A stretch of DNA of 64,000 nt from Jannaschia faecimaris (GTDB lineage: Bacteria; Pseudomonadota; Alphaproteobacteria; Rhodobacterales; Rhodobacteraceae). Made by a program: the position numbers and the translations under genes. Every line of letters starts with the position of its first letter. The first letter of the stretch is position 1. The stretch covers positions 434,001 to 498,000 of the forward strand of contig NZ_FNPX01000001.1 in NCBI RefSeq assembly GCF_900107415.1, read 5' to 3'. Shown here piece by piece: positions 1 through 64,000 of the stretch. The notes under the pieces were generated by a model. That model did not search any database. It was not told where the DNA came from and saw only the letters and a list, made by a program, of their open reading frames with translations.

Positions 1-1051
1 CCACGACCGGGTCCCCGACGAAAACGGCTCCGATCGGACCGGCAAACAGCGTCATGCCCGCCTGCATCGCGGCACCGTAGATCAGTGCTGCGTAGAGCGC
101 GATGCGAAGGCTGGTATCCGATCGGGACCAAGACCCCGCACCGTAATTATTGCCGACGATCGACTGCATCGCATGGCTCAGCCCCAGCATCGGCAAATAG
201 GTAAAGGTCAGCACGCGCGTGACGATTCCGAAGGCACTGATGGTGTCGCCATACCCCGGTGCCCCGACCCATTGCAGCGCCAAGACGTTTGCTCCGGATC
301 CCAGGGCGATGCCTACGAAGGTCAGGCTTTGCGGTGCGCCGAGGGCCAGGATCCGGGGCCAATTGTCTGTTCCGAACGCGGGTCGCAGGATCGTGGTGCG
401 ATAGCGGAGGGTCAGAATGATGCCCAGGCCCAGAAGCTGCGCCGCCGATGTTCCCAGTGCCGAGCCGGCCACACCGAGGTCGAGCCAAGCGATCAGCACC
501 CAGTTGAACGCGATGTTGGCCAGTGAGACCAATAGGCTCATCGTAGCCATGAACCCGACCCGCCCTTCCGAGCGCAGCGCGTCGGAATTGACGGCGAGCA
601 CGAATATCAACGGTGAGGAGAGCACCGTGATCCGCAGGTAGATCATGCCGAGGTCGGCAAGCACCGCCTCGCCACCTGCGACAACGAGCGCTACACTGTG
701 TCCGCCCAGCATAAAAAGCGCAATCAGCGCGATGCCGCAGACCGCCGCCAGTCCATGGGCACCGGCAAACACCGCCCGCGCGCCGTCCTGGTCTCCGGCC
801 CCCAGCCGTCGCGCCAGCAGGGAATTCATTCCCGAGGATACCAGCGTCGCCAGTGCCACGATCAGCATGTAGGCCGGGAACATAAGCGTCACGGCGGCCA
901 GCGCCTCGGGCCCGACATAACGCCCGAGGAACAGCGCATCGGCCACGGCGAGCAGCCCGTTCATTCCCATAACGAAGATGATGGGCAGCGCCGTGCGCAG
1001 ATAGAGACCGGGCAACGGCCCGTGCAAATAGGGATTTCGGTCGGCAGACAT
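1..1051 (-). CDS. MATE family efflux transporter (partial, 3' end beyond left edge)
   Basis: About 350 residues are visible, starting at the ATG complementary to 1049-1051 (MSADRNPYLHG) and running off the left edge without a stop. The product is rich in hydrophobic segments. It shows the usual MATE order: an N-terminal helix followed by a motif like NGLLAVADALFLGRYVGPEA, a cytoplasmic loop (SSGMNSLLARRLGAGD), and then repeated membrane helices. Such proteins export drugs or metabolites across the inner membrane using a sodium or proton gradient. The substrate cannot be inferred. A competing reading frame on the same strand (147-1130) gives an arginine-rich, non-membrane product and is a shadow. 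The gene is divergent from the ABC operon to its right. Confidence 0.85.
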   Translation of the reverse strand, partial: MSADRNPYLHGPLPGLYLRTALPIIFVMGMNGLLAVADALFLGRYVGPEALAAVTLMFPAYMLIVALATLVSSGMNSLLARRLGAGDQDGARAVFAGAHGLAAVCGIALIALFMLGGHSVALVVAGGEAVLADLGMIYLRITVLSSPLIFVLAVNSDALRSEGRVGFMATMSLLVSLANIAFNWVLIAWLDLGVAGSALGTSAAQLLGLGIILTLRYRTTILRPAFGTDNWPRILALGAPQSLTFVGIALGSGANVLALQWVGAPGYGDTISAFGIVTRVLTFTYLPMLGLSHAMQSIVGNNYGAGSWSRSDTSLRIALYAALIYGAAMQAGMTLFAGPIGAVFVGDPVV

Positions 1052-1334
1052 GGGCCAACTCCTTCGATTTACGTCGCGCAGTTTCGATGGGGTCCGCATT
1101 GCCATCCGGCGACTGAAGAGGGAGTCGCAAGTATCATCCGATGGGACTTCACCCTGGATCTTGCGGTCTGCGGAAGGCGGGCGCCCGGTGCCATGGGCGG
1201 CGGGCTAAACCAATCGGTTCATTTCGTCAACTGTGCGTCCGCAGGCCGATGAATGTCGCGGCATTCTGTGCACAGGCCCGTTTATCAGGCGATCTCTCTC
1301 TTGACCCCGACCCGCCAAGGCGGGACACCGAGGG
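1052..1334. other. intergenic region, divergent promoter region for MATE gene and ABC operon
   Basis: This stretch of 283 bases lies between two divergent genes. I see no substrate-binding protein gene here, although one usually precedes the permeases in peptide-type ABC operons. GAGGG just before 1335 is a reasonable ribosome binding site for the permease. No convincing promoter or operator could be assigned by eye. Confidence 0.5.
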
Positions 1335-2312
1335 ATGCTCGCTTACATCATCCGCCGCATCTTTCAGTCCATCATCGTCCTTCTGGCCGTGGGACTGGTT
1401 GCGTTTTCCATGTTTCGCTTCGTCGGGGATCCGATCGAGAACCTTTTGGGGCAGGAACGCACCGTTCAAGACGTCGAACGCCTGCGCGAGGCGCTGGGCC
1501 TGAACGACCCTTTCCCGGTGCAATATGCCAAGTTCCTTGGCCGCGCGGTGACGGGCGATTTCGGTATCAGCTACCGGCAGTCGCGCCCCGTTTCCGAGAT
1601 TATCGTCGAACGCGCCCCGGCCACGCTGGAACTGGCCTTCGTATCCGGGTTCCTGGCTCTGACGGTCGGGATCGGGCTGGGTGTATTCACCGCGATCCGG
1701 CGGGACGGGTGGGCGGCGAACGCGATCATGTCACTGTCCCTGATCGGGGTGAGTTTGCCGACCTTCCTGATCGGCATCCTGCTGATCTACCTGTTCGGGG
1801 TGCAGTTGCGATGGTTGCCGACCTTTGGGCGGGGTGATGTTGTCGACCTCGGCTGGTGGACGACAGGCTTTCTGACCACAAGTGGATTGAAATCCCTGAT
1901 CCTGCCGTCGATTACGCTGGGCCTGTTCCAGATGACGTTGATCATGCGGCTGGTACGATCAGAGATGCTGGAGGTGCTGCGGCAGGATTACATCCGCTTT
2001 GCACGCGCCCGCGGTCTGGCGGCCAAGTCGGTCAACTTCCGGCACGCCCTCAAGAACACGATGGTTCCGGTCATCACGGTGACGGGCCTGCAACTGGGCG
2101 CGATCATCGCCTTCGCGATCATTACCGAAACGGTGTTCCAGTGGCCCGGCGTGGGCCTGCTGTTCATCAACGCGGTGCAATTCGTCGACATTCCGGTGAT
2201 GGCCGCTTACCTCATGCTGATCTCGGTGATGTTCGTGATGATCAACCTCCTGGTCGATATCCTCTATGTCTGGGTCGACCCCCGCCTGCGCATCGACGGG
2301 AGACATACATGA
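1335..2312 (+). CDS. ABC transporter permease, DppB/OppB type
   Basis: The 325-residue inner-membrane permease has the usual length for DppB-like proteins. The first helix is at about residues 8-30. It is followed by the periplasmic segment with GDPIENLLG (31-39) and the LGLNDPFPVQYAKFL stretch typical of this family. The cytoplasmic coupling loop lies at about 217-245 (DYIRFARARGL, then NTMVPV) and would contact the ATPases. It is the first gene of a four-gene operon, and its stop overlaps the next start by four bases (ATGA at 2309). The substrate is probably a dipeptide, oligopeptide or another small nitrogenous compound. It cannot be fixed because no binding protein is encoded nearby. Confidence 0.92.
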   Translation: MLAYIIRRIFQSIIVLLAVGLVAFSMFRFVGDPIENLLGQERTVQDVERLREALGLNDPFPVQYAKFLGRAVTGDFGISYRQSRPVSEIIVERAPATLELAFVSGFLALTVGIGLGVFTAIRRDGWAANAIMSLSLIGVSLPTFLIGILLIYLFGVQLRWLPTFGRGDVVDLGWWTTGFLTTSGLKSLILPSITLGLFQMTLIMRLVRSEMLEVLRQDYIRFARARGLAAKSVNFRHALKNTMVPVITVTGLQLGAIIAFAIITETVFQWPGVGLLFINAVQFVDIPVMAAYLMLISVMFVMINLLVDILYVWVDPRLRIDGRHT

Positions 2313-3298
2313 GCGATCTGACCGACGCCGCCCGACAGGGCCCGAAACCCACCGAACGTCTGTCCGACGCAGAGGCGGTCGCGCCGTCCCGCTGGAAGAC
2401 AATCTGGGAGGCAGACATCACCTACTCCTTCCGCCGGTCGCCCGTCGCGATGCTGGCGGCCCTCGTGACGGTGCTTATGGTGCTGATGGCGGTCTTCGCG
2501 CCGCTGGTTGCGACGACAAACCCGTTTGATCCCTCCTCGCTGAACCTGATGAACGGCTTCTCGGCCCCCGGCGTGCCCAATGCCTTCACCGGGGAGACAT
2601 TCTTTCTGGGCACGGACGATCAGGGGCGCGACGTCTACTCGACGATCCTTTACGGGCTTCGCATCTCGCTCTTCGTGGGCGCGATGGCCGTGGCCTTTGC
2701 CATGATCCTGGGCATCACGCTGGGGCTTTTGGCGGGGTATCTGGGCGGCTGGACCGAGACCATCATCATGCGGGTCGCCGACGTACAGCTGACGTTCCCG
2801 TCGATTCTCGTGGCGCTGCTGATATTTGGAGTGGCGCGCGGGGTGATCCCGATCGAATACCGCGACCAGATGGCGATCTGGGTCCTGATCGTGGCCATCG
2901 GGCTGTCGGACTGGGTGCAATTCGCCCGCGTCGTGCGGGGGGCCACGCTCGTCGAGAAGAACAAGGAATATGTGCAGGCCGCACGCCTGATCGGGCGTAA
3001 GCCGGTGGCGATTATGCTCAAGCATATCCTGCCCAACGTGCTCTCGCCCGTGCTGGTCATCGCGACAATCTCGCTGGCGCTGGCCATCATCGCGGAGGCG
3101 ACGCTGTCGTTCCTCGGCGTGGGGGCTCCGCCGACGCAACCGTCGCTTGGGACGCTGATCCGCATCGGTCAGGATTTCCTGTTCTCCGGCGAATGGTGGA
3201 TCCTGTTCTTCCCGGCCTGCACCCTGCTTGCGCTGGCACTGTCGGTGAACCTGCTGGGTGACTGGCTGCGCGATGCTTTGAACCCGAGGTTGCGTTGA
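2309..3298 (+). CDS. ABC transporter permease, DppC/OppC type
   Basis: The 329-residue partner permease starts at the ATG overlapping the previous stop, although the open frame extends upstream inside the first permease. It has a cytoplasmic N-terminal tail of about 45 residues and a first helix at about 46-68. The periplasmic motif FLGTDDQGRDVYS (99-111) is characteristic of DppC-like proteins. The coupling loop is at about 220-248 (EYVQAARLIGR, then HILPN). Together with the DppB-like protein it would form the transmembrane channel. The stop overlaps the start of the first ATPase gene (TGATG at 3296-3300), which indicates translational coupling. Confidence 0.92.
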   Translation: MSDLTDAARQGPKPTERLSDAEAVAPSRWKTIWEADITYSFRRSPVAMLAALVTVLMVLMAVFAPLVATTNPFDPSSLNLMNGFSAPGVPNAFTGETFFLGTDDQGRDVYSTILYGLRISLFVGAMAVAFAMILGITLGLLAGYLGGWTETIIMRVADVQLTFPSILVALLIFGVARGVIPIEYRDQMAIWVLIVAIGLSDWVQFARVVRGATLVEKNKEYVQAARLIGRKPVAIMLKHILPNVLSPVLVIATISLALAIIAEATLSFLGVGAPPTQPSLGTLIRIGQDFLFSGEWWILFFPACTLLALALSVNLLGDWLRDALNPRLR

Positions 3299-4281
3299 TG
3301 ACGACTCCCGTTCTTGAACTCCGGAACCTGACTGTCGACATCCCGACGCGTCATGGCACCCTGCGGCCCGTGGATGATGTGTCGTGGTCCATCGATGCGG
3401 GTGAAATCCTGGGCGTGGTGGGCGAATCCGGTGCGGGCAAGTCGATGACCGGCAATGCGGTGATTGGCCTGCTGGACCCGCCGGCTCATATTTCCGGGGG
3501 CGAAGTGCTGCTGGAAGGGGAGCGGATTGACAACGTATCCCCCGCGCAGATGCGCCGAATTCGCGGCAAGCGGATCGGGATGGTTTTTCAGGACCCGCTG
3601 ACCTCGCTCAATCCGCTGCTGACCATCGGGGATCAGCTGTCGGAGACGATTCTGCGGCATCTGGACGTGACCAAATCCGAGGCCGATGCGCGCGCTGTCC
3701 GGGGCCTTGACGAGGTGGGCATTCCGTCGGCCAAGAACCGTATGGGGGCCTATCCTCACGAGTTCTCCGGGGGCATGCGACAGCGGGTGGTGATCGCTCT
3801 GGCGCTGTGTGCCGAGCCGACGCTGCTGATCGCGGACGAGCCGACGACGGCGCTGGACGTGAGCGTTCAGGCGCAGATCACTGCGCTGTTGAAGCGGCTG
3901 TGTCGTGAACGGGGAATGGCGGCCATGCTGGTGACACACGACATGGGCGTCATCGCGGAGACCGCGGACCGCGTCGCGGTCATGTATGCAGGCCGACTGG
4001 CCGAGATCGGGCCGGTCAGCCAGATCGTGGGCCAACCGCGACATCCCTATACCGACGGCTTGATGGCTTCGACACCGGCGGCCTCGGCGGGCAAGGCGCG
4101 CCTTCGGCAGATTCCCGGCGCGATGCCGCGCCTGGGAAAACTTCCGACTGGCTGCGCGTTCCACCCGCGCTGCCCCAAGGTGCAGGACAAATGCCGCGTC
4201 GATCCGGGGCCGAAGGTCGGCATCGCGGACGACCGCGCCGCCTGCTGGTTCCCCATCGAAAAGGCGGAGGACGTGGCATGA
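3298..4281 (+). CDS. ABC transporter ATP-binding protein, DppD/OppD type
   Basis: This 327-residue ATPase starts at ATG 3298; a TTG one codon earlier is possible. It has Walker A GESGAGKS (42-49), the signature FSGGMRQRVVIAL, and Walker B LLIADEP followed by TTALDVSVQAQ and the H-loop VTHD. The C-terminal oligopeptide-transporter domain has the cysteine-rich motif TGCAFHPRCP, common in DppD and DppF proteins. It energises import through the two upstream permeases. Its stop overlaps the start of the second ATPase gene (ATGA at 4278). Confidence 0.93.
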   Translation: MTTPVLELRNLTVDIPTRHGTLRPVDDVSWSIDAGEILGVVGESGAGKSMTGNAVIGLLDPPAHISGGEVLLEGERIDNVSPAQMRRIRGKRIGMVFQDPLTSLNPLLTIGDQLSETILRHLDVTKSEADARAVRGLDEVGIPSAKNRMGAYPHEFSGGMRQRVVIALALCAEPTLLIADEPTTALDVSVQAQITALLKRLCRERGMAAMLVTHDMGVIAETADRVAVMYAGRLAEIGPVSQIVGQPRHPYTDGLMASTPAASAGKARLRQIPGAMPRLGKLPTGCAFHPRCPKVQDKCRVDPGPKVGIADDRAACWFPIEKAEDVA

Positions 4282-5267
4282 AGAATATCGTCTCCATCAA
4301 GCATCTGACGCGGGTTTTCGACGTATCGAAGCCTTGGCTGAACCGGGTGATCGAACGTCTGCCCAAGCGGATGCTGACCGCCGTATCGGACGTGAGCTTC
4401 GACATTCCCGAGCGGACAACCTATGCGCTGGTGGGTGAATCCGGGTCGGGCAAGTCGACCATCGGCAAGATGGTGGTTGGCCTGCTGCGCCCTTCCGAAG
4501 GTCACGTCGAGATCGACGGCGTCGACCTGGTGACGGAAAAGGACCCGGCGGTCATCGACCGGATCCGGACCGATATCCAGATGATCTTCCAGGACCCCTT
4601 CGCCTCGCTGAACCCCCGGTGGCGGGTGCGCGATATCATTACCGAGCCGGTGGCGGCACGGGGAGGAAACACCGACGGCCTGGCCGAGCGTCTGCTGGAA
4701 CAAGTCGGCTTAGCTGCGGAGGATGCGAGCAAGTATCCGCACCAGTTTTCCGGTGGCCAGCGGCAACGGTTGTGCGTGGCGCGGGCGCTTGCCAGCGAGC
4801 CGAAGCTGATCGTTTGCGATGAGCCGACAAGCGCTTTGGACGTGTCGGTGCAGGCGCAGGTTCTCAACCTGATGTCTGATCTGAAGGACGAACACGGGCT
4901 GACCTACTTGTTCATCAGCCACGACCTGACGGTTGTGCGGCACATGGCCGATACCATCGGGGTGCTGTATCTGGGTCGTCTGGTAGAGGAGGCCGCGCCG
5001 GATGACCTCTATACTCATCCCGGTCATCCCTACACGGCGATGCTGATCGACGCGGCCCCACGTCTGGATGCCTTCGGGCGCGAAGTGGAGCCACCCGAGG
5101 GCGAAATCCCCGATCCAACCGACCCGCCCAGTGGTTGTGCCTTCCACCCGCGTTGCCCATTGGCGAGCGATATCTGCAAGTCAGAGCGACCGCAGTTGAA
5201 ATCCTTCGGCGCGGGCCGGGTCGCATGCCACCACGCGGGGCAGATCGAATTGAAGAGCGTGGCCTGA
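4278..5267 (+). CDS. ABC transporter ATP-binding protein, DppF/OppF type
   Basis: The 329-residue second ATPase starts at ATG 4278, inside a longer open frame that begins in the previous gene. Walker A GESGSGKS is at 53-60. It also has the signature FSGGQRQRLCVARAL, the Walker B region IVCDEPTSALDVSVQAQ, and a C-terminal CAFHPRCP motif. An insertion of about 20 residues before the first strand (PWLNRVIERLPKRM) is common in DppF-like proteins. It is the last gene of the operon. Its stop lies only nine bases from the end of the convergent iclR-type gene, leaving little room for a terminator. Confidence 0.92.
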   Translation: MKNIVSIKHLTRVFDVSKPWLNRVIERLPKRMLTAVSDVSFDIPERTTYALVGESGSGKSTIGKMVVGLLRPSEGHVEIDGVDLVTEKDPAVIDRIRTDIQMIFQDPFASLNPRWRVRDIITEPVAARGGNTDGLAERLLEQVGLAAEDASKYPHQFSGGQRQRLCVARALASEPKLIVCDEPTSALDVSVQAQVLNLMSDLKDEHGLTYLFISHDLTVVRHMADTIGVLYLGRLVEEAAPDDLYTHPGHPYTAMLIDAAPRLDAFGREVEPPEGEIPDPTDPPSGCAFHPRCPLASDICKSERPQLKSFGAGRVACHHAGQIELKSVA

Positions 5268-5276
5268 CCGGACAAG

Positions 5277-6053
5277 TCAGCCGTTGACTCCCTTGACCAG
5301 CGCGGCGAGCTCTCGGGCGGCCTCCTGAAGATGCGGCAGGAATGAAAGCGCGTGCTCCAGGTCGATCCGAAGCGTGGGGGCGTGAAATGACAGCGTTGCC
5401 AGTAGGCGACCGTTCTGGTCGTTCACGGGGACAGCAAGGGCGATCATATCCCGCATGAATTCGCCCCGGTCGGTCGCATAACCGCGGGCACGCGCGCGAT
5501 GGATGGCGGCTTCGAGGTCTTTGCGCTGGGTATATGTACCGGGCGCGCGGGGCTCCAACCGGGTCGCATCAAGGTATGCTTGAAGCTCTCGATGATCCAG
5601 GGTCGACAGATACATCTTGCCAGACGCAGTGCAGTAGAACGGCACGCGGGACCCTGCGGGCAGTTGGATGCGCAGGGGCCATTCCGTCTCCACCCGCTCT
5701 AGGTAGACCATGCTGTCACCGTCAGGCATGGCGATGTTGCAGGTCTCGCCGATCTTGTTGGACAGCCGGCTCAGGATGGCTTGCCGTGCCGAGCGGATGC
5801 GTGATGTCGATAGCACGCCGCCAGCCAGCCCGCGCAAACGGCGGCCGGGCAGATAGGCCCGACCGCCGAGATCGCGTTCTAGAAAGCCCTCGTCGATCAA
5901 CGTCTGGAAAAGCCGGTGGATGGTCGGCTTGGGCAGGCCCAGCGTCTCGTTTACGGTCGTCGGCGTTATGGGTTCACCCGCCTTGGCCACCTCCTCCAGA
6001 ACGAGGAGGAGGCGGAGGTTCGTCGGGATTGGCTCACCGCGTAGACCGTCCAT
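5277..6053 (-). CDS. IclR family transcriptional regulator
   Basis: This protein has 258 residues. Residues 1-65 form the winged helix domain (PTNLRLLLVLEEVAKAGEP, then TIHRLFQTLIDEGFLERD). The remainder is the IclR effector domain with family features such as VPFYCTASGKMYLS and ALAVPVNDQNGRLLATLSF. The gene follows the TRAP permease gene by three bases and is probably the last member of the operon dctP-dctQ-dctM-iclR. It probably controls that operon and perhaps the divergent GMC oxidoreductase, sensing the imported compound or a metabolite. A palindrome at 9485-9505 is a candidate operator. It is less likely to regulate the convergent ABC operon. Confidence 0.9.
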   Translation of the reverse strand: MDGLRGEPIPTNLRLLLVLEEVAKAGEPITPTTVNETLGLPKPTIHRLFQTLIDEGFLERDLGGRAYLPGRRLRGLAGGVLSTSRIRSARQAILSRLSNKIGETCNIAMPDGDSMVYLERVETEWPLRIQLPAGSRVPFYCTASGKMYLSTLDHRELQAYLDATRLEPRAPGTYTQRKDLEAAIHRARARGYATDRGEFMRDMIALAVPVNDQNGRLLATLSFHAPTLRIDLEHALSFLPHLQEAARELAALVKGVNG

Positions 6054-6056
6054 CGC

Positions 6057-7415
6057 TTACCTGTCCGGCAAAAGCGCCGTCGAAAGTTCCGGCACCAGCG
6101 CGACGATGATCCACGTCGTCAGCAGGGCCACAAGATATGGCACCGTATAGGGCAGCAGCCGGAAATAGGGAACGCCTGTAACGCCCGATGCGACATAGAG
6201 ATTCAGACCGTAAGGCGGGGTGATGAATCCGATGGACGCGCCTACTAGGAAGATGACGGCGAACTGCACCGGCTCCACCCCGACTTCGTGCGCGATGGGT
6301 GCCAGGATGGGTGCCAGGATGATCGTGACCGGCAGGGATTCCAGCACCATGCCGCAGATGAACACGATCGCCATCGCGGTGAACAGAACGGCGTAGTAGC
6401 CGCCCATGCCCGTCACGAAGTTGCCGATGACTTCCTGTGCACCCAGAACTGACAGAATCTGCTGCATCACCACCGACACGGCGATAAGTGGGGCCAGGAT
6501 GCCGGTGATCTGTGCGGAGCGCATGGTGATCGACGGCAACTCAATCGGGGAAAATCCCTTGACCAGGAAGAACTCCCAGACGTTCTTCTCCTCGACTGTC
6601 TTATCCTCGTCGAGATTGAACAGCCTGTAGAGCGGCAGGCAGATGAACCCGACGATGATACAGAAGCCCACCGTCACGCCCGCCGCTTCCGTCGGAGAGA
6701 ATTTGCCGGTGTAGATGCCCCAAAGCACGAGGCCGATGGCGAAGAAACCGAGCCAGGCACCGATGAAGGTCTTGGTGATCCGCGACGGCGACAGGCCGAT
6801 CAGAACGCCCCACTTATTCTTCCACGACAGCAGGAACGCCGCCGACATCATAGCCAAAACCATAAGCGACCCGGGGATGATCCCGGCAACGAAAAGATCG
6901 CTGATCGGCAGGTTCAGTAGGAAGCCATAGACGATGAAGATGATCGACGGGGGAATGATGATACCGACGGTGCCGCCCGCAGCGGCCGTGGCCGCCGAGA
7001 AACGCTCGTCATAGCCGCCCTTGACCATTTCGGGGTGAAGCATCGAACCGATGGTTGCCGTCGTGGCCGAGTTGGAGCCTGAGATGGCAGCAAAAAGCCC
7101 GCAAGCCCCCAGAGCCGCCATCGCCAGACCGCCGCGCAGCCAGCCAAGGCAGGAATAGGCATAATCGGACAGGCGCCGGGCAATACCGGACCGGTTGATG
7201 AGGTCACCCGTCAGGATGAACAGCGGCATCGCCAGAAGCGCAAAGCCATCGGTGAACACGTTGGTGAGCGCCGCCCCGACGTTGAGCAGCGGAAGGGAAA
7301 GCAGGAATGACATCCCGATTACCCAGTAGCCGATCACGAGGAACACCGGCACGCCCAGCATAAAGAAGATTGTGACGCCGACCGAAATCAGCGTGATGAT
7401 GGTTCCGTCGGTCAT
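6057..7415 (-). CDS. TRAP transporter large permease (DctM type)
   Basis: This 452-residue protein has about a dozen membrane segments. It carries the DctM family features GIIIPPSIIFIVYG in the first half and GFITPPYGLNLYVASGV in the second half. It is the channel subunit of a sodium-coupled TRAP importer. It overlaps the small permease gene by four bases (ATGA) and is followed three bases later by the IclR gene. A charged loop in the middle (DEDKTVEEKNVWEFFLVKG) is longer than in many homologues. The substrate is unknown. Confidence 0.92.
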   Translation of the reverse strand: MTDGTIITLISVGVTIFFMLGVPVFLVIGYWVIGMSFLLSLPLLNVGAALTNVFTDGFALLAMPLFILTGDLINRSGIARRLSDYAYSCLGWLRGGLAMAALGACGLFAAISGSNSATTATIGSMLHPEMVKGGYDERFSAATAAAGGTVGIIIPPSIIFIVYGFLLNLPISDLFVAGIIPGSLMVLAMMSAAFLLSWKNKWGVLIGLSPSRITKTFIGAWLGFFAIGLVLWGIYTGKFSPTEAAGVTVGFCIIVGFICLPLYRLFNLDEDKTVEEKNVWEFFLVKGFSPIELPSITMRSAQITGILAPLIAVSVVMQQILSVLGAQEVIGNFVTGMGGYYAVLFTAMAIVFICGMVLESLPVTIILAPILAPIAHEVGVEPVQFAVIFLVGASIGFITPPYGLNLYVASGVTGVPYFRLLPYTVPYLVALLTTWIIVALVPELSTALLPDR

Positions 7416-8098
7416 GCGTCACCCCCGATCACGGCTTGCTCGATGAGGGTGTTGCCCTCGCGGAAGTTGCGCAGGTCGTTGAACAGGTTCTCGAACACCC
7501 GCCCTGACAGGAGCACGAAAGCAAGCGGCACGGTTCCGAGGAACCACCACTGCATCACGCTGTCCGTTCCGGCCATGAACCGGAAGTTGGCTGCCGCTTC
7601 GACCGTTTTCCACGCTGTGGTGACGATGACGACCCAGGCAAATCCGAGCCAGAGGACTGCGTCGAGGACAAGGCAGGCGATTTGACCTGCCGGCGGCATC
7701 ATGGTGCGGAATTCGGCGAAGGCCAGGTGGGTGCGCAGCTTGACGTTATAGCTGCACCCGACCCACGTCATGATCAGGAAGAGGAAAGGGGGGAGAGTCG
7801 TCGACCAGGGAGGTTGTCCAGACAGGTAGAAGCGTTGGACCACACCGGCGAAAATGATGCCACCGATCATCAGGTAGCTGGCGACCATGACCGTCTGTTC
7901 CAGGTAATTCTCGAAGAACGGGACTCTGCGGTAGAGGGCCATGACGGCCAATCCGCCCAGTACAGTCACGAGAAGTCCCAGGACCCAGACCGATCCGCTG
8001 TGTTGGCGCAAAGCGTCGGCCATACCAAACGCGTCATTGTTGAAGATCCAATCAGAGATACCCCCGAAGATCGCGCCCATGCCGTCGAACCATCCCAT
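7412..8098 (-). CDS. TRAP transporter small permease (DctQ type)
   Basis: The 228-residue membrane protein has about four to five hydrophobic segments. It includes the DctQ-like stretch VMVASYLMIGGIIFAGVVQRF and the later VKLRTHLAFAEF, equivalent to the conserved HLAV-type motif of this family. At 228 residues it is longer than simple DctQ proteins of about 170, with an extra N-terminal helix around residues 30-55. It sits between the binding-protein gene (135 bases upstream) and the overlapping large permease gene. Confidence 0.85.
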   Translation of the reverse strand: MGWFDGMGAIFGGISDWIFNNDAFGMADALRQHSGSVWVLGLLVTVLGGLAVMALYRRVPFFENYLEQTVMVASYLMIGGIIFAGVVQRFYLSGQPPWSTTLPPFLFLIMTWVGCSYNVKLRTHLAFAEFRTMMPPAGQIACLVLDAVLWLGFAWVVIVTTAWKTVEAAANFRFMAGTDSVMQWWFLGTVPLAFVLLSGRVFENLFNDLRNFREGNTLIEQAVIGGDA

Positions 8099-8187
8099 CG
8101 ACGTGCCCTCCCAAATTAAGAGCGACCCTCCCGGTCGCTGGTAGAGACGTCAGGCCCGTTGTGCCTGCCTGTCCCTTGTCGTGCGTC

Positions 8188-8208
8188 CGGGCGCGAAAAC
8201 CGCGCCCG
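8188..8208. terminator. hairpin in the dctP-dctQ gap
   Basis: An 8-base-pair GC-only stem (CGGGCGCG at 8188-8195 with CGCGCCCG at 8201-8208) encloses a five-base loop. It lies just after the stop of the TRAP binding-protein gene and before the permease genes, and has no T run. Such hairpins often stabilise the upstream message and reduce readthrough, giving more binding protein than permease. This role is inferred. Confidence 0.55.
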
Positions 8209-8233
8209 AATGCATGTCACGAACCCCGAGGGA

Positions 8234-9463
8234 TCAGGCTTTCCACCACCGGCGCGGCTCCACGTTCTCGGCCAGAGTGTGCGTGTTCTGACGGGCAACG
8301 TTATAGATGTCCTGGTAGGTATCGAGGCCACCCGACCAGTTGTTGAGCCGCTCGCGCCACTGCTCCCACTCCGCGGGCTGGAACTCGGGCGAGCACATCT
8401 CCTCGGCCTTCTTGATCTCTTCGACCGAAAGATCGGCAACGCGCACGCCGTTTTCTGCGAAGATCGTGTCCGGTTTCTGCGGGTTCGACGCCCCCACCGT
8501 GTTGACCAGGGCAGCTTCGTTGGCCGCCTGCACGTGGACCTGCGCCAGGTACGACGATTCCATCACCGCATCCTGCAACTCGCCCGACAGACCGTCGAAC
8601 ACGCTGACCGACATGGCAGTGTGCTCCGTGCCGCAGAAGAAGCGCAGATCGACCGACTGCGAGACGACCGGTGACATGTTGGCGTAGGCCACCGCGCTCG
8701 CCCATGTCTCTGCGCCGTCGATCAGACCCTGCTTGAGGCCGTCGAGTGTCTCCTCCCAAGCGACGGGCACCGGGTTCAGGTTCAGCAGCTCCATCGCGAT
8801 GCGACCCAGCTGCGTACCCGTCACGCGGTTCTTGGTGCCGAACAGTTCTTCGATCGTGCTAACGGTCGGCTTGTCGGCGAAGGTCGAGCCCATCTGAAGG
8901 CCACGCAGTTCGGCGTGCGAGAAGAGAAATTTCAGGCCGTGACGCTGCTCGTAGGGGTCGCGCAACAGGGCGACCGATTCGGGCGAATAGAGGAAGTGGT
9001 AGATATCGGCGCGCGTGCGGAACTGGTAGGCATAGTCCAGCACGTTCAGGTACGGCGCACCGCCGGCGGAATTCTGGGTCGAGGCGGCATACATGTCGAC
9101 GATGCCCGACTGGGTCTTCTCAACGCAGGAAGTCTGACCGCAGATCTGGTTGTCCCCGATGAACTCGACGCGGATCTCCCCATCCGTCCGGCTCTCCAGG
9201 TCGCGGGCGAACTCCAGCACGCCGGCGCGTTCGATCAACAGGTTGCGGGCGTTGAAGCCGGCGGCTCCCAGCTTGAATGTGTGCTTTGCCTCCTTGGCAA
9301 AGCGTTTGTCATAGGTCGACTCGGCCGCACGGGCGACATCGCCGATGGTGACGGCACCGGTCAGGGCCGATGCCCCGAGCACGACGGAGGACAGGCCGTA
9401 CTGCCCCGACAGTTTAAACAGGTCGCGACGGGAAATCCCGCGGAGCGCGTTCGATGCTTTCAT
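8234..9463 (-). CDS. TRAP transporter substrate-binding protein (DctP type) with twin-arginine signal
   Basis: This protein has 409 residues. The N-terminus has a twin-arginine motif, SRRDLFK at about 11-17, followed by a moderately hydrophobic stretch ending around ARAAE (45-49). It is therefore probably exported folded through Tat. The mature part shows TRAP binding-protein features such as QTSCVEKTQSGIVDMY and a predicted ligand region around NRVTGTQLGRIAMELL. It delivers its ligand to the DctQ and DctM subunits. It is the first gene of its operon, with the promoter region shared with the divergent GMC gene. The substrate is not known. Confidence 0.9.
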   Translation of the reverse strand: MKASNALRGISRRDLFKLSGQYGLSSVVLGASALTGAVTIGDVARAAESTYDKRFAKEAKHTFKLGAAGFNARNLLIERAGVLEFARDLESRTDGEIRVEFIGDNQICGQTSCVEKTQSGIVDMYAASTQNSAGGAPYLNVLDYAYQFRTRADIYHFLYSPESVALLRDPYEQRHGLKFLFSHAELRGLQMGSTFADKPTVSTIEELFGTKNRVTGTQLGRIAMELLNLNPVPVAWEETLDGLKQGLIDGAETWASAVAYANMSPVVSQSVDLRFFCGTEHTAMSVSVFDGLSGELQDAVMESSYLAQVHVQAANEAALVNTVGASNPQKPDTIFAENGVRVADLSVEEIKKAEEMCSPEFQPAEWEQWRERLNNWSGGLDTYQDIYNVARQNTHTLAENVEPRRWWKA

Positions 9464-9484
9464 TTCCGTATTCCTCCCTTAAGG

Positions 9485-9505
9485 CTGCAAATATGATACT
9501 TGCAG
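9485..9505. promoter_or_regulatory. candidate operator palindrome (IclR site?)
   Basis: Inverted repeat CTGCAA (9485-9490), nine-base spacer, TTGCAG (9500-9505). It lies in the 124-base divergent intergenic region, about 21 bases before the dctP-type start and about 80 bases before the GMC start. The position suits a shared operator for the IclR protein encoded at the end of the operon. Assignment to IclR is inference. Confidence 0.4.
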
Positions 9506-9587
9506 TCTCAATAATCAGCACTCTAAGCTGCACCTGACAAGCTTTTCTTTCGGGATCAGCTAAGAAAACGGGCTGGGAGGACCTGAT

Positions 9588-11204
9588 ATGGCAGAACATA
9601 CGGCAGATTATGTCGTCGTGGGTGGAGGATCGGCGGGCTGCGTGCTCGCGAATCGCCTGTCAGCGGACCCCGGCAACAAGGTGATCTTGCTGGAGGCGGG
9701 CAGTCGGGACTGGAACCCGTGGATCCACGTGCCGGTCGGTTACTTCAAGACGATGCACAACCCGTCGGTTGACTGGTGCTATCGCACCGAGCCTGACCCC
9801 GGACTCAACGGACGGGCGATCGACTGGCCGCGTGGAAAGGTGCTTGGCGGATCGTCGTCGCTCAACGGTCTGCTCTATGTGCGGGGGCAGGCGGAGGATT
9901 ACGACCGCTGGCGGCAGATGGGAAACACCGGCTGGGGCTGGGACGATGTGCTGCCACTGTTCAAACGCTCCGAGCGTCAGGAACGCGGGGCGGATGAATT
10001 TCACGGATCCGATGGTGATCTGTGGGTGTCGAACATGCGCCTGCAGCGCCCGATCTGCGACGCCTGGGTCGCCGCGGCGCAGGCGGCGGGATACCCGTTC
10101 AACCCGGATTACAACGGGGCCAGCCAGGAAGGCGCGTCCTATTTTCAGCTGACGACAAAGAATGGAAGGCGCTGTTCCTCGGCCGTGGCATTCCTGAACC
10201 CTGCCCGGTCGCGCGACAACCTGACAATCATCACAAACGCCCCCGCAACCCGCCTGATCCTTGAGGGCAAACGTTGCAACGGTGTGGTGTACCGCGACAA
10301 GTCGGGGGCGGAGCGGATCGTGAAGGCCAACCGCGAGGTCATCGTCTCGGGCGGGTCGATCAACTCGCCGCAGTTGCTCATGCTATCGGGCATCGGGGAA
10401 GCGGCGCAGTTGCAGGAACACGGGATCGAAGTGAAGGTCGATCTGCCGGGCGTCGGCAAGAACCTTCAGGATCACCTGCAGGCGCGGCTTGTGTTCAAGT
10501 GTAATGAGCCGACCCTGAACGACGAGGTGCGCAGCCTGTTCAACCAGGCCAAGATCGCGCTGAAATACGCGATGTTCCGGTCGGGGCCGATGACGATGGC
10601 CGCGTCGCTGGCGACCGGGTTTTTCCGAACGGGCGATCACGTCGAGACGCCGGACATCCAGTTTCATGTGCAGCCCTGGTCGGCGGACTCTCCGGGCGAA
10701 GGTGTGCATCCGTTCTCGGCCTTCACGATGTCGGTCTGCCAGTTGCGCCCCGAAAGTCGAGGGGAAATTCGCCTCGCGTCGCGTGAACCGAGCGTTTATC
10801 CCAAGATAATCCCGAACTACCTGTCGGAGGAAATCGACTGCCGTACCTTGGTGGAAGGGGTCAACATTGCCCGTCGTATCGGCAAGCACGCTCCCCTCAA
10901 TGACAAGATATCGGAGGAATTTCGTCCGACGTCGGACCTTTCGATAGACGATTACGAGGGCACGCTGGATTGGGCGCGGTCGAATTCGGTCTCGATCTAT
11001 CACCCGACCGGCACCTGCAAGATGGGGCAGGGCCCTGCTGCCGTCGTGGACGAGCGTCTGCGCGTGCACGGCGTGACGGGTCTGCGGGTCGCGGATTGCT
11101 CAATCATGCCTGAGATCGTGTCCGGCAACACCAACGCACCTGCCATCATGATCGGGGAGAAGGCTTCGGACATGGTGTTGGAGGATGCGAAGGCGACGGT
11201 CTAG
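9588..11204 (+). CDS. GMC family oxidoreductase (choline/alcohol dehydrogenase type)
   Basis: The 538-residue flavoprotein starts at ATG 9588 with GGGAGGA ahead. The FAD-binding motif GGGSAG (12-17) ends a strand YVVVG and is followed by the GMC signature region [18 protein letters not shown] at about 82-99. The C-terminal active-site region has [10 protein letters not shown] (471-480, His 472) and SGNTNAPA (512-519). Members oxidise primary alcohols such as choline or polyols. A choline-specific role is not supported by neighbours: there is no betaine aldehyde dehydrogenase. It may oxidise the substrate brought in by the divergent TRAP system. Confidence 0.88.
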
Positions 11205-11762
11205 CGGTCAGTCCTGGACGCGAAAGCGGCCGCCTTGCCTGCGGTTCGATTGATTTGCCGGGCGATCACGCCAGGCGCGGCGGCATCATTCGAGCGGAAA
11301 AGTGCAGGGGTATTGCAGTTCACGACATGGCTTCGCCCTTACCCCGGCCCTTGGCCTCGCTGATGAACATGTGCGGTCCGTCAGGGCCATGCCCGCTCAA
11401 TTCAGCTTGCGAGACGAGCGTCGCCTTTGGGGTAGGGCTTGCAACAGACGTCCAGATCGAACAGAGCCAGCCGCCTTGAGCAGAAGGCCCGGCGTTTCCG
11501 CGAGGACATCCGCGAAGACGGGGCGATCTTTCATCATCAAATCCAGTGGGGTCGAGTATATCGGAATGAATGGCCGGTACGGGCTGCAGGATCATATGCA
11601 TTACGCCGACGACTATGCTGCCAACCCCTGCTACTGACCATCGCTGGCGAAGGGGCTAAGCCTTGTTTTCAGGGCTGGCTTTGATGCTTCACAGCGTGTC
11701 GTAATGCCCACTTCCGAAGCGGCTCCGGGGCCGTCGCGACGGCCCCGGTCTTGCGGATGTCG
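11205..11762. other. 558-base intergenic region without a supported gene
   Basis: Short open frames exist on the plus strand (for example 11302-11637, 111 codons) and on the minus strand. None has a good ribosome binding site, a recognisable domain or consistent codon use. The stretch may hold a decayed gene. The only clear element is the GC-rich palindrome at 11725-11748. Confidence 0.5.
11725..11748 (-). terminator. perfect GC-rich palindrome after putA
   Basis: CCGGGGCCGTC (11725-11735) is followed by GC and then its exact complement (11738-11748), giving a 24-base perfect palindrome. It lies 15 bases beyond the putA stop on the transcribed side. No T run follows on either strand, so termination by this element alone is uncertain. 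Confidence 0.55.
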
Positions 11763-14714
11763 TCAGTTCGCCTCCATCGCAATCAGTGTCGCGTTGCCCC
11801 CCGCCGCCGTGGTGTCGGTGCTGATCACGACCTCTTCCACGAAGCGCGACAAGTAGAGCGGTCCGCCTGCCTTGGGGCCGGTGCCCGACTTGCCGTGGCC
11901 GCCGAAGGGTTGGCTGCCGACGATCGCACCGATCTGGTTGCGGTTGACGTAGACGTTGCCTGCCGTTGCCTGCGCGGTGACGTGGGCGATGGTCGCGTCG
12001 ATGCGCGAGTGCAGGCCGAAAGTCAGGCCGAAACCGGTCGACGCGATCTCGTCCAACACCTTGTCGATCTGACCGGCCTTCCAACGCTTGACGTGCAGGA
12101 TCGGGCCGAAGACTTCTTCCTTCAACACCTCGTCCTTGCCCAATTCGATGATCGTAGGCGGAAGGAACAGGCCAGCCGGTGCCTTTCCCTGCCAGCGCGG
12201 CTTATGCTTGGCGATGTGGGCGTGGAGACGGTCCAGTGCATCCTGGTCGATGATCGGACCCACGTCCGTTGCCAAGTCCATCCCGTCGCCTAGCGTCAAA
12301 GTGGCGGCGGCCCCCTGGATCATCTCCAGCATCCGGTCAGCGACGTCTTCCTGGATATAGAGGATCCGGCAGGCCGAGCAGCGCTGCCCGGCGGAGCGGA
12401 AGGCCGAGGCCACGACGTCGCGTGTCACCTGCTCGGGCAGGGCAGTCGCGTCGACGATCATCGCATTTACGCCGCCGGTTTCTGCGATCAGCGGCACGAT
12501 GGGGCCATCCCGGTCGGCCAATGCGCGGTTGATGGCCTTGGCCGTCGCGGTGGACCCGGTGAAGGCCACCCCGGCAAGAACGTCATGCTCCATCAGTGCG
12601 CGACCGATCTCCACGCCGCCCGGGGCGAGGATCAGCGCGTCTTCGGGCACACCGGCGCGGTGCAGCAGGGCCACGGCCTGCGCGGCGATGCGGGGAGTCT
12701 GCGGCGCGGGTTTGGCCACGACGGCATTGCCGACCGACAGGGCCGCGGCGGTCTGACCGAGGAAGATGGCCAGCGGGAAGTTCCACGGGGCCACGGTCAC
12801 GAAGACGCCGCGTCCACGCGCCTGCCAGCGGTTCAACTCGCCGGTGGGGCCGGGCAGGTCGCGCGGCGGGCACAGGCCCTCGGCCTCGTCGGCATAGTAC
12901 CGCAGGAAGTCCACCGCCTCGCGGATTTCGGCGATGCCGTCGTCGATGGTCTTGCCCGCCTCGCGCGCAAGGGTCGCCATCAGGGCCGGACGCTCTTCCT
13001 CCAGAAGGTCGGCACCGCGGCGCAGGGCGGCCGCGCGGGTGGCAACGGGCAGATCGCGCCACGCCGGGGCAGCCTTGGCCGCGCGGGTCATTGCCGCGTC
13101 CACATCCTTGGCGGCGAAGGGCTTCACCTTCGGCGCGTCGGGTGCGTCGTACATCGCCTGCGCCAACGCGTCCAACTCGGCTTCATTGCCCCATTCCACG
13201 CCATTCGAGTTCAATCGCCCTCCGAACAGCGCCCCCGGCAGCGGAATGCGGGGATGGCGCGGGGACGTTTCCAGATCGTCGGGGAAGAAGAGGACCTCCT
13301 CCACGTCCACATCCTTGTCACCGGCCTTGGCGACAAAGCTGGTTGAGGCACCGTTTTCAAGGAGGCGACGAACAAGGTAGGCCAACAGGTCGCGGTGTCC
13401 GCCGACCGGGGCGTAGATCCGGCAGGTCGTATCGAACTCACGGGTGACGGCATCATACAGGCTCTCGCCCATGCCGTGGAGGCGCTGGAACTCGTAGCCG
13501 CCCGCCGCCTCCCCGGTCTGTTCTGCTGTTTCGAGAATCTGGGCGATGGAGAGGGCGTTGTGCGTCGCGAACTGCGGGAAGAGTTGCGGGCGAAGGGCCA
13601 GCATCCGCTTGGCGCAGGCCAGGTAGTTGAGATCCGTCACCTCTTTACGTGTGAAGACCGGGTAATCCGCATGGCCTTCGACCTGCGAATGCTTCACTTC
13701 CGTGTCCCAGTAGGCCCCTTTCACAAGGCGAACCATCAGTGTCTGACCATGAGTCCGGGCGAGTTCGCCGGCCCAGTCGATCACGGCCAGCGCCCGCTTG
13801 CCATAGGCCTGAATGGCCAGGCCGAAGCCCTGCCAGTCGCGCAGCGACTCGTCGGCGAAGGCCGCTTCGATCACTTCCAGGGAAAGTTCCAGGCGGTCCT
13901 GCTCTTCTGCGTCGACGGTGAAGTTCAGATCATGGCTTTTGGCCTGCTTGGCTAGGTCCACCAGAACCGGAACGAGATCGGTCAGAACGGCGGCGCGGTT
14001 GCGCGGTTCGTACCGGGGGTGAAGGGCCGAAAGCTTGACCGAGATTCCGGGGCGGAAGGGCAGGGGGCGCTTGCCTGCGGCCTTGCCGATGGCGGCAATG
14101 GCGTCAGAATAGGACTTGGCATAGCGGTGCGCGTCGTCCCATGTTTTGGCACCTTCGCCCAGCATGTCATAGCTGTAGAGGTGGCCCTTGGCCTCCTGCT
14201 CGCGTGCGCGTTTGAGCGCGGCCTGGATGGTCTCACCCAGAACGAACTGGTGTCCCATGAAGCGCATCGCCTGGCGCACACCCGTGCGAACGGCAGGCGC
14301 ACCGATGCGACGGGTCAGCCCGCCCAGAACGCCCGGCACGGTGTCGCCGGGACGCAGAAGACGGCTGGAGAGGCCCAGACCCCATGTCGCAGCCGAGACC
14401 AGCCAGGCGTCGGAAGGCTCGTGCCCGGCCCAATCACCGGCACCGATCTTGTCCGCGATAAGTGCGTCTTGCGTCTTCTCGTCGGGGACGCGCAGCAACG
14501 CTTCGGCCATTGCCATCAGGGCCAGTCCCTCGCGGGTCGAGAGATCGTAATCGCGCAGGAAATCTTCCAACCCGCCGATCCGGGTGCGGGCCCCGCGAAT
14601 GGTGTTGATCAGGTCAACTGCGGCGGCGTGCGTCTGTTCCGACACGGCCGCATGCGGCATCAGGGCGGCGATCAGGGCTTCGTCGGCTGGGGCGTAGGGG
14701 GCAGTAAGCGTCAT
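11763..14714 (-). CDS. putA: bifunctional proline dehydrogenase / L-glutamate gamma-semialdehyde dehydrogenase
   Basis: This 983-residue enzyme oxidises proline to glutamate in two steps. An N-terminal helical arm of about 100 residues precedes the FAD-binding proline dehydrogenase barrel (about 130-450), with SVKLSALHPRYE, FTVDAEEQDRLELSL and MVRLVKGAYWD. The aldehyde dehydrogenase domain (about 490-983) has PWNFPLAIF, FTGSTATA, the glutamate of LIAETGGVNAMIVD and the catalytic cysteine near 779 in GQRCSACRIL. There is no ribbon-helix-helix DNA-binding domain, and the C-terminal extra domain of long PutA proteins is also absent. Regulation is therefore likely by the divergent Lrp-type gene. 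The substrate feeds central carbon and nitrogen metabolism. Confidence 0.97.
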   Translation of the reverse strand: MTLTAPYAPADEALIAALMPHAAVSEQTHAAAVDLINTIRGARTRIGGLEDFLRDYDLSTREGLALMAMAEALLRVPDEKTQDALIADKIGAGDWAGHEPSDAWLVSAATWGLGLSSRLLRPGDTVPGVLGGLTRRIGAPAVRTGVRQAMRFMGHQFVLGETIQAALKRAREQEAKGHLYSYDMLGEGAKTWDDAHRYAKSYSDAIAAIGKAAGKRPLPFRPGISVKLSALHPRYEPRNRAAVLTDLVPVLVDLAKQAKSHDLNFTVDAEEQDRLELSLEVIEAAFADESLRDWQGFGLAIQAYGKRALAVIDWAGELARTHGQTLMVRLVKGAYWDTEVKHSQVEGHADYPVFTRKEVTDLNYLACAKRMLALRPQLFPQFATHNALSIAQILETAEQTGEAAGGYEFQRLHGMGESLYDAVTREFDTTCRIYAPVGGHRDLLAYLVRRLLENGASTSFVAKAGDKDVDVEEVLFFPDDLETSPRHPRIPLPGALFGGRLNSNGVEWGNEAELDALAQAMYDAPDAPKVKPFAAKDVDAAMTRAAKAAPAWRDLPVATRAAALRRGADLLEEERPALMATLAREAGKTIDDGIAEIREAVDFLRYYADEAEGLCPPRDLPGPTGELNRWQARGRGVFVTVAPWNFPLAIFLGQTAAALSVGNAVVAKPAPQTPRIAAQAVALLHRAGVPEDALILAPGGVEIGRALMEHDVLAGVAFTGSTATAKAINRALADRDGPIVPLIAETGGVNAMIVDATALPEQVTRDVVASAFRSAGQRCSACRILYIQEDVADRMLEMIQGAAATLTLGDGMDLATDVGPIIDQDALDRLHAHIAKHKPRWQGKAPAGLFLPPTIIELGKDEVLKEEVFGPILHVKRWKAGQIDKVLDEIASTGFGLTFGLHSRIDATIAHVTAQATAGNVYVNRNQIGAIVGSQPFGGHGKSGTGPKAGGPLYLSRFVEEVVISTDTTAAGGNATLIAMEAN

Positions 14715-14741
14715 GGAAGACTCCTGTACAGGTTATATCTC

Positions 14742-14758
14742 CGAATAAGTCTTATTCG
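14742..14758. promoter_or_regulatory. palindrome in the putA-putR intergenic region, candidate PutR operator
   Basis: CGAATAAG (14742-14749), one central base, CTTATTCG (14751-14758) form a perfect 17-base inverted repeat. It lies 28 bases upstream of the putA start and 85 bases from the regulator start. Lrp/AsnC proteins bind such AT-rich dyads. The region around it is clearly more AT-rich than the genes. Confidence 0.6.
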
Positions 14759-14843
14759 AATGGGAATCTCACCAAAAATGCTAGGATCAATTGATGGATG
14801 ACGCAGATATATTCCCTCAAACGAAGAATAACCGAGAAAAGCG

Positions 14844-15305
14844 ATGCAACTTGATAAACACGATCACACGATTCTTTCCATCTTGCAGAAGGACGGGCGA
14901 ATCCCTGTCACCGCGCTCGCCGAAAGGGTGGGGCTGTCGCCGAATGCGACCGCTGAACGGATGCGACGGATGCAGCGGGACGGGGTGATCACCGGATTCC
15001 GCGCCACGCTTTCCCCGGTGGCCATGGGGCGGGGCCTGACGGCCTTTGTAGAAGTGCGTCTGGACCGCACATCTTCCGACGTATTCGACGCTTTTGCGCA
15101 TGTCGTCCGCGACTTGGAAGGTGTCGAAGAGTGTCACATGGTAGCCGGAGGGTTCGACTACCTCCTCAAGACCCGCCACCGCGATATGGCGGCCTATCGC
15201 GCGTTCCTGTCGGACAGGTTGGTCGACTTGCCCGGCGTCCGCGAGACGCGAACCTACGCTGTGATGGAAGCCGTGATTGAAGGGGGTGCCCTGACGGTCG
15301 GATAG
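14844..15305 (+). CDS. putR: Lrp/AsnC family regulator, probable activator of putA
   Basis: The 153-residue protein has an N-terminal helix-turn-helix (about 5-60: HDHTILSILQKDGRI, AERVGLSPNATAERMRRM) and a C-terminal ligand-binding domain (about 65-150) with HMVAGGFDYLLKTRHRDMAAY. Divergent placement next to a putA without its own DNA-binding domain is the usual arrangement in alphaproteobacteria, where PutR activates putA in response to proline. The gene symbol rests on this context. Confidence 0.9.
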   Translation: MQLDKHDHTILSILQKDGRIPVTALAERVGLSPNATAERMRRMQRDGVITGFRATLSPVAMGRGLTAFVEVRLDRTSSDVFDAFAHVVRDLEGVEECHMVAGGFDYLLKTRHRDMAAYRAFLSDRLVDLPGVRETRTYAVMEAVIEGGALTVG

Positions 15306-15356
15306 TGCGAATCGCTTCAAATGCAGTGGAAATTGCCTTGATGACACCGCTTTCTA

Positions 15357-15371
15357 TTAAGCGGCGCTTAA
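15357..15371. promoter_or_regulatory. CtrA-type box upstream of fliC
   Basis: TTAA (15357-15360), seven bases, TTAA (15368-15371) match the full CtrA consensus TTAA-N7-TTAA exactly. The site lies 146 bases before the flagellin start. CtrA is an established regulator of flagellar genes in Rhodobacterales. That this box is used is inference. Confidence 0.6.
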
Positions 15372-15457
15372 GGCCTCCGCCGTAGATCAAGTGGGCCGAG
15401 AATGGCGATCAGGAGGTGCCCGACATGGTGTCGGCCCTCAAGGCAGAATGTCGATCA

Positions 15458-15494
15458 GTCCGCGCAGGCGGACGTCCTTAACCCGCGAAGCGGG
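15458..15494 (+). promoter_or_regulatory. tandem hairpins in the fliC 5' leader
   Basis: Hairpin one pairs GTCCGC (15458-15463) with GCGGAC (15468-15473) around a four-base loop. Hairpin two pairs CCCGC (15482-15486) with GCGGG (15490-15494) around GAA. The second ends 11 bases before the Shine-Dalgarno sequence GAGGA (15506-15510). In Caulobacter, FlbT acts on the flagellin message leader. These hairpins are a plausible target for the FlbT encoded at 17299. Confidence 0.5.
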
Positions 15495-15516
15495 AGCATT
15501 CACGTGAGGAATACAC

Positions 15517-16812
15517 ATGTCCAGCATTCTGACAAACAATGGCGCGATGGTCGCGCTGCAGACGCTGCAATCCATCAACAAGAACCTCGGTATGACCCAG
15601 TCCCAGATCTCGACCGGTAAGGCGGTTGCCAACTCCAAGGATAACGCCGCCGTTTGGGCCATCTCCAAGCAGATGGAGTCGGACGTCCAAGGGTTCAAAT
15701 CCATTCAGGAAAGCCTTTCCCTTGGGGAATCGACGGTTGCCGTGGCACGGAACGCCTCCGAAACGGTCACGGATCTGCTGACGCAGATCAAAGGCAAGAT
15801 CGTCGGCTCGCAGGGTGAAAACGTCGACCGCGAAAAGATCCAGACAGACATTTCCGCACTGCGGGATCAGATCAGTTCCGTTGTGGGCGCGGCCCAGTTC
15901 AACGGCCTGAACCTTCTGTCAAACAAGGATACTGATGCCGGTTCCGGCTCGGTCAACGTTCTGTCTTCGCTGGATCGCTCCGGCGCGGGCGTGACGTCCG
16001 GTTCCATCGCGGTGGCCAAGCAAGACCTTGGAATCGAAGCTTCGGGGATCGACGCCGGTGCCGCAGTCGTAGCAACGGCGGACAACAATATCGCCGGTGA
16101 CGGCGACGCGGCTGCTCTGGCCGTGGCTGGTGTTGTTGACCCCGCTGCCCCCACTGAAGCGACCTTCACTATCGGTGATGAGGTTTCTGCCGGTCAGGGC
16201 TATAACATCCAGATCACAGCGGCTGCTGGCGACGTGCCAGCAGATTTCAATACCGGTGGTCTGAGTGATATCATGTATGTCGCGCGGGACGGAGATACGG
16301 CGGCTGATGTCGCGAAGGGTCTAACGGACGCCTTTAACGCGTATGTCGCCGACAACGACCTTGCGGACTCGACGATCGGTGCCACGTTTGATGGTGGTGC
16401 TGTCACAGTCACGGGTTTCACTGGCGTGGCAGCTGACGCATTCAGCATCAACGTCAACTCCTACGCCGCTGCGGACACGACAATCGGTGGTGGCCTTGAA
16501 GCGCTGGCTGACATCGATGTCTCCACCGAGGAAGGGGCCAATGGGGCACTCAATCAAGTTGAAAGCTTGATTCAGAAGGCCGTCGACACGTCGGCGTCGT
16601 TCGGTTCGTCCCAGAGCCGGATCGAGACGCAGTCGGCTTTCATCTCCAAGCTGTCTGACTCGCTCAAGTCGGGGATCGGCTCGCTGGTGGATGCCAACAT
16701 GGAAGAAGCGTCGGCCCGACTGCAGGCTCTTCAGGTTCAGCAGCAGCTGGCGACTCAGTCGCTGTCGATTGCCAACCAGGCACCGCAGTCGATTCTCTCG
16801 CTGTTCCGGTAA
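15517..16812 (+). CDS. fliC: flagellin
   Basis: This 431-residue filament protein has the conserved flagellin N-terminus (MSSILTNNGAMVALQTLQSI, then QSQISTGKAVANSKDNAAVW) through about residue 140. A variable, Ala/Gly/Asp-rich surface domain follows at about 150-335. The conserved C-terminal helices at about 345-431 end in SIANQAPQSILSLFR. Residues of both ends fold together in the filament core. It is secreted without a cleaved signal by the flagellar export apparatus. GAGGA lies six bases before the ATG. A CtrA-type box and leader hairpins lie upstream, and flaF and flbT follow. Confidence 0.96.
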   Translation: MSSILTNNGAMVALQTLQSINKNLGMTQSQISTGKAVANSKDNAAVWAISKQMESDVQGFKSIQESLSLGESTVAVARNASETVTDLLTQIKGKIVGSQGENVDREKIQTDISALRDQISSVVGAAQFNGLNLLSNKDTDAGSGSVNVLSSLDRSGAGVTSGSIAVAKQDLGIEASGIDAGAAVVATADNNIAGDGDAAALAVAGVVDPAAPTEATFTIGDEVSAGQGYNIQITAAAGDVPADFNTGGLSDIMYVARDGDTAADVAKGLTDAFNAYVADNDLADSTIGATFDGGAVTVTGFTGVAADAFSINVNSYAAADTTIGGGLEALADIDVSTEEGANGALNQVESLIQKAVDTSASFGSSQSRIETQSAFISKLSDSLKSGIGSLVDANMEEASARLQALQVQQQLATQSLSIANQAPQSILSLFR

Positions 16813-16822
16813 AGTGAGTGTT

Positions 16823-16846
16823 CTGCTCCGGAATATTCCGGGGCAG
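16823..16846 (+). terminator. hairpin downstream of fliC
   Basis: CTGCTCCGG (16823-16831) pairs with CCGGGGCAG (16838-16846), with one G-U wobble, around an AATATT loop. It begins 11 bases after the fliC stop. No long T tract follows. It probably stabilises or partly terminates the fliC message before flaF. Confidence 0.6.
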
Positions 16847-16925
16847 GGCCTCTTTCGAGCCAGGGCGCAAAGCGCCGATCCTTCGCCAAAGACGCGAAAC
16901 TCGCCAATAGTGAGACAGAACCAAA

Positions 16926-17297
16926 ATGGGCCATCCACAACAGGCCGTCGCCGGCTACGCCGCGCTTGACGCATCGATGTTATCACCAGGCCGCGCCGAG
17001 GCTCTGGTCTTTACGAAAGTTACAAGGCGCCTGGAACATGCCTTCGGTGATACTGCAGTCGCCGCAACCACGCGCGTGACAGCGCTGCACGACAATCGCC
17101 GCTTGTGGCACGCGGTTGCGATCGCCTGCAGCGATGATGACAACGCTATGCCAGATGCAATGCGTGCAAATCTGATCAGTTTGGCCGGCTTTGTCGACCG
17201 GACCACGAGCGCAGTCCTTGCTGGCACCTCGGAGCCGAATGCTCTGTTCGAAATCAACCGTCGGATTGCGGCCGGCCTTTCTTCGGAGGCTGTCTGA
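16926..17297 (+). CDS. flaF: flagellar biosynthesis regulator FlaF
   Basis: This 123-residue protein matches FlaF in its N-terminus (QQAVAGYAALDASMLSPGRAEALVFTKVTRRLEHA) and in the pattern NRRLWHAVAIACSDDDNAMP. FlaF promotes flagellin synthesis or secretion in alphaproteobacteria and acts opposite to FlbT. It lies between fliC and flbT, as in many members of the class. The start ATG at 16926 is supported by alignment to the family N-terminus. Confidence 0.9.
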   Translation: MGHPQQAVAGYAALDASMLSPGRAEALVFTKVTRRLEHAFGDTAVAATTRVTALHDNRRLWHAVAIACSDDDNAMPDAMRANLISLAGFVDRTTSAVLAGTSEPNALFEINRRIAAGLSSEAV

Positions 17298-17298
17298 T

Positions 17299-17703
17299 AT
17301 GGCGGGGCTTATGCTGAAATTTCCGTCGGGTGACCGGATCGTTGTCAATGGCGCGGTCATCGAAAACGTAGGCCGGGGTGCGCGGCTCCGTCTTTTGACT
17401 CCGGACACCCAGCTTCTACGCTTACGCGATGCGATCAACCCAGAGGCAACAACAACACCTGTAGGGCGTTTGGCCCATACGGTTCAGATGATGTTGGTCG
17501 GTGAACTCAGCCCAGATGTTGCCTTGTCTGAAACACTGGCCAATCTGGCGGTTCTTCGCAACGCTTTCGTCGACAGCGAAGATCGTGCCTGCATCGATCA
17601 AGTGAGCGCACACTTGCAGGAAACACAGTTTTACCAAGCGCTTCGAACCCTGGGGCGGCTGCGGCGCAAGGAGGCCGAGCTCCTGTCGGTTCAAATTCGG
17701 TGA
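17299..17703 (+). CDS. flbT: flagellar biosynthesis repressor FlbT
   Basis: The 134-residue protein starts at ATG 17299, one base after the flaF stop. LMLKFPSGDRIVVNGAVIEN is typical of FlbT and is followed by TPDTQLLRLRDAI. FlbT is a post-transcriptional repressor that destabilises flagellin mRNA through its 5' leader in Caulobacter. The fliC leader here has two hairpins that could be its target. An alternative start is the ATG at 17311. The stop overlaps the GTG of the next gene. Confidence 0.9.
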   Translation: MAGLMLKFPSGDRIVVNGAVIENVGRGARLRLLTPDTQLLRLRDAINPEATTTPVGRLAHTVQMMLVGELSPDVALSETLANLAVLRNAFVDSEDRACIDQVSAHLQETQFYQALRTLGRLRRKEAELLSVQIR

Positions 17704-18485
17704 CGTTCCAGCCCTTTGTTCCGATTGGCGGTCTGGCGGGGTGGCGGTTCCTTCAGAACACCGCCGAGACGCAACGCGCAGCACATGCAGCTGGGCCAGT
17801 GCTGCAACGTGATCTGAACTACTTCGAAGAAAACATCGGGTCGATTAAGACCGCCGAGCAGCTTGTCGGAGATTACCGGCTGCTGTCGGTTGCCCTAGGG
17901 GCCTTCGGGCTGAGTGACGATATCAACTCGAAGTTCCTGATAAAGCGCGTCCTTGAAGAAGGAACTATCGATCCGGATTCCCTTGCCAACCGCTTGTCCG
18001 ACAAACGCTACCGCGACCTTTCGCGGGCCTTCGGGTTCGGGGATTTCGGGGTCGCCAACACCGCTCTGTCGGACTTTCCAGACCGGATTGCAAAGCGGTA
18101 CAAGGACCAACGTTTCGAAATCGATATGGGCCGGACGAGCGAGATGATGCGCCTCGCTTTGACGGCGCAGCGGGAACTTCCCGCACTGGCTTCGGGCGAT
18201 TCCTCAAACCGGACCAAATGGTTTACGCTTATGGGAACACCTCCGCTTCGCAAGGTTATGCAGACCGCGCTCAATATGCCGACAGCTATCGGTACGCTGC
18301 CGATCGACAGGCAGTTAGAGGTCTTTCAGGAGAGGGCCGAAGCCATCTTCGGGACAAACGACCTAACCGAACTTGCGCGGAGTGACACTTTGAGTCGCGT
18401 ACTTGACCGATACACTGCGCTTGATCAATCGGGCGGGAGTAGCTCGGTTTCGTCGCCTGCGCTGGTTTTGCTGCGCGGCTTCTGA
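17700..18485 (+). CDS. DUF1217 family flagellar-cluster protein
   Basis: This 261-residue soluble protein of unknown role starts at GTG 17700 (GTGA overlap with flbT). The pattern is that of DUF1217: GWRFLQNTAETQRAAHA near the N-terminus, then SVALGAFGLSDDINSKFLIKRVLEEG, LSDKRYRDLSRAFGFGD and repeated helical segments, some of which look like duplicated units. Members are found mainly in alphaproteobacterial flagellar clusters. Operon position after flbT suggests a flagellar function. Its last 61 bases overlap the convergent fliI gene. Confidence 0.85.
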   Translation: MTFQPFVPIGGLAGWRFLQNTAETQRAAHAAGPVLQRDLNYFEENIGSIKTAEQLVGDYRLLSVALGAFGLSDDINSKFLIKRVLEEGTIDPDSLANRLSDKRYRDLSRAFGFGDFGVANTALSDFPDRIAKRYKDQRFEIDMGRTSEMMRLALTAQRELPALASGDSSNRTKWFTLMGTPPLRKVMQTALNMPTAIGTLPIDRQLEVFQERAEAIFGTNDLTELARSDTLSRVLDRYTALDQSGGSSSVSSPALVLLRGF

Positions 18486-19834
18486 ACCGCTGGGGTCGGC
18501 GCGGTGTAGCTGCGCCCCAGGATACCGGCGAGCATCCTGAACCCATCCGTCGCACGCGGCAGACCTTGGGCCGTAAAGACCTCGTTCAATCGCGGCACCA
18601 GGATCAAGCTCTGATCTATTTCGGAGTTGGACCCGCGCTCATACAGCCCCGATGTCACCATCAATTCGTTTCGATCATGAGCCGATAGTATTTTGCGGGC
18701 TTCGGTGATCAGAGTATTTTCATTCCGTGTCGCCGCGTCGGGCAGGCTGCGGGAAACGGACCGCAGGACGTCGACCGCCGGAAATCGTCCGGCCTCTGCG
18801 ATTTCGCGCGACAAGACGACGTGGCCATCCAGCTGCCCACGCATAATGTCGGCCAGCGGCTCCTCCATGTCGGAGCCGGCAACCAATACGGAGAAGACGC
18901 CGGTGATATCGCCCTGTTCCCCCTCTCCGGGGCCTGCCCGTTCGGCCAATGACGCGAGGAGGGGGGCAAGGCTGGGGGGATGCCCGCGCAGGTTGGCGTC
19001 TTCGCCAGCCGCGGTCGCGACTTCCCGATGTGCCTCGGCCAGGCGCGTGATGCTGTCGCACAGAAATAGGACATGTTTGCCCTGATCGCGAAAATGTTCG
19101 GCAACCGTCAACGCCGTCACGGCACAGCGGCGGCGCGTATTGGCTGGCTGATCGGACGTGGCTGCGACAACGACCGTCCGGGCCATGCCTTCGGGTCCCA
19201 GTATGCGGCGCACAAAGTCCGAAACTTCGCGGCCGCGTTCGCCAACCAATGCCAGAACGCAGACATCCGCCTCCATTTCGCGGGCAAGAGTGCCGATCAG
19301 GGTCGACTTACCCACGCCCGAGCCGGCGAACAGCCCTATCCGCTGTCCCCGCACAATCGGGAGCATCGTATCGAGCACGGCAAATCCGGTTCGCAGGCGG
19401 GGCCCCATGCCGCGGCGTCGGGCGGCGGCAGGTGGCTGCGCGCGCAGGGGCATGGGCTGGCCGGCTGCAATCGGGCGGTCATCCAAGGGACGTCCAAACG
19501 GGTCGATGATCCGACCGATCCATCCATCGTGGGGGTTGATTCGGGGCGACCCCGCGGGCCGGACCGGCAGCCCCATGCGCAACCCCTCGGCGCTGGCGAA
19601 GGGCGTCGCCCAGAGACTGCCCTGTTCAAGATGGGAAACTTCCGCTCGTTGCACCAGGCCAGCGGCATCGTCGTAGATCAGCTCATCCCCCAGAAGAGCA
19701 TGGTCAGACAGGCCTGTAACACGAAAGCCTGCAGGCGAAAGTTCCGCGATGCGGCCAAGTGGAAAGCCACGCTCCGACAGGGCGACTTGAGCCCGAAAAT
19801 TGGCAAAGGGGGCGAATGTTTCGGTGCGCCGCAT
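18425..19834 (-). CDS. fliI: flagellum-specific ATPase FliI
   Basis: The 469-residue export ATPase starts at ATG 19832-19834 (MRRTETFAPF), although the open frame extends further upstream into flgB. Walker A GSGVGKST is at 171-178, with GERGREVSDFV, the Walker B region VLFLCDSITRLAEAHRE and GHPPSLAPLLASLAERAG. It drives unfolding or delivery of export substrates at the cytoplasmic face with FliH. It is divergent from flgB and overlaps the DUF1217 gene at its 3' end. Confidence 0.95.
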   Translation of the reverse strand: MRRTETFAPFANFRAQVALSERGFPLGRIAELSPAGFRVTGLSDHALLGDELIYDDAAGLVQRAEVSHLEQGSLWATPFASAEGLRMGLPVRPAGSPRINPHDGWIGRIIDPFGRPLDDRPIAAGQPMPLRAQPPAAARRRGMGPRLRTGFAVLDTMLPIVRGQRIGLFAGSGVGKSTLIGTLAREMEADVCVLALVGERGREVSDFVRRILGPEGMARTVVVAATSDQPANTRRRCAVTALTVAEHFRDQGKHVLFLCDSITRLAEAHREVATAAGEDANLRGHPPSLAPLLASLAERAGPGEGEQGDITGVFSVLVAGSDMEEPLADIMRGQLDGHVVLSREIAEAGRFPAVDVLRSVSRSLPDAATRNENTLITEARKILSAHDRNELMVTSGLYERGSNSEIDQSLILVPRLNEVFTAQGLPRATDGFRMLAGILGRSYTAPTPAVQKPRSKTSAGDETELLPPD

Positions 19835-19916
19835 CGGGCTTCTCCTCGACTGGTTGAAACGGTTTCTAAAGGAATCACCCTTAAGGCTTCGTTGCACGGA
19901 CGAAGGAGAATCCCCC

Positions 19917-20285
19917 GTGAACGAGATGCCAGCCATTCTACGCCTTGCTGCCGGGGCTGCGGCCCATGCCGCGAACCGACAGGGCGTGATCGCCACCAAC
20001 GTCGCAAATGCCGATACACCTGGGTTTCACGCCCGCGACATGAATCCCTTTGTTGTCGACGATGGCTTCCAGCTCAGGCGCGCCGATGAGCGCCATCTGG
20101 CCGGTACCTCACGGCAGTCGGAGGTATTCAAACTGCGCAATGCTGCGGTCGATCCGAACGGCAATACCGTCGATCTGGAAGATCAGGTTCTGCGCGGGAT
20201 CGAAGCGGCGCGCGCCCACAACCAAGCCATTACTGTTTATCGAAACAATCTCGATATCCTGCGCACCGCGCTGGGCCGGAGATAA
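19917..20285 (+). CDS. flgB: flagellar proximal rod protein FlgB
   Basis: This 122-residue rod protein starts at GTG 19917. AAGGAG at 19903-19908 favours this start over the ATG at 19923. The rod-family motif NVANADTPGFHARDM is near the N-terminus, and the C-terminal helix is NNLDILRTAL. FlgB joins the MS-ring to the rod. It begins a rightward operon flgB-flgC-fliE-fliQ-flgF-flgG-flgA-flgH followed by a FliL-like gene. A TTAA half-site lies upstream at 19881-19884, which is weak evidence for CtrA. Confidence 0.92.
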   Translation: MNEMPAILRLAAGAAAHAANRQGVIATNVANADTPGFHARDMNPFVVDDGFQLRRADERHLAGTSRQSEVFKLRNAAVDPNGNTVDLEDQVLRGIEAARAHNQAITVYRNNLDILRTALGRR

Positions 20286-20288
20286 TTC

Positions 20289-20681
20289 ATGACGGAGTTT
20301 TCCAACGCGTTGACGGTCTTGTCGTCGGGGATGCGTGGCCAAGGCCAGCGTCTTCGTCATATCGCTGAGAACATCGCAAACGTTGATACGCCCGGTTACC
20401 GCCGCAAGATCATCGAGTTCCGCGAAGAAATTGATGAGGGGCAGCGGACGGGGACGATTCAGGTCGGACGCGTCCGGCTCTCGACCGGAGAGTTGCCCCG
20501 CATCCACGACCCCGAACACCCGATGGCGGACACGCAGGGATACCACGATGGTTCCAACGTGCAGCTTGTAACCGAACTGGCCGACGCCCGCGAGGCGCAG
20601 CGCAGCTACGAGGCGAACCTCAAGATGTTTGAACAGGTGCGCCGCATGTCGTCGCAGTTGATGGATATTCTGAAACGCTGA
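20289..20681 (+). CDS. flgC: flagellar proximal rod protein FlgC
   Basis: The 130-residue protein lies three bases after flgB. It carries the rod signature IAENIANVDTPGYRRK near the N-terminus and a C-terminal conserved helical segment (ADAREAQRSYEANLKMFEQ). It is exported without a cleaved signal and forms part of the proximal rod with FlgB, FlgF and FliE. Confidence 0.95.
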   Translation: MTEFSNALTVLSSGMRGQGQRLRHIAENIANVDTPGYRRKIIEFREEIDEGQRTGTIQVGRVRLSTGELPRIHDPEHPMADTQGYHDGSNVQLVTELADAREAQRSYEANLKMFEQVRRMSSQLMDILKR

Positions 20682-20705
20682 TTTTGAAACCAACAGGAGG
20701 CCAGA

Positions 20706-20963
20706 ATGGACCTTAACCCTATCCTTGTGGGACTTGGCAGAACGCCGGTCCAGAAGCCCAACGCGGCCCGAGAGGCGATCGCCGGCTTCACCGATCTGCT
20801 TGAGCAGGGTGAGATGCAATCGACTGCCGCAGTCACGACCGGGACGGACCCGCACTCGCTGGTCACGGCACTGGCCGAGAGCAAGCTCGCCGTAGACGCC
20901 ATCGTCACCGTTCGCGACCGGGTGGTCGAGGCATACCAGGAAATCTTGCGGATGCCGGTCTGA
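20706..20963 (+). CDS. fliE: flagellar hook-basal body protein FliE
   Basis: This 85-residue protein has the FliE pattern: a short variable N-terminus, then [38 protein letters not shown], which matches the conserved FliE C-terminal helix region. FliE connects the MS-ring to the proximal rod. It is preceded by an AGGAGG ribosome binding site and followed four bases later by fliQ. Confidence 0.9.
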
Positions 20964-20967
20964 GCGC

Positions 20968-21234
20968 ATGTCTGAACTGCTCTTCTACGACACGCTGCGC
21001 CAAGGTCTTTGGATCGCGGTAATGATATCCACTCCGATCCTTGGTGTAGCCTTGGTCGTGGGCTTGGCCATCGGTCTGTTGCAGGCGCTGACCTCCATCC
21101 AGGAGATGACACTGACCTTCGTCCCGAAAATGGCCGCGATCCTGGGGGTTTTCTGGCTGTCCATGGGATTCATGACACTGACCTTGGGGCGATATTTCAC
21201 CGATACGCTCGTCCCGATAATACAGGGGTTCTGA
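20968..21234 (+). CDS. fliQ: flagellar export gate protein FliQ
   Basis: This 88-residue membrane protein has two helices (about 16-38 and 50-72), with the conserved [19 protein letters not shown] between them. FliQ is part of the FliPQR export gate in the inner membrane. It sits between fliE and flgF, apart from fliP and fliR, which are encoded elsewhere in this cluster. Confidence 0.95.
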
Positions 21235-21236
21235 CT

Positions 21237-21950
21237 ATGGCGGATGGAATCTATCCGACGCTCGGGCGTCAGGCCGGCCTGCTGCGCGAAATGGACGTCA
21301 TCGCGCAGAATATCGCGAATGCGAACACCACGGGCTACCGCGCCGAGGGCCTTATCTTCTCGGAGTTCGTAATCAAGGGAGAGGGCGGGGCAGCGTCGGT
21401 GTCGTTTGCCCATGCGCAGGGGCACCAGACGAGGTTCGAGCAAGGCGGGTTGCAGCAGACTGGTGGGACGTTCGACATGGCGATCGAAGGTGAGGGCTAC
21501 TTCCAGGTCGACGTCGACGGCTCGCTACATTTGACACGGGCGGGGGCCTTTCTGGCTGGACCGGACGGTGGCGTGCAGACTGCCGAGGGATATCCCGTTA
21601 TGGATGATGGGGGCGCGCCGATATTCGTACCGCCGGACTCGCGCGCCGTGCATATCGCCAGCGACGGGACAGTGTCAGCGGACGGGCGACCTATAGGGCG
21701 CGTTGCTATTCTGGCGCCGGCGGACCCTGGAGCCATGTCACGCCGTGCTGGTACGCTGTTTGCTGCCGAAGACGCTCTGCCGGTTGAGAATCCAAAGGTT
21801 CTCCAAGGCTTTCTAGAGTCATCGAACGTGAACCCCGTGCTGGAGATCGCGCGAATGGTTTCCGTTCAGAACGCCTACCAGATGGGTCAGGGCTTCATGG
21901 ATCGAGAACACGAACGGATGCAGTCGATGCTGCGATTGATGGATCAATAA
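21237..21950 (+). CDS. flgF: flagellar basal-body rod protein FlgF
   Basis: The 237-residue protein starts at ATG 21237, two bases after the fliQ stop. It has the rod motif IAQNIANANTTGYRAEG, the FlgF/FlgG-type AIEGEGYFQV and the C-terminal ESSNVNPVLEIARMVSVQNAYQ. FlgF is the rod segment between FlgC and FlgG. Confidence 0.92.
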   Translation: MADGIYPTLGRQAGLLREMDVIAQNIANANTTGYRAEGLIFSEFVIKGEGGAASVSFAHAQGHQTRFEQGGLQQTGGTFDMAIEGEGYFQVDVDGSLHLTRAGAFLAGPDGGVQTAEGYPVMDDGGAPIFVPPDSRAVHIASDGTVSADGRPIGRVAILAPADPGAMSRRAGTLFAAEDALPVENPKVLQGFLESSNVNPVLEIARMVSVQNAYQMGQGFMDREHERMQSMLRLMDQ

Positions 21951-21960
21951 GGAGGCACCC

Positions 21961-22746
21961 ATGCGTGCACTGAGTATCGCCGCGACCGGAATGGCCGCGC
22001 AGCAGACACGGGTCGAGGTCATTTCCAACAACCTGGCGAACATGAACACCACCGCATACAACGCCCGACGTGCCGAATTTGCCGACCTGCACTACCAGCA
22101 GGTGACGCGTGCGGGATCAATCAATTCCGCCACCGGAGCGGTTGTCCCGGCCGGTGTGCAATTGGGTCTGGGCGTACGCGCGACGGCCGTCAGCATGGAG
22201 GTGAAGTCGGGGGCGTTGGGCGAGACCGGCGGCGATCTGGACGTAGCCATCGAGGGTCGCGGATATATCGAAGTAACGCTGCCATCGGGCAATACGGCCT
22301 ATACCCGCGACGGTGCGCTGAAACGCACTGGCGAGGGGCAGTTGGTGACATCGGATGGGCATCCCGTGGTTCCTGACATCACGATCCCCGCCGACAGTAA
22401 GTCAATTTCCATCAACCCCGAAGGAGAGATCTATGCTGATTTCATCGACCGTGTCGAACCGGAGTTTCTGGGCCAGCTAACGCTCGTCGGGTTTAGCAAC
22501 GAAAAAGGACTAGAGGCACTGGGATCGAATCTCTACTCGGAAACCGGTGCTTCGGGCGCGCCGCTGGCCGGTTTCCCCGGCGAAGATGGCTTGGGTTTCT
22601 TCCGGCAGGGATACCTTGAAGACAGTACCGTCGACGCGGTGCGCGAGATCACCGATTTGATCGAGGCGCAGCGTGGCTATGAGATGAATGCCAAAGTCAT
22701 CACCGCAGCCGACCAAATGATGTCGGCCACGACACAGATCCGATGA
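21961..22746 (+). CDS. flgG: flagellar distal rod protein FlgG
   Basis: This protein has 261 residues, the usual length for FlgG. The N-terminus (MRALSIAATGMAAQQTRVEV, SNNLANMNTTAYNARRAEF) and the internal VAIEGRGYIEVTLP are characteristic. The C-terminus (EITDLIEAQRGYEMNAKVI) is also typical. It forms the distal rod that passes through the P and L rings. The ATGA overlap with flgA shows operon coupling. Confidence 0.97.
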   Translation: MRALSIAATGMAAQQTRVEVISNNLANMNTTAYNARRAEFADLHYQQVTRAGSINSATGAVVPAGVQLGLGVRATAVSMEVKSGALGETGGDLDVAIEGRGYIEVTLPSGNTAYTRDGALKRTGEGQLVTSDGHPVVPDITIPADSKSISINPEGEIYADFIDRVEPEFLGQLTLVGFSNEKGLEALGSNLYSETGASGAPLAGFPGEDGLGFFRQGYLEDSTVDAVREITDLIEAQRGYEMNAKVITAADQMMSATTQIR

Positions 22747-23156
22747 TCCGGCTCATTCTCTTTCTTCTGGTGTCGGCCGGTCCGGCTGCCGCGCAATCCG
22801 TCATGGCACTTCACGCGGTGCGCGCCGGCACGACGCTTTCGGGCGAAGACCTGGCGTTCCACGATGCCGATGCGACCGATGGATTTAGCGATCCCCGCGA
22901 CGTGATAGGCTTGGAAGCACGCGTGAACCTGTATCCGGGGCGTCCCATCCTGACGCGCGACGTTGGCCTGCCCACTGTCGTAGAGCGCAACGAAATCGTG
23001 CCGCTCATATTCAAGCGTCGAGGGTTGTCAATCACGCTGGAGGGGCGCGCCCTTGGACGGGCGGGTGCCGGCGAGACCGTGCGCGTTATGAACCTGTCTT
23101 CCCGAAACACCGTCATCGGGGTTGCCACTGAAACCGGCCAAGTTGTCATCCAATGA
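22743..23156 (+). CDS. flgA: P-ring assembly chaperone FlgA
   Basis: This 137-residue protein has a Sec signal peptide (about 1-18, ending at AAA-QS). The mature SAF-type domain has the features of short alphaproteobacterial FlgA: RAGTTLSGEDL, VIGLEARVNLYPGRPI and the C-terminal GRAGAGETVRVMNLSSRNTV. FlgA helps FlgI assemble into the P ring in the periplasm. flgI itself is not in this window. Confidence 0.9.
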   Translation: MIRLILFLLVSAGPAAAQSVMALHAVRAGTTLSGEDLAFHDADATDGFSDPRDVIGLEARVNLYPGRPILTRDVGLPTVVERNEIVPLIFKRRGLSITLEGRALGRAGAGETVRVMNLSSRNTVIGVATETGQVVIQ

Positions 23157-23172
23157 TTCTGAGGACCTACGC

Positions 23173-23901
23173 ATGAAGCCCTTTTTCATCTTCGTCGTTC
23201 TGGCCGTCGCCACGGCGGGCTGCGCACGAATTGCCGATATCGGTCAAGCTCCCCAGTTGACCCCCGTTGCGCAAAGTGCCGAACATTTAGCGATGGCCGC
23301 GCCTCAACCCGTCGATATCCTGGGGCAACTTGATCCGTTACGCGCTGCGTCTCTATGGACTGGGGGCAGACAATCGTTGCTGGGGGACCAGCGTGCAGGC
23401 CAACGCGGCGATATCATGACGGTCGTCGTCGAAATTGATGAGCGAGCCGAAATCGATAATGCGACAAATCGGTCGCGAAGCGGGGCCGAAGATCTCCAGA
23501 TCCCACAGTTGTTCGGATTGCCGCAACGCGTTGATGAAAATCTGCCTGAAGGGGCGAGCTTGGCGAACGCGGTATCGGCCTCATCTTCGAGCGCGTCGAG
23601 CGGATCGGGCCGTGTTCGCCGGGAGGAGCGCTTGACGCTGCGTGTGGCCGCAACGGTCGTGGACGTTCAGCCGAACGGTGTGCTGCGGATCGAAGGGCGG
23701 CAAGAGGTGCGCGTCAATTTTGAGCTGCGCGAGATGCTGGTCTCGGGGTATGTGCGTCCCGAAGATATCTCCCGCCAGAACGAAATCACCTACGACAAGA
23801 TCGCGGCGGCACGTATTTCCTATGGCGGACGTGGTCAGATCACGGACGTGCAACAACCCCGATATGGACAGCAGGTGGCCGACATCCTGCTTCCGTTTTG
23901 A
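23173..23901 (+). CDS. flgH: flagellar L-ring protein FlgH (lipoprotein)
   Basis: The 242-residue protein starts at ATG 23173. The signal peptide ends in TAGC (about 15-18), a lipobox. The mature part has the FlgH features AASLWTGGRQSLLGDQRAGQRGD, VVEIDERAEIDNAT and VSGYVRPEDISRQNEI. It forms the L ring in the outer membrane. The open frame continues upstream of the ATG into flgA, but the lipobox position fixes this start. Confidence 0.95.
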   Translation: MKPFFIFVVLAVATAGCARIADIGQAPQLTPVAQSAEHLAMAAPQPVDILGQLDPLRAASLWTGGRQSLLGDQRAGQRGDIMTVVVEIDERAEIDNATNRSRSGAEDLQIPQLFGLPQRVDENLPEGASLANAVSASSSSASSGSGRVRREERLTLRVAATVVDVQPNGVLRIEGRQEVRVNFELREMLVSGYVRPEDISRQNEITYDKIAAARISYGGRGQITDVQQPRYGQQVADILLPF

Positions 23902-23903
23902 TA

Positions 23904-24356
23904 ATGGGGAAGGTCATGGCAGCCGTGCTGATCGTTTTGATCGCAGGTGGCGGCACTGCGGCTGGTTTCTTTCTGCAGCCCGTACCGCAGCGGAACGATG
24001 GGGCCGGCGTGCTGGCGAGCGTTCCTGAAAATCTTGAATCCGTCGCATCCTTCCGCGACGGATTTATCGTTCCGGTTCTCCGGGATGGTCAGGTCTGGAG
24101 CCATGTCGTCCTGTTCCTCGGTGTCTCGTCGGACCGCACGGAGGGGGATGTGATCATAAGCCGTGAACCGCTGTTGAGGGACGGAATGACAGAAGCATTG
24201 TTCCAGCACGGCAGCCTTGGCGGCTTCGACGGCGACTTTACGAATGCGGCCTCAATGGCGCGATTGCGCGAACGGTTGGATTTGGTACTTCAGACCCGGT
24301 TGGACGATCCGACAGCTAAGGTCTTGATTGTGTCGATGGCTCGTCAGGCGGGCTGA
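23904..24356 (+). CDS. FliL-like bitopic membrane protein (second copy)
   Basis: The 150-residue protein has one N-terminal membrane helix (about 5-25) followed by a periplasmic domain of about 120 residues. Its organisation resembles FliL: a short N-terminus, a helix, then a domain ending in a segment that could match the end of FliL (ARLRERLDLVLQTRLDDPTAKVLIVSM). Similarity is weak and a second, clearer FliL lies at 32276. The start is ATG 23904; a TTG two codons earlier overlaps the flgH stop. It ends the flgB operon. Its role may be in motor function. Other assignments remain possible. Confidence 0.6.
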   Translation: MGKVMAAVLIVLIAGGGTAAGFFLQPVPQRNDGAGVLASVPENLESVASFRDGFIVPVLRDGQVWSHVVLFLGVSSDRTEGDVIISREPLLRDGMTEALFQHGSLGGFDGDFTNAASMARLRERLDLVLQTRLDDPTAKVLIVSMARQAG

Positions 24357-24372
24357 GATCGGCTGATTGCCA

Positions 24373-24699
24373 TTATCGCTTGGTCCGAAGCTTTGTCAGG
24401 ACAGCGGCGCGCGCGATATCGCGGGCCTGTGCTTCGCGTTGGGGCTGGGCGGCAATGTTCAGCCGTGCAACCTGGGTATTGATCTGCATTAGATTGACTG
24501 CGCGCCAACGGTTCCAGCGATCTCGCACGACGGACTCCGCGACGCTCGTGAAGGGTGTATCGGGCTCCTCACGGAGCGCTGTTGCCTTGTCTTCGAGCGT
24601 GTTGAGCAGCCCTTGAATGCGGGCGAGGCGCGCGGCGGCGCGATCCGCCCGCAACCTCGACAGTTGACGCAACAGATCCAACTGCGCATCGCGATTCAT
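24373..24699 (-). CDS. small coiled-coil protein downstream of flhB (FliJ-like size)
   Basis: This protein has 108 residues, starting at ATG 24697-24699 and overlapping the flhB stop. It is almost entirely helical, with heptad-like charged and hydrophobic spacing (LLRQLSRLRADRAAARLARIQ, TLEDKATALREE). Its position at the end of the flhA-fliR-flhB operon and its size suggest a FliJ-like export chaperone. No FliJ signature is strong enough to assign the name. The upstream extension of the open frame is arginine-rich and unlikely to be translated. Confidence 0.7.
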   Translation of the reverse strand: MNRDAQLDLLRQLSRLRADRAAARLARIQGLLNTLEDKATALREEPDTPFTSVAESVVRDRWNRWRAVNLMQINTQVARLNIAAQPQREAQARDIARAAVLTKLRTKR

Positions 24700-25769
24700 C
24701 GCACACTCCTTTCGGTCAGCTCTCGGGCGAAGCGAACCGCGACGGCCACGGCCGCGAAATGAGCGCGGTCGATCGGGTCGCCAATCTCGACGACGGCGTG
24801 CAGGGCACGGGCGGTCGGTGGATCGCTGTAGATCGGCACACCGGCCTGCTTTGCTATTTCCCGGATCCGCGCGGCAGTGTGGTCGACGCCCTTGGCAACG
24901 CAAATCGGCGGTGAAGGGTCTAGCGGGGACCATCTAAGCGCAACGGCGTAATGGGTCGGATTTACGACAACGACAGTGGCATCGGGCACGTCGGCCAACA
25001 TCTGGTTCAGCGCAATATCCTGCGCCCGCTGACGGCGACGGCTCTTGAGGTGAGGGTCCCCCTCGGATTGCTTCGTCTCATCGAGGACTTCCTGACGTGT
25101 CATGCGCTGCTTCTTCAGATGGCTGTGCCGCTGCCAGAAATAATCGACTGCCGCGATCGCGCCGGACAATATGACAACGATCCCTACGAATTTCGCCAGT
25201 AGAGAAGGTATCAAGGCCGGAATGGCGCGCGGCGCGCCGGCGGCTGCGGCTACGAAGTCATCGGCGTTGCGCACAAGAAAGAAGACCATGAGCCCAATGA
25301 ACAAAGTCATCTTGGCCGCCGATTTTGCGAATTCAAAAAGGCCATTCGGCCCGAATTTATTCGCTCCGTTCGCGATCAGGGAAATGCGCGATAGCTTGGG
25401 GGCCAGCTTGCCGGGGGCAAAGACGAAAGCCTGCTGCACCAGAAGCACAACGATCACCAGTGCAGCAGCCGGTGCGACGAGGATGGCGACCGCCAGGAAT
25501 CCCTCTCCCAATATCCGCGCGGCTTGCCCCGCACCGCCGGTCCGGAGTGGACGACTAAGATTGTCGGCATCCTGCAAAAGCGTGCCGCCCAAATCAACGA
25601 ACCGCTGTCCCAAGCCGGGCGCAAGGAGCATCAGGCATAGCAGGATCCCAAGGTAGCTCGCCCAGGTCGCGAGGTCCTGAGATTTGACCAGTTCTCCCTT
25701 CTTTCGCGCCTCCGACAATTTTTGCGGGGTTGCCTCGTGATTGCGTTCTGCGCCGTCGTCAGCACTCAT
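24696..25769 (-). CDS. flhB: flagellar export switch protein FlhB
   Basis: The 357-residue protein starts at ATG 25767-25769 (MSADDGAERN). KLSEARKKGELVKSQDL lies near the N-terminus, then four membrane helices (about 35-205), then the cytoplasmic domain with the self-cleavage site NPTH at 270-273, almost exactly where it lies in other FlhB proteins. Cleavage switches export from rod/hook to filament substrates. The start overlaps the fliR stop by four bases. Confidence 0.96.
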   Translation of the reverse strand: MSADDGAERNHEATPQKLSEARKKGELVKSQDLATWASYLGILLCLMLLAPGLGQRFVDLGGTLLQDADNLSRPLRTGGAGQAARILGEGFLAVAILVAPAAALVIVVLLVQQAFVFAPGKLAPKLSRISLIANGANKFGPNGLFEFAKSAAKMTLFIGLMVFFLVRNADDFVAAAAGAPRAIPALIPSLLAKFVGIVVILSGAIAAVDYFWQRHSHLKKQRMTRQEVLDETKQSEGDPHLKSRRRQRAQDIALNQMLADVPDATVVVVNPTHYAVALRWSPLDPSPPICVAKGVDHTAARIREIAKQAGVPIYSDPPTARALHAVVEIGDPIDRAHFAAVAVAVRFARELTERSVR

Positions 25770-26521
25770 GGCAGCCCACCCCCGAGCGGGTCCGCAAGTG
25801 CGGCGATCATCGCGGTCTTCCAGACTGACAGGATTAATGGAGCGGCAAGGAGAAGGAGCACCGCGCTCGCCCATGTGATCGCGGGCGCTCCGACCAAGGC
25901 CACCATCAGTTGCGGCATCGCCCGATTGATGACGCCCATCGCCGCGTTATAGATAAGCGCGGCAAGGGCGAACGGTGCGGCCAGGGCGAAGGCCAACGCA
26001 AAGGCTTCTGCCGCGCGCGAGACGCCCCATTCCACCATGTCGCGGCCAGGCGGAGGCAGGCCGAGAGGCAGGACATCATAGCTCCGAATTAGAAGATCTA
26101 CGATCATCAATGGCAGGCCGGAAGCCATGAGCAAGGCAAGACCGGCCAAATTCAGCAGGTTCCCCATGGCCGACGATGGCTCCGTACTGCCGAATAGCTG
26201 CGCCAGTGAAGTCAGTTGCGCGGCCATCATGCCCGCCATCGTCAGCGCGGAGACAAGAAACCGGAGCACTGCACCGAGCGCGAGGCCGATCGATGTCTCG
26301 ATGATGATCAACTCGCCACCGATTGTCAGAGGGACCGCAATCGACGGTGCCACAGCGACCGACAGGGCAAATGTCGTGACCAGTCGGATCCGCGACGGGA
26401 TCATCCTGTCCGACAGGCCGGGCAGGAGCAGCATCAGGCCGCCGACACGTAGCACCACAATGAAAAGCTGAGACAGGGCGGGCGCGATCGTACCGTGCAG
26501 GTCGAGCAGGCTCTGGATCAT
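25766..26521 (-). CDS. fliR: flagellar export gate protein FliR
   Basis: The 251-residue membrane protein has about six helices. It has the FliR features RVGGLMLLLPGLSDRMIPSRIRL and a final FALAALIYNAAMGVINRAMPQ. It is part of the export gate with FliP and FliQ. It overlaps flhA (four bases) and flhB (four bases), so the three genes are translationally coupled. Confidence 0.95.
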   Translation of the reverse strand: MIQSLLDLHGTIAPALSQLFIVVLRVGGLMLLLPGLSDRMIPSRIRLVTTFALSVAVAPSIAVPLTIGGELIIIETSIGLALGAVLRFLVSALTMAGMMAAQLTSLAQLFGSTEPSSAMGNLLNLAGLALLMASGLPLMIVDLLIRSYDVLPLGLPPPGRDMVEWGVSRAAEAFALAFALAAPFALAALIYNAAMGVINRAMPQLMVALVGAPAITWASAVLLLLAAPLILSVWKTAMIAALADPLGGGLP

Positions 26522-28578
26522 GCTGCGACTGATCCGAGGATTGCGGGCGTGTTCGTGGAACCAATCTCTTCGTATGCAATCACAGGATTGGGAAGGCCGC
26601 GCGCCGCCATGATTTCATGTACGAACCGGCGTCGCCGGGCAGACGTAACGATTGCAGGGTGGTTTCCCTGTTCTGCGGCTTTTCCGATACTCTCAGCGAG
26701 ACCGAGAGCAAGTTTTTGGAACATGTCCGGGGGGAGTGCGATTTCAGCCCGGCCGTTGCTACCGTCCAGCTGATGCTGCTGAAATGCGGCTTCCCATTCC
26801 GGCGAAAGCTGGATCAACGGCAAGCTGCCGTCAGGGCGTCGCAGTCCCGTCGTAATTTGCATCGCGAGCCGATGACGCACATGCTCGGACAGGTCTTCCG
26901 GGGAAAGCCCGGCTTCTCGCCTCTCGGCGATGGCCTCCAGGATTACGGGAAGGTTGCGCACGGAAACCCTTTCCGCCAGCAAAAGACGAAGTACGCGGAG
27001 CAGGAGTTCCATCGATATTTTGCTGGGCACCAGTTCTTCGAGCAGTCGGCGGTTCGCCACGGACTTTTCGGGGGAAGAAACCTTGGTGAAAGCCTCGAGG
27101 AGCTGTTGCAGCCCCTTGAGGCCCAGCAACCTGGGAAAGTTTGCTTTGATAATTTCCAGCAGATGCGTGGCCAGAACCTCACCAGGGGTGACGATGGTTT
27201 CACCGATCAGGTCGTCAGCTGCTGCGGCTGGGATCCAGCGCGCCGGTGCGCCGTAAACCGGCTCTTTGACATTGCGACCAGGGACCTGCTCTGGCGTACC
27301 AAACCCGGTAAGCATAAGAACATGGTCCCGTTCCAGCCGATCGCGTGCGGCTTCGACGCCATGGATTCGAATCACGTATGTTCCGGCGGGAAGTCCCTGG
27401 TCGTCGGTCAGGCGAATTTCCGGGAGAATGATCCCGAAGGATTCAGCAATGTGGTTTCGCAAGCCGACTATCCGGCTTTCTAATCCGTTCCCCGGATCTA
27501 GGGCCAAGTCGACAAGATCAAGCGCAAAGTCCACGCGAATCTCATCAAGCGCCAGTACATCACCGATCCCTCGTTCGGTCGGCTGCAGGGGCTCTTCCGG
27601 TTCTGATGCTTCTTGCGTTGCGGCCATGCTGCGCCACCGCATGAGTGCGGACCCGGCGAGAATGATCGCGCCTCCGGTAAATGGCAGAAACGGCAGACCG
27701 GGGACCAAGGCGAAGATCATCATGATGAAGGCGACCGTCGCCAAGGCCGCAGGGTGGCGACCTGTCTGGGCAAGAATGTCCTTGTCGATCGCGCCTTCGC
27801 CTCCACCGCGCGCCAGCAGGAGGCCCGACGCGATGGAAATTATCACCGCCGGAATTTGGGATACCAGGCCGTCGCCAACTGTAAGGATTGCGTAGGTTTC
27901 GATCGCTTCGCTGATGGGCATCCCGTGCGCGACCATACCTGCAGTAAGACCCACCACCAGGTTCAGTATTGTGATTAGCAAGCCTGCGACCGCGTCTCCC
28001 TTGACGAACTTCGATGCCCCGTCGAGTGACCCGAAGAACGTCGTTTCGGCAAGTTCCGTTTCGCGCCGACGTTTTGCCTCGGTGTGGTCGATCGCCCCAG
28101 CGGACATGTCGCTGTCAATCGCCAGTTGCTTGCCTGGCATGCCGTCGAGCGCAAAGCGTGCCCCGACTTCTGCCATGCGGGTCGCACCTTTGGTGATCAC
28201 CATGAAATTCACTATCAATAGAACGCCGAAGACCACCAGACCGAGGGCGACGCTGCCGCTCATGACGAAGGACGCGAATCCCTCAATCACCGCCCCCGCA
28301 GCGTCTGTGCCGGTGTGCCCTTCACCAATTATCAATTTCGTTGATGAGACATTCAGCGACAGGCGCAGCATAAGGGACGCCAGAAGGATTGTTGGAAAGG
28401 CCGAGAAGTCCAAGGGACGTTCGATGAAGAGAGTGGTTGTGAAGATTAGGATCGCGATGGCGAAACTGGCAGACAATCCGACGTCCAGTACCCAGGATGG
28501 CATGGGAAGAATCATCATCAAGATAACGGCCATCAAGGCCAAGGCCATCATTACTGTCGGTTGGAAGACGGCTTTCAT
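26518..28578 (-). CDS. flhA: flagellar export gate protein FlhA
   Basis: This protein has 686 residues. The N-terminal membrane half has about eight helices. The FHIPEP-family signature region GARFALDGMPGKQLAIDSDM lies at about 141-160. The cytoplasmic half (about 350-686) is the docking platform for export substrates. A CtrA-type site lies just upstream (28633-28647). The gene starts the leftward operon flhA-fliR-flhB plus the small coiled-coil gene. Confidence 0.97.
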   Translation of the reverse strand: MKAVFQPTVMMALALMAVILMMILPMPSWVLDVGLSASFAIAILIFTTTLFIERPLDFSAFPTILLASLMLRLSLNVSSTKLIIGEGHTGTDAAGAVIEGFASFVMSGSVALGLVVFGVLLIVNFMVITKGATRMAEVGARFALDGMPGKQLAIDSDMSAGAIDHTEAKRRRETELAETTFFGSLDGASKFVKGDAVAGLLITILNLVVGLTAGMVAHGMPISEAIETYAILTVGDGLVSQIPAVIISIASGLLLARGGGEGAIDKDILAQTGRHPAALATVAFIMMIFALVPGLPFLPFTGGAIILAGSALMRWRSMAATQEASEPEEPLQPTERGIGDVLALDEIRVDFALDLVDLALDPGNGLESRIVGLRNHIAESFGIILPEIRLTDDQGLPAGTYVIRIHGVEAARDRLERDHVLMLTGFGTPEQVPGRNVKEPVYGAPARWIPAAAADDLIGETIVTPGEVLATHLLEIIKANFPRLLGLKGLQQLLEAFTKVSSPEKSVANRRLLEELVPSKISMELLLRVLRLLLAERVSVRNLPVILEAIAERREAGLSPEDLSEHVRHRLAMQITTGLRRPDGSLPLIQLSPEWEAAFQQHQLDGSNGRAEIALPPDMFQKLALGLAESIGKAAEQGNHPAIVTSARRRRFVHEIMAARGLPNPVIAYEEIGSTNTPAILGSVAA

Positions 28579-28632
28579 GGGGCGGAGTCCATTGACGGAT
28601 GCGGCTTAGGCTATGGGTGTATGCGCCTTTGG

Positions 28633-28647
28633 TTAACCGCCCGTTAC
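28633..28647 (-). promoter_or_regulatory. near-consensus CtrA site upstream of flhA
   Basis: Read on the minus strand the site is GTAA-N7-TTAAC, one mismatch from TTAA-N7-TTAAC. It lies 55-69 bases before the flhA start and overlaps the last codon of the preceding gene. It could drive flhA separately from the motA operon. Confidence 0.45.
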
Positions 28648-30437
28648 GGTCCCTGGATAAGGTGCCTTGCAAGCGCCCCGATTTCTCGGCTTTGGCGGAG
28701 AACCTGATCTGCGATCGCCAAGTCAGTATCCAGAGTAATGGATTGGTTCCGTTTCAGAATGACATCGGCAATCTCGTTGCGTGCGGACCAGCTTTCAGGC
28801 GGAGCGTCTGCCAATGCGCTCAGGTCCCTAGTAAGCCAAGGATCGACGTCGGTCAGACGTGTGGGAACTTGAAACGGAAGGTGCCCACTCGGTGCATCCG
28901 CAAAGCGTCTGGCGGTATCTGGAAGGCCCAGCTCAAGGAAGAAATCTCGGCCGCGCAAGCGATTGGGGTCATCTGGCGACAGCAGGGGCTCGAGACGGAC
29001 CATAAAATCGGCTGCGTCCTCAGGTGACAGATGGGCTGATAGCAGATCGAGAAGGGTTTGGGCTGAAACCTGATTGTCAGTAACCATTTCTATAGCCATG
29101 GCAGGCTGGCGCGCAATGACCAGCGACTCTGCCAACACGAGATCGAGTGCATCAAGCATTGGTCCATTCGGAACTGATGGTCGGATTGCCCTAGCGTTTT
29201 CCAGATGCAATTCATCCAACGGTTGGCTGGAAATGTTAGCGGATTCAAGGAGGTCAATGGCGGCGAGTACGGCGGCGGCACTAGTTCCCGCCGCAGCCTC
29301 GGACAATTTTGGTTCGGACATGGGGGTATTCGCGGTGGGAGTGATTCCGATGAGTAAATCTGCTTGGTTCAGCAGAGTGAGAGACGAACTCAGCCGGTTT
29401 CCAAATTCGCGGCGGCGCCCCTCTGGAATCCCGTCGAGAAAGCGCGCAAGTTCCGCTTCGTTTGCGCGCGCCCAAACGTCGGCTTCGACCCCGATGAGGA
29501 GGGCTACGACAGCGGCACCGGGCCCGCAACCCGGGTCAATACTTGAATACTCCGGTAACGAGCTGCCATCCAAAGCCGCCGCGACAATACGTATCACCTC
29601 CTGATCGTTGGCGGAACTTTCGATTGAACGTTTGGCTTCTGCCCCCCAACCGAGACGTAGATAGACCAATGCCAGATCGTGCACTGCGTTTTCGTCTAGC
29701 TCGTCCTGGCCCGTGAGTAATGAAGCGTGCGCTGCGGTCAGATCATCGAGCGCTTCCCCCAAATCGGAAGTCAGGACCATTCGCGCCAGCGCATCGACTT
29801 CGCAATTCGATGCCTGATGAATTGCCCTTTCTGAAAGCATCTCATCAAGAACCAATGGAACATGGCCCGTTGGATGCTTAAGAATTTGGTTCGAAGTGAT
29901 CTGCGCCACTGAAGAACTTTCTATTTCTCCATCGATTAGAGAGCTTTGGTTTCCTCTCGATTCGACAAGAGACGCAAGTAAAGGTGCTTGAAGTTCGAAG
30001 GACGGCATGCGCAGCGGCAGAAATTTGAACGGCAATTCCGTTGCATGTGCATTACTATTCGATGAAAATTCCGACAATGGATCATTAATATCTATTACGA
30101 TATGATTGCTCGGAATTTGTGTTATGTTTACCGGACAGGCGCATCCAAGAACCAAAGAGAGCGTACCATTCTCAAAGGTAGCGCTACGTAGGCGGTCGCG
30201 TGGGATCAATTTAAAAACTTGGCTTAAATCCAAACTGGGCATGTCTCTTGAAAATTTGATGTGCGTCACACCATTCAATTCCAAAACTGCCCAAGTGCGA
30301 TCGGGGCTATCTGGAAATACTAATCTGCTGAAATTCGGGTGTTCGCCAGATTGCACTTCTACTTGCTGCGCGATGGCACCATCAGAAAGAAGCGCGACCA
30401 AAATCAAAGCGAATAGCGTTTTGGAGTGCCAAATCAT
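28644..30437 (-). CDS. secreted 597-residue protein of unknown role in the motA operon
   Basis: The protein has a Sec signal peptide (about 1-23, ALLSDGAIA-QQ). An N-terminal beta-rich segment (about 24-120) starts VQSGEHPNFSRLVFPDSPDR and ends NHIVIDINDP, a pattern like AMIN-type domains. The rest (about 200-597) is alpha-helical and looks like divergent tetratricopeptide-type repeats (for example ENAVHDLALVYLRLGWGAEAKRS). Two cysteines (CACP) sit in the N-terminal segment. It overlaps motA by four bases and is probably periplasmic. I recall similar uncharacterised proteins in Rhodobacteraceae flagellar clusters but cannot name a function. Base composition is clearly lower in GC than its neighbours. 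Confidence 0.85.
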   Translation of the reverse strand: MIWHSKTLFALILVALLSDGAIAQQVEVQSGEHPNFSRLVFPDSPDRTWAVLELNGVTHIKFSRDMPSLDLSQVFKLIPRDRLRSATFENGTLSLVLGCACPVNITQIPSNHIVIDINDPLSEFSSNSNAHATELPFKFLPLRMPSFELQAPLLASLVESRGNQSSLIDGEIESSSVAQITSNQILKHPTGHVPLVLDEMLSERAIHQASNCEVDALARMVLTSDLGEALDDLTAAHASLLTGQDELDENAVHDLALVYLRLGWGAEAKRSIESSANDQEVIRIVAAALDGSSLPEYSSIDPGCGPGAAVVALLIGVEADVWARANEAELARFLDGIPEGRRREFGNRLSSSLTLLNQADLLIGITPTANTPMSEPKLSEAAAGTSAAAVLAAIDLLESANISSQPLDELHLENARAIRPSVPNGPMLDALDLVLAESLVIARQPAMAIEMVTDNQVSAQTLLDLLSAHLSPEDAADFMVRLEPLLSPDDPNRLRGRDFFLELGLPDTARRFADAPSGHLPFQVPTRLTDVDPWLTRDLSALADAPPESWSARNEIADVILKRNQSITLDTDLAIADQVLRQSREIGALARHLIQGP

Positions 30438-31297
30438 GCAGCTTTCCGTATTTTCAGAGCCTTTTCAAGGTCAGAGTAACTGGGCCGGATGTCTGACGGT
30501 GTTGACTGGCGCCCCACTTCAATACAAATATTTGTCGGATGATTTTGAAGGTTCGCCACGAGCACGTCCTGGATCAGTCCATAGAAATTTGAATCCTGTT
30601 CGCAAACAGCCTTGAGGCGCATAGCAAAAGGACCGACTATGCCATACGAGAGAAATACCCCTAGAAATGTTCCAACCAATGCACCGCCGATCAGTTTTCC
30701 TAGGATTTCGGGCGGCTGATCTATAGAGGCCATTGTCTTGATAACACCCAGAACAGCTGCAACAATCCCGAGGGCCGGAAGGGCGTCGGCCATGGATTGC
30801 AGTGCGCGGCTTGAATGCATGGAATGGTGAAGGTTTTCGTCAAGGCGGTTCCCGAGAACATCTTGCACCTGATTGGGGTCGTCGTAATTCATAGATACTG
30901 CGCGCAATGTATCGCAGATCATCGCAACCGCTTCCCTGTCAAGCAAGATTTTTGAGTAACTAGTGAAAATCGCCGAGTCCATTGGATTCTCGATATGCTC
31001 TTCCAGGGCAACGGCATTCTGCCGGCCAAGACGGATCAATTCGAATAGCAGGCAGAGCAGATCTCGGTAGTCGTCTGGCTTCCAGTGAGCCCCATTGAAA
31101 ACTTTCTTGATGTCTTTGATCGTCCGCTTTACCTCGGACATGCTGTTGCTGACGAGAAATATCCCTGAAGCGGCTCCGCCAATCATCATCATTTCGAACG
31201 GAAGCGACTTAAGGATAATTCCCATTTTTCCGCCAGCCATAAGGTAGCCTCCGAAAATCATGATAAAAATACAGGCGAGTCCAGCGATACTAACCAT
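30434..31297 (-). CDS. motA: flagellar motor stator protein MotA
   Basis: The 287-residue stator subunit has four membrane helices, pairs at about 1-50 and 165-220. It has the conserved region MNYDDPNQVQDVL and ADALPALGIVAAVLGVIKTM. The cytoplasmic loop between helices 2 and 3 bears charged residues that contact FliG. The partner MotB is not in this window. It overlaps the 597-residue protein gene and follows the MotE-like gene by three bases. Confidence 0.95.
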   Translation of the reverse strand: MVSIAGLACIFIMIFGGYLMAGGKMGIILKSLPFEMMMIGGAASGIFLVSNSMSEVKRTIKDIKKVFNGAHWKPDDYRDLLCLLFELIRLGRQNAVALEEHIENPMDSAIFTSYSKILLDREAVAMICDTLRAVSMNYDDPNQVQDVLGNRLDENLHHSMHSSRALQSMADALPALGIVAAVLGVIKTMASIDQPPEILGKLIGGALVGTFLGVFLSYGIVGPFAMRLKAVCEQDSNFYGLIQDVLVANLQNHPTNICIEVGRQSTPSDIRPSYSDLEKALKIRKAA

Positions 31298-31300
31298 GAT

Positions 31301-31876
31301 CTACTCCGTCGCTGCGTTTGCATTTCGCCCGGCGATGATCACGCTGAAGGCGTAGGCCTTCCCGGGGCTGAGATTCGAAAAGAGTGCTGAGGCCGAATCA
31401 GCATTCATACGCGCGAGAAATCCAGCGGCGAATTCAGGTGCCATAGCTTCGAATAAAATAGCCGCCTCTTTTGGCTTCATACCTTCGTACACGCGAACTA
31501 ATTGGTCGATATCTGTATTAGATGCTGTACTGGAGAATTCCATTCTTGCGACCAGTCTGTTTTCCGCCTCCACCAGATCATCAAGAGCGGCTTCGATTTC
31601 CTGCCTTGCGATGAGTATGTCCTGCTCGCGCAGCGCAACGGCCATTTCCCGTTCGTTCAGCAATGTTGCCTGTCGCTTGATATCACGAAGCAGCGCCGCA
31701 ACTTCGTTGCTCTCGGTCTGGGATATCCGGGCGGTCGGAGCGGATGCCAGCGTCGGTTCAATGTCCGGACGAACTGACAGGCTGGCCGAAACGATCCGGG
31801 TGAGGCCGGACAGGATTAGCAGTGTCACGACTACCGTGACGGTCAATCGCCTCATGCCTCGTGTCCACTGAATCAT
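31301..31876 (-). CDS. MotE-like / MgtE-N domain flagellar protein
   Basis: This 191-residue protein has one N-terminal membrane helix (about 12-30), a long helical, probably coiled-coil region (about 55-115) and a C-terminal MgtE-N-like domain (about 125-182). That domain has YEGMKPKEAAILFEAMAPEFAAGFLARM and LSPGKAYAFSVI, the MotE pattern. MotE is a periplasmic chaperone or linker for motor proteins in rhizobia; here the name is by resemblance. Position before motA and after a coiled-coil gene supports a motor role. The start could also be Met 8. Confidence 0.8.
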   Translation of the reverse strand: MIQWTRGMRRLTVTVVVTLLILSGLTRIVSASLSVRPDIEPTLASAPTARISQTESNEVAALLRDIKRQATLLNEREMAVALREQDILIARQEIEAALDDLVEAENRLVARMEFSSTASNTDIDQLVRVYEGMKPKEAAILFEAMAPEFAAGFLARMNADSASALFSNLSPGKAYAFSVIIAGRNANAATE

Positions 31877-32274
31877 CGATATGCCCCCGGGCTGGCATCG
31901 ACTTGACGCGACGCCTTGAAACTCGGAAGGACATCGGCGCGCTCGGGGATTGGATTGTCCAGCACCCTGTCTGCAGCTTCGTCTTCCAGGTCCTCCAAGC
32001 TGGCCAGAAGCATCTCCATTCGACCGATTCTATCATCGGCTTGCGCGTTGGCGGCCTTCAGCAACGCACTTCGGTCGTCTGTCTGTTCCGTTGCTGCGGT
32101 GATTGATTCCTTCAGATCATCGACCTGAAGCGTCAGTGTTGCGATCGATCCGCCGTGGCCCGCATCCAAATCGTTGAATGCCCGCAGGCGCCTCGCCAGC
32201 GTGCGGCACCAGAGGGCCATGCCGCAGGTCGCAGCCAGCAATAGGACATCGGATATAAAGCCAAGTGTTTGCAT
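31873..32274 (-). CDS. membrane-anchored coiled-coil protein in the motA operon
   Basis: The 133-residue protein has a single N-terminal membrane helix (about 5-27, then CRTLARRLRAF). A long, acidic, heptad-like cytoplasmic or periplasmic stretch (about 40-112) follows, with little other sequence signature. It lies between fliL and the MotE-like gene and overlaps the latter by four bases, so it belongs to the motor operon. Similar short membrane-anchored coiled coils occur at this place in alphaproteobacterial clusters. No function can be given. Confidence 0.75.
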   Translation of the reverse strand: MQTLGFISDVLLLAATCGMALWCRTLARRLRAFNDLDAGHGGSIATLTLQVDDLKESITAATEQTDDRSALLKAANAQADDRIGRMEMLLASLEDLEDEAADRVLDNPIPERADVLPSFKASRQVDASPGAYR

Positions 32275-32275
32275 G

Positions 32276-32770
32276 TCAGGTAATCACAAAGTCGATGATG
32301 AGAAGGTCGCGGACCGAGTCCCTCCCGGCTAAGAGTTGCACCCGCCGCAGAAGTTGCGCCCGCAGGTCGAGGAGTGCCGTAGGGTCTTCCAGCTTCTGTA
32401 CCGAGACTGCTCGGAGATACGTGGAGAAAATGTCCAGGATACGCGGTTGCAGGGCAGCCACATCGCGGTGCCCTTCCTCTAGCTGGAGAAATGCCCGGAA
32501 GCGCATTTGACGGATCGACCCCGCATCGCCGACCGAAATCATCATCGGATCCAGTTCCAGAAATATTGGAACCTTCTCTGGATTTGAGTGAGAGCCGTTG
32601 GCGGCATTCATGATTCGACCGGATTCACCCAGCACACCGGAGTAAGAGGCGTAGAAACCGGCCGTTGCCAAAAAGAGCGCAGAGAGGGTCGTGAAGCTCC
32701 AGCCCAGTATCCCAAGACCCTTCTTGGGTGTCGTGTCGTTTGCGGAGGCGGATTCGTCAGTATCGGCCAT
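32276..32770 (-). CDS. fliL: flagellar basal body-associated protein FliL
   Basis: The 164-residue protein has a cytoplasmic N-terminal tail, one membrane helix (about 20-43) and a periplasmic domain. That domain has the FliL features FLELDPMMISVGD, MRFRAFLQLEEGHRDVAALQPRILD and a C-terminal RDLLIIDFVIT. FliL supports stator function at the motor. It is the first gene of the leftward operon fliL, coiled-coil gene, motE-like, motA, 597-residue gene, and is divergent from fliF. Confidence 0.9.
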   Translation of the reverse strand: MADTDESASANDTTPKKGLGILGWSFTTLSALFLATAGFYASYSGVLGESGRIMNAANGSHSNPEKVPIFLELDPMMISVGDAGSIRQMRFRAFLQLEEGHRDVAALQPRILDIFSTYLRAVSVQKLEDPTALLDLRAQLLRRVQLLAGRDSVRDLLIIDFVIT

Positions 32771-32814
32771 CGGATAATCCTCATGTTGTCGAGAACAGTC
32801 CTAACTGACCTGAG

Positions 32815-32829
32815 CTAACTGAATGTTAA
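32815..32829. promoter_or_regulatory. near-consensus CtrA site between fliL and fliF
   Basis: CTAA (32815-32818), seven bases, TTAA (32826-32829). This is one mismatch from TTAA-N7-TTAA. It lies in the 122-base divergent region, 64 bases before fliF and 45 bases from fliL, and could control both directions. Confidence 0.5.
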
Positions 32830-32892
32830 TGCAATTGAGGAATCCTGGGCCCTGTACCCAGAACGGGTATCTGGCATCCAGGAGGATCGCGT

Positions 32893-34566
32893 ATGGAGAA
32901 CCTGACAACGGCTTGGCAAGGACAGGACAAGCGTCGACTTGCCATTCTTGCTGGCGCTACGCTTCTCGCCTTTCTCGCCGTCTTTTTCCTGACGCGTATG
33001 GCGACAGCCCCGCGGATGGAGCTCTTGTTCGCGCGGCTCGAATCGGCAACTGCCTCCGAGGTCGTGTCCAGCTTGGATGCGCGCGGCGTGGCCTACGACA
33101 TCCGGGGTGACTCGATCTATGTCGATGGCGCGACGCGCGATGCCCTGCGTATGCAACTGGCGGGCGAGGGCCTGCCCCGTATGGATGGTGCAGGGTACGA
33201 AGTTCTGGACGGTCTGAGCGGGTTTGGCACGACGTCGCAAATGTTCGATGCTGCCTATTGGCGAGCCCGAGAGGGGGAGTTGACGCGCACGATACTCGCC
33301 TCGCCTGGGGTCAAGCTTGCCAGGGTGCATCTGGCGACCGCCGAGTCGTCGCCCTTCGCGCGCGACCGGTCGGCCACGGCGTCAGTCACCGTACAGATGA
33401 CATCGGGAGCCGTGGGATCATCACTCGCCCGAGCGGTGCAATCCCTTATCGCCGGTGCCGTTCGCAACTTGGTCCCCGAGGACGTCACCGTGATCGACGC
33501 AAATAGCGGGCGCGTGGTGGGAGGAGGAGCCCAAGACACCAAGGAGGAAGCGCGCGTGACTCGCGTTGCCGAGATGCGTGCAGCCGTGGAGAACCTGCTG
33601 GCGGCACGCGTCGGGGCAGACCGGTTCGTGGTCGAACTCGCGGTTGAAACCCGAAAGGATATGGAGCGCATCACGGAGCGTGTGCTCGACCCCGACAGTC
33701 GTGTGGTTCTCAGCACCGACACCGAAGAGCGAAGCGCATCGGACAGGGGCGGGTCCGGGGCCGGGGTAACGGTCGCCAGCAACCTCCCGGAGGGCGATGC
33801 CGCCTTTGGCGGAGACGGTACGGAAAGCAACAATGCCGAAACGCGGGAGCGGGTGAACTACGATTTCTCGGCCACCGAGCGTCAGATTGAACGGGGTCCC
33901 GGAGCGATCGAGCGGGTGACCGTCGCCGTCATGGTCGACGGCCAGCGGACCACCGCAGAGGACGGCACGACAGAGTGGGTCCCCCGCGATGCTGCCGAAC
34001 TTGAAACGATTCGCGAACTTGTTCAGGCCGCTGTCGGCTACCGCGAGGAGCGGGGTGACGACGTCACGGTCAGAAGCATGCAATTTGAGATACCCAACGG
34101 CCCCGGTCCCGCACCGGGCTTGTCGCTGCCTTTTGTAACCGGAGGCCAAGTTACCCAAATGGTGACGGCGGGGATGCTGGCGGCTATAGTTTTGGGTCTT
34201 TTGGCATTTGTCGTCCGTCCTGTTCTCAACAGCGTAATGACGCCACAGCTGCCATCTCCGGGAAATGACGACCTGAACCGCGCGCCACCCAGTGGCGAAG
34301 TGAATGCGCTGACTGCCCCGCAGGAGCTGCCTTCGCCGGGGGCAGTGACATCTGATGGGCTACCTGCCCCTTCTGCGGGTCAGAGTCATAGCTTGCCGGA
34401 TCTGTCCGATCTTGGAAACCTTTCAGTCTTCAACGCCTTGGATGACGTAGAGGATGAGCCTCAGGACCCCGTTGATCGGCTCCGCAAGCTGATTTCTGAC
34501 CGTCGAGAGGAGACTGTCGAAGTCCTGCGTGGATGGATGGACGAAGCGACATCGGAGCAGCCGTAA
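32893..34566 (+). CDS. fliF: flagellar MS-ring protein FliF
   Basis: This 557-residue MS-ring protein has a first membrane helix at about 18-36, the secretin-like periplasmic part (ARLESATASEVVSSLDARGV, then LAGEGLPRMDGAGYEVLDGL) and a second helix at about 420-440. The C-terminal tail is 487-557. It ends with DPVDRLRKLISDRREETVEV, the conserved region known to bind the FliG N-terminal domain. That binding segment is intact although no fliG follows. The ATG is preceded by AGGAGG. It begins the rightward operon fliF-fliH-fliN-fliP plus the 210-residue gene. Confidence 0.96.
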   Translation: MENLTTAWQGQDKRRLAILAGATLLAFLAVFFLTRMATAPRMELLFARLESATASEVVSSLDARGVAYDIRGDSIYVDGATRDALRMQLAGEGLPRMDGAGYEVLDGLSGFGTTSQMFDAAYWRAREGELTRTILASPGVKLARVHLATAESSPFARDRSATASVTVQMTSGAVGSSLARAVQSLIAGAVRNLVPEDVTVIDANSGRVVGGGAQDTKEEARVTRVAEMRAAVENLLAARVGADRFVVELAVETRKDMERITERVLDPDSRVVLSTDTEERSASDRGGSGAGVTVASNLPEGDAAFGGDGTESNNAETRERVNYDFSATERQIERGPGAIERVTVAVMVDGQRTTAEDGTTEWVPRDAAELETIRELVQAAVGYREERGDDVTVRSMQFEIPNGPGPAPGLSLPFVTGGQVTQMVTAGMLAAIVLGLLAFVVRPVLNSVMTPQLPSPGNDDLNRAPPSGEVNALTAPQELPSPGAVTSDGLPAPSAGQSHSLPDLSDLGNLSVFNALDDVEDEPQDPVDRLRKLISDRREETVEVLRGWMDEATSEQP

Positions 34567-35171
34567 TGGCCCCGCTTTTTGAGGATTTCGGAGACCCTGA
34601 GGCGTCACCGCCTGCCAGGTCAAGCCCCACGGCAGTTGCCGTGGATCGCTATGACGATGGCTTTAATGCGGGCTGGGACGACGCGATGGCTCAGGTAGAT
34701 GCGGAACAGTCTCGAATCGGGGCACAGCTTGCCATTCGACTGGCCGAGATTGACCGTGATGAACGTGAGGCCGGGCAGGCCCTGATCGCCGACCTTGAAC
34801 CCGCGCTTCGTGACGTGTTCGACAAGGTCTTGCCTCATGCCGTGGAACGAACGTTTCTGGGATGCCTCATGGAGGAGATTACTGACGTGCTGAATGCCGC
34901 TAACGAGCAACTGACGGTCAATGTGTCTCCGGAAGATGTGACGCCCATGACGCGTCTGCTGGGCCGGGCTGGCATCGGACCGACGCAGGCCATCGTAAGC
35001 GGCGAATCGGCTCTTGCGATGTCGCAGGCGCTTATCACGTGGACAGGCCAGGAACGGCGGATCGACCTAGACGGTGTGTTGTCGGAGTTGGACAGCGCGA
35101 TCGACACCTTTTTCGAAACACTCGATCGGGGCCAGAACGCCACCGACATCAAGGAGGCCCAGAATGGCTGA
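34566..35171 (+). CDS. fliH: FliH-like protein
   Basis: The 201-residue soluble protein starts at ATG 34566 overlapping the fliF stop (TAATG). An N-terminal acidic region precedes a helical middle (about 35-95) and a compact C-terminal part (about 95-175), the general plan of FliH/FlbE, which binds FliI and FliN. Sequence identity to FliH cannot be judged by eye beyond this plan. In Caulobacter the equivalent gene also lies before fliN, but fliG precedes it there, and here that gene is missing. Confidence 0.75.
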   Translation: MAPLFEDFGDPEASPPARSSPTAVAVDRYDDGFNAGWDDAMAQVDAEQSRIGAQLAIRLAEIDRDEREAGQALIADLEPALRDVFDKVLPHAVERTFLGCLMEEITDVLNAANEQLTVNVSPEDVTPMTRLLGRAGIGPTQAIVSGESALAMSQALITWTGQERRIDLDGVLSELDSAIDTFFETLDRGQNATDIKEAQNG

Positions 35172-35439
35172 TCCCACCCCCGAGGCGAAATCCGCGCTGT
35201 CGCGTGTGCCTGTCGAAATTACGATATCAGTCGGCCGTGCCCACCCGACTGTGTCGGAACTTCTGAATATGAAGCGCGACACCGTTCTGACACTGGATCG
35301 CGGTGTTGCCGACCCGGTCGAACTTTATGCTGGCGACCGGCTGATCGGGCGCGGCGAACTACAGGAAATCGGCGGTGACGGCTCTGGTCGGTTGGCCGTT
35401 CGCCTAACCGAGGTGACCGAGACGGATGGTGCTGCGTGA
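35164..35439 (+). CDS. fliN: flagellar motor switch protein FliN
   Basis: The 91-residue protein starts at ATG 35164. The surface-presentation domain (SPOA) fills most of it: VPVEITISVGRAHPTVSELLNM, TLDRGVADPVELYAGDRLIGRGELQEIG. FliN forms the lower C ring with FliM, which is not encoded here. It overlaps the FliH-like gene (eight bases) and the fliP GTG start (four bases). Confidence 0.92.
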   Translation: MADPTPEAKSALSRVPVEITISVGRAHPTVSELLNMKRDTVLTLDRGVADPVELYAGDRLIGRGELQEIGGDGSGRLAVRLTEVTETDGAA

Positions 35440-36158
35440 ATCACCAATCCTCGCGTGTCGTGGTGCCGGCGCTCGTTCTTGTCCTGCTTGTCTGGCCGGG
35501 CATCGCGGTGGCCCAGGATCTGAACTTCGACCTGGGCGACGGGTCGGTTACCTTGCGCACGGTACAGCTGATTGCATTGCTCACGGTTCTCAGCCTGGCA
35601 CCTGGCATCGCTGTGACCGTCACCTGCTTTCCGTTCATTGTGACCGTGCTGTCGATCATGCGGCAGGCGATCGGACTACAAGCTTCGCCGCCGAACATGC
35701 TCATCGTCAGTCTAGCGATGTTTCTGACGTATTTCGTCATGGAGCCGGTGGTCATGGCCGCTTGGGAAGTTGGGATCGGCCCCCTCACACGAGGCGAAAT
35801 GGAGGCGGTCGATGCCATTCCGGCGGCGGTCGAGCCGTTTCGCGCCTTCATGTCTGCCCGTGTTGACGCGGATACCCTGGCCCACCTTCAGGACCTGCGT
35901 CCTTCCGCGGAAGAAGGCGCGCTATCTGTCCTTATTCCATCGTTCCTGCTGTCGGAGGTGACGCGAGCGTTTCAGATTGGGTTCTTGGTGTTCATGCCGT
36001 TCCTGATTATCGACATGGTGGCGGCGGCCATATTGATGTCGATGGGCATGATGATGGTCCCTCCAGCAATCGTTTCATTGCCATTCAAACTCGCTTTCTT
36101 CGTTGTCGTGGACGGATGGACGCTCGTGTCCGGTGCCCTCGTGCGAAGCTATCTTTAA
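35436..36158 (+). CDS. fliP: flagellar export gate protein FliP
   Basis: The 240-residue protein starts at GTG 35436. It has a signal peptide (about 1-26, PGIAVAQ) and then four membrane helices. It has the FliP features LTVLSLAPGIAVTVTCFPFIV, SPPNMLIVSLAMFLTYFVM and LPFKLAFFVVVDGWTLV near the end. FliP is the main subunit of the FliPQR gate. It overlaps fliN by four bases and is followed 11 bases later by the 210-residue gene. Confidence 0.95.
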   Translation: MNHQSSRVVVPALVLVLLVWPGIAVAQDLNFDLGDGSVTLRTVQLIALLTVLSLAPGIAVTVTCFPFIVTVLSIMRQAIGLQASPPNMLIVSLAMFLTYFVMEPVVMAAWEVGIGPLTRGEMEAVDAIPAAVEPFRAFMSARVDADTLAHLQDLRPSAEEGALSVLIPSFLLSEVTRAFQIGFLVFMPFLIIDMVAAAILMSMGMMMVPPAIVSLPFKLAFFVVVDGWTLVSGALVRSYL

Positions 36159-36169
36159 GAGAGGTCCAG

Positions 36170-36802
36170 ATGCCAGCCATCCCCTTTGCAGACCCCGACC
36201 CGCTCATCGCGGATGAAACGCAGCCTGTAACGAACGCGCAGAAGGCCCGCGCCCTTATTGCCATGCTGGAAAAGGGGCATGACGGCTCGGCTGACGTGCC
36301 CGCAGAACGGCTGCGCGACTGGGCGAACGACCTCATCCGGACGGTCGAGGCAGAGAGGCCCAAGCCATCCGTCGCCCCAGCACAGCGTCGCCGTCTGTTC
36401 ACGAAGGCACCGCCGAAGCTGACTGTTGCCGCGCCATCGACGCGGCCGGTACCGGAGGGTCAACCGTCCCGCCTGACCCTGACCGCGCCGACGCCCCATC
36501 GGTCCGCCCCGACGATGAAGCCGGCACCCTCACTGACGCCTGCGATCTTCACACAGGGTGATGTTCGCAAAGTCATTGCCACGACTATCGACCCGGTCAC
36601 GCTCGCCCGTGAGCATCCGGCGGTCATCGCAATGACGCTACTTGGCAAGCCGTCGATGGATCAGGCGTCCGCGCTCCGCAGCCTGCCGGGCGGACAGGTC
36701 CGTGCTGTCCACAGAGCGCTGCGTCAATTGGAACAAAGCCAACCGCGCGCTCCTGAGGGGCAATCCCCCTCCGAGGAACGCGCGCCCCCCATCAGCGGGT
36801 AA
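36170..36802 (+). CDS. 210-residue protein with a FliG middle-domain-like C-terminal segment
   Basis: This protein starts at ATG 36170 after GAGAGGT. Three parts are visible. A helical N-terminal part (about 20-62) contains [13 protein letters not shown] and [13 protein letters not shown] proline- and alanine-rich linker (about 64-122) follows. A helical C-terminal part (about 128-188) contains [13 protein letters not shown] (147-159) and then [21 protein letters not shown] (164-184). That C-terminal pattern resembles the EHPQ-containing helices of the FliG middle domain, EHPQ-x-IA-x-IL followed by AA-x-VL-x-x-LP. There is no torque-generating C-terminal domain. The gene is last in the fliF operon and its end overlaps ettA. 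FliG identity is inference. Confidence 0.6.
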
Positions 36803-38447
36803 ACTTCTTGTGCAGGACGCGCTTCGGCTCCAGCGAGTCAGGGCCGAGGCGGCGGGCCTTATCGTCTTCGTAGGCCTTAAAGTTACCCTCGAACCATTCG
36901 ACGTGGCTGTTGCCCTCGAACGCCAGGATGTGTGTGCAAAGACGATCCAGGAAGAACCGGTCGTGCGAGATCACAACGGCGCAGCCGGCGAAATCCTCGA
37001 TCGCGTCTTCCAGCGCGCGCAGGGTTTCCACGTCCAGGTCGTTGGTCGGCTCGTCGAGAAGCAGGACGTTTCCTCCGTCCTTTAGCAGACGCGCCATGTG
37101 CACGCGGTTCCGCTCCCCACCCGAGAGGATTCCGACTTTCTTCTGTTGGTCCGAGCCCTTGAAGTTGAACGCTCCGCAGTATGCGCGGGACGCGATTTCC
37201 GCGTCGCCCAGCTTGATCAGCTCGGCACCACCCGAAATCGCCTGCCAGACGTTATCATCAGGGTTCAGATCGTCACGCGATTGGTCGACATAGGACAGCT
37301 TGACCGTATCACCGAATTCCACCGAGCCTGAGTCGGGCTGTTCCTGCCCGGTCAGCATGCGGAACAGGGTCGATTTGCCCGCACCGTTGGCACCGATTAC
37401 GCCGACGATACCGCCCGGAGGCAACGAGAACGTCAGGTTTTCGAACAGAAGCTTGTCGCCATAGGCCTTGGTCAGGCCGTTGGCCTCAATCACCTTGTTG
37501 CCGAGACGCGGTCCGTTCGGGATGATGATCTGGGCCTTGCCGACGCGGTCCTTTTCCGATCGATCCGCCATCTCGTGGTAGGCGTTGATCCGGGCCTTGG
37601 ACTTGGTCTGGCGGGCCTTGGCACCGGCGCGCATCCACTCCAACTCGCGGGCCAGCGTCTTCTGGCGGGACTTGTCTTCCTTGGACTCTTGCTCCAGCCG
37701 TTTGGCCTTCTGCTCGACCCAGCTGGAGTAGTTACCTTCCCAGGGAATGCCCTTGCCGCGCTCCAGTTCCAGGATCCAGGACGTGATATCGTCGAGGAAA
37801 TAGCGGTCGTGGGTCACGATCAGGCAGGTGCCCTTGTAGTTGATCAGGTGCCGCTGAAGCCAGGCGATCGTCTCGGCGTCGAGGTGGTTGGTCGGCTCGT
37901 CCAGCAGCAACATGTCCGGCTCGTCCAGCAGCAGCTTGCACAGCGCTACCCGACGACGTTCGCCGCCCGACAGGGTGGCGGGGTTGGAGTCGTCCGGCGG
38001 GCAGCGTAGCGCCTCCAGCGCGATGTCGACGCGGCTGTCCAGATCCCACAGGTTCTTGCTGTCGATCTCGTCCTGCAGCTTGCCCATTTCCTCGGCGGTC
38101 TCGTCCGAGTAGTTCATCGCCAACTCGTTGTAGCGGTCCAGGATGGCCTGTTGGTCGGCGACGCCTTCCATCACGTTTTCGCGGACGGTCTTGCTGTCGT
38201 CCAACTCCGGTTCCTGGGACAGGTAGCCGATCTTGGCCCCCTCGGCGGCCCAGGCTTCGCCCTGAAAATCCTTGTCCTGACCGGCCATGATCCGCATCAG
38301 CGATGACTTGCCGGTGCCATTCACGCCGACAACGCCGATCTTGACGCCGGGCAGGAACGACAAGCGAATGTTTTCAAACACCTTCTTGCCGCCGGGATAG
38401 GTCTTGGACACGCCGTCCATGTGATAGACGTACTGATAGCTTGCCAT
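36792..38447 (-). CDS. ettA: energy-dependent translational throttle protein EttA (ABC-F ATPase)
   Basis: The 551-residue soluble ABC-F protein starts at ATG 38445-38447 ([10 protein letters not shown]). It has two ATP-binding cassettes: Walker [10 protein letters not shown] and signature [11 protein letters not shown] in the first, and GANGAGKST and [15 protein letters not shown] in the second. The interdomain linker has [17 protein letters not shown], typical of EttA. It binds the ribosomal E site and gates the first steps of elongation according to energy state. Its last 11 bases overlap the 210-residue gene on the opposite strand. Confidence 0.95.
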
Positions 38448-38776
38448 GCTCGATAGCCTCCGGAATTCGGGTATGGCCGCCATGTATAACGCGACCGGCG
38501 CGGGGGCAACGCCCGACCCGGAAATCACAGGGCGGTCAGGGCGACCCATCGTTTTCGTCATCTTGCCGAAGCCGGTTGTCCCCCCTTGGAAATCGGCGCT
38601 CGTTCGGCGGGCGAAGCGGTCTTTTCGCGAACTGCGCCGGCCGTGTCATGGCAATGCCGCACCCCGCCGAGAGCGGCGTTTGGGATGGCGGCACCGGCGA
38701 ACGTTGTTCAGGACCATGCCGCTGCCTGATCCGCAATCGCCTTGCACGTCATGGTCGTGCCGGTGTTCATGCTTGC
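38448..38776. other. 329-base intergenic region between ettA and nadD
   Basis: An open frame in phase with nadD runs through the whole stretch but has no family resemblance, so nadD was started at 38777. No operator or RNA was recognised. The stretch presumably holds divergent promoters. Confidence 0.4.
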
Positions 38777-39412
38777 ATGAAACACGGGCTTCCCATCGCG
38801 CGGCCGGGGCAGGTCATTGGACTGCTAGGCGGGTCGTTTGACCCGGCTCATGCGGGCCACGTGCACATTACCCGCGAGGCATTGAAACGGCTGGGCCTTG
38901 ACCGGGTCTGGTGGCTGGTCAGCCCCGGCAACCCGCTGAAGGCCCGCGGCCCCGCACCGCTGTCACAGCGGATGGCGCAGGCGCAGGGCGTCATGAACCA
39001 TCCCCGCGTTGACGTCACCGATATCGAGGCGCGCCTCGGAACGCGCTACACCTCACGCACGATCGCCGCGCTGCGAAAACGTTATCCTAGGGTGCACTTC
39101 GTCTGGCTGATGGGGGCGGACAACCTGGCGCAATTCCACCGTTGGCAGGATTGGCGTGGGATCATGACATCGGTGCCGATCGCCGTCCTGGCGCGGCCCG
39201 GAGATCGGATCGCGGCGCGCACCTCGGTGGCGGCCACGGTTTTTCGTACGGCCCGCGTGTCTGTCGCCGATGCACGGGGGCTCGGTCTGCGCAAAGCACC
39301 GGCATGGACTTTCCTGAACGTGCCGATGCACGCAGCGTCCTCGACCGCGATCCGACAGAATGGTGATTGGGGGGCTAGCGCCGAACGAAGATCGTGGCGA
39401 GACCTGCACTGA
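38777..39412 (+). CDS. nadD: nicotinate-nucleotide adenylyltransferase
   Basis: This 211-residue enzyme of NAD synthesis adenylates nicotinate mononucleotide. The motif [14 protein letters not shown] near the N-terminus carries the nucleotide-binding HxGH (HAGH). [17 protein letters not shown] lies in the middle and SSTAIRQ in the C-terminal part, as expected for the family. The start at 38777 ([11 protein letters not shown]) places the motif near residue 18. It stands alone here, without rsfS or rlmH, which often follow it. Its end overlaps the convergent EamA gene by 38 bases. Confidence 0.93.
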
Positions 39413-40217
39413 CCAGAAGGGCCAGCCCAGCAAGCGCCAGTTTGTCGGGAAGCGTGCCGAACACCGTCCAACCCAGAACCGTGGCCGAGATCAGCTGGAA
39501 ATACACGAACGGGGCCAGGACCGTCGCGCCCGTACGGCGATAAGCCAAGACCAGCAGCAGATTGCCCGAGGCAGACGCCACCCCCGACCACAGGACGAGC
39601 CCGCTGACGGGCAAGGTGAGTTCCGGCACCTCTATCAGGCCAAAGGGGGCCAGCAGAACCGTGCCCAATACTGTCTGGGACAGCATGAGTTGTCGCGGTG
39701 GAGCGATGTTCGACAACCAGCGCGAGGCGGTGAGGAACGCGCCGTAGAACAACCCCGCCAGCATCGCGAACCCCAGGCCGGGTGTCATGCCGAACCCGGG
39801 CCGCACCACCAGCATGACGCCACAGAACCCGAGTACCAGAAGCAGGGTCTGCAATGGCGTCACCCGTTCGCCCAGAAACAGGATCGACAGGACGTAGCTG
39901 AAAATCGGGCCGATGAAGAACGCCCCGAAGACGGTCGCGATATCCTCGGTCTTGAGCGCCGTCTGGATGCTGGCGATGCCCGCCGCGATCAGCCCGGCGC
40001 GCAGCCAGACGCGCCAGTCGCGGTACAGGTACCAGTGCACCCGCCCCCCCAGGATCAGTGCGATCATCGCCGCGCCGACGGCGAACCGGCTGAACGCGAC
40101 GAAAATGGACGAGACCCCATGCTCCACGGCGAGCAATTTTCCCGCCGTATCCCCAAGCGGAATCAGCGACATGGCGACGAACATCAGCGCCACCGATCCC
40201 AGCAGTTCACGTGTCAT
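39375..40217 (-). CDS. EamA/DMT family transporter
   Basis: The 280-residue membrane protein has about ten helices in two repeats, each of EamA type: the first half includes [16 protein letters not shown] and [20 protein letters not shown], the second includes [19 protein letters not shown] and [17 protein letters not shown]. Such proteins export amino acids or other metabolites. The substrate cannot be told. It overlaps nadD at its 3' end. The start at ATG 40215-40217 follows the hydrophobic N-terminus. Confidence 0.9.
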
Positions 40218-40321
40218 TTCGCACCGGTATCACCGGTTGTTGCGCCTGCCCAGATGTGATGCGGGCTTCACATCGCGGAAGCGCCATTGCATCAAGGCAT
40301 CACTGCAAAGAGGCGATTTCC

Positions 40322-41770
40322 ATGCGTAGACGTTTCTTCCTCACCGGGGCGCTGACCACTGCCGCACTGCCTGCCTGTGCTGGCGCGCCGGAAACATCTG
40401 CCCGGCCGACGGGCAAACCGAGTGATGCGCTTGTCCGGTCCGCGCCGGACGCGAATCGACTGGTCGAAGAGGCGGGACTTGGTGGGCGTGTGGGCTTTGT
40501 CCTTGCGGATGCGCGCACGGGCGAGATTCTGGAAACCTACAATCCCGTCCGCCCGATGCCGCCGGCGTCGGTGACGAAGGCAGTGACCGGGCTTTATGCG
40601 CTGGAGACCCTCGGTGCGGAGTTTCGCTTCACGACGCTGCTGGTCGCGACGGGGCCTATTCGCAATGGCCGCCTTGAAGGAGACCTCGTTCTCGTGGGCG
40701 GCGGTGATCCGGCACTCGATAGCGACGGCATCTATGACCTCGCGGCACAGGCCAAGGCCGCTGGTCTGCGCGAGGTCGGCGGGCGTCTGTTGGTCGATGG
40801 GGCGGCCCTGCCCAAGGTTGACCGGATTGATCAGTCCCAGCCGGACCATGTGGGGTACAATCCTGCGGTCGGCGGACTGAATCTGAATTTCAACCGTGTG
40901 CACTTTAGCTGGAAACGGGCAGGCAACAGCTACGAGACGTCAATGGATGCGCGCACCGACCGGTTCCGCCCCGTGGTGACCACGGCGCGGATGCGCGTCG
41001 CCGACCGGTCGATGCCGGTTTACACCTATGGGCGTGACGGCGATGTTGATGCTTGGACAGTAGCGCGCGGACAGTTGGGCGGGACCGGCGCGCGCTGGCT
41101 GCCGGTGCGCAACCCCGATCTTTACGCGGGGGACGTGCTGCGTACGATGCTGCGCTCTCACGGGATCACGGCCCCGGCGGCGCAGCGGGGCCGGGGGCAG
41201 GGCATAACAATCGGGATCGCGCAAAGCGCCCCGCTTGGACCCATGGTCAAGTCAATGCTGAAATTCTCGACCAACTTGGTGGCGGAGGCTATGGGCCTGA
41301 CTGCGACCGCGCGCCTTGCAACCGCACCGCGGTCGCTTGGCGCATCGGCCGAAGTGATGTCGCAGTGGGTCAGCCAGCGGGCTGGCGCGCGGCACCCCGA
41401 TTTCGATGACCATTCCGGTCTCAACGGTACAACCCGGATATCGGCGTCGGACATGGTGCGGTTGCTGACGGCGAACGGGGCGCAGGATATGCTGCGGCCC
41501 CTGATGAAGGAGATAACGCTCGAAGGTCCGCCACGCCAGCCGGTGCAGGCGAAGACGGGCACGCTCAACTTCGTGTCGGGGCTGGCCGGTTATTTCGACG
41601 CGCGATCTGGCCGCAGCCTGGCATTCGCGACCTTCGTTGCCGATACCGGCCGACGCAACGGACTGTCGGTGGCCGAGCGTGAACGCCCGCGGGGTGGCAT
41701 CGCCTGGTCGCGTAAGGCGAGATCCTTGCAGTTCGACCTTATTGAGCGTTGGGCGCTGGTCCACCAGTGA
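40322..41770 (+). CDS. dacB: D-alanyl-D-alanine carboxypeptidase / endopeptidase (PBP4, DacB type)
   Basis: The 482-residue enzyme starts at ATG 40322 (MRRRFFLTGAL) with a signal peptide or lipoprotein-like leader (CAGAP at about 19-23). The serine motif SVTK is at 83-86, FSTNLVAE provides the SxN motif, and KTGTL is at 411-415. This is the class C (S13) arrangement with a large insertion between SxxK and SxN. It trims peptidoglycan side chains in the periplasm. The stop overlaps the trmL GTG. Confidence 0.93.
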   Translation: MRRRFFLTGALTTAALPACAGAPETSARPTGKPSDALVRSAPDANRLVEEAGLGGRVGFVLADARTGEILETYNPVRPMPPASVTKAVTGLYALETLGAEFRFTTLLVATGPIRNGRLEGDLVLVGGGDPALDSDGIYDLAAQAKAAGLREVGGRLLVDGAALPKVDRIDQSQPDHVGYNPAVGGLNLNFNRVHFSWKRAGNSYETSMDARTDRFRPVVTTARMRVADRSMPVYTYGRDGDVDAWTVARGQLGGTGARWLPVRNPDLYAGDVLRTMLRSHGITAPAAQRGRGQGITIGIAQSAPLGPMVKSMLKFSTNLVAEAMGLTATARLATAPRSLGASAEVMSQWVSQRAGARHPDFDDHSGLNGTTRISASDMVRLLTANGAQDMLRPLMKEITLEGPPRQPVQAKTGTLNFVSGLAGYFDARSGRSLAFATFVADTGRRNGLSVAERERPRGGIAWSRKARSLQFDLIERWALVHQ

Positions 41771-42228
41771 CGCGGCCGGCCATCGTCCTCGTGCGCCCGG
41801 AAATCGCTGGCAATACCGGTTCTGTCGGGCGAACCTGCGTCGCACTTGATCTCGACCTGTGCCTGGTGAAGCCCTACGGATTCCAGATCACCGACCGGAA
41901 TGTGCGGCGTGCGGGGCTGGATTACTGGAAGCACGTCCGGCTGCACGAATATGATAGCTGGGACGATTTCCTGATCCGCCGCGCGCCTGACCCCGACTCG
42001 CTGTACCTGTTCGAGGAATTCGGTGCGCGGTCGTTCTATCACGTGGCTTTCGCCCCCGACTTCCACCTTGTGTTCGGGCAGGAAACCGTCGGGCTTTCGC
42101 AAGCGGAACTTGCGGGGCGGGGGGACCGCGTGGTCAAGCTACCCATGCGCTCGCCGCACATACGGTCGCTGAACCTGGCCAACGCGGCGACGGCTGCGGC
42201 CTATCAGGCGCTGCGCGGTGTCTTGTAG
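41767..42228 (+). CDS. trmL: tRNA (cytidine/uridine-34-2'-O)-methyltransferase TrmL
   Basis: The 153-residue SPOUT methyltransferase starts at GTG 41767 (overlap with the dacB stop). It has PEIAGNTGSVGRTC near the N-terminus, LVFGQETVGLS and the knot-forming RSLNLANAATAAAYQAL at the end. It methylates the wobble ribose of leucine tRNAs. Length and motifs fit TrmL rather than longer SpoU proteins. The translational coupling to dacB is of no known functional meaning. Confidence 0.93.
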   Translation: MTRPAIVLVRPEIAGNTGSVGRTCVALDLDLCLVKPYGFQITDRNVRRAGLDYWKHVRLHEYDSWDDFLIRRAPDPDSLYLFEEFGARSFYHVAFAPDFHLVFGQETVGLSQAELAGRGDRVVKLPMRSPHIRSLNLANAATAAAYQALRGVL

Positions 42229-42257
42229 CTGCGCGTGCTGCCGCCTAGGGTCAAGCG

Positions 42258-42569
42258 ATGAATGATGATGTGATCCATGAAGAAATCGCAGGGCTGCGCC
42301 GCGAGCTTGCGCACCTCAACAGCCATCGGTTCATCAGGGTGCACAACTCGTTTCCGAAGCTGATCATGTTTCAGCTGGTGCGGGGGCTGGCCTTCGGCCT
42401 CGGCTCGGTTCTGGGCGCGACGTTGGTGTTGTCGGTCGTCGTCTGGTCGCTGAGCCAGATCGACTTCATTCCCGTCATCGGTGATCTTGCGAACGAGATA
42501 CTGGCCGTGATCCAGCCCAACCTCGGCGTGGATATTCAGGTCGACGAACAACCCATTCAAGAGCCCTGA
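42258..42569 (+). CDS. DUF5665 family small membrane protein
   Basis: The 103-residue protein has a helical N-terminal segment (about 1-35, EEIAGLRRELAHLN, then HNSFPKLI) and one or two membrane helices (about 40-70) containing GLAFGLGSVLGATLVLSVVVW. The pattern matches DUF5665, a small conserved membrane protein of unknown role. It follows trmL by 29 bases and is followed by a hairpin terminator. Confidence 0.8.
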   Translation: MNDDVIHEEIAGLRRELAHLNSHRFIRVHNSFPKLIMFQLVRGLAFGLGSVLGATLVLSVVVWSLSQIDFIPVIGDLANEILAVIQPNLGVDIQVDEQPIQEP

Positions 42570-42570
42570 T

Positions 42571-42589
42571 TCCCCCGGAGACCGGGGGA
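42571..42589 (+). terminator. hairpin after the DUF5665 gene
   Basis: TCCCCCGG (42571-42578) pairs with CCGGGGGA (42582-42589) around an AGA loop. It begins two bases after the stop codon. No T tract follows. Confidence 0.65.
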
Positions 42590-42641
42590 TCGGGAGATCT
42601 GAGGTTCATTCAATGTCGGGCTGAACTGGCCTGCGCCGACG

Positions 42642-42905
42642 TTAGTTCGCGCGGGTCAGGGCGTCGGCCTTTTTCATGCCGTTGTCGCCATCGCTGGTGA
42701 AGGTCAGCGTAACGGTGTAGCCCGCAGTCAGGTCGCCGGGCACGAGCAGCGCACCCAGAAGCCAGACGGTACGGTCACCGAAGATGATGATGTTCGCCTG
42801 ACGGTCATAGGCGAGGATTTCGCCGGTCACCTCGTCGGCCAGAGCAGGCGCGGCAAGGGTCGCAAGGACGAAGGTGGCTTTGATCAGATTGGGAAAGAGA
42901 CGCAT
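42642..42905 (-). CDS. small secreted protein, function unknown
   Basis: The 87-residue protein starts at ATG 42903-42905 (MRLFPNLIKATF) with a clear Sec signal peptide (about 1-23, AAPALA-DE). The mature part is about 64 residues and beta-rich (EVTGEILAYDRQANIIIFGDRTVW). It resembles other small periplasmic proteins of Rhodobacteraceae, but I recognise no family. The open frame upstream of this ATG is ignored because the signal peptide fixes the start. Confidence 0.75.
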   Translation of the reverse strand: MRLFPNLIKATFVLATLAAPALADEVTGEILAYDRQANIIIFGDRTVWLLGALLVPGDLTAGYTVTLTFTSDGDNGMKKADALTRAN

Positions 42906-43092
42906 GGCTTTGATCCGACTCAGGGGCGGCGTGATTGCCGCCGATTGCGTCCGATGCGCCTGACCGGTTGGCCCTGCAATATGAATTCGTACGGCGACTT
43001 CCGATGATCGCGCGGGGTGAAAATCTGGGACTATTGGCACCCACATGACCCATGCTAGCCATGCTCATCTGTGTTTGGATCGGGATTATACC

Positions 43093-43368
43093 ATGGAGAG
43101 TTTTCTGGAAGGTCTGGGCACCATTGCCTTCATCCTGCTGGCGCTGATCGGGTTGGCTGTCGGCGCGCTGGCCGGAGCGATTTCGGGGCGCGGTAAGGGG
43201 CTATATGCCGTGATCGGCGCGGTGGCCGCCGTTGCGACACCGTTCCTGCTCGCCGCGCTGGGGGTGACGGTGCTGGCCGCCGGCGGCGTGTTGCTGGTGT
43301 TGGTCGTGGGAGCCGCGGGCGCTGCGATCGCGCTCGCGATCGTAGGGGTGGTTTCAGGGCGGAAGTAG
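43093..43368 (+). CDS. small membrane protein, function unknown
   Basis: The 91-residue protein (start ATG 43093) has an N-terminal amphipathic part and about three closely spaced hydrophobic segments rich in Gly and Ala (GAGAAIALAIVGVVSGRK at the end). No family is recognised. It lies between two unrelated genes on the plus strand. An upstream ATG at 43045 gives a longer N-terminus without other support. Confidence 0.65.
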   Translation: MESFLEGLGTIAFILLALIGLAVGALAGAISGRGKGLYAVIGAVAAVATPFLLAALGVTVLAAGGVLLVLVVGAAGAAIALAIVGVVSGRK

Positions 43369-43466
43369 GCATCGGAACCGTTCCGGTCGTGTTTGACGCC
43401 GGATTGATATCCGTCAAGACCTGCTATGGGCGGTTTTGCCAAGCTTGAGGGACTAAAGCTTGGAGG

Positions 43467-43877
43467 ATGAAAATGCGGTATTCAGCGTACATCGCGGCCA
43501 TTGCGGTCGTTTTCAGTGTGAGTCCGGCGGTTTCCGATGAACCGGGGGCCGAGGTGTTCCAGCAATACTGCGCCACCTGTCACGGCTCCGATGCAAGGGG
43601 CGGCGGCCCACTGTCGGAATACATGACCGACGCGATCCCGGATCTGACAAAATTGTCGGCACGAAACCCCAAGGCCGAGGGTCAATTCCCGATGCTGGAC
43701 ATCATTCATATCATCGACGGCCGCACCGGCCTTCGTGCGCATGGCGGGCCTATGCCGGTCTACGGGGCAATCTTCGCCGAGGAGGGAGCCAACCGTGAAA
43801 ACTGGGGACAGGTAATGTACACCCGGGGCAAGATCATGTCGCTCGTCTACTATCTGGAGAGTATCCAAGAGGAGTAA
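43467..43877 (+). CDS. periplasmic c-type cytochrome
   Basis: The 136-residue protein has a signal peptide (about 1-23). The mature domain carries one haem-binding site, CATCH at 35-39, and a likely distal ligand Met 96 in GGPMPVYG. Size and pattern fit a small class I cytochrome c with an unusual acidic C-terminus (YLESIQEE). Its partner is not evident. The convergent neighbour is a putative metallopeptidase. Confidence 0.9.
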   Translation: MKMRYSAYIAAIAVVFSVSPAVSDEPGAEVFQQYCATCHGSDARGGGPLSEYMTDAIPDLTKLSARNPKAEGQFPMLDIIHIIDGRTGLRAHGGPMPVYGAIFAEEGANRENWGQVMYTRGKIMSLVYYLESIQEE

Positions 43878-43886
43878 TCCGCTCGC

Positions 43887-44657
43887 TCACCTGTCCGGGG
43901 GGGGAGGCACGTCGCAGGTATACGCCGACCCATCCGGCATCGTGCAAAGATTCGCGAAATGATCTTCAGGCAGACTATCATAGCTGCGTAGCAGATGCCC
44001 GGCTTCCTCCCGGTCGAGGTAATCCATGCTACTGGCGCGCCAGTATCTGTGGACTCGCCAGTCGGACCCGTACCATGCCGCAAAGGCCGCCTCCATCGCC
44101 ACGCGCTGGTCCCCGCCGGTGCGTACCTTGGCGTAGGCATCCGCGATGTCGGAATAACGGGTCCATTCGACCGAAAGCCAGTTCCAAGGTCCGGGCATTC
44201 CCATCGCATGCAACTCCCATGCGGCTGCGGTAGTGGACGCCATCGCATCCGCCTCATAGGCAAGAACGGCACGCGCCGCTTCCTCCATGGACACTTCGTT
44301 GCTTGGGCAATAGCCGCGTTCACGTTGCAGCAGGTGGCGCATCTCGTGGAGGAGGATGACGACGCGGCCATCACGTTCGGTGTCGGCTGAAATCACGATC
44401 CGACCGGATTCGGAATCTAGGTAGCCGCGAACCTCGACAGCCCCGTCAACCAGACAGACCTCCGGGCCGACCGTGTCGAATGCCATGAAAAGATCCGGGA
44501 AACCCTCGCGAAGCGGATCGATCGCCGAAATCATGGCTGCGATCTCGTGGCCCTTTTCGCCTTCCGGAACGTAGGGCGGCGTCATGCACCGTGTCTCTGC
44601 TCCGGCTGCTCCGGCCAACGCGATCAGAACGATGGTGAGCGCTGGCGGCGCGATCAC
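43887..44657 (-). CDS. DUF6782-like putative secreted metallopeptidase
   Basis: This 256-residue protein has a Sec signal peptide (about 1-20). The mature part has the zinc-type motif HEMRH (104-108), a variant of HExxH, followed about 27 residues later by E135 in [10 protein letters not shown], a possible third ligand. Four or more cysteines (for example CMTPPY, CTMPDG, CDVPPP) suggest disulfides. I believe this matches DUF6782 but could not confirm it. The stop-start overlap with uvrB (four bases) shows it is co-transcribed downstream of uvrB. Confidence 0.7.
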
Positions 44658-46885
44658 CGTTTCTTCCGCCGCTTTACATTCCCCCCGCGCATCCCCGGTC
44701 GACCTGCCGTGCTGCGCCCTTCGGCTTTGCGGGCGTCATCCACGGCCTGTTCCACCGCCGACTGGCGCGCCAGCGGGTCGTTCGACACCAGCAGGTCCAC
44801 CGTCTCCAGACGTTTCACCTCGTCGCGCAGGCGTGCGGCTTCCTCGAATTCCAGGTTTTCGGCAGCCTTGCGCATCTTGTCGCGCAGGGCGTCCAGATGT
44901 GCGGCGAGGTTGGCACCGGCCAACGGCGCGTCAACCTTGGCGGTGACGCGGTTCATATCCACGTCGCCCTTGTACAAACCGGCCAGAATGTCTTCGACGT
45001 TCTTCTTGACCGTCGCGGGCGTGATGCAGTGCTCCTCGTTATAGGCGATCTGGCGGGTACGGCGGCGGTTGGTCTCGTTGATGGCCCGCTCCATCGATCC
45101 GGTGATCCGGTCGGCATACATGATCACGCGGCCATCCTCGTTCCGGGCGGCGCGGCCGATCGTCTGCACGAGGGACGTTTCGGAGCGCAGGAAACCCTCC
45201 TTGTCGGCGTCCAGAATGGCGACCAGCCCGCATTCGGGAATATCCAGACCCTCGCGCAGAAGGTTGATCCCGATCAGAACGTCGAAAGCCCCGAGCCGCA
45301 GGTCGCGCAGGATCTCGATCCGCTCGATCGTATCGATGTCAGAGTGCATGTAGCGCACCTTGATACCCTGCTCGTGCAGGTATTCCGTCAGGTCCTCGGC
45401 CATCCGCTTGGTCAGCGTTGTGCAGAGTGTGCGCATGCCGCGCGCGCTCACGCGGCGGATTTCGTCCAGCAGGTCATCGACCTGTTTGCCGACCGGGCGA
45501 ATTTCGACCTCGGGGTCCAGCAGACCGGTGGGGCGGATGACCTGTTCCGTGAACACGCCGCCCGTCTGCTCCAGCTCCCACGCGGCCGGGGTGGCCGAGA
45601 CGAAGACCGACTGCGGGCGCATCGCGTCCCATTCCTCGAACTTGAGCGGGCGGTTGTCCATGCACGATGGCAGGCGGAACCCGTGTTCGGCCAGTGTCAT
45701 CTTGCGGCGGAAGTCGCCCTTGTACATGCCGCCGATCTGCGGGACCGAAACGTGGGATTCATCGGCGAAGACGATGGCGTTGTCGGGGATGTATTCAAAC
45801 AGTGTGGGGGGCGGCTCGCCCGGCGCACGACCCGTCAGGTAGCGCGAATAGTTCTCGATCCCGTTACAGACACCGGTCGCCTCCAGCATCTCGATGTCGA
45901 AATTCGTGCGCTGCTCCAACCGCTGGGCTTCCAGCAGCTTGCCATCGCCCTGAAGCTGCCCCAGACGGACCGCCAGCTCCTGCTTGATGTTCTTGATCGC
46001 GCTTTGCATCGTCGGGCGGGGCGTGACGTAGTGGCTGTTGGCGTAGATGCGGATCTTGTCCATCTCGCTGACTTTGGAGCCCGTCAACGGATCGAACTCC
46101 ACGATGCTCTCCAACTCCTCGCCAAAGAACGACAGCCGCCACGCCGCGTCGTCCAGGTGGGCTGGCCAGATTTCCAGCGAGTCGCCCCGGACGCGAAACG
46201 ATCCACGGGAAAATCCTGCGTCGTTGCGCTTGTATTGCTGGGCCACCAGGTCGGCCATCACCTTGCGTTGATCGTAGTCGGTGCCGGCAAACAGATCCTG
46301 CGTCATCGCGCCGTAGGTTTCGACCGACCCGATGCCATAGATGCACGACACGGAGGCGACGATGATGACGTCGTCGCGCTCCAGAAGCGCCCGCGTGGCC
46401 GAATGGCGCATGCGGTCGATCTGTTCGTTGATCTGGCTTTCCTTCTCGATGAAGGTATCCGACCGGGCGACATAGGCCTCGGGCTGGTAGTAGTCGTAGT
46501 AGCTGACGAAGTATTCGACGGCATTGTCAGGGAAGAAACCCTTGAACTCCCCATAGAGCTGCGCGGCCAGCGTCTTGTTCGGGGCCAGGATGATCGCGGG
46601 GCGCTGCGTCTCCTCGATGATCTTGGCCATGGTGAAGGTCTTGCCCGTGCCGGTCGCACCCAGCAGAACCTGATCCTGTTCCCCGTCCTTGATGCCTTGT
46701 GCAAGTTCGGTGATCGCGGTGGGTTGATCGCCCGCAGGCGCGAATGTCGTGTTCATCCGGAACCGAATGCCGCCTTCCATCTTGGGTCGCGCGGCGGGCG
46801 CGCGGGATGTCATGGGCACGTCGGCACCCCGTTCGGGTAACGTCGCGACGTTGCCTTTGGGCTGATTGGTGTTGTTGTGCGCCAT
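44654..46885 (-). CDS. uvrB: excinuclease ABC subunit B
   Basis: The 743-residue repair helicase starts at ATG 46883-46885 ([12 protein letters not shown]); a GTG three codons upstream is possible. Walker A GATGTGKT is at 76-83, followed by the beta-hairpin region [19 protein letters not shown], the helicase motif QTIGRAARN and the C-terminal UVR domain ([24 protein letters not shown]). An N-terminal extension of about 40 residues before the conserved core is common in alphaproteobacteria. UvrB verifies DNA damage with UvrA and recruits UvrC. Confidence 0.97.
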
Positions 46886-47060
46886 GGAACTCACCGGTCT
46901 GGGGATGCGACTAATCTATTGCGTCCGGGCGGCGTCACAACCCCACGCTGCGGCCATGGTGCGCGCGCGACGCGCGGGTGCGGCCAGATCACGTCTTGCA
47001 AGGAGGGGGGACGGGCGGTTATTCACCGCAACACACGTCTGACTTTCCCGGAGCAAGCCC

Positions 47061-47372
47061 ATGCGCGCGCGTATCTACAAACCCGCCAAGACGGCCATGT
47101 CTTCGGGCACGGCCAAGACCCGCGACTGGGTGCTGGAGTTCGTGAGCGAAACAGCGCGCGAGATTGATCCGCTGACCGGTTGGACCGGGGGGCGTGACAC
47201 GCAGGCGCAGGTCAAGCTGCAGTTCGAGACCCGGAAGGACGCAGAAGACTACGCCCGTGACAAGGGGGTCGAATACATCGTGCTACGGCCGCAGGGTCGC
47301 AAAGCCAATCTGCGCGCAGGTGGTTATGGCGAGAATTTCGCGACCAACCGCCGCGCCGTGTGGACACACTGA
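47061..47372 (+). CDS. NDUFS4-family NADH dehydrogenase accessory subunit
   Basis: The 103-residue protein matches the ETC complex I subunit family (NDUFS4): [55 protein letters not shown] and [16 protein letters not shown], which are features also found in the mitochondrial subunit. It binds the peripheral arm of complex I. The main nuo operon is not in this window. ATG 47061 is preceded by GGAGC, a fair ribosome binding site. Confidence 0.9.
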
Positions 47373-47376
47373 AGTT

Positions 47377-48543
47377 TCATCTGCGCGCGGCGATCGCCTG
47401 ACCTGCCGCGACGCCCGATGACCAGGCCCACTGGAAATTATAGCCGCCTAGCCACCCCGTGACGTCCACGGCCTCGCCGATGGCGTATAGGCCGGGGACA
47501 GTGCGCGCTTCCATCGTCTTGGACGAAAGGGCGGCGGTATCGATGCCGCCTGCCGTCACCTCGGCCTTTGCATAGCCTTCGGTGCCCGTTGGATGGAACG
47601 TCAGGTTTTCCAGACGCGCCGCCACGCCGTCCAGCATCGTATCGGAGGCATTTCCGAGTTCGGTCGGCAGCGCGATACGCACGGCCAGAACGTCGGCCAG
47701 GCGTTTGGGAAGATGTTCGACCAAGGCGGCCTTGAGGCCCGCCCGTGGCATCCGCTTGCGCGCATCGCGCAGCTTTGCACCCGCATCCGGCAGGACGTTG
47801 ATCGTGACCGGCGCTCCGGGGGCCCAATAGGATGAGACCTGAAGAATCGCCGGACCGGACAGACCGCGATGCGTGAAAAGCGACGCTTCTTCGAACGACT
47901 TGCCCCTCACAGATGCGACCGAGGGCACCGCGACGCCCGAGATGTCGCGAAAGGCGGCGTCATCGTCCCCAAGCGTGAAGGGGACAAGCGCGGGGCGGGG
48001 CGGAACGATGTTCAGTCCGAATTGCCGCGCGATATCATAGGCTATGCCGGTCGCCCCCATCTTGGGAATCGACGGCCCGCCCGTGGCAATGACGAGGGCG
48101 GGCGCGGTGGCCCCGGCGGCACGGTATATCCCGTCGGCGTGGCTGATCTCTCCGATCTCGGTGGACAGGCGAACTTCAACTCCGCCCTTCGCACATTCGT
48201 CCAGCAACATCGCCACGATCTGCCGCGCGCTGTCGTCGCAGAAAAGCTGACCCAGGGTTTTTTCGTGCCAGGCGATGCCATGCGCCTGCACCAGCTCCAG
48301 GAAATCCCACTGGGTATAGCGGCTTAGCGCGGATTTGGCGAAATGGGGGTTCTCGGACAGAAACCGCGACGCCTCGGTTCCGGTATTGGTGAAATTGCAA
48401 CGCCCCCCGCCCGAGATCAGGACCTTCTTTCCGGCCTTGGGCGCATGATCCACGAGCAGGACGCGCGCGCCCGCCTGACCAGCGGTGGCCGCGCACATCA
48501 GGCCCGCGCCGCCTGCGCCCAGAATGATTGCATCATAGTGCAT
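47377..48543 (-). CDS. BaiN/HI0933 family flavoprotein
   Basis: The 388-residue FAD protein has an N-terminal dinucleotide motif GAGGAGLMCA and the family region KVLISGGGRCNFTNTG. The C-terminal part has GGIDTAALSSKTMEARTVPGLYAIGEAVDVTGWLGGYNFQWA, typical of the HI0933/YhiN group. Members are predicted NAD(P)/FAD oxidoreductases of uncertain substrate. It is convergent with the NDUFS4-like gene, leaving four bases between them. Confidence 0.9.
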   Translation of the reverse strand: MHYDAIILGAGGAGLMCAATAGQAGARVLLVDHAPKAGKKVLISGGGRCNFTNTGTEASRFLSENPHFAKSALSRYTQWDFLELVQAHGIAWHEKTLGQLFCDDSARQIVAMLLDECAKGGVEVRLSTEIGEISHADGIYRAAGATAPALVIATGGPSIPKMGATGIAYDIARQFGLNIVPPRPALVPFTLGDDDAAFRDISGVAVPSVASVRGKSFEEASLFTHRGLSGPAILQVSSYWAPGAPVTINVLPDAGAKLRDARKRMPRAGLKAALVEHLPKRLADVLAVRIALPTELGNASDTMLDGVAARLENLTFHPTGTEGYAKAEVTAGGIDTAALSSKTMEARTVPGLYAIGEAVDVTGWLGGYNFQWAWSSGVAAGQAIAARR

Positions 48544-48625
48544 GGCCGGTCTCTAGGCGCTGACGATGCCCGCTGCAACGCGGGGGGCGGTTTCCATGGT
48601 GTCGCAGCGCGCTAGGTCGCAGACC

Positions 48626-49141
48626 ATGATGAAATCAATATTGATGGCCTTTATGGCCGCGACCCCGGCCATTGCGGAGGATGGGATGGATCTGACCCCT
48701 GACTGGGAATACGTGGCCGATACGGTCATGGGCGGCGTGTCCACCGGACAGATCACACGGGAAGTCGTCGGCGGGCGCGCGGCGGTCCGGCTGACGGGTG
48801 ACGTCTCCTTGGACAACAACGGGGGCTTCGTGCAGATGGCGTTCGATACCGATGTCGATGCGAGCGTGTTCGTCGGGGTCGAGTTCGATGCCTATGGCAA
48901 CGGTGAAACCTACGAGTTGCGCGCGCGCACCGATGCGTTGACGCGACCTTGGCAAAGTTTCCGTGCCACGTTTGTTGCCCCGGCGGAATGGACCACCATC
49001 CGCATCCCCTTCGCCGATCTGGAGGCGCACCGAACCGACGCGCGTTTCGTTCCGGGCGAGCTGCGGCGTTTGGGTCTGCTGGCTATCGGACGAGAGTTTC
49101 GGGCCGACCTGGCTGTTTCCGGCATCCGCCTGTTCCAATGA
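48626..49141 (+). CDS. CIA30 domain protein (NDUFAF1-like)
   Basis: This protein has 171 residues, taking ATG 48626 (MMKSILMAFMAATPAIAED), which gives a short signal-like N-terminus; the open frame extends upstream to 48566. The domain matches CIA30: VADTVMGGVSTGQI, GDVSLDNNGGFVQMAF, YELRARTD, PFADLEA and the end SGIRLFQ. The mitochondrial protein NDUFAF1 with this domain assembles complex I. The bacterial role is unknown. It is translationally coupled to the ABC1 kinase gene by the overlapping ATGA. Confidence 0.88.
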   Translation: MMKSILMAFMAATPAIAEDGMDLTPDWEYVADTVMGGVSTGQITREVVGGRAAVRLTGDVSLDNNGGFVQMAFDTDVDASVFVGVEFDAYGNGETYELRARTDALTRPWQSFRATFVAPAEWTTIRIPFADLEAHRTDARFVPGELRRLGLLAIGREFRADLAVSGIRLFQ

Positions 49142-50457
49142 CCGGCGGGCATAAGTCACGCGCGGTTCCTGTTCCCTCCGGGCGCTTCAATCGCCTTGCG
49201 CGGATCGGCGGATTGGGTGCGGGCGTGGCCGGGCGGATGGCGATGGGGGGTGCATGGCAACTGGGTCAGGGCAAGCGGCCCGACGTGCGTGGTCTGCTTC
49301 TGACGCCAAAGAATATCACCCGCGTGACCGAGCAGCTGGCCCAGATGCGTGGGGCCGCGATGAAGATCGGTCAGTTGGTGTCGATGGACACGGGCGATGT
49401 GCTGCCCCCCGAACTGGCGCAGATCATGGCGCGGTTGCGCGACGATGCGCATAGGATGCCACCCGCGCAGCTCAAACGTGTGCTGACGGAGAATTGGCCG
49501 CGCGGCTGGCTTGGGCAATTTGCGCAGTTCGACGTCCACCCTATTGCCGCGGCCTCCATCGGTCAGGTGCATCGCGGCCAGTTGAAGGATGGGCGCGACC
49601 TTGCGATCAAGGTGCAATACCCCGGCGTCGCGGGCAGCATCGACAGCGACGTCATCAACGTCGGTGCATTGATCCGCATGTCTGGCCTGTTGCCCAAGGG
49701 TTTCGAGCTTGCCCCGTATCTGGAACAAGCGCGGCAACAGCTCCACGAGGAAACGGACTACGCGCTGGAGGGTCGGCACCTCGTGCGGTTCGGCCAACTT
49801 CTGTCGAATGACCCGGCGTTCGACGTTCCGGCGTTGCAGTCCGATTGGACGACCGACAACATTCTTGCGATGTCCTTCGTTTCCGGCGCGCCGATCGAGA
49901 CGGCAGCCGACGCGCCACAGCACACCCGCGACCACATCGCCCGCAGCCTGATCGCATTGACCCTGCGGGAGCTGTTCGAGTGGGGCGTGATGCAGAGCGA
50001 CCCGAACTTCGCCAACTATCGTTGGAATGCTGATAGCGGGCGGATTGTTCTGCTGGATTTCGGTGCCACTCGGGAGATTTCGCCACACGTCGCGGGACGG
50101 TATCGCGAGTTGATGCGCGCGGGCCTTGCGGGAGACATGGCGCGGGCGGAGACCGTCGCGGACGAGATCGGCTTTCTGTCGAGCGCTATTTCGTCGGATC
50201 ACCGGATACGGATCATGGGCATGATGGAGATCGTCTTCGACGCCCTGCGTATGCCTGGCCCGTTCGATTTCGTCGCCACCGACCTGCCGCGCAGGATGCA
50301 GGCCGAGGGTGAGGCGCTGGCGCGATCAGGCTTTGTGCCGCCTCCGGTGCCGATTGATGTTCTTTACCTTCAGCGCAAATTCGGGGGCATGTTCCTGCTG
50401 GCATCGAAACTGCGCGCGCGGGTCGATGTGCGAGGCCTGATGAATGCGCACCTGTGA
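49138..50457 (+). CDS. ABC1 family atypical kinase, COQ8/ADCK-like
   Basis: The 439-residue protein starts at ATG 49138. It has the KxGQ motif KIGQ (76-79), ASIGQVH (139-145), AIKVQYPG (156-163), MQSDPNFAN (285-293) and the DFG at 307-309. The catalytic-loop form MQ-x-DPN-x-x-N resembles mitochondrial COQ8 (ADCK3/4) rather than the HADPHPGN form of enterobacterial UbiB. These proteins support ubiquinone synthesis. It is coupled to the CIA30-like gene and lies near an NDUFS4-like gene, which suggests a link to the respiratory chain. Confidence 0.88.
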   Translation: MTGGHKSRAVPVPSGRFNRLARIGGLGAGVAGRMAMGGAWQLGQGKRPDVRGLLLTPKNITRVTEQLAQMRGAAMKIGQLVSMDTGDVLPPELAQIMARLRDDAHRMPPAQLKRVLTENWPRGWLGQFAQFDVHPIAAASIGQVHRGQLKDGRDLAIKVQYPGVAGSIDSDVINVGALIRMSGLLPKGFELAPYLEQARQQLHEETDYALEGRHLVRFGQLLSNDPAFDVPALQSDWTTDNILAMSFVSGAPIETAADAPQHTRDHIARSLIALTLRELFEWGVMQSDPNFANYRWNADSGRIVLLDFGATREISPHVAGRYRELMRAGLAGDMARAETVADEIGFLSSAISSDHRIRIMGMMEIVFDALRMPGPFDFVATDLPRRMQAEGEALARSGFVPPPVPIDVLYLQRKFGGMFLLASKLRARVDVRGLMNAHL

Positions 50458-50496
50458 CTTGCGTTCCGACCCGGCTTCACGGCATGAACGCGGCAA

Positions 50497-50570
50497 GGGC
50501 CCATAGCTCAGCTGGATAGAGCAGCCGACTTCTAATCGGCAGGTCGAGGGTTCGAATCCTTCTGGGCCCG
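50497..50570 (+). tRNA. tRNA-Arg (anticodon TCT)
   Basis: The acceptor stem pairs GGGCCCA (50497-50503) with TGGGCCC (50563-50569). The D arm has AGCTCAGCTGGATAGAGC, the anticodon arm loop is CTTCTAA with anticodon TCT, and the T arm has GGTTCGAATCC. CCA is not encoded. Discriminator base G at 50570. Confidence 0.95.
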
Positions 50571-50764
50571 CGACACCTTTGGCGACGACCCTGATCGGTT
50601 GAGCAACCCGGATCTGAGTCGCCCCGAGTGCCTCGGCTGTTGCGCCGTCCTGAAGAATGAAATTGAACGAGGCACCGGTGCCCCGCGCCCCGTGGGCCCG
50701 TCTGTGTGTCCAACGCTATCCACCCGGTCGCGCCCACGGGTGGGCACAACCGGATGCACTATGC
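50571..50764. other. intergenic region between tRNA-Arg and the TRAP operon
   Basis: This is 194 bases with no gene or RNA that I can support. No integrase or attachment-like repeat was seen next to the tRNA, so there is no sign of an integrated element at this site. Confidence 0.45.
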
Positions 50765-52048
50765 CTATTGCAGCAAGGCTGGCAGGAACAGCGCGATGCT
50801 TGGGAAGGCGATCAACAGGAAGGCCATGGCCAACATGGTCAGGCAGTAGGGCAAGGCTCCCAGCATGACTTCGTTTAGGCTGCCGGATTTGCGCGCCCCC
50901 TGAACCACGTACAGGTTCAGCCCGACCGGCGGCGTTATCAGTGCCATCTCGATCAGCACGATCATCAGGATACCGAACCAGATCACGTCATAGCCCTGCG
51001 TAACGACCAGCGGAACGATGATCGGGATCGTCACAACCATCAGCGACAACGTTTCGATGAAGAAGCCCAAGACGATGTAGAGGACGACGACCACGAGGAT
51101 CGTCTTGATCGGTGTCAGTCCCAGTCCCGTCATGAATTCGGTAAGCTCGCGACCAAGACCGGCAGAGGCCAGCGTGAAGTTGAGGAAGGACGCCCCGATC
51201 ACGATCAGCATGATCATTGAGGTGATCTTGACCGTGCCCGTCAGGCTTTGGCTGAGCATGTCCCAAGAGATGCCTCCGAATGCTAGGGCGATCAGGAAGG
51301 CTCCCGCCACGCCGACGGCCGCTGCCTCGGTCGGTGTCGCCCAACCGAGATAAATGGAGCCGACAATCAGCCCGAACAGGATCAGGATCGGGACCAGATC
51401 GATCAGAGCGCGCAGCATTTGCGGGAACGGGAAGGTGCGTCGCACACCGCCCAGATCCGGACGAATCGTGCAGATGATCGCGGTGACGGCCATGAAGGCG
51501 ACGGCCAGCGCAATACCCGGAACCAGACCAGCGAGGAACAGCTGCGGGATCGAGGATTGGGTCAGAAAGCCGTAGACGATCAGGTTGATCGACGGCGGGA
51601 TCATGATGCCCAGCGTGCCACCAGCCGCGATCGCGCCGGAGAACAGCTTGGGGTCATAGCCCAGCTTTTCAGCTTGCGGCATCGCGACGGTTGCAACCGT
51701 CGCTGCCGTTGCAACCGAGGAGCCGGAGGTCGCAGAGAACATCGTCGCCGTCGCCACGTTGGCATGGATCAGACCACCCGGCAGCCATGATACCCACCGA
51801 TCAAGCGCCGCATAGGTCCGGGTGGCGACACCGCTGCGCACGAGGATTTCGCCCAACAGCACGAAGAACGGAATCGCGATCAGCGTGGCCGAATTCGATG
51901 CCGACCAGACCATGTTGCCCAGACCGCGCGTCAGCGGAAAACTGGAAAAGAATACATCGATGCCGAACCCAAGCAGGAACAGGACGATGCCGACGGGAAT
52001 GGACAGGGCCAGCAGGGCCAGAAGGCCGACGGAGACATAGGCGATCAT
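50765..52048 (-). CDS. TRAP transporter large permease (DctM type), second system
   Basis: The 427-residue membrane protein starts at ATG 52046-52048 (MIAYVSVGLLALLAL), inside a longer open frame. DctM features include FSATSGSSVATAATVATVAMP, GTLGIMIPPSINLIVYGF, GWATPTEAAAVG and ALITPPVGLNLYVVQGA. It is the last gene of the operon, overlapping the small permease gene by four bases. It is about 25 residues shorter than the first system's large permease. Confidence 0.93.
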   Translation of the reverse strand: MIAYVSVGLLALLALSIPVGIVLFLLGFGIDVFFSSFPLTRGLGNMVWSASNSATLIAIPFFVLLGEILVRSGVATRTYAALDRWVSWLPGGLIHANVATATMFSATSGSSVATAATVATVAMPQAEKLGYDPKLFSGAIAAGGTLGIMIPPSINLIVYGFLTQSSIPQLFLAGLVPGIALAVAFMAVTAIICTIRPDLGGVRRTFPFPQMLRALIDLVPILILFGLIVGSIYLGWATPTEAAAVGVAGAFLIALAFGGISWDMLSQSLTGTVKITSMIMLIVIGASFLNFTLASAGLGRELTEFMTGLGLTPIKTILVVVVLYIVLGFFIETLSLMVVTIPIIVPLVVTQGYDVIWFGILMIVLIEMALITPPVGLNLYVVQGARKSGSLNEVMLGALPYCLTMLAMAFLLIAFPSIALFLPALLQ

Positions 52049-52593
52049 TGCAGCGTCTCCTGTTCGGCGAATGCGCCGACGAAGGCTTCGGTTTCCGCGT
52101 GGCGACGCTTTATCAGCAGGCTCAGCGCGGCAAGGGTGGTCAGGGTCGACATCAGGGCAAACCAGACCCAACCGGCGAACCACGGGAGCTGAACCCAGAT
52201 GAGCGGCGTTTCCAGCGGCGTGTTCGCGCGAGACCCGTTGGTGAGCGACCGCTCCACCACGGGCCAGGCCTTGATCGCGATCGTGATGATGACGCCGGAC
52301 ATGACGATCATCGAGAAGACGTCGAACAGGGCCTTGCCGAATGTCTGAAAGCGCGTGCGCAACAGGTCGATGCGCACGTGCCCAAGTTCCAACAGCGTGT
52401 ATGACATGCCCCAGGATGTCGCGAGCGCCATGGCGTATCCCGCGATCTCCTCGGTGCCGCCAAGGGACGTTCCGATCTGGCGCATGATGATATCGGTCAG
52501 CACGAAGGCTGCGCAGAGCAGCAGGCCAGCTCCGACAACAAGGGCGACGCCTTTGTTGAGGGCGCGCAGGCCGTGTATCATCTTGAGTTCCAT
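52045..52593 (-). CDS. TRAP transporter small permease (DctQ type), second system
   Basis: The 182-residue membrane protein starts at ATG 52591-52593 (MELKMIHGL). It has four helices with the DctQ pattern around residues 12-36, EEIAGYAMALATSWGMSYTL, then the conserved HVRIDLL. The upstream extension of the open frame is arginine-rich and probably not translated. It follows the binding-protein gene by 26 bases. Confidence 0.9.
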   Translation of the reverse strand: MELKMIHGLRALNKGVALVVGAGLLLCAAFVLTDIIMRQIGTSLGGTEEIAGYAMALATSWGMSYTLLELGHVRIDLLRTRFQTFGKALFDVFSMIVMSGVIITIAIKAWPVVERSLTNGSRANTPLETPLIWVQLPWFAGWVWFALMSTLTTLAALSLLIKRRHAETEAFVGAFAEQETLQ

Positions 52594-52619
52594 GATCGGT
52601 CCGTCCCCTGATTGCTGTT

Positions 52620-53651
52620 TTAGTTGATCGTCACACCGACGGTCGCGCCGACGCTTTCGTTCCAGCGCGCGGCCCAATCGGCACCGGCACGCTCCGCCCA
52701 TTCAGGCAGCACTTCCGTGGTCAGGATTTCGCGCGCATGTGCGAAGTCCTCATCGCTCACTTCGACGAGGGTCATGGACCGGGCTTCGCCAGAGGGACAT
52801 TCGCCATTGCCGGTCAGACAGGCGATGTCATTGACCAAGGCATCCTGTGCGCTGGCCCAGGCAGGATCTTCGAAGCCGGAGACGACTTCGGAGGAAATCA
52901 GCGCCTGCGTATCGGCGTCGAGGCTGTTCCACTTGTCGAGGTTGATGGCTGTGACGACGGAGTCCCAGCCGCCCAGCGGGATCGGCAGCAGATGGGTCGA
53001 GACTTCCCACCAGCCCGCGCTGTAGCCCGAGCCCGCCCCGGTCACGGCACAATCGACGACACCGTTCTGCAACGCGCCCGGTACTTCGGCGAAGGAGACG
53101 TTCACGCCCTCGGCCCCGAGAGCCTCCAGCAGCTTGGCGGTCATCCGGCCTGACGCGCGGACCTTGAGGCCTTCGAGGTCCGCCAGCGACGCGATCTCGT
53201 GATTGCAGAATACGACCTGCGGCGGATAGGGGGCAATGGCGAGGACATGGCTGTTGAAGCGGTCGCGGTAGATGTCCGAGACCATCGGGCGTGCGGCATC
53301 GACCATCGCGCGGGCCTCGTCTGCCGTCAGCGCCAGCAGCGGCACGTCAAGGCCTTCCAGCTCGGGCGCATCGGCCACGGCATAGTCGGCCACGGTCATG
53401 GCGACATCATAGACGCCCTGACCCAGCAGCGGATAGATGTCGCCCAAGCCAAGGCTCATCTGGTTGTGCGTGGTCAATTCCACGTTGATCGTACCGCCAG
53501 ACGCCTCGGGGAGGGTCGTGCCCCAGAACGGGGCTTCGTACTGATTGTGCAATGGCAGGCTGGACCAGCTTCCGACGACAGACAGATCCTCTGCGAGGGC
53601 CGGCGCGGCGAGGGCCGTGGTGGCGGCGAGTAGGGCAAGTGCGTTTTTCAT
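52620..53651 (-). CDS. TRAP transporter substrate-binding protein (DctP type), second system
   Basis: This 343-residue protein starts at ATG 53649-53651 (MKNALALLAATTAL) and has a Sec signal peptide (about 1-20, ending APALA). The mature part has TRAP binding-protein features VTLS-like spacing, GDIYPLLGQGVYDVAM, and GLKVRASG with the arginine that usually contacts a carboxylate, then EVPGALQNGVVDCA. A carboxylate-bearing ligand is therefore likely. The neighbouring DUF1445 enzyme suggests glutamate or oxoproline type compounds, as inference. Confidence 0.92.
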   Translation of the reverse strand: MKNALALLAATTALAAPALAEDLSVVGSWSSLPLHNQYEAPFWGTTLPEASGGTINVELTTHNQMSLGLGDIYPLLGQGVYDVAMTVADYAVADAPELEGLDVPLLALTADEARAMVDAARPMVSDIYRDRFNSHVLAIAPYPPQVVFCNHEIASLADLEGLKVRASGRMTAKLLEALGAEGVNVSFAEVPGALQNGVVDCAVTGAGSGYSAGWWEVSTHLLPIPLGGWDSVVTAINLDKWNSLDADTQALISSEVVSGFEDPAWASAQDALVNDIACLTGNGECPSGEARSMTLVEVSDEDFAHAREILTTEVLPEWAERAGADWAARWNESVGATVGVTIN

Positions 53652-53685
53652 GGTCGAACTCCTTGTTGGGTGAGATTTTATTGAT

Positions 53686-54501
53686 TTAGTTTGTTGGCAG
53701 AATTGTCGTTTCTGCATCTTCAGCGACATCCGCGATCAGCATGTGACCCGGCGAATGGGTGATGCAGATCGGCAGGCCCGCATCCAGAAGCACGTTCTGG
53801 GGGGTGACACCACAGGCCCAGTAGACGGGGACTTCTCCGGGCTTGATCTCAACCGCGTCGCCCCAGTCGGGGCGCGACAGATCCGCGATGCCGATCATTG
53901 CCGGGTCGCCCACGGCGATCGGTGCGCCGTGCGCCTGCGGGAAGCGGGCGCTTATCTCGCGGGCCTGCGCGACCTGATCTTCGGGGATGGGGCGCATGGT
54001 GACCACCATTTGCCCACTGAATTTGCCGGCGGGGACCAGGTCGATGTTCGATCGGAACATCGGGACATTCAGACCGCTCTCGACATGGCGCACCGGAATA
54101 CCGCTGCGCAGCAGCGCGTTCTCGAACGTAAACGAACACCCGAGCGCCACGGCCACGAGGTCATCCGCCCAGACGCCAGAGATGTCGGTGACTTCATCGG
54201 CCAGGACGCCATCGCGGAAGATCCGGTATTTCGGTACGTCGGTGCGGATATCGATGTCGCGGCCCAGCGTCCGCAGCATCGGGTCGCCGCTGTCGCTGAC
54301 GCCTACGACGGGGCACGGTTTCGGGTTACGCTGGCAGAACCGGAGGAAATCAAGGGCGAACCGCTCTGGAATGATCGCCAGATTGCACTGCAGCTTGCCC
54401 GATGCCAACCCGGCGGTGTGACCAGCGTAGGACCCGCTGCGGATCGCAGCGCGGACATCCGCCGCAGAAGACGCGACAAGATCGGCGTGTTTGACAGACA
54501 T
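53686..54501 (-). CDS. DUF1445 family putative hydro-lyase (D-glutamate cyclase type)
   Basis: The 271-residue protein starts at ATG 54499-54501 (MSVKHADLV) rather than at the upstream TTG. It matches DUF1445: GHTAGLASGKLQCNLAIIPERFALDFLRFCQRNP, GCSFTFENALLRSGIPVRHVE, IPVYW-like VPVYWACGVTPQNVLLDAG and ITHSPGHMLIAD at the end. Mitochondrial and bacterial members interconvert D-glutamate and 5-oxo-D-proline. Other members are only described as putative hydro-lyases. It heads the TRAP operon (34 bases before the binding-protein gene) and is likely under the neighbouring LysR regulator. Confidence 0.88.
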   Translation of the reverse strand: MSVKHADLVASSAADVRAAIRSGSYAGHTAGLASGKLQCNLAIIPERFALDFLRFCQRNPKPCPVVGVSDSGDPMLRTLGRDIDIRTDVPKYRIFRDGVLADEVTDISGVWADDLVAVALGCSFTFENALLRSGIPVRHVESGLNVPMFRSNIDLVPAGKFSGQMVVTMRPIPEDQVAQAREISARFPQAHGAPIAVGDPAMIGIADLSRPDWGDAVEIKPGEVPVYWACGVTPQNVLLDAGLPICITHSPGHMLIADVAEDAETTILPTN

Positions 54502-54604
54502 TTGTAACAAGTATGCAGCCCCTCTTCTATTTGATCAGCATCACACGAGCGACAACTTCCATGCAATTTATCATATTATATCACCTGCGATAGAGATTTA
54601 TTAC
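54502..54604. promoter_or_regulatory. AT-rich promoter region upstream of the DUF1445-TRAP operon
   Basis: This is 103 bases, much more AT-rich than the genes on either side (for example 54562-54585 is almost all A and T). It lies between the lysR stop and the DUF1445 start on the same strand. No strong -35/-10 pair was assigned. It is the most likely place for LysR binding, although the operon could also be transcribed from lysR. Confidence 0.45.
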
Positions 54605-55483
54605 CTATCTTGGATGCGTCCGATCCCAGACCTGCGCCACCTCACGGGCGATTTCGGAACTGTTTTCAATAAGAAAGCTACGCGGCTCGGACAAGTAGGA
54701 CGCCGTGAAGGCGAGAGGCTGCGGTGTATAGCCCGGATCAAACTCCACGATCTGGCGCGAACTGAGAAAGTCACTTGCCAGCGCGCGCGGATATGGCCCG
54801 ACGGCGACACCTGCGGCGATCATCTTCAGGCTCGCGGACAAGGACGCCGATGAGAATATCCGCACCTCGGGTCCGATCCGGCGGGTCAGTTCCGACATCA
54901 GCTCACGGAAAGGACGCGTCTTGCTTGAATAGGAAATGACCGGGATCCTGGTCAGGTCGGTTTCTTCATTCGTGGTTGAACGATACCAGTGCAGGTCGAA
55001 CGGCGGGAGGGCGACGTTCTCGACCGAATATTCCGACACCGGTCCCATCAGGATCGCAAGGTCCAGTCTGCGTTCAAGCAGGTCCGTTCGCAGGTTGAGG
55101 GAGATGTCGACCGTCAGATCGACAGTGACGCGCGGATATTGCTCGCTGAAGGCCTTGAGGAAATCGGGCAACCACGCCTGGGCGATTGTTTCGGAAGCCC
55201 CGACGCGAAACAGGCCCTCGGCCTCGGACGGGTTCGCGACGCGCTGCTTTATCTCTTCTTCGACGAACAGCATCTGTTCAGCATAGGATAAAAGGAGCGT
55301 TCCGTACTTGGTTAGAACAAGTCCGCCCGGCCCCCGCTCGAAAAGGGAGACGCGCAGCTCCTGCTCCAGGTTCGAGACGCGGGTGGAGACTGCGGGTTGC
55401 GACAGGTGCAGCCGCTCGGCGGCCTTGCGAAAACCACCCAGACGGGCGACCCACAGGAAAGTCCGGATCTGGTCGAAAGTCAT
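54605..55483 (-). CDS. LysR family transcriptional regulator
   Basis: The 292-residue protein has an N-terminal winged helix (FLWVARLGGFRKAAERLHLSQPAVSTRVSNLEQEL at about 9-43) and a substrate-binding-like effector domain (about 90-290). It lies immediately upstream of the DUF1445-TRAP genes and in the same direction, which is less usual than divergent placement. It probably activates the operon in response to its substrate. Confidence 0.93.
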   Translation of the reverse strand: MTFDQIRTFLWVARLGGFRKAAERLHLSQPAVSTRVSNLEQELRVSLFERGPGGLVLTKYGTLLLSYAEQMLFVEEEIKQRVANPSEAEGLFRVGASETIAQAWLPDFLKAFSEQYPRVTVDLTVDISLNLRTDLLERRLDLAILMGPVSEYSVENVALPPFDLHWYRSTTNEETDLTRIPVISYSSKTRPFRELMSELTRRIGPEVRIFSSASLSASLKMIAAGVAVGPYPRALASDFLSSRQIVEFDPGYTPQPLAFTASYLSEPRSFLIENSSEIAREVAQVWDRTHPR

Positions 55484-55844
55484 GCGGCACCCGTAGTTTT
55501 ATCGGATAGGCGGGAATTCCTTAGCTTGGACTATCTTCCTCTGGATCGGAATGTCGAAGATTTCCGCGTGCGCTGGTCGTCAGACTTGCTTTCGCAAGAC
55601 TTCCCGCAAAATCCAGACGTTCCTGTGTCGAAAACCGCCGGCCCGGGCGTTGATATAACTCGCAGATGTTCGATCGAGATGCGCTTTATCCGACAGCCAG
55701 TGAAAGCGTCATGGCGAGATGCGGTGCCGGTGGCGGCAGACCCGTCGCGCCTGCCAAGCCGGTCACATGGCACCCTTAAATCGAGAAAGGCGCGCCGTTC
55801 TGGCGCGCCCCATGGGTCTGTTCCGGCGGTCCGTTTGCGGTCTC
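55484..55844. other. 361-base intergenic region between lysR and typA
   Basis: This holds the lysR upstream region and, near its right end, the typA terminator hairpin. I see no gene or RNA. Short open frames on both strands have no family resemblance. Confidence 0.45.
55789..55809 (-). terminator. typA terminator
   Basis: GGCGCGCC (55789-55796) and GGCGCGCC (55802-55809) are self-complementary arms around a five-base loop (GTTCT). On the minus strand the stem is followed by TTTCTCG, a short T-rich stretch. It lies 36 bases after the typA stop. This fits an intrinsic terminator for leftward transcription. Confidence 0.7.
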
Positions 55845-57665
55845 CTACCCGGCGGCGCGCGACTGGCGCTTGCGCTCGTGCGGGTCAAGGAAGCGCTTGC
55901 GCATTCGGATGGCGTTGGGCGTGACTTCCACCAGCTCATCATTGTCGATGTACGCGATGGCCTGCTCCAGCGACAGAGTGACCGGTGTGGTCAGGCGAAC
56001 GGCTTCATCGGTACCTGACGCGCGCACGTTGGTCAGCTGCTTGCCCTTGAGCGGGTTGATTTCCAGATCGTTCTCGCGGCTGTGCTCGCCCAGGATCATG
56101 CCTTGGTAGACCTGCTCCTGCGCGCCGATGAAGAATTTGCCGCGATCTTCCAACTTCCACAGGGCGTAGGCCACCGATACACCCGACTCCATCGAGATGA
56201 GGACGCCCGCACGACGGCCCGGGATCGGACCCTTGTAGGGGGCCCATTCCTGGAAAACGCGGTTCATGACGCCCGTACCGCGCGTGTCGGTCAGGAATTC
56301 ACCGTGGTAACCGATCAGGCCGCGTGACGGGACATGCGCAATGATCCGCGTCTTGCCAGCCCCGGCCTGTTTCATCTCGACCAGTTCACCCTTGCGGGCA
56401 CCAGTGATCTTTTCGATGACCGCCCCGGAGTACTCGTCATCCACATCGATGGTGACTTCTTCGATCGGTTCATGCCGTTGACCGTCGATATCCTGGAACA
56501 AAACTTGTGGACGTGAGATGCTCAGTTCAAATCCTTCGCGGCGCATGTTCTCGATCAAGACGCCCATCTGGAGTTCGCCGCGACCGGCAACCTCGAAGGC
56601 CTCGCCACCAGGGGTGTCGCTGATCTTGATGGCGACGTTGGTTTCCGCCTCCTTCATCAGGCGGTCGCGGATGACACGCGATTGGACTTTCTTGCCGTCA
56701 CGACCAGCCAGGGGCGAGTCGTTGATGCCGAAGGTCACGGTGATGGTGGGCGGGTCGATCGGCTGCGCGGGGATCGCCTCCGTCACGGAGGTGTCGCAGA
56801 TCGTGTCGGCCACGGTGGCCTTGGCCATGCCGGCGATGGTGACGATGTCGCCGGCCTCGGCCAGGTCGATTGGCTGCTGGCTCAGACCGCGGAATGCGAG
56901 GATCTTCGTCGCTCGGAACTGTTCGATCTTGGTGCCGTCGCGCGACAAGGCGTGGACTGTCTGACCGGCCTTCAACGTGCCTGCCTCGACCCGGCCGGTT
57001 AGGATGCGACCGATAAAAGGATCGGCCCCTAGCGTGGTGGCCAGCATACGGAACGGTTTGTCGCGGTCCGCGACTTGCTTGGGCGTCTCGACGTGCTCAA
57101 TCACCAGGTCGAACAAGGCGTCGAGGTTTTCGCGCGGGCCATCCAGTTCGGTATCGGCCCAGCCGTTGCGGCCTGAGGCATAGAGAACGGGAAAGTCGAG
57201 TTGGTGGTCATCCGCCCCGAGCGATGCAAACAGATCGAAGCATTCGTCCAGCGCGCGGTCCGGCTCCGCATCGGGCTTGTCGACCTTGTTGAGCACCACG
57301 ATCGGGCGCAGGCCGAGGGCGAGCGCCTTGGATGTCACGAACTTCGTCTGGGGCATCGGGCCCTCTGCCGCGTCAACCAGCAGAACTACGCCATCGACCA
57401 TCGACAGGATTCGCTCCACCTCGCCGCCGAAATCGGCGTGGCCGGGGGTGTCGACGATATTGATGCGTACGCCCTTCCATTCCACGGATGTGGCCTTGGC
57501 AAGGATCGTAATCCCGCGTTCCCGCTCCAGGTCGTTGGAATCCATGGCGCGTTCGGTCGTCGCCTGGTTCTCGCGGTAGGTGCCGGATTGCTTGAGAAGT
57601 TCGTCCACCAGCGTCGTCTTGCCGTGGTCCACGTGTGCGATAATCGCGATATTGCGAAGGTCCAT
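55845..57665 (-). CDS. typA: translational GTPase TypA/BipA
   Basis: The 606-residue GTPase has the G1 motif [10 protein letters not shown] (about 10-19), G3 [16 protein letters not shown] and G4 NKVDKPDA. The C-terminal part has the TypA-specific [21 protein letters not shown]. It binds ribosomes and assists 50S assembly under cold or stress. Length and order of motifs are typical. Confidence 0.97.
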
Positions 57666-57782
57666 GAAGGTCGTCCTGAAAGAGGGGTTGGCGGCGCGTT
57701 ACCGTCAATTGCACCGAAAGGCCAGCGATTATGCTGCAGTGCGGCCTTCCGCCCCGTGCATTGCTGTGATCCTATCGCGTTC

Positions 57783-59075
57783 ATGTTTCGCTTTGTCCTG
57801 ATCCTGTTCGCCCTGCCTGCCTCCGCGATGGAGTTCCCGGCCCCCGTGACCGACGCCGACTATCGGGCGACCGACCCGGCCAAGGTCGCGATGGGGCGTC
57901 TGCTGTTCTGGGATCCGATCCTGTCGGGGAATCGCAACATAAGCTGCGGGACTTGCCATCATCCCCGGTTCGGAACTGGCGACGGGCTGTCGCTCGGGAT
58001 GGGGGAAGGGGGCGCGGGTCTGGGGCCGGAGCGGGTGGCCGACCCGGCGAACCCACCCGAAGCCCGCATCCCGCGAAACGCGCCGGGCCTTTGGAACCTG
58101 GGCGCACATGAATTTACGGTGCTGTTTCATGATGGTCGCATCGAACAGACCAAAGATGGGCTGCGCACGCCGATGGGGCCGGAAATGGTCCAGGGATTCG
58201 ATACGCTCCTGTCCGCGCAGTCGATGTTTCCGGTGCTGTCCGCGGACGAGATGGCGGGCCACTATTCCGAAAACGAGGTCAGCCGCGCGGTGCGTCAGGG
58301 CTTCATTACCGGGCAGGACGGAGCGTGGGAGAAGCTGTCGGCGCGGGTTCGCGCGATCCCGCGCTATGTGACGATGTGGGAAGCGGCCTTTCCGGGCGAC
58401 GATACGCTGGATTTCACCGATATTTCCGATGCCATCGCGCAATTCGTCGAACACGAATGGCGCAGTGACACCGCCCCGTTCGACACCTGGCTGCGTGGCG
58501 AAGGGGAGTTGCCGACCCGCGCACTGGAAGGGATGGAGTTGTTCTACGGCTCCCTCGACTGCGCGTCGTGCCACTCCGGTCCGTTTCAGACGGACCACGA
58601 TTTCCACGCCACCGGTCAGCCCCAGTTCGGGCCGGGCAAGGCTGCGGCCTTCGAGACCCACGCCCGCGACGATGGTCGTTTCCGAGTCACGGGTGACGAC
58701 ACGGATCGCTATGCGTTCCGCACGCCCAGCCTGCGCAACGTGACCGAGACCGGGCCTTGGGGCCACACAGGGGCATATGCCAACTTGCGCGACTTCCTGA
58801 CCGCCCATGCCGCCCCCCGCGCCGCGCTTCGAGACTACCCGCGCGACGTGGTTCTGCCGGAAATGGAGATCAAGGACTGGGCCCTGATGGACGACCCGGA
58901 GCAGGTTACCCGAATCGCCGCCCGCGTAATGGGGCCGGATCGGGTGCTGACCGAGGCGGAGGTCACGGCCCTGATGGCCTTTCTTGAAGCCCTGCGCGAC
59001 GCGGATGCCCTGGAAGGTCGCGACGGGGTGCCCGAAACCGTGCCCTCGGGGTTGCCGGTGGATGGGTCGGATTGA
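57783..59075 (+). CDS. di-haem cytochrome c peroxidase / MauG family protein
   Basis: The 430-residue protein starts at ATG 57783 (MFRFVLILFALPASA), although the open frame begins far upstream inside typA. It has a signal peptide (about 1-15) and two haem-binding sites, CGTCH (55-59) and CASCH (260-264). RYAFRTPSLRNVTETGPWGHTGAYANL is characteristic of the family. It would reduce hydrogen peroxide, or modify another protein, in the periplasm. The neighbour beyond the terminator is an FG-GAP protein on the other strand. Confidence 0.92.
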   Translation: MFRFVLILFALPASAMEFPAPVTDADYRATDPAKVAMGRLLFWDPILSGNRNISCGTCHHPRFGTGDGLSLGMGEGGAGLGPERVADPANPPEARIPRNAPGLWNLGAHEFTVLFHDGRIEQTKDGLRTPMGPEMVQGFDTLLSAQSMFPVLSADEMAGHYSENEVSRAVRQGFITGQDGAWEKLSARVRAIPRYVTMWEAAFPGDDTLDFTDISDAIAQFVEHEWRSDTAPFDTWLRGEGELPTRALEGMELFYGSLDCASCHSGPFQTDHDFHATGQPQFGPGKAAAFETHARDDGRFRVTGDDTDRYAFRTPSLRNVTETGPWGHTGAYANLRDFLTAHAAPRAALRDYPRDVVLPEMEIKDWALMDDPEQVTRIAARVMGPDRVLTEAEVTALMAFLEALRDADALEGRDGVPETVPSGLPVDGSD

Positions 59076-59083
59076 GTATTTGG

Positions 59084-59107
59084 AAAGCAGAGAAGCAGGC
59101 CTGCTTT
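59084..59107. terminator. hairpin between the convergent peroxidase and FG-GAP genes
   Basis: AAAGCAG (59084-59090) can pair with CTGCTTT (59101-59107) around ten bases, and an overlapping perfect palindrome AAGCAGGCCTGCTT is also present. TTCTCGAATTT follows. It could terminate the peroxidase transcript and, in reverse, the other gene. Confidence 0.5.
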
Positions 59108-59141
59108 TCTCGAATTTCCTTCGGTTCGAGATTGAGCTGCT

Positions 59142-60602
59142 CTAGCGCTGCAAGATTACGTGTCCGGTGGTCACGGGCTCCCAGTCGCCCTGCCTGCTAT
59201 CTGGCCATAGAACCCGCGCCTCAGCGTTGCGTGCCATGCCGATTCCGAAGTGAAGGGGCAGGACTGATCCCCCCGCGTGCCCGCCGCCCAGTGTCAGTTC
59301 CTGCAATTGGACACCGGCTTCGGTTCGCAGCTCGACCCAGGCTCCGACGGCGGCCCGATTTCCGCCCGGCTGATTCAGCGTGATCGACACGGCGTTTCCG
59401 GCGTCGCCGACATTGCGCCAGACCTCCAGTGGCGCGCGCCGGTTCACCACCGCTAGGTCAAGGCGTCCGTCGCCGTCCAGATCGGCGAGAACGGCTCCGC
59501 GCCCGCGGTGAAGCGAGGCGATCCCGGCGGTCTGGGATACCTCCCGGAATGTGCCGCCTTCGTTCAGCAGAAGGTTGTTGGGGTCTTCCATCGCCATGCC
59601 GGGCATCTGGTCGACGTTTCCCTTGGCGATGAACAGGTCCGCGTCGCCGTCGTTGTCCACGTCGCCCCAGGCTGCGTGCCACCCGGTCGAGGGGCGGCCG
59701 TCGCCGCCGGTGTGTGGGCGCTGGGCGAAGCTGCCGATGGAGAAGGGGGCCATGGCGTGTCCAGTTGGTGTGGACAGCATCGTGAGCTGGTCGCCCATCG
59801 AAGTCAGCACCAGGTCTGGTCGCGCGTCGCCCGTGATGTCGCGCGACGCGATGCCCATGCCCCAGATCGACGGGCCTTCGAAGCCGTCGGCTTCGGTCAG
59901 GAACCGATCGAGGGAGAGGGAGTACATCTGCTCCGCCCCGCCGCTCACATAGTAATGGCGGTCGTTGGACAGGCGCAGCGCAGCCTCTCCGTCTCGATCT
60001 TCGTCCGAGAACAGGATCGAGAGCGCGCAAAAGCCTGGATCCAGTGTCGTTTCCAGATAGCCGTCCCGTTCGGGGCGCAAGATCAGGTTGGTGTCGCAGG
60101 TGCCGAATGGTCCGTCGGGGGCGTCGCGGTCGACGTAATTGCCGAAGGCCAGCGTGGGGCGCGTTCGGTCCGGCTCCCAAGTGGCGGAAAAGGCAGTGGT
60201 CCAGGCACCCCTGCCGTCGGGAATGCCGAAATCGTGTGCGGCGAAACCACAGGCACCGTCACCCTTCAGCGTCACGTTCGGTCCGGCGCGCAAGATCACG
60301 AGGTCGTCCACGGCATCCGCATCCAGGTCCAGCGCATAGACACCTGTCGCTCCGGTGATCGGCGGGAAGGGTCCGCGCGCGAAGGTCATATCGCCCCGGT
60401 TGTGCAACAGTGTGACCGGGTTCTCGCCGCCTGCAGCGATCAGTTCGGGCAGTCTATCACCATCGCAATCCACGGCCGCGATGCCGCCGCCGACGAAGTG
60501 CTCCCATCCGCCGGCATAGACGTGGTTGGGCACGGTGACCGGCTCGAACACCGGGTCCGCGCAGGCGGGTGCGGCCAGCAGCAGCAGGGCCCCCCACCTC
60601 AT
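59142..60602 (-). CDS. FG-GAP/VCBS repeat protein with ASPIC/UnbV-like end (CRTAC1 family)
   Basis: The 486-residue secreted protein (signal peptide about 1-15) has repeats with calcium-binding-like acidic loops such as DCDGDRLPELIAAG, DLDADAVDDLVIL, DITGDARPDLVLT, DVDNDGDADLFIAKG and DLDGDGRLDLAVVN. It probably forms a beta-propeller. The C-terminal segment (LPLHFGIGMARNAEARVLWPDSRQGD) resembles the ASPIC/UnbV domain. Its function is unknown. The start overlaps the ROK gene's stop by four bases, so it is transcribed with that regulator. Confidence 0.88.
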   Translation of the reverse strand: MRWGALLLLAAPACADPVFEPVTVPNHVYAGGWEHFVGGGIAAVDCDGDRLPELIAAGGENPVTLLHNRGDMTFARGPFPPITGATGVYALDLDADAVDDLVILRAGPNVTLKGDGACGFAAHDFGIPDGRGAWTTAFSATWEPDRTRPTLAFGNYVDRDAPDGPFGTCDTNLILRPERDGYLETTLDPGFCALSILFSDEDRDGEAALRLSNDRHYYVSGGAEQMYSLSLDRFLTEADGFEGPSIWGMGIASRDITGDARPDLVLTSMGDQLTMLSTPTGHAMAPFSIGSFAQRPHTGGDGRPSTGWHAAWGDVDNDGDADLFIAKGNVDQMPGMAMEDPNNLLLNEGGTFREVSQTAGIASLHRGRGAVLADLDGDGRLDLAVVNRRAPLEVWRNVGDAGNAVSITLNQPGGNRAAVGAWVELRTEAGVQLQELTLGGGHAGGSVLPLHFGIGMARNAEARVLWPDSRQGDWEPVTTGHVILQR

Positions 60603-61843
60603 GCCAGCAAACGCGGTGTCAGATCGGACAGGGCGAGGGCGGCAGCCCCGCGTGCCCAGACCAGATCGTCCCAGGCGTTAAGCTCGATCGGGGGCGGCTT
60701 GTTCAGGGTCAGGCCGGGCACTTCGGCCAGCATTTCTTCGGCATAAAGGAAATCATAGCGCATTCGGCTACCTGACAGGATGATGCGGCGCGGGTCGAAC
60801 AGGTTGGCAACGTTGGCCAAACCAAGGGCGAGATAGCGCGCGGCGCGGTCGAAGATCGCCCGGGCCGCCTCGTTCCCGTCCTTGGCCTGATGGTAAAGCG
60901 CCTCCAATACCGCGCCGCGCGGTGGTAGTGCTCCGTCGAGTGCGATGGGGGCTTCGCGGACGAGCGCGAAATCGGCGACATAGGCCTCCAGGCAGCCGCG
61001 TTGGCCGCAACGACAAAGGGCCCCGTCCAGCTGCACCTTGGTGTGTCCAAGCTCCATTCCGTAGCCATGCGCCCCGCGGTAGGGCGCGTGATCCACCACG
61101 AGCCCGAGGCCAACGCCATATTCGATGGTGACGACAGCAAAATCGGAGAGGGACCGGCCTTTACCGAACCACATCTCTGCCATGGTGAGCAGGTTGGCGT
61201 CATTGTCGACCGACGCGGGCAGGCCCATCCGCTCAGACACCGCGCCGGCAAGATTGATATCGCGGTCGTTGACGATCGGGGACCAACGCAGCTGGCCGCT
61301 GGTATGGTCGATCATTCCCGGCATCCCCAGCCCGACGGCAAGGATCGGCGGAGCGGTCGGGCCGGCGGCCTCGGACAGTCGGGCAAGGAGTTGCTCTACC
61401 TCATCCAGAAGGCCCGCGACACTGCGCACGTTGTCACCCCGGCGCACCGTGGCGGAGGCGACCGGCTGTCCGGCGAGATCGACAAGCAGAGCCGAGTGTT
61501 CGTGATCCGACAGTTTCAGCCCGACAACAAGGCCGCGCTTGGGGTTGACCGCCAGCGTAACCGGGGGGCGGCCACGGCCATGATGTTGTGCATCGTCCCG
61601 AACCTCGTAGAGCAATTCCTGCCCCAGAAGGTCGGACACCAGCGGTGTGACCGAACCGGGCGAAACTTCCAGTTCCTTGGCGAGCGCCGCGCGGCTGATG
61701 TGCCCGGCGGAGCGGACCCGTTCATAGACTTGCTGGCGCAGGGACAGCGCTCCAGACTGACGCGCCCCGCGCAGGGGGCCGCATCCTGGGGCGTCGTCTC
61801 CGGCCAGGTGAGTCGCGGACTGGAGAGATGGTTCAATGCCCAT
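60599..61843 (-). CDS. ROK family transcriptional repressor (XylR type)
   Basis: This protein has 414 residues. The N-terminal helix-turn-helix (about 35-85: VYERVRSAGHISRAALAKELEVSPGSVTPLVSDLL) is followed by the ROK sugar-kinase fold. That fold has the motif GMELGHTKV and the zinc-binding signature CRCGQRGCLEAY. Divergent placement from xylF suggests it represses xylose transport genes. The DNA-binding domain shows it is a regulator and not a kinase. The unusual partner downstream is the FG-GAP protein. Confidence 0.92.
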   Translation of the reverse strand: MGIEPSLQSATHLAGDDAPGCGPLRGARQSGALSLRQQVYERVRSAGHISRAALAKELEVSPGSVTPLVSDLLGQELLYEVRDDAQHHGRGRPPVTLAVNPKRGLVVGLKLSDHEHSALLVDLAGQPVASATVRRGDNVRSVAGLLDEVEQLLARLSEAAGPTAPPILAVGLGMPGMIDHTSGQLRWSPIVNDRDINLAGAVSERMGLPASVDNDANLLTMAEMWFGKGRSLSDFAVVTIEYGVGLGLVVDHAPYRGAHGYGMELGHTKVQLDGALCRCGQRGCLEAYVADFALVREAPIALDGALPPRGAVLEALYHQAKDGNEAARAIFDRAARYLALGLANVANLFDPRRIILSGSRMRYDFLYAEEMLAEVPGLTLNKPPPIELNAWDDLVWARGAAALALSDLTPRLLA

Positions 61844-61952
61844 TAATTCGACCTAGCAACTAAAAATCCCCCTGCTGCGCGAAAAAGCAGCGCATGATAG
61901 GCCTCTCCGCCCATCAGCTCGGTCCATAGTGAACGATTCTTATGCTCCAAGG

Positions 61953-61992
61953 TCAAATTAATTTTGACAATCGAATAAAAACTTGTTTCGAT
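61953..61992. promoter_or_regulatory. candidate xylF promoter and ROK operator
   Basis: A near-palindrome TCAAA-N5-TTTGA spans 61953-61967. TTGACA at 61964-61969 is a perfect -35 match, but the -10 region 17 bases on is weak (TTCGAT). ATCGAA (61970-61975) and TTCGAT (61987-61992) form another inverted repeat. The overlap of dyads with a -35 element suits a repressor site. Confidence 0.45.
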
Positions 61993-62057
61993 GATTCATC
62001 CGATCCGGGCCACCCGTCAGAGGTGCGCTCCGTTTTCAGATATAACGGGAGGATACC

Positions 62058-63092
62058 ATGAAGAAACTTATGACGGCGGCCGTTGCCGCCTCGATGACCT
62101 TTGCCGGCGCTGCCGCATTCGCGGACGCTCATGCGCCCGTTGTTGGCGTCAGCTGGTCCAATTTCCAGGAAGAGCGCTGGAAAACCGATGAGGGTGCGAT
62201 GAAGGCAGCCCTTGATGCCGCCGGTGCGACCTATGTGTCCGCCGATGCGCAGTCATCGGCTTCCAAGCAGCTGTCGGACGTCGAAAGCCTGATTGCACAG
62301 GGTGTCGATGCCTTGATCATTCTGGCCCAGGACAGCCAAGCGATCGGCCCGGCTGTTACGGCCGCGCAGAACGAAGGTATTCCGGTGGTCGGTTATGACC
62401 GCCTGATCGAAGACCCCTATGCCTTCTACCTGACGTTCGACAACGTCGAGGTGGGCCGCATGCAGGCCCGCGCCGTTCTGGCTGCGCAGCCGACCGGCAA
62501 TTACGTCATGATCAAGGGCTCGGGCACCGACCCGAACGCCGACTTCCTGCGCGGCGGTCAGCAGGAAATCCTGCAGGCCGCGATCGATGCCGGGGATATC
62601 ACCATCGTGGGCGAAGCCTACACCGATGGTTGGCTGCCCGCGAACGCGCAGCGCAACATGGAGCAGATCCTGACCGCCAACGACAACGCCGTTGACGCCG
62701 TGGTCGCCTCCAACGACGGCACCGCCGGTGGTGCAGTTGCCGCGCTGGCCGCACAGGGCATGGACGGGATCCCGGTTTCGGGTCAGGACGGCGACCACGC
62801 CGCTTTGAACCGCGTGGCCTCGGGCACGCAGACCGTTTCGGTCTGGAAAGACGCACGCGCATTGGGCACCGCCGCCGCCGAGATCGCGGTTGCGCTGGCT
62901 GGTGGCACCGCCCCCGCCGACATCGAAGGTGCACAGACCTGGGTTTCGCCCGCCGGTACCGAGATGAACGCGATGTTCCTGGCCCCCGTGCCGATCACTG
63001 CCGATAACCTCTCGACCGTGACCGACGCCGGTTGGATCGAAGTTGAAGCGCTGTGCCAAGGTGTCGAAAACGGCCCGGCACCCTGCAACTGA
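62058..63092 (+). CDS. xylF: xylose-type ABC transporter substrate-binding protein
   Basis: The 344-residue protein starts at ATG 62058 with GGGAGGA before it. The signal peptide is about 1-23 (AAFADA). The mature part has the pentose-binding pattern VVGVSWSNFQEERWKTDEGAM, then VDALIILAQDSQAIGPAV, GYDRLIEDPYAFYLTFDN, IPVSGQDGDHAALNRVASG and QTVSVWKDARALG, all typical of XylF. It feeds the XylGH transporter. xylH begins at 63723. An ATPase gene (xylG) would be expected beyond the right edge. Confidence 0.94.
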   Translation: MKKLMTAAVAASMTFAGAAAFADAHAPVVGVSWSNFQEERWKTDEGAMKAALDAAGATYVSADAQSSASKQLSDVESLIAQGVDALIILAQDSQAIGPAVTAAQNEGIPVVGYDRLIEDPYAFYLTFDNVEVGRMQARAVLAAQPTGNYVMIKGSGTDPNADFLRGGQQEILQAAIDAGDITIVGEAYTDGWLPANAQRNMEQILTANDNAVDAVVASNDGTAGGAVAALAAQGMDGIPVSGQDGDHAALNRVASGTQTVSVWKDARALGTAAAEIAVALAGGTAPADIEGAQTWVSPAGTEMNAMFLAPVPITADNLSTVTDAGWIEVEALCQGVENGPAPCN

Positions 63093-63112
63093 CCTCTGGG
63101 TCATGCATAGTG

Positions 63113-63140
63113 ATCGCGCCGGCCCTCGTGCCGGCGCGAT
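63113..63140 (+). terminator. hairpin after xylF
   Basis: A 10-base-pair stem (ATCGCGCCGG at 63113-63122 with CCGGCGCGAT at 63131-63140) encloses an eight-base loop. It begins 20 bases after the xylF stop. There is no T tract. It probably stabilises the xylF message and limits readthrough into xylH. Confidence 0.65.
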
Positions 63141-63177
63141 CCGCACCTTTCGCTGAAATCTGCACTGGGCCACCGGA

Positions 63178-63654
63178 ATGATCCTCAACTCGATCAGTCA
63201 CACGGGCATACGGCTTCTGTTGCGCGGGCGGATGAAGCTCAGGCATCTGAAGCCCCGGGCTTCCCCGCGGACTCCGGTACGGCAACGCGTGGTCCTCATG
63301 GGCGTGGCCGAGGCGGTCACCCATTCAGACATGCGACTATCCGATGCCGTTCTGCACGTTGATGGAATTACGGCGACGGACGATGTTCTCAACCCAGTTG
63401 CCCCTCGCGTGAACGAGGTGGTAGGGCGCAGGCTGGCAGATCCGCGGAGCAGACGCCTCCCTTTTGCCTATGCCGCCAACAAGATGTTCAATCGCCGCCT
63501 CGCGCAACACGTACAATGCCTCGATGGCGCGGAAGCCTTCCTGGAAGGGCGCGGTAAAGACCCGTCAGTTCCGCTCTACACCCAGATGAAACACCAGAAC
63601 GACACGTCGCGCCGGACCTGTTTCGGCGTCGACGTCCTGATCGCCACCGGGTGA
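63178..63654 (+). CDS. unidentified ORF between xylF and xylH
   Basis: This is a 158-codon open frame starting at ATG 63178; an internal ATG at 63232 is possible. Codon third positions are GC-rich, as expected for a gene here, but the ribosome binding site is weak and no family was recognised. The N-terminal part is basic (RGRMKLRHLKPRASPRTPVRQ), and a later segment (MFNRRLAQHVQCLDGAEAFLEG) looks helical. It might be a small acquired gene or a gene fragment. It separates two genes that are normally adjacent. Confidence 0.35.
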   Translation: MILNSISHTGIRLLLRGRMKLRHLKPRASPRTPVRQRVVLMGVAEAVTHSDMRLSDAVLHVDGITATDDVLNPVAPRVNEVVGRRLADPRSRRLPFAYAANKMFNRRLAQHVQCLDGAEAFLEGRGKDPSVPLYTQMKHQNDTSRRTCFGVDVLIATG

Positions 63655-63722
63655 TCGTGAATATGCGCCACCGCTTCGGCGTCGGCAAACGACACGTCTA
63701 GGACTCAATGGAGGAGACAGAG

Positions 63723-64000
63723 ATGACAGACGCATCCGCCCCAGCCACCTCGCCCCGTACGGGCTGGAAGGCGCTGGATCTCGATACCCGGTTGTTAGGC
63801 ATGATCGGGGCGTTCATCGTTATCGCCATCGCGTTCGATCTGGCGTCCGGCGGTCGGTTCATTACGCCCCGCAACCTGTTCAACCTGACGATTCAGACCG
63901 CTTCGGTCGCCATCATGGCGACTGGGATGGTCTTCATCATCGTAACCCGCCACATTGACCTGAGCGTCGGGTCGGTCCTGGCTACCTGCTCGGCCGTCAT
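63723..64000 (+). CDS. xylH: xylose-type ABC transporter permease (partial, cut by right edge)
   Basis: The start is ATG 63723 with GGAGGAGA ahead; 92 residues are visible. A cytoplasmic N-terminus (about 1-22) precedes a first helix (about 25-45). Then come RFITPRNLFNLTIQTASVAIMATGMVFIIVTRHIDLSVGSVL, the conserved pattern of sugar permeases of the XylH/RbsC family. The remainder lies beyond the window. Confidence 0.88.
   Translation, partial: MTDASAPATSPRTGWKALDLDTRLLGMIGAFIVIAIAFDLASGGRFITPRNLFNLTIQTASVAIMATGMVFIIVTRHIDLSVGSVLATCSAV

Follow-up and report, generated by a model that had tools for sequence, protein, structure and literature searches.

The last gene of the flagellar gene row in the window, which is the whole stretch of 64,000 nt of Jannaschia faecimaris DNA that was analysed, encodes a 210-residue protein (X) that very probably originates from FliG, namely from the operon copy of FliG eroded after duplication, and that by membership criteria is a FliG-derived protein outside FliG proper. 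Few components of the flagellar motor are as strongly conserved as FliG. The stepwise stripping of one FliG copy of its motor domain, together with the loss of both sides of the classical FliG-FliM contact, would represent a natural experiment in the rebuilding of a rotary switch, and the X system poses the questions of what a rotor needs once EHPQ-GGxG is gone and of whether the leftover copy helps.

X is a real gene, placed last in the row fliF, fliH-like, fliN, fliP, X:

32893..34566 (+), fliF (Pfam YscJ_FliF, E 5.9e-43)
34533..35171 (+), fliH-like gene, named by position only
35164..35439 (+), fliN (Pfam FliMN_C, E 1.5e-18)
35436..36158 (+), fliP, immediately 5' of X (Pfam FliP, E 7.5e-66)
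36160..36164 (+), agagg, ribosome-binding-like sequence 5' of the ATG of X, read from the sequence
36170..36802 (+), X, open reading frame with ATG start, FliG-derived protein of 210 residues without FliG_C

Its ATG lies 11 nt downstream of the fliP stop and its 3' end overlaps by 11 nt the 3' end of a convergent ABC-F gene. The protein in fliH position gave no Pfam match at E up to 1, NCBIfam gave no match to X, and a scan of positions 32700-37000 returned no more sigma-70-type promoters and terminators than shuffled sequence. The operon is called fliFHNP in Phaeobacter inhibens (PMC12363192), and the part of that account consulted mentions no gene like X.

The distribution of X was followed in a genus set of 20 genomes including the window's own, the genus being Jannaschia by its named relatives. 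X is present in 19 of them, since 18 genomes matched the protein directly and the X of G008 was found by position; it always stands 3' of fliP, the first start codon lying at -8 to +19 nt from the fliP stop, with its reading frame intact in all 19 members. No X was found by protein match or position in the twentieth genome (G014), whose flagellar cluster is divergent and carries, besides fliF and fliN, a full-length FliG behind fliP (L047, G014:C3:25000-37000). A profile of the 19 X proteins matched 12 of 394 family genomes (2 of the genus and 10 of the 392 others), and eight of the ten matches outside the genus stand directly after fliP; as a survey of the slot after fliP added X in G030 and G214, at least ten other genera carry it. 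The preliminary description had proposed listing homologues in other Rhodobacteraceae and had named a conserved place after fliP as support, and both were recovered (at least ten other genera; 19/20 genus genomes and 8/10 profile matches elsewhere). The remaining two profile matches outside the genus (G386, G381) were not counted as X, having no flagellar neighbour in the stretch examined, a match outside the family (G036, E 1e-4) with four internal stops was dropped as chance, and two slot matches located 593 and 418 nt after fliP (G083, E 0.25; G139, E 0.76) were likewise taken as chance.

The architecture of X in alignment consists of an N-box, a proline-rich linker of highly variable length and a C-box:

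36227..36352 (+), N-box (residues 20-61), aligning with the start of FliG_N (P 2e-4 to 8e-4; 0/100 shuffles as good)
36395..36421 (+), LFTKAPPKL, a short motif of the proline-rich linker whose pattern LFxxxAPxL was found in 17/19 genus members
36602..36739 (+), C-box (residues 145-190), homologous by Pfam, profile-profile comparison and predicted fold to the EHPQ half of FliG_M
36611..36622 (+), EHPA at the site of FliG EHPQ (residues 148-151), from translation and alignment

The FliG_M-like C-terminal motif of the preliminary description is indeed present (residues 147-190) and better than chance. Its EHPQ holds for the EHP part, the fourth residue being A in X: among 27 aligned members, 25 have EHPA at the EHPQ site and the other two EHSH and ENPA. 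The Pfam FliG_M model matched the window's X with an E of 0.0048 and 17.5 bits, below its cut-off of 25, and 13 of the 19 genus members at E up to 10, the best being the window's X, and no other Pfam family matched more than one of the 19. Run against whole genus genomes, the model found the X locus in at least 14 of 20 among the matches listed, with weak E values (0.005 to 0.5). When PDB sequences were searched with a profile of 27 X proteins, three FliG chains came first (E 0.09 to 0.12).

Profile-profile comparisons with 17 FliGs, from whose alignment one over-extended row (L045) was left out, gave P values of 3e-8 for full-length X of eight members from other genera and 2e-5 for all 27; when the profile covered full-length X of the 19 genus members, the N-box and not the C-box aligned best (P 0.0016). 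The C-box alone reached P 3e-4 (19 genus rows), 8e-7 (27) and 5e-8 (the eight of other genera), and the N-box 3e-4, 2e-4 and 8e-4 respectively; in each of the six box tests, none of 100 column-shuffled FliG profiles reached the score. The two boxes are collinear with FliG: the N-box falls on the beginning of FliG_N, the C-box on the EHPQ part of FliG_M. As controls, eight other flagellar families gave P 0.07 or worse with the C-box, and the lowest value for the N-box was 0.04 (FliF). Taken singly, X proteins have low scores against FliG profiles. The sequence comparisons show homology between the C-terminal 45 residues of X and the EHPQ half of FliG_M. Pfam FliG_N gave no match to X, but the N-box aligns with its start; the helical N-terminal part of the preliminary description is itself FliG_N-like by profile comparison. 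The absence of a C-terminal torque helix was borne out, as no Pfam FliG_C match was found in the 19 genus members, and at eight loci a search behind X or the intermediate forms detected the positive control but no FliG_C trace below E 0.01. X lacks three marks of FliG proper (FliG_M over the Pfam cut-off, EHPQ and FliG_C) and shows those of FliG descent, which are homology, the same locus and intermediate forms.

The N-box reads KARALLAML...PPERLRDWARDLVRTVE in the alignment of genus X proteins. The length of X ranges from 183 to 329 aa across genus members. The LFxxxAPxL motif, which stands in an otherwise variable linker and occurs twice in G007 (L009), looks like a candidate binding motif. 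Over 171 pairs, with pS close to saturation, pN/pS was lowest in the C-box (0.43), against 0.71 in the N-box and 0.85 in the linker; in the pair G000-G011 the C-box had pN 0.03 and pS 0.63. X is under purifying selection, as judged from the C-box ratio of 0.43 and from the low pN relative to pS of this pair.

AlphaFold2, run on the window's X and nine named relatives, predicted helices at residues 22-33, 45-62, 129-139, 142-147, 150-157, 162-170 and 176-190, with a mean pLDDT of 67 and values of 83 to 86 in blocks 151-190; a model of the C-box alone (residues 125-195) reached a pLDDT of 83 and a pTM of 0.64. In Foldseek, the first four matches of the whole model were FliG with a best E of 0.2, which is not significant; they are led by 4qrm, a complex of the FliG middle domain with FliM (probability 1.00 and a TM-score by target of 0.55). 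With the C-box alone, FliG came first (E 0.39) and MgtE second, again not significant, and MgtE cytosolic domains were among the matches of both models. The predicted fold of X therefore agrees with FliG_M and is no proof by itself. The preliminary description had held that a fold other than ARM-like or best matches to an unrelated family would speak against its reading; instead, the C-terminus is predicted to be helical and the first solved matches are FliG, at E 0.2 or more.

The slot after fliP was then surveyed across the family. fliP was matched at E up to 1e-20 in 156 of 198 sampled family genomes, and about 1.9 kb after fliP were read in 127 of the rows down to E 4e-73; of the rows down to this level, G190 and G209 were left out, as were G000, G020 and G022, which were read separately. 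The slot holds a full-length FliG (350-377 aa) in nine of the 127 genomes, X in four, intermediates in two and neither X nor FliG in 112. G020 is a tenth family genome with full FliG in the slot, and in G022 fliP is followed by flgI, named by eye, on the opposite strand. The slot protein of G136 has 200 aa with FliG_N, FliG_M and EHPQ, ends at the end of FliG_M (E 8.6e-34 against the FliG profile) and is followed by no FliG_C trace on its 3' side. That of G212, 187 aa long, begins like FliG_N and contains a proline-rich stretch and EHSGVIA. Both proteins bridge FliG and X. The suggestion of the preliminary description that X may be a reduced FliG derivative is well supported by the profiles, the predicted fold, the slot shared with full FliG and these two intermediates. 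In the literature searched, with most subscription journals outside its coverage, no description of a FliG without FliG_C after fliP was found.

FliG_C was found in all 20 genus genomes and in 40/40 chosen other genomes. In the eight slot-FliG genomes among these 40, the slot gene is the sole FliG, and in G020 and G023 it is the only FliG over the cut-off. A FliG located elsewhere is carried by all 12 X or intermediate genomes tested and by 20 genomes with neither X nor FliG in the slot; this orphan FliG is represented in the window's genome by:

L043:6329-7366 (-), orphan FliG of 345 aa with FliG_C, on contig C42 amid unrelated genes

A fliG outside the fla1 cluster is required for motility in Phaeobacter inhibens (PMC12363192, consulted in part), and the fliG and fliM of the fla2 set of Rhodobacter sphaeroides are also located elsewhere, according to the part of PMC7277832 consulted. 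The FliG tree comprises 47 FliGs, the G212 slot protein being left out. The FliGs of G278, G420, G155, G077, G028 and G090 are present and their sequences were unread; those of G280, G094 and G135 were not among the 27 orphans counted, since the FliG read was that of a second flagellar system. The 27 orphans form one clade (support 97/88) nested within the slot FliGs, in a tree where 12 of 44 inner forks are open and the G136 slot protein is a long branch. Within this clade, the G136 orphan branches first, the G212 orphan second and the X-bearing lineages next; the 15 orphans whose genomes have no X make up a single clade (95/92). As a history, the tree would represent a single duplication, after which the slot copy lost FliG_C and shrank to X, with X lost in the crown clade. 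By sequence score, X comes nearer to slot FliG or to orphan FliG in 18 versus 13 of 31 rows, which gives no decision; the parentage of X therefore rests on position and intermediates.

The rotor has changed as well, at the known FliG-FliM contact made of EHPQ and GGxG (PMC4642947, consulted in part); the EHPQ and FliM counts mirror few evolutionary events and the samples are not independent. All ten full slot FliGs have EHPQ, as does the G136 slot protein; none of the 27 orphan FliGs does, most of them having ESxE and the G136 orphan EHAQ. The Pfam FliM family was matched in 10/10 slot-FliG genomes (nine over the cut-off) and in 0/20 others at E up to 0.01, these other genomes having a FliM-like protein that carries a SpoA domain at its C-terminus (for example in L270, G000:C21). 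Nine of the ten slot-FliG genomes, all but G144, retain the GG of the GGxG loop; it is retained in none of 20 FliM-like proteins from 19 of the 20 other genomes, that of G193 not being among those read. As the loss of EHPQ goes with that of the GG loop, the classical FliG-FliM contact seems, on these sequences, to have been replaced in the EHPQ-less motors of the family. That FliG is split, the orphan supplying torque without EHPQ, FliM lacking the GG loop and the EHP piece of X acting in trans in a rebuilt C-ring with a FliG-FliM joint unlike the textbook EHPQ-GGxG, is a speculative and rather doubtful extension. In G136, the two FliGs (200-aa slot protein plus full orphan) are accompanied by two FliM-like proteins, of which one lies near the orphan FliG (L181, L280, L281), and a FliM-like gene also stands near the orphan FliG of G212.

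Taken together, the following course is proposed. An ancestor within the family would have acquired a second fliG by duplication, and this copy, the orphan, would have taken over torque generation. In the operon copy, FliG_C would have gone first, followed by the second half of FliG_M and most of FliG_N, and a proline-rich linker would have been added. X would be a small cytoplasmic, torque-less adaptor whose FliG_M half may stack on the orphan FliG ring or touch FliM, with its N-terminal helices near FliG_N/FliF, and which may tune C-ring assembly or stability; most likely, it would sit on, or help to build, a ring of orphan FliG and divergent FliM. Being without the torque helix, X cannot drive rotation as FliG does; what it conserves is a piece of FliG_N and that half of FliG_M which carries the contact to FliM. 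The whole explanation, an eroded operon FliG retained as a torque-less rotor adaptor, is considered fairly probable. The function itself, that of an adaptor tuning C-ring assembly or stability, is suggested by purifying selection and operon position and is advanced tentatively as a possibility of somewhat less than even weight; the partner or adaptor of the rotor switch considered in the preliminary description thus stays a possibility. It speaks against the explanation that X is dispensed with in most family genomes, 112 of 127 slots having neither X nor FliG.

The main rivals are a plain relic and a factor for export or assembly. A decaying relic without present function, already lost in the crown clade, would account for the very variable linker and length of X, for its absence from most surveyed slots and for the one large orphan clade from genomes without it; it is nonetheless distinctly unlikely given the intact frame in 19/19 genus members, the strong constraint on the C-box and the maintenance of X in at least ten other genera. 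X could also have been recruited away from the rotor, for instance to serve assembly or export in the flagellar secretion apparatus encoded beside it (fliH-like, fliP), in line with its place after fliN and fliP and with an adaptor-like, disordered linker carrying a short conserved motif. This appears unlikely as well, as the conserved parts of X are pieces of FliG_N and FliG_M, domains that in FliG contact FliF, FliG and FliM, which is established knowledge (PMC4642947, consulted in part). Finally, an unrelated or MgtE_N-like ARM mini-domain convergent with FliG_M, to which the MgtE domains among the Foldseek matches and the low scores of single X proteins could be ascribed, is highly improbable: the EHP motif, the N-box in FliG order, the same slot and the two intermediates oppose it, G136 and G212 largely refuting it, and the C-box gives P 5e-8 against FliG but 0.07 against the cluster's MotE-like (MgtE_N) protein. 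Descent of X from MotE/MgtE_N was rejected, the C-box giving P 0.07 to 0.71 with the profile of this protein.

Compared with FliG (Pfam FliG_N, FliG_M PF14841, FliG_C PF01706), X retains, in collinear order, the start of FliG_N and the half of FliG_M with EHP, and it shares the operon slot that holds full-length FliG in ten family genomes; it differs by the missing FliG_C, the incomplete FliG_N and FliG_M, EHPA instead of EHPQ, the long proline-rich linker and the other full FliG in its genome. The orphan FliG would be its paralogue by descent; that of the window's genome has FliG_C in its 345 aa, ESDE at the EHPQ site and unrelated neighbours. Duplication of FliG with specialisation is also seen in spirochaetes, which have two FliGs per cell (FliG1 and FliG2), both keeping the FliG architecture.

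MotE/MgtE_N-type proteins resemble X as ARM-like relatives of FliG_M, and one is encoded in the X cluster:

31301-31876 (-), MotE-like gene (weak Pfam MgtE_N match, E 9.7e-5)

MgtE_N, which this protein matches weakly, is a relative of FliG_M, but the MotE profile has no significant match to X (P 0.07 or worse), and the MotE of Cereibacter sphaeroides is periplasmic and stator-associated, according to the part of PMC10954123 consulted. By position, 31301-31876 (-) and 28644-30437 (-) match MotE and MotK of Cereibacter sphaeroides (PMC10954123) and the essential CP3 and CP4 of Phaeobacter inhibens (PMC12363192), as far as the parts consulted go; MotE/MotK and CP3/CP4 would then be the same protein set, an equation of names that we infer.
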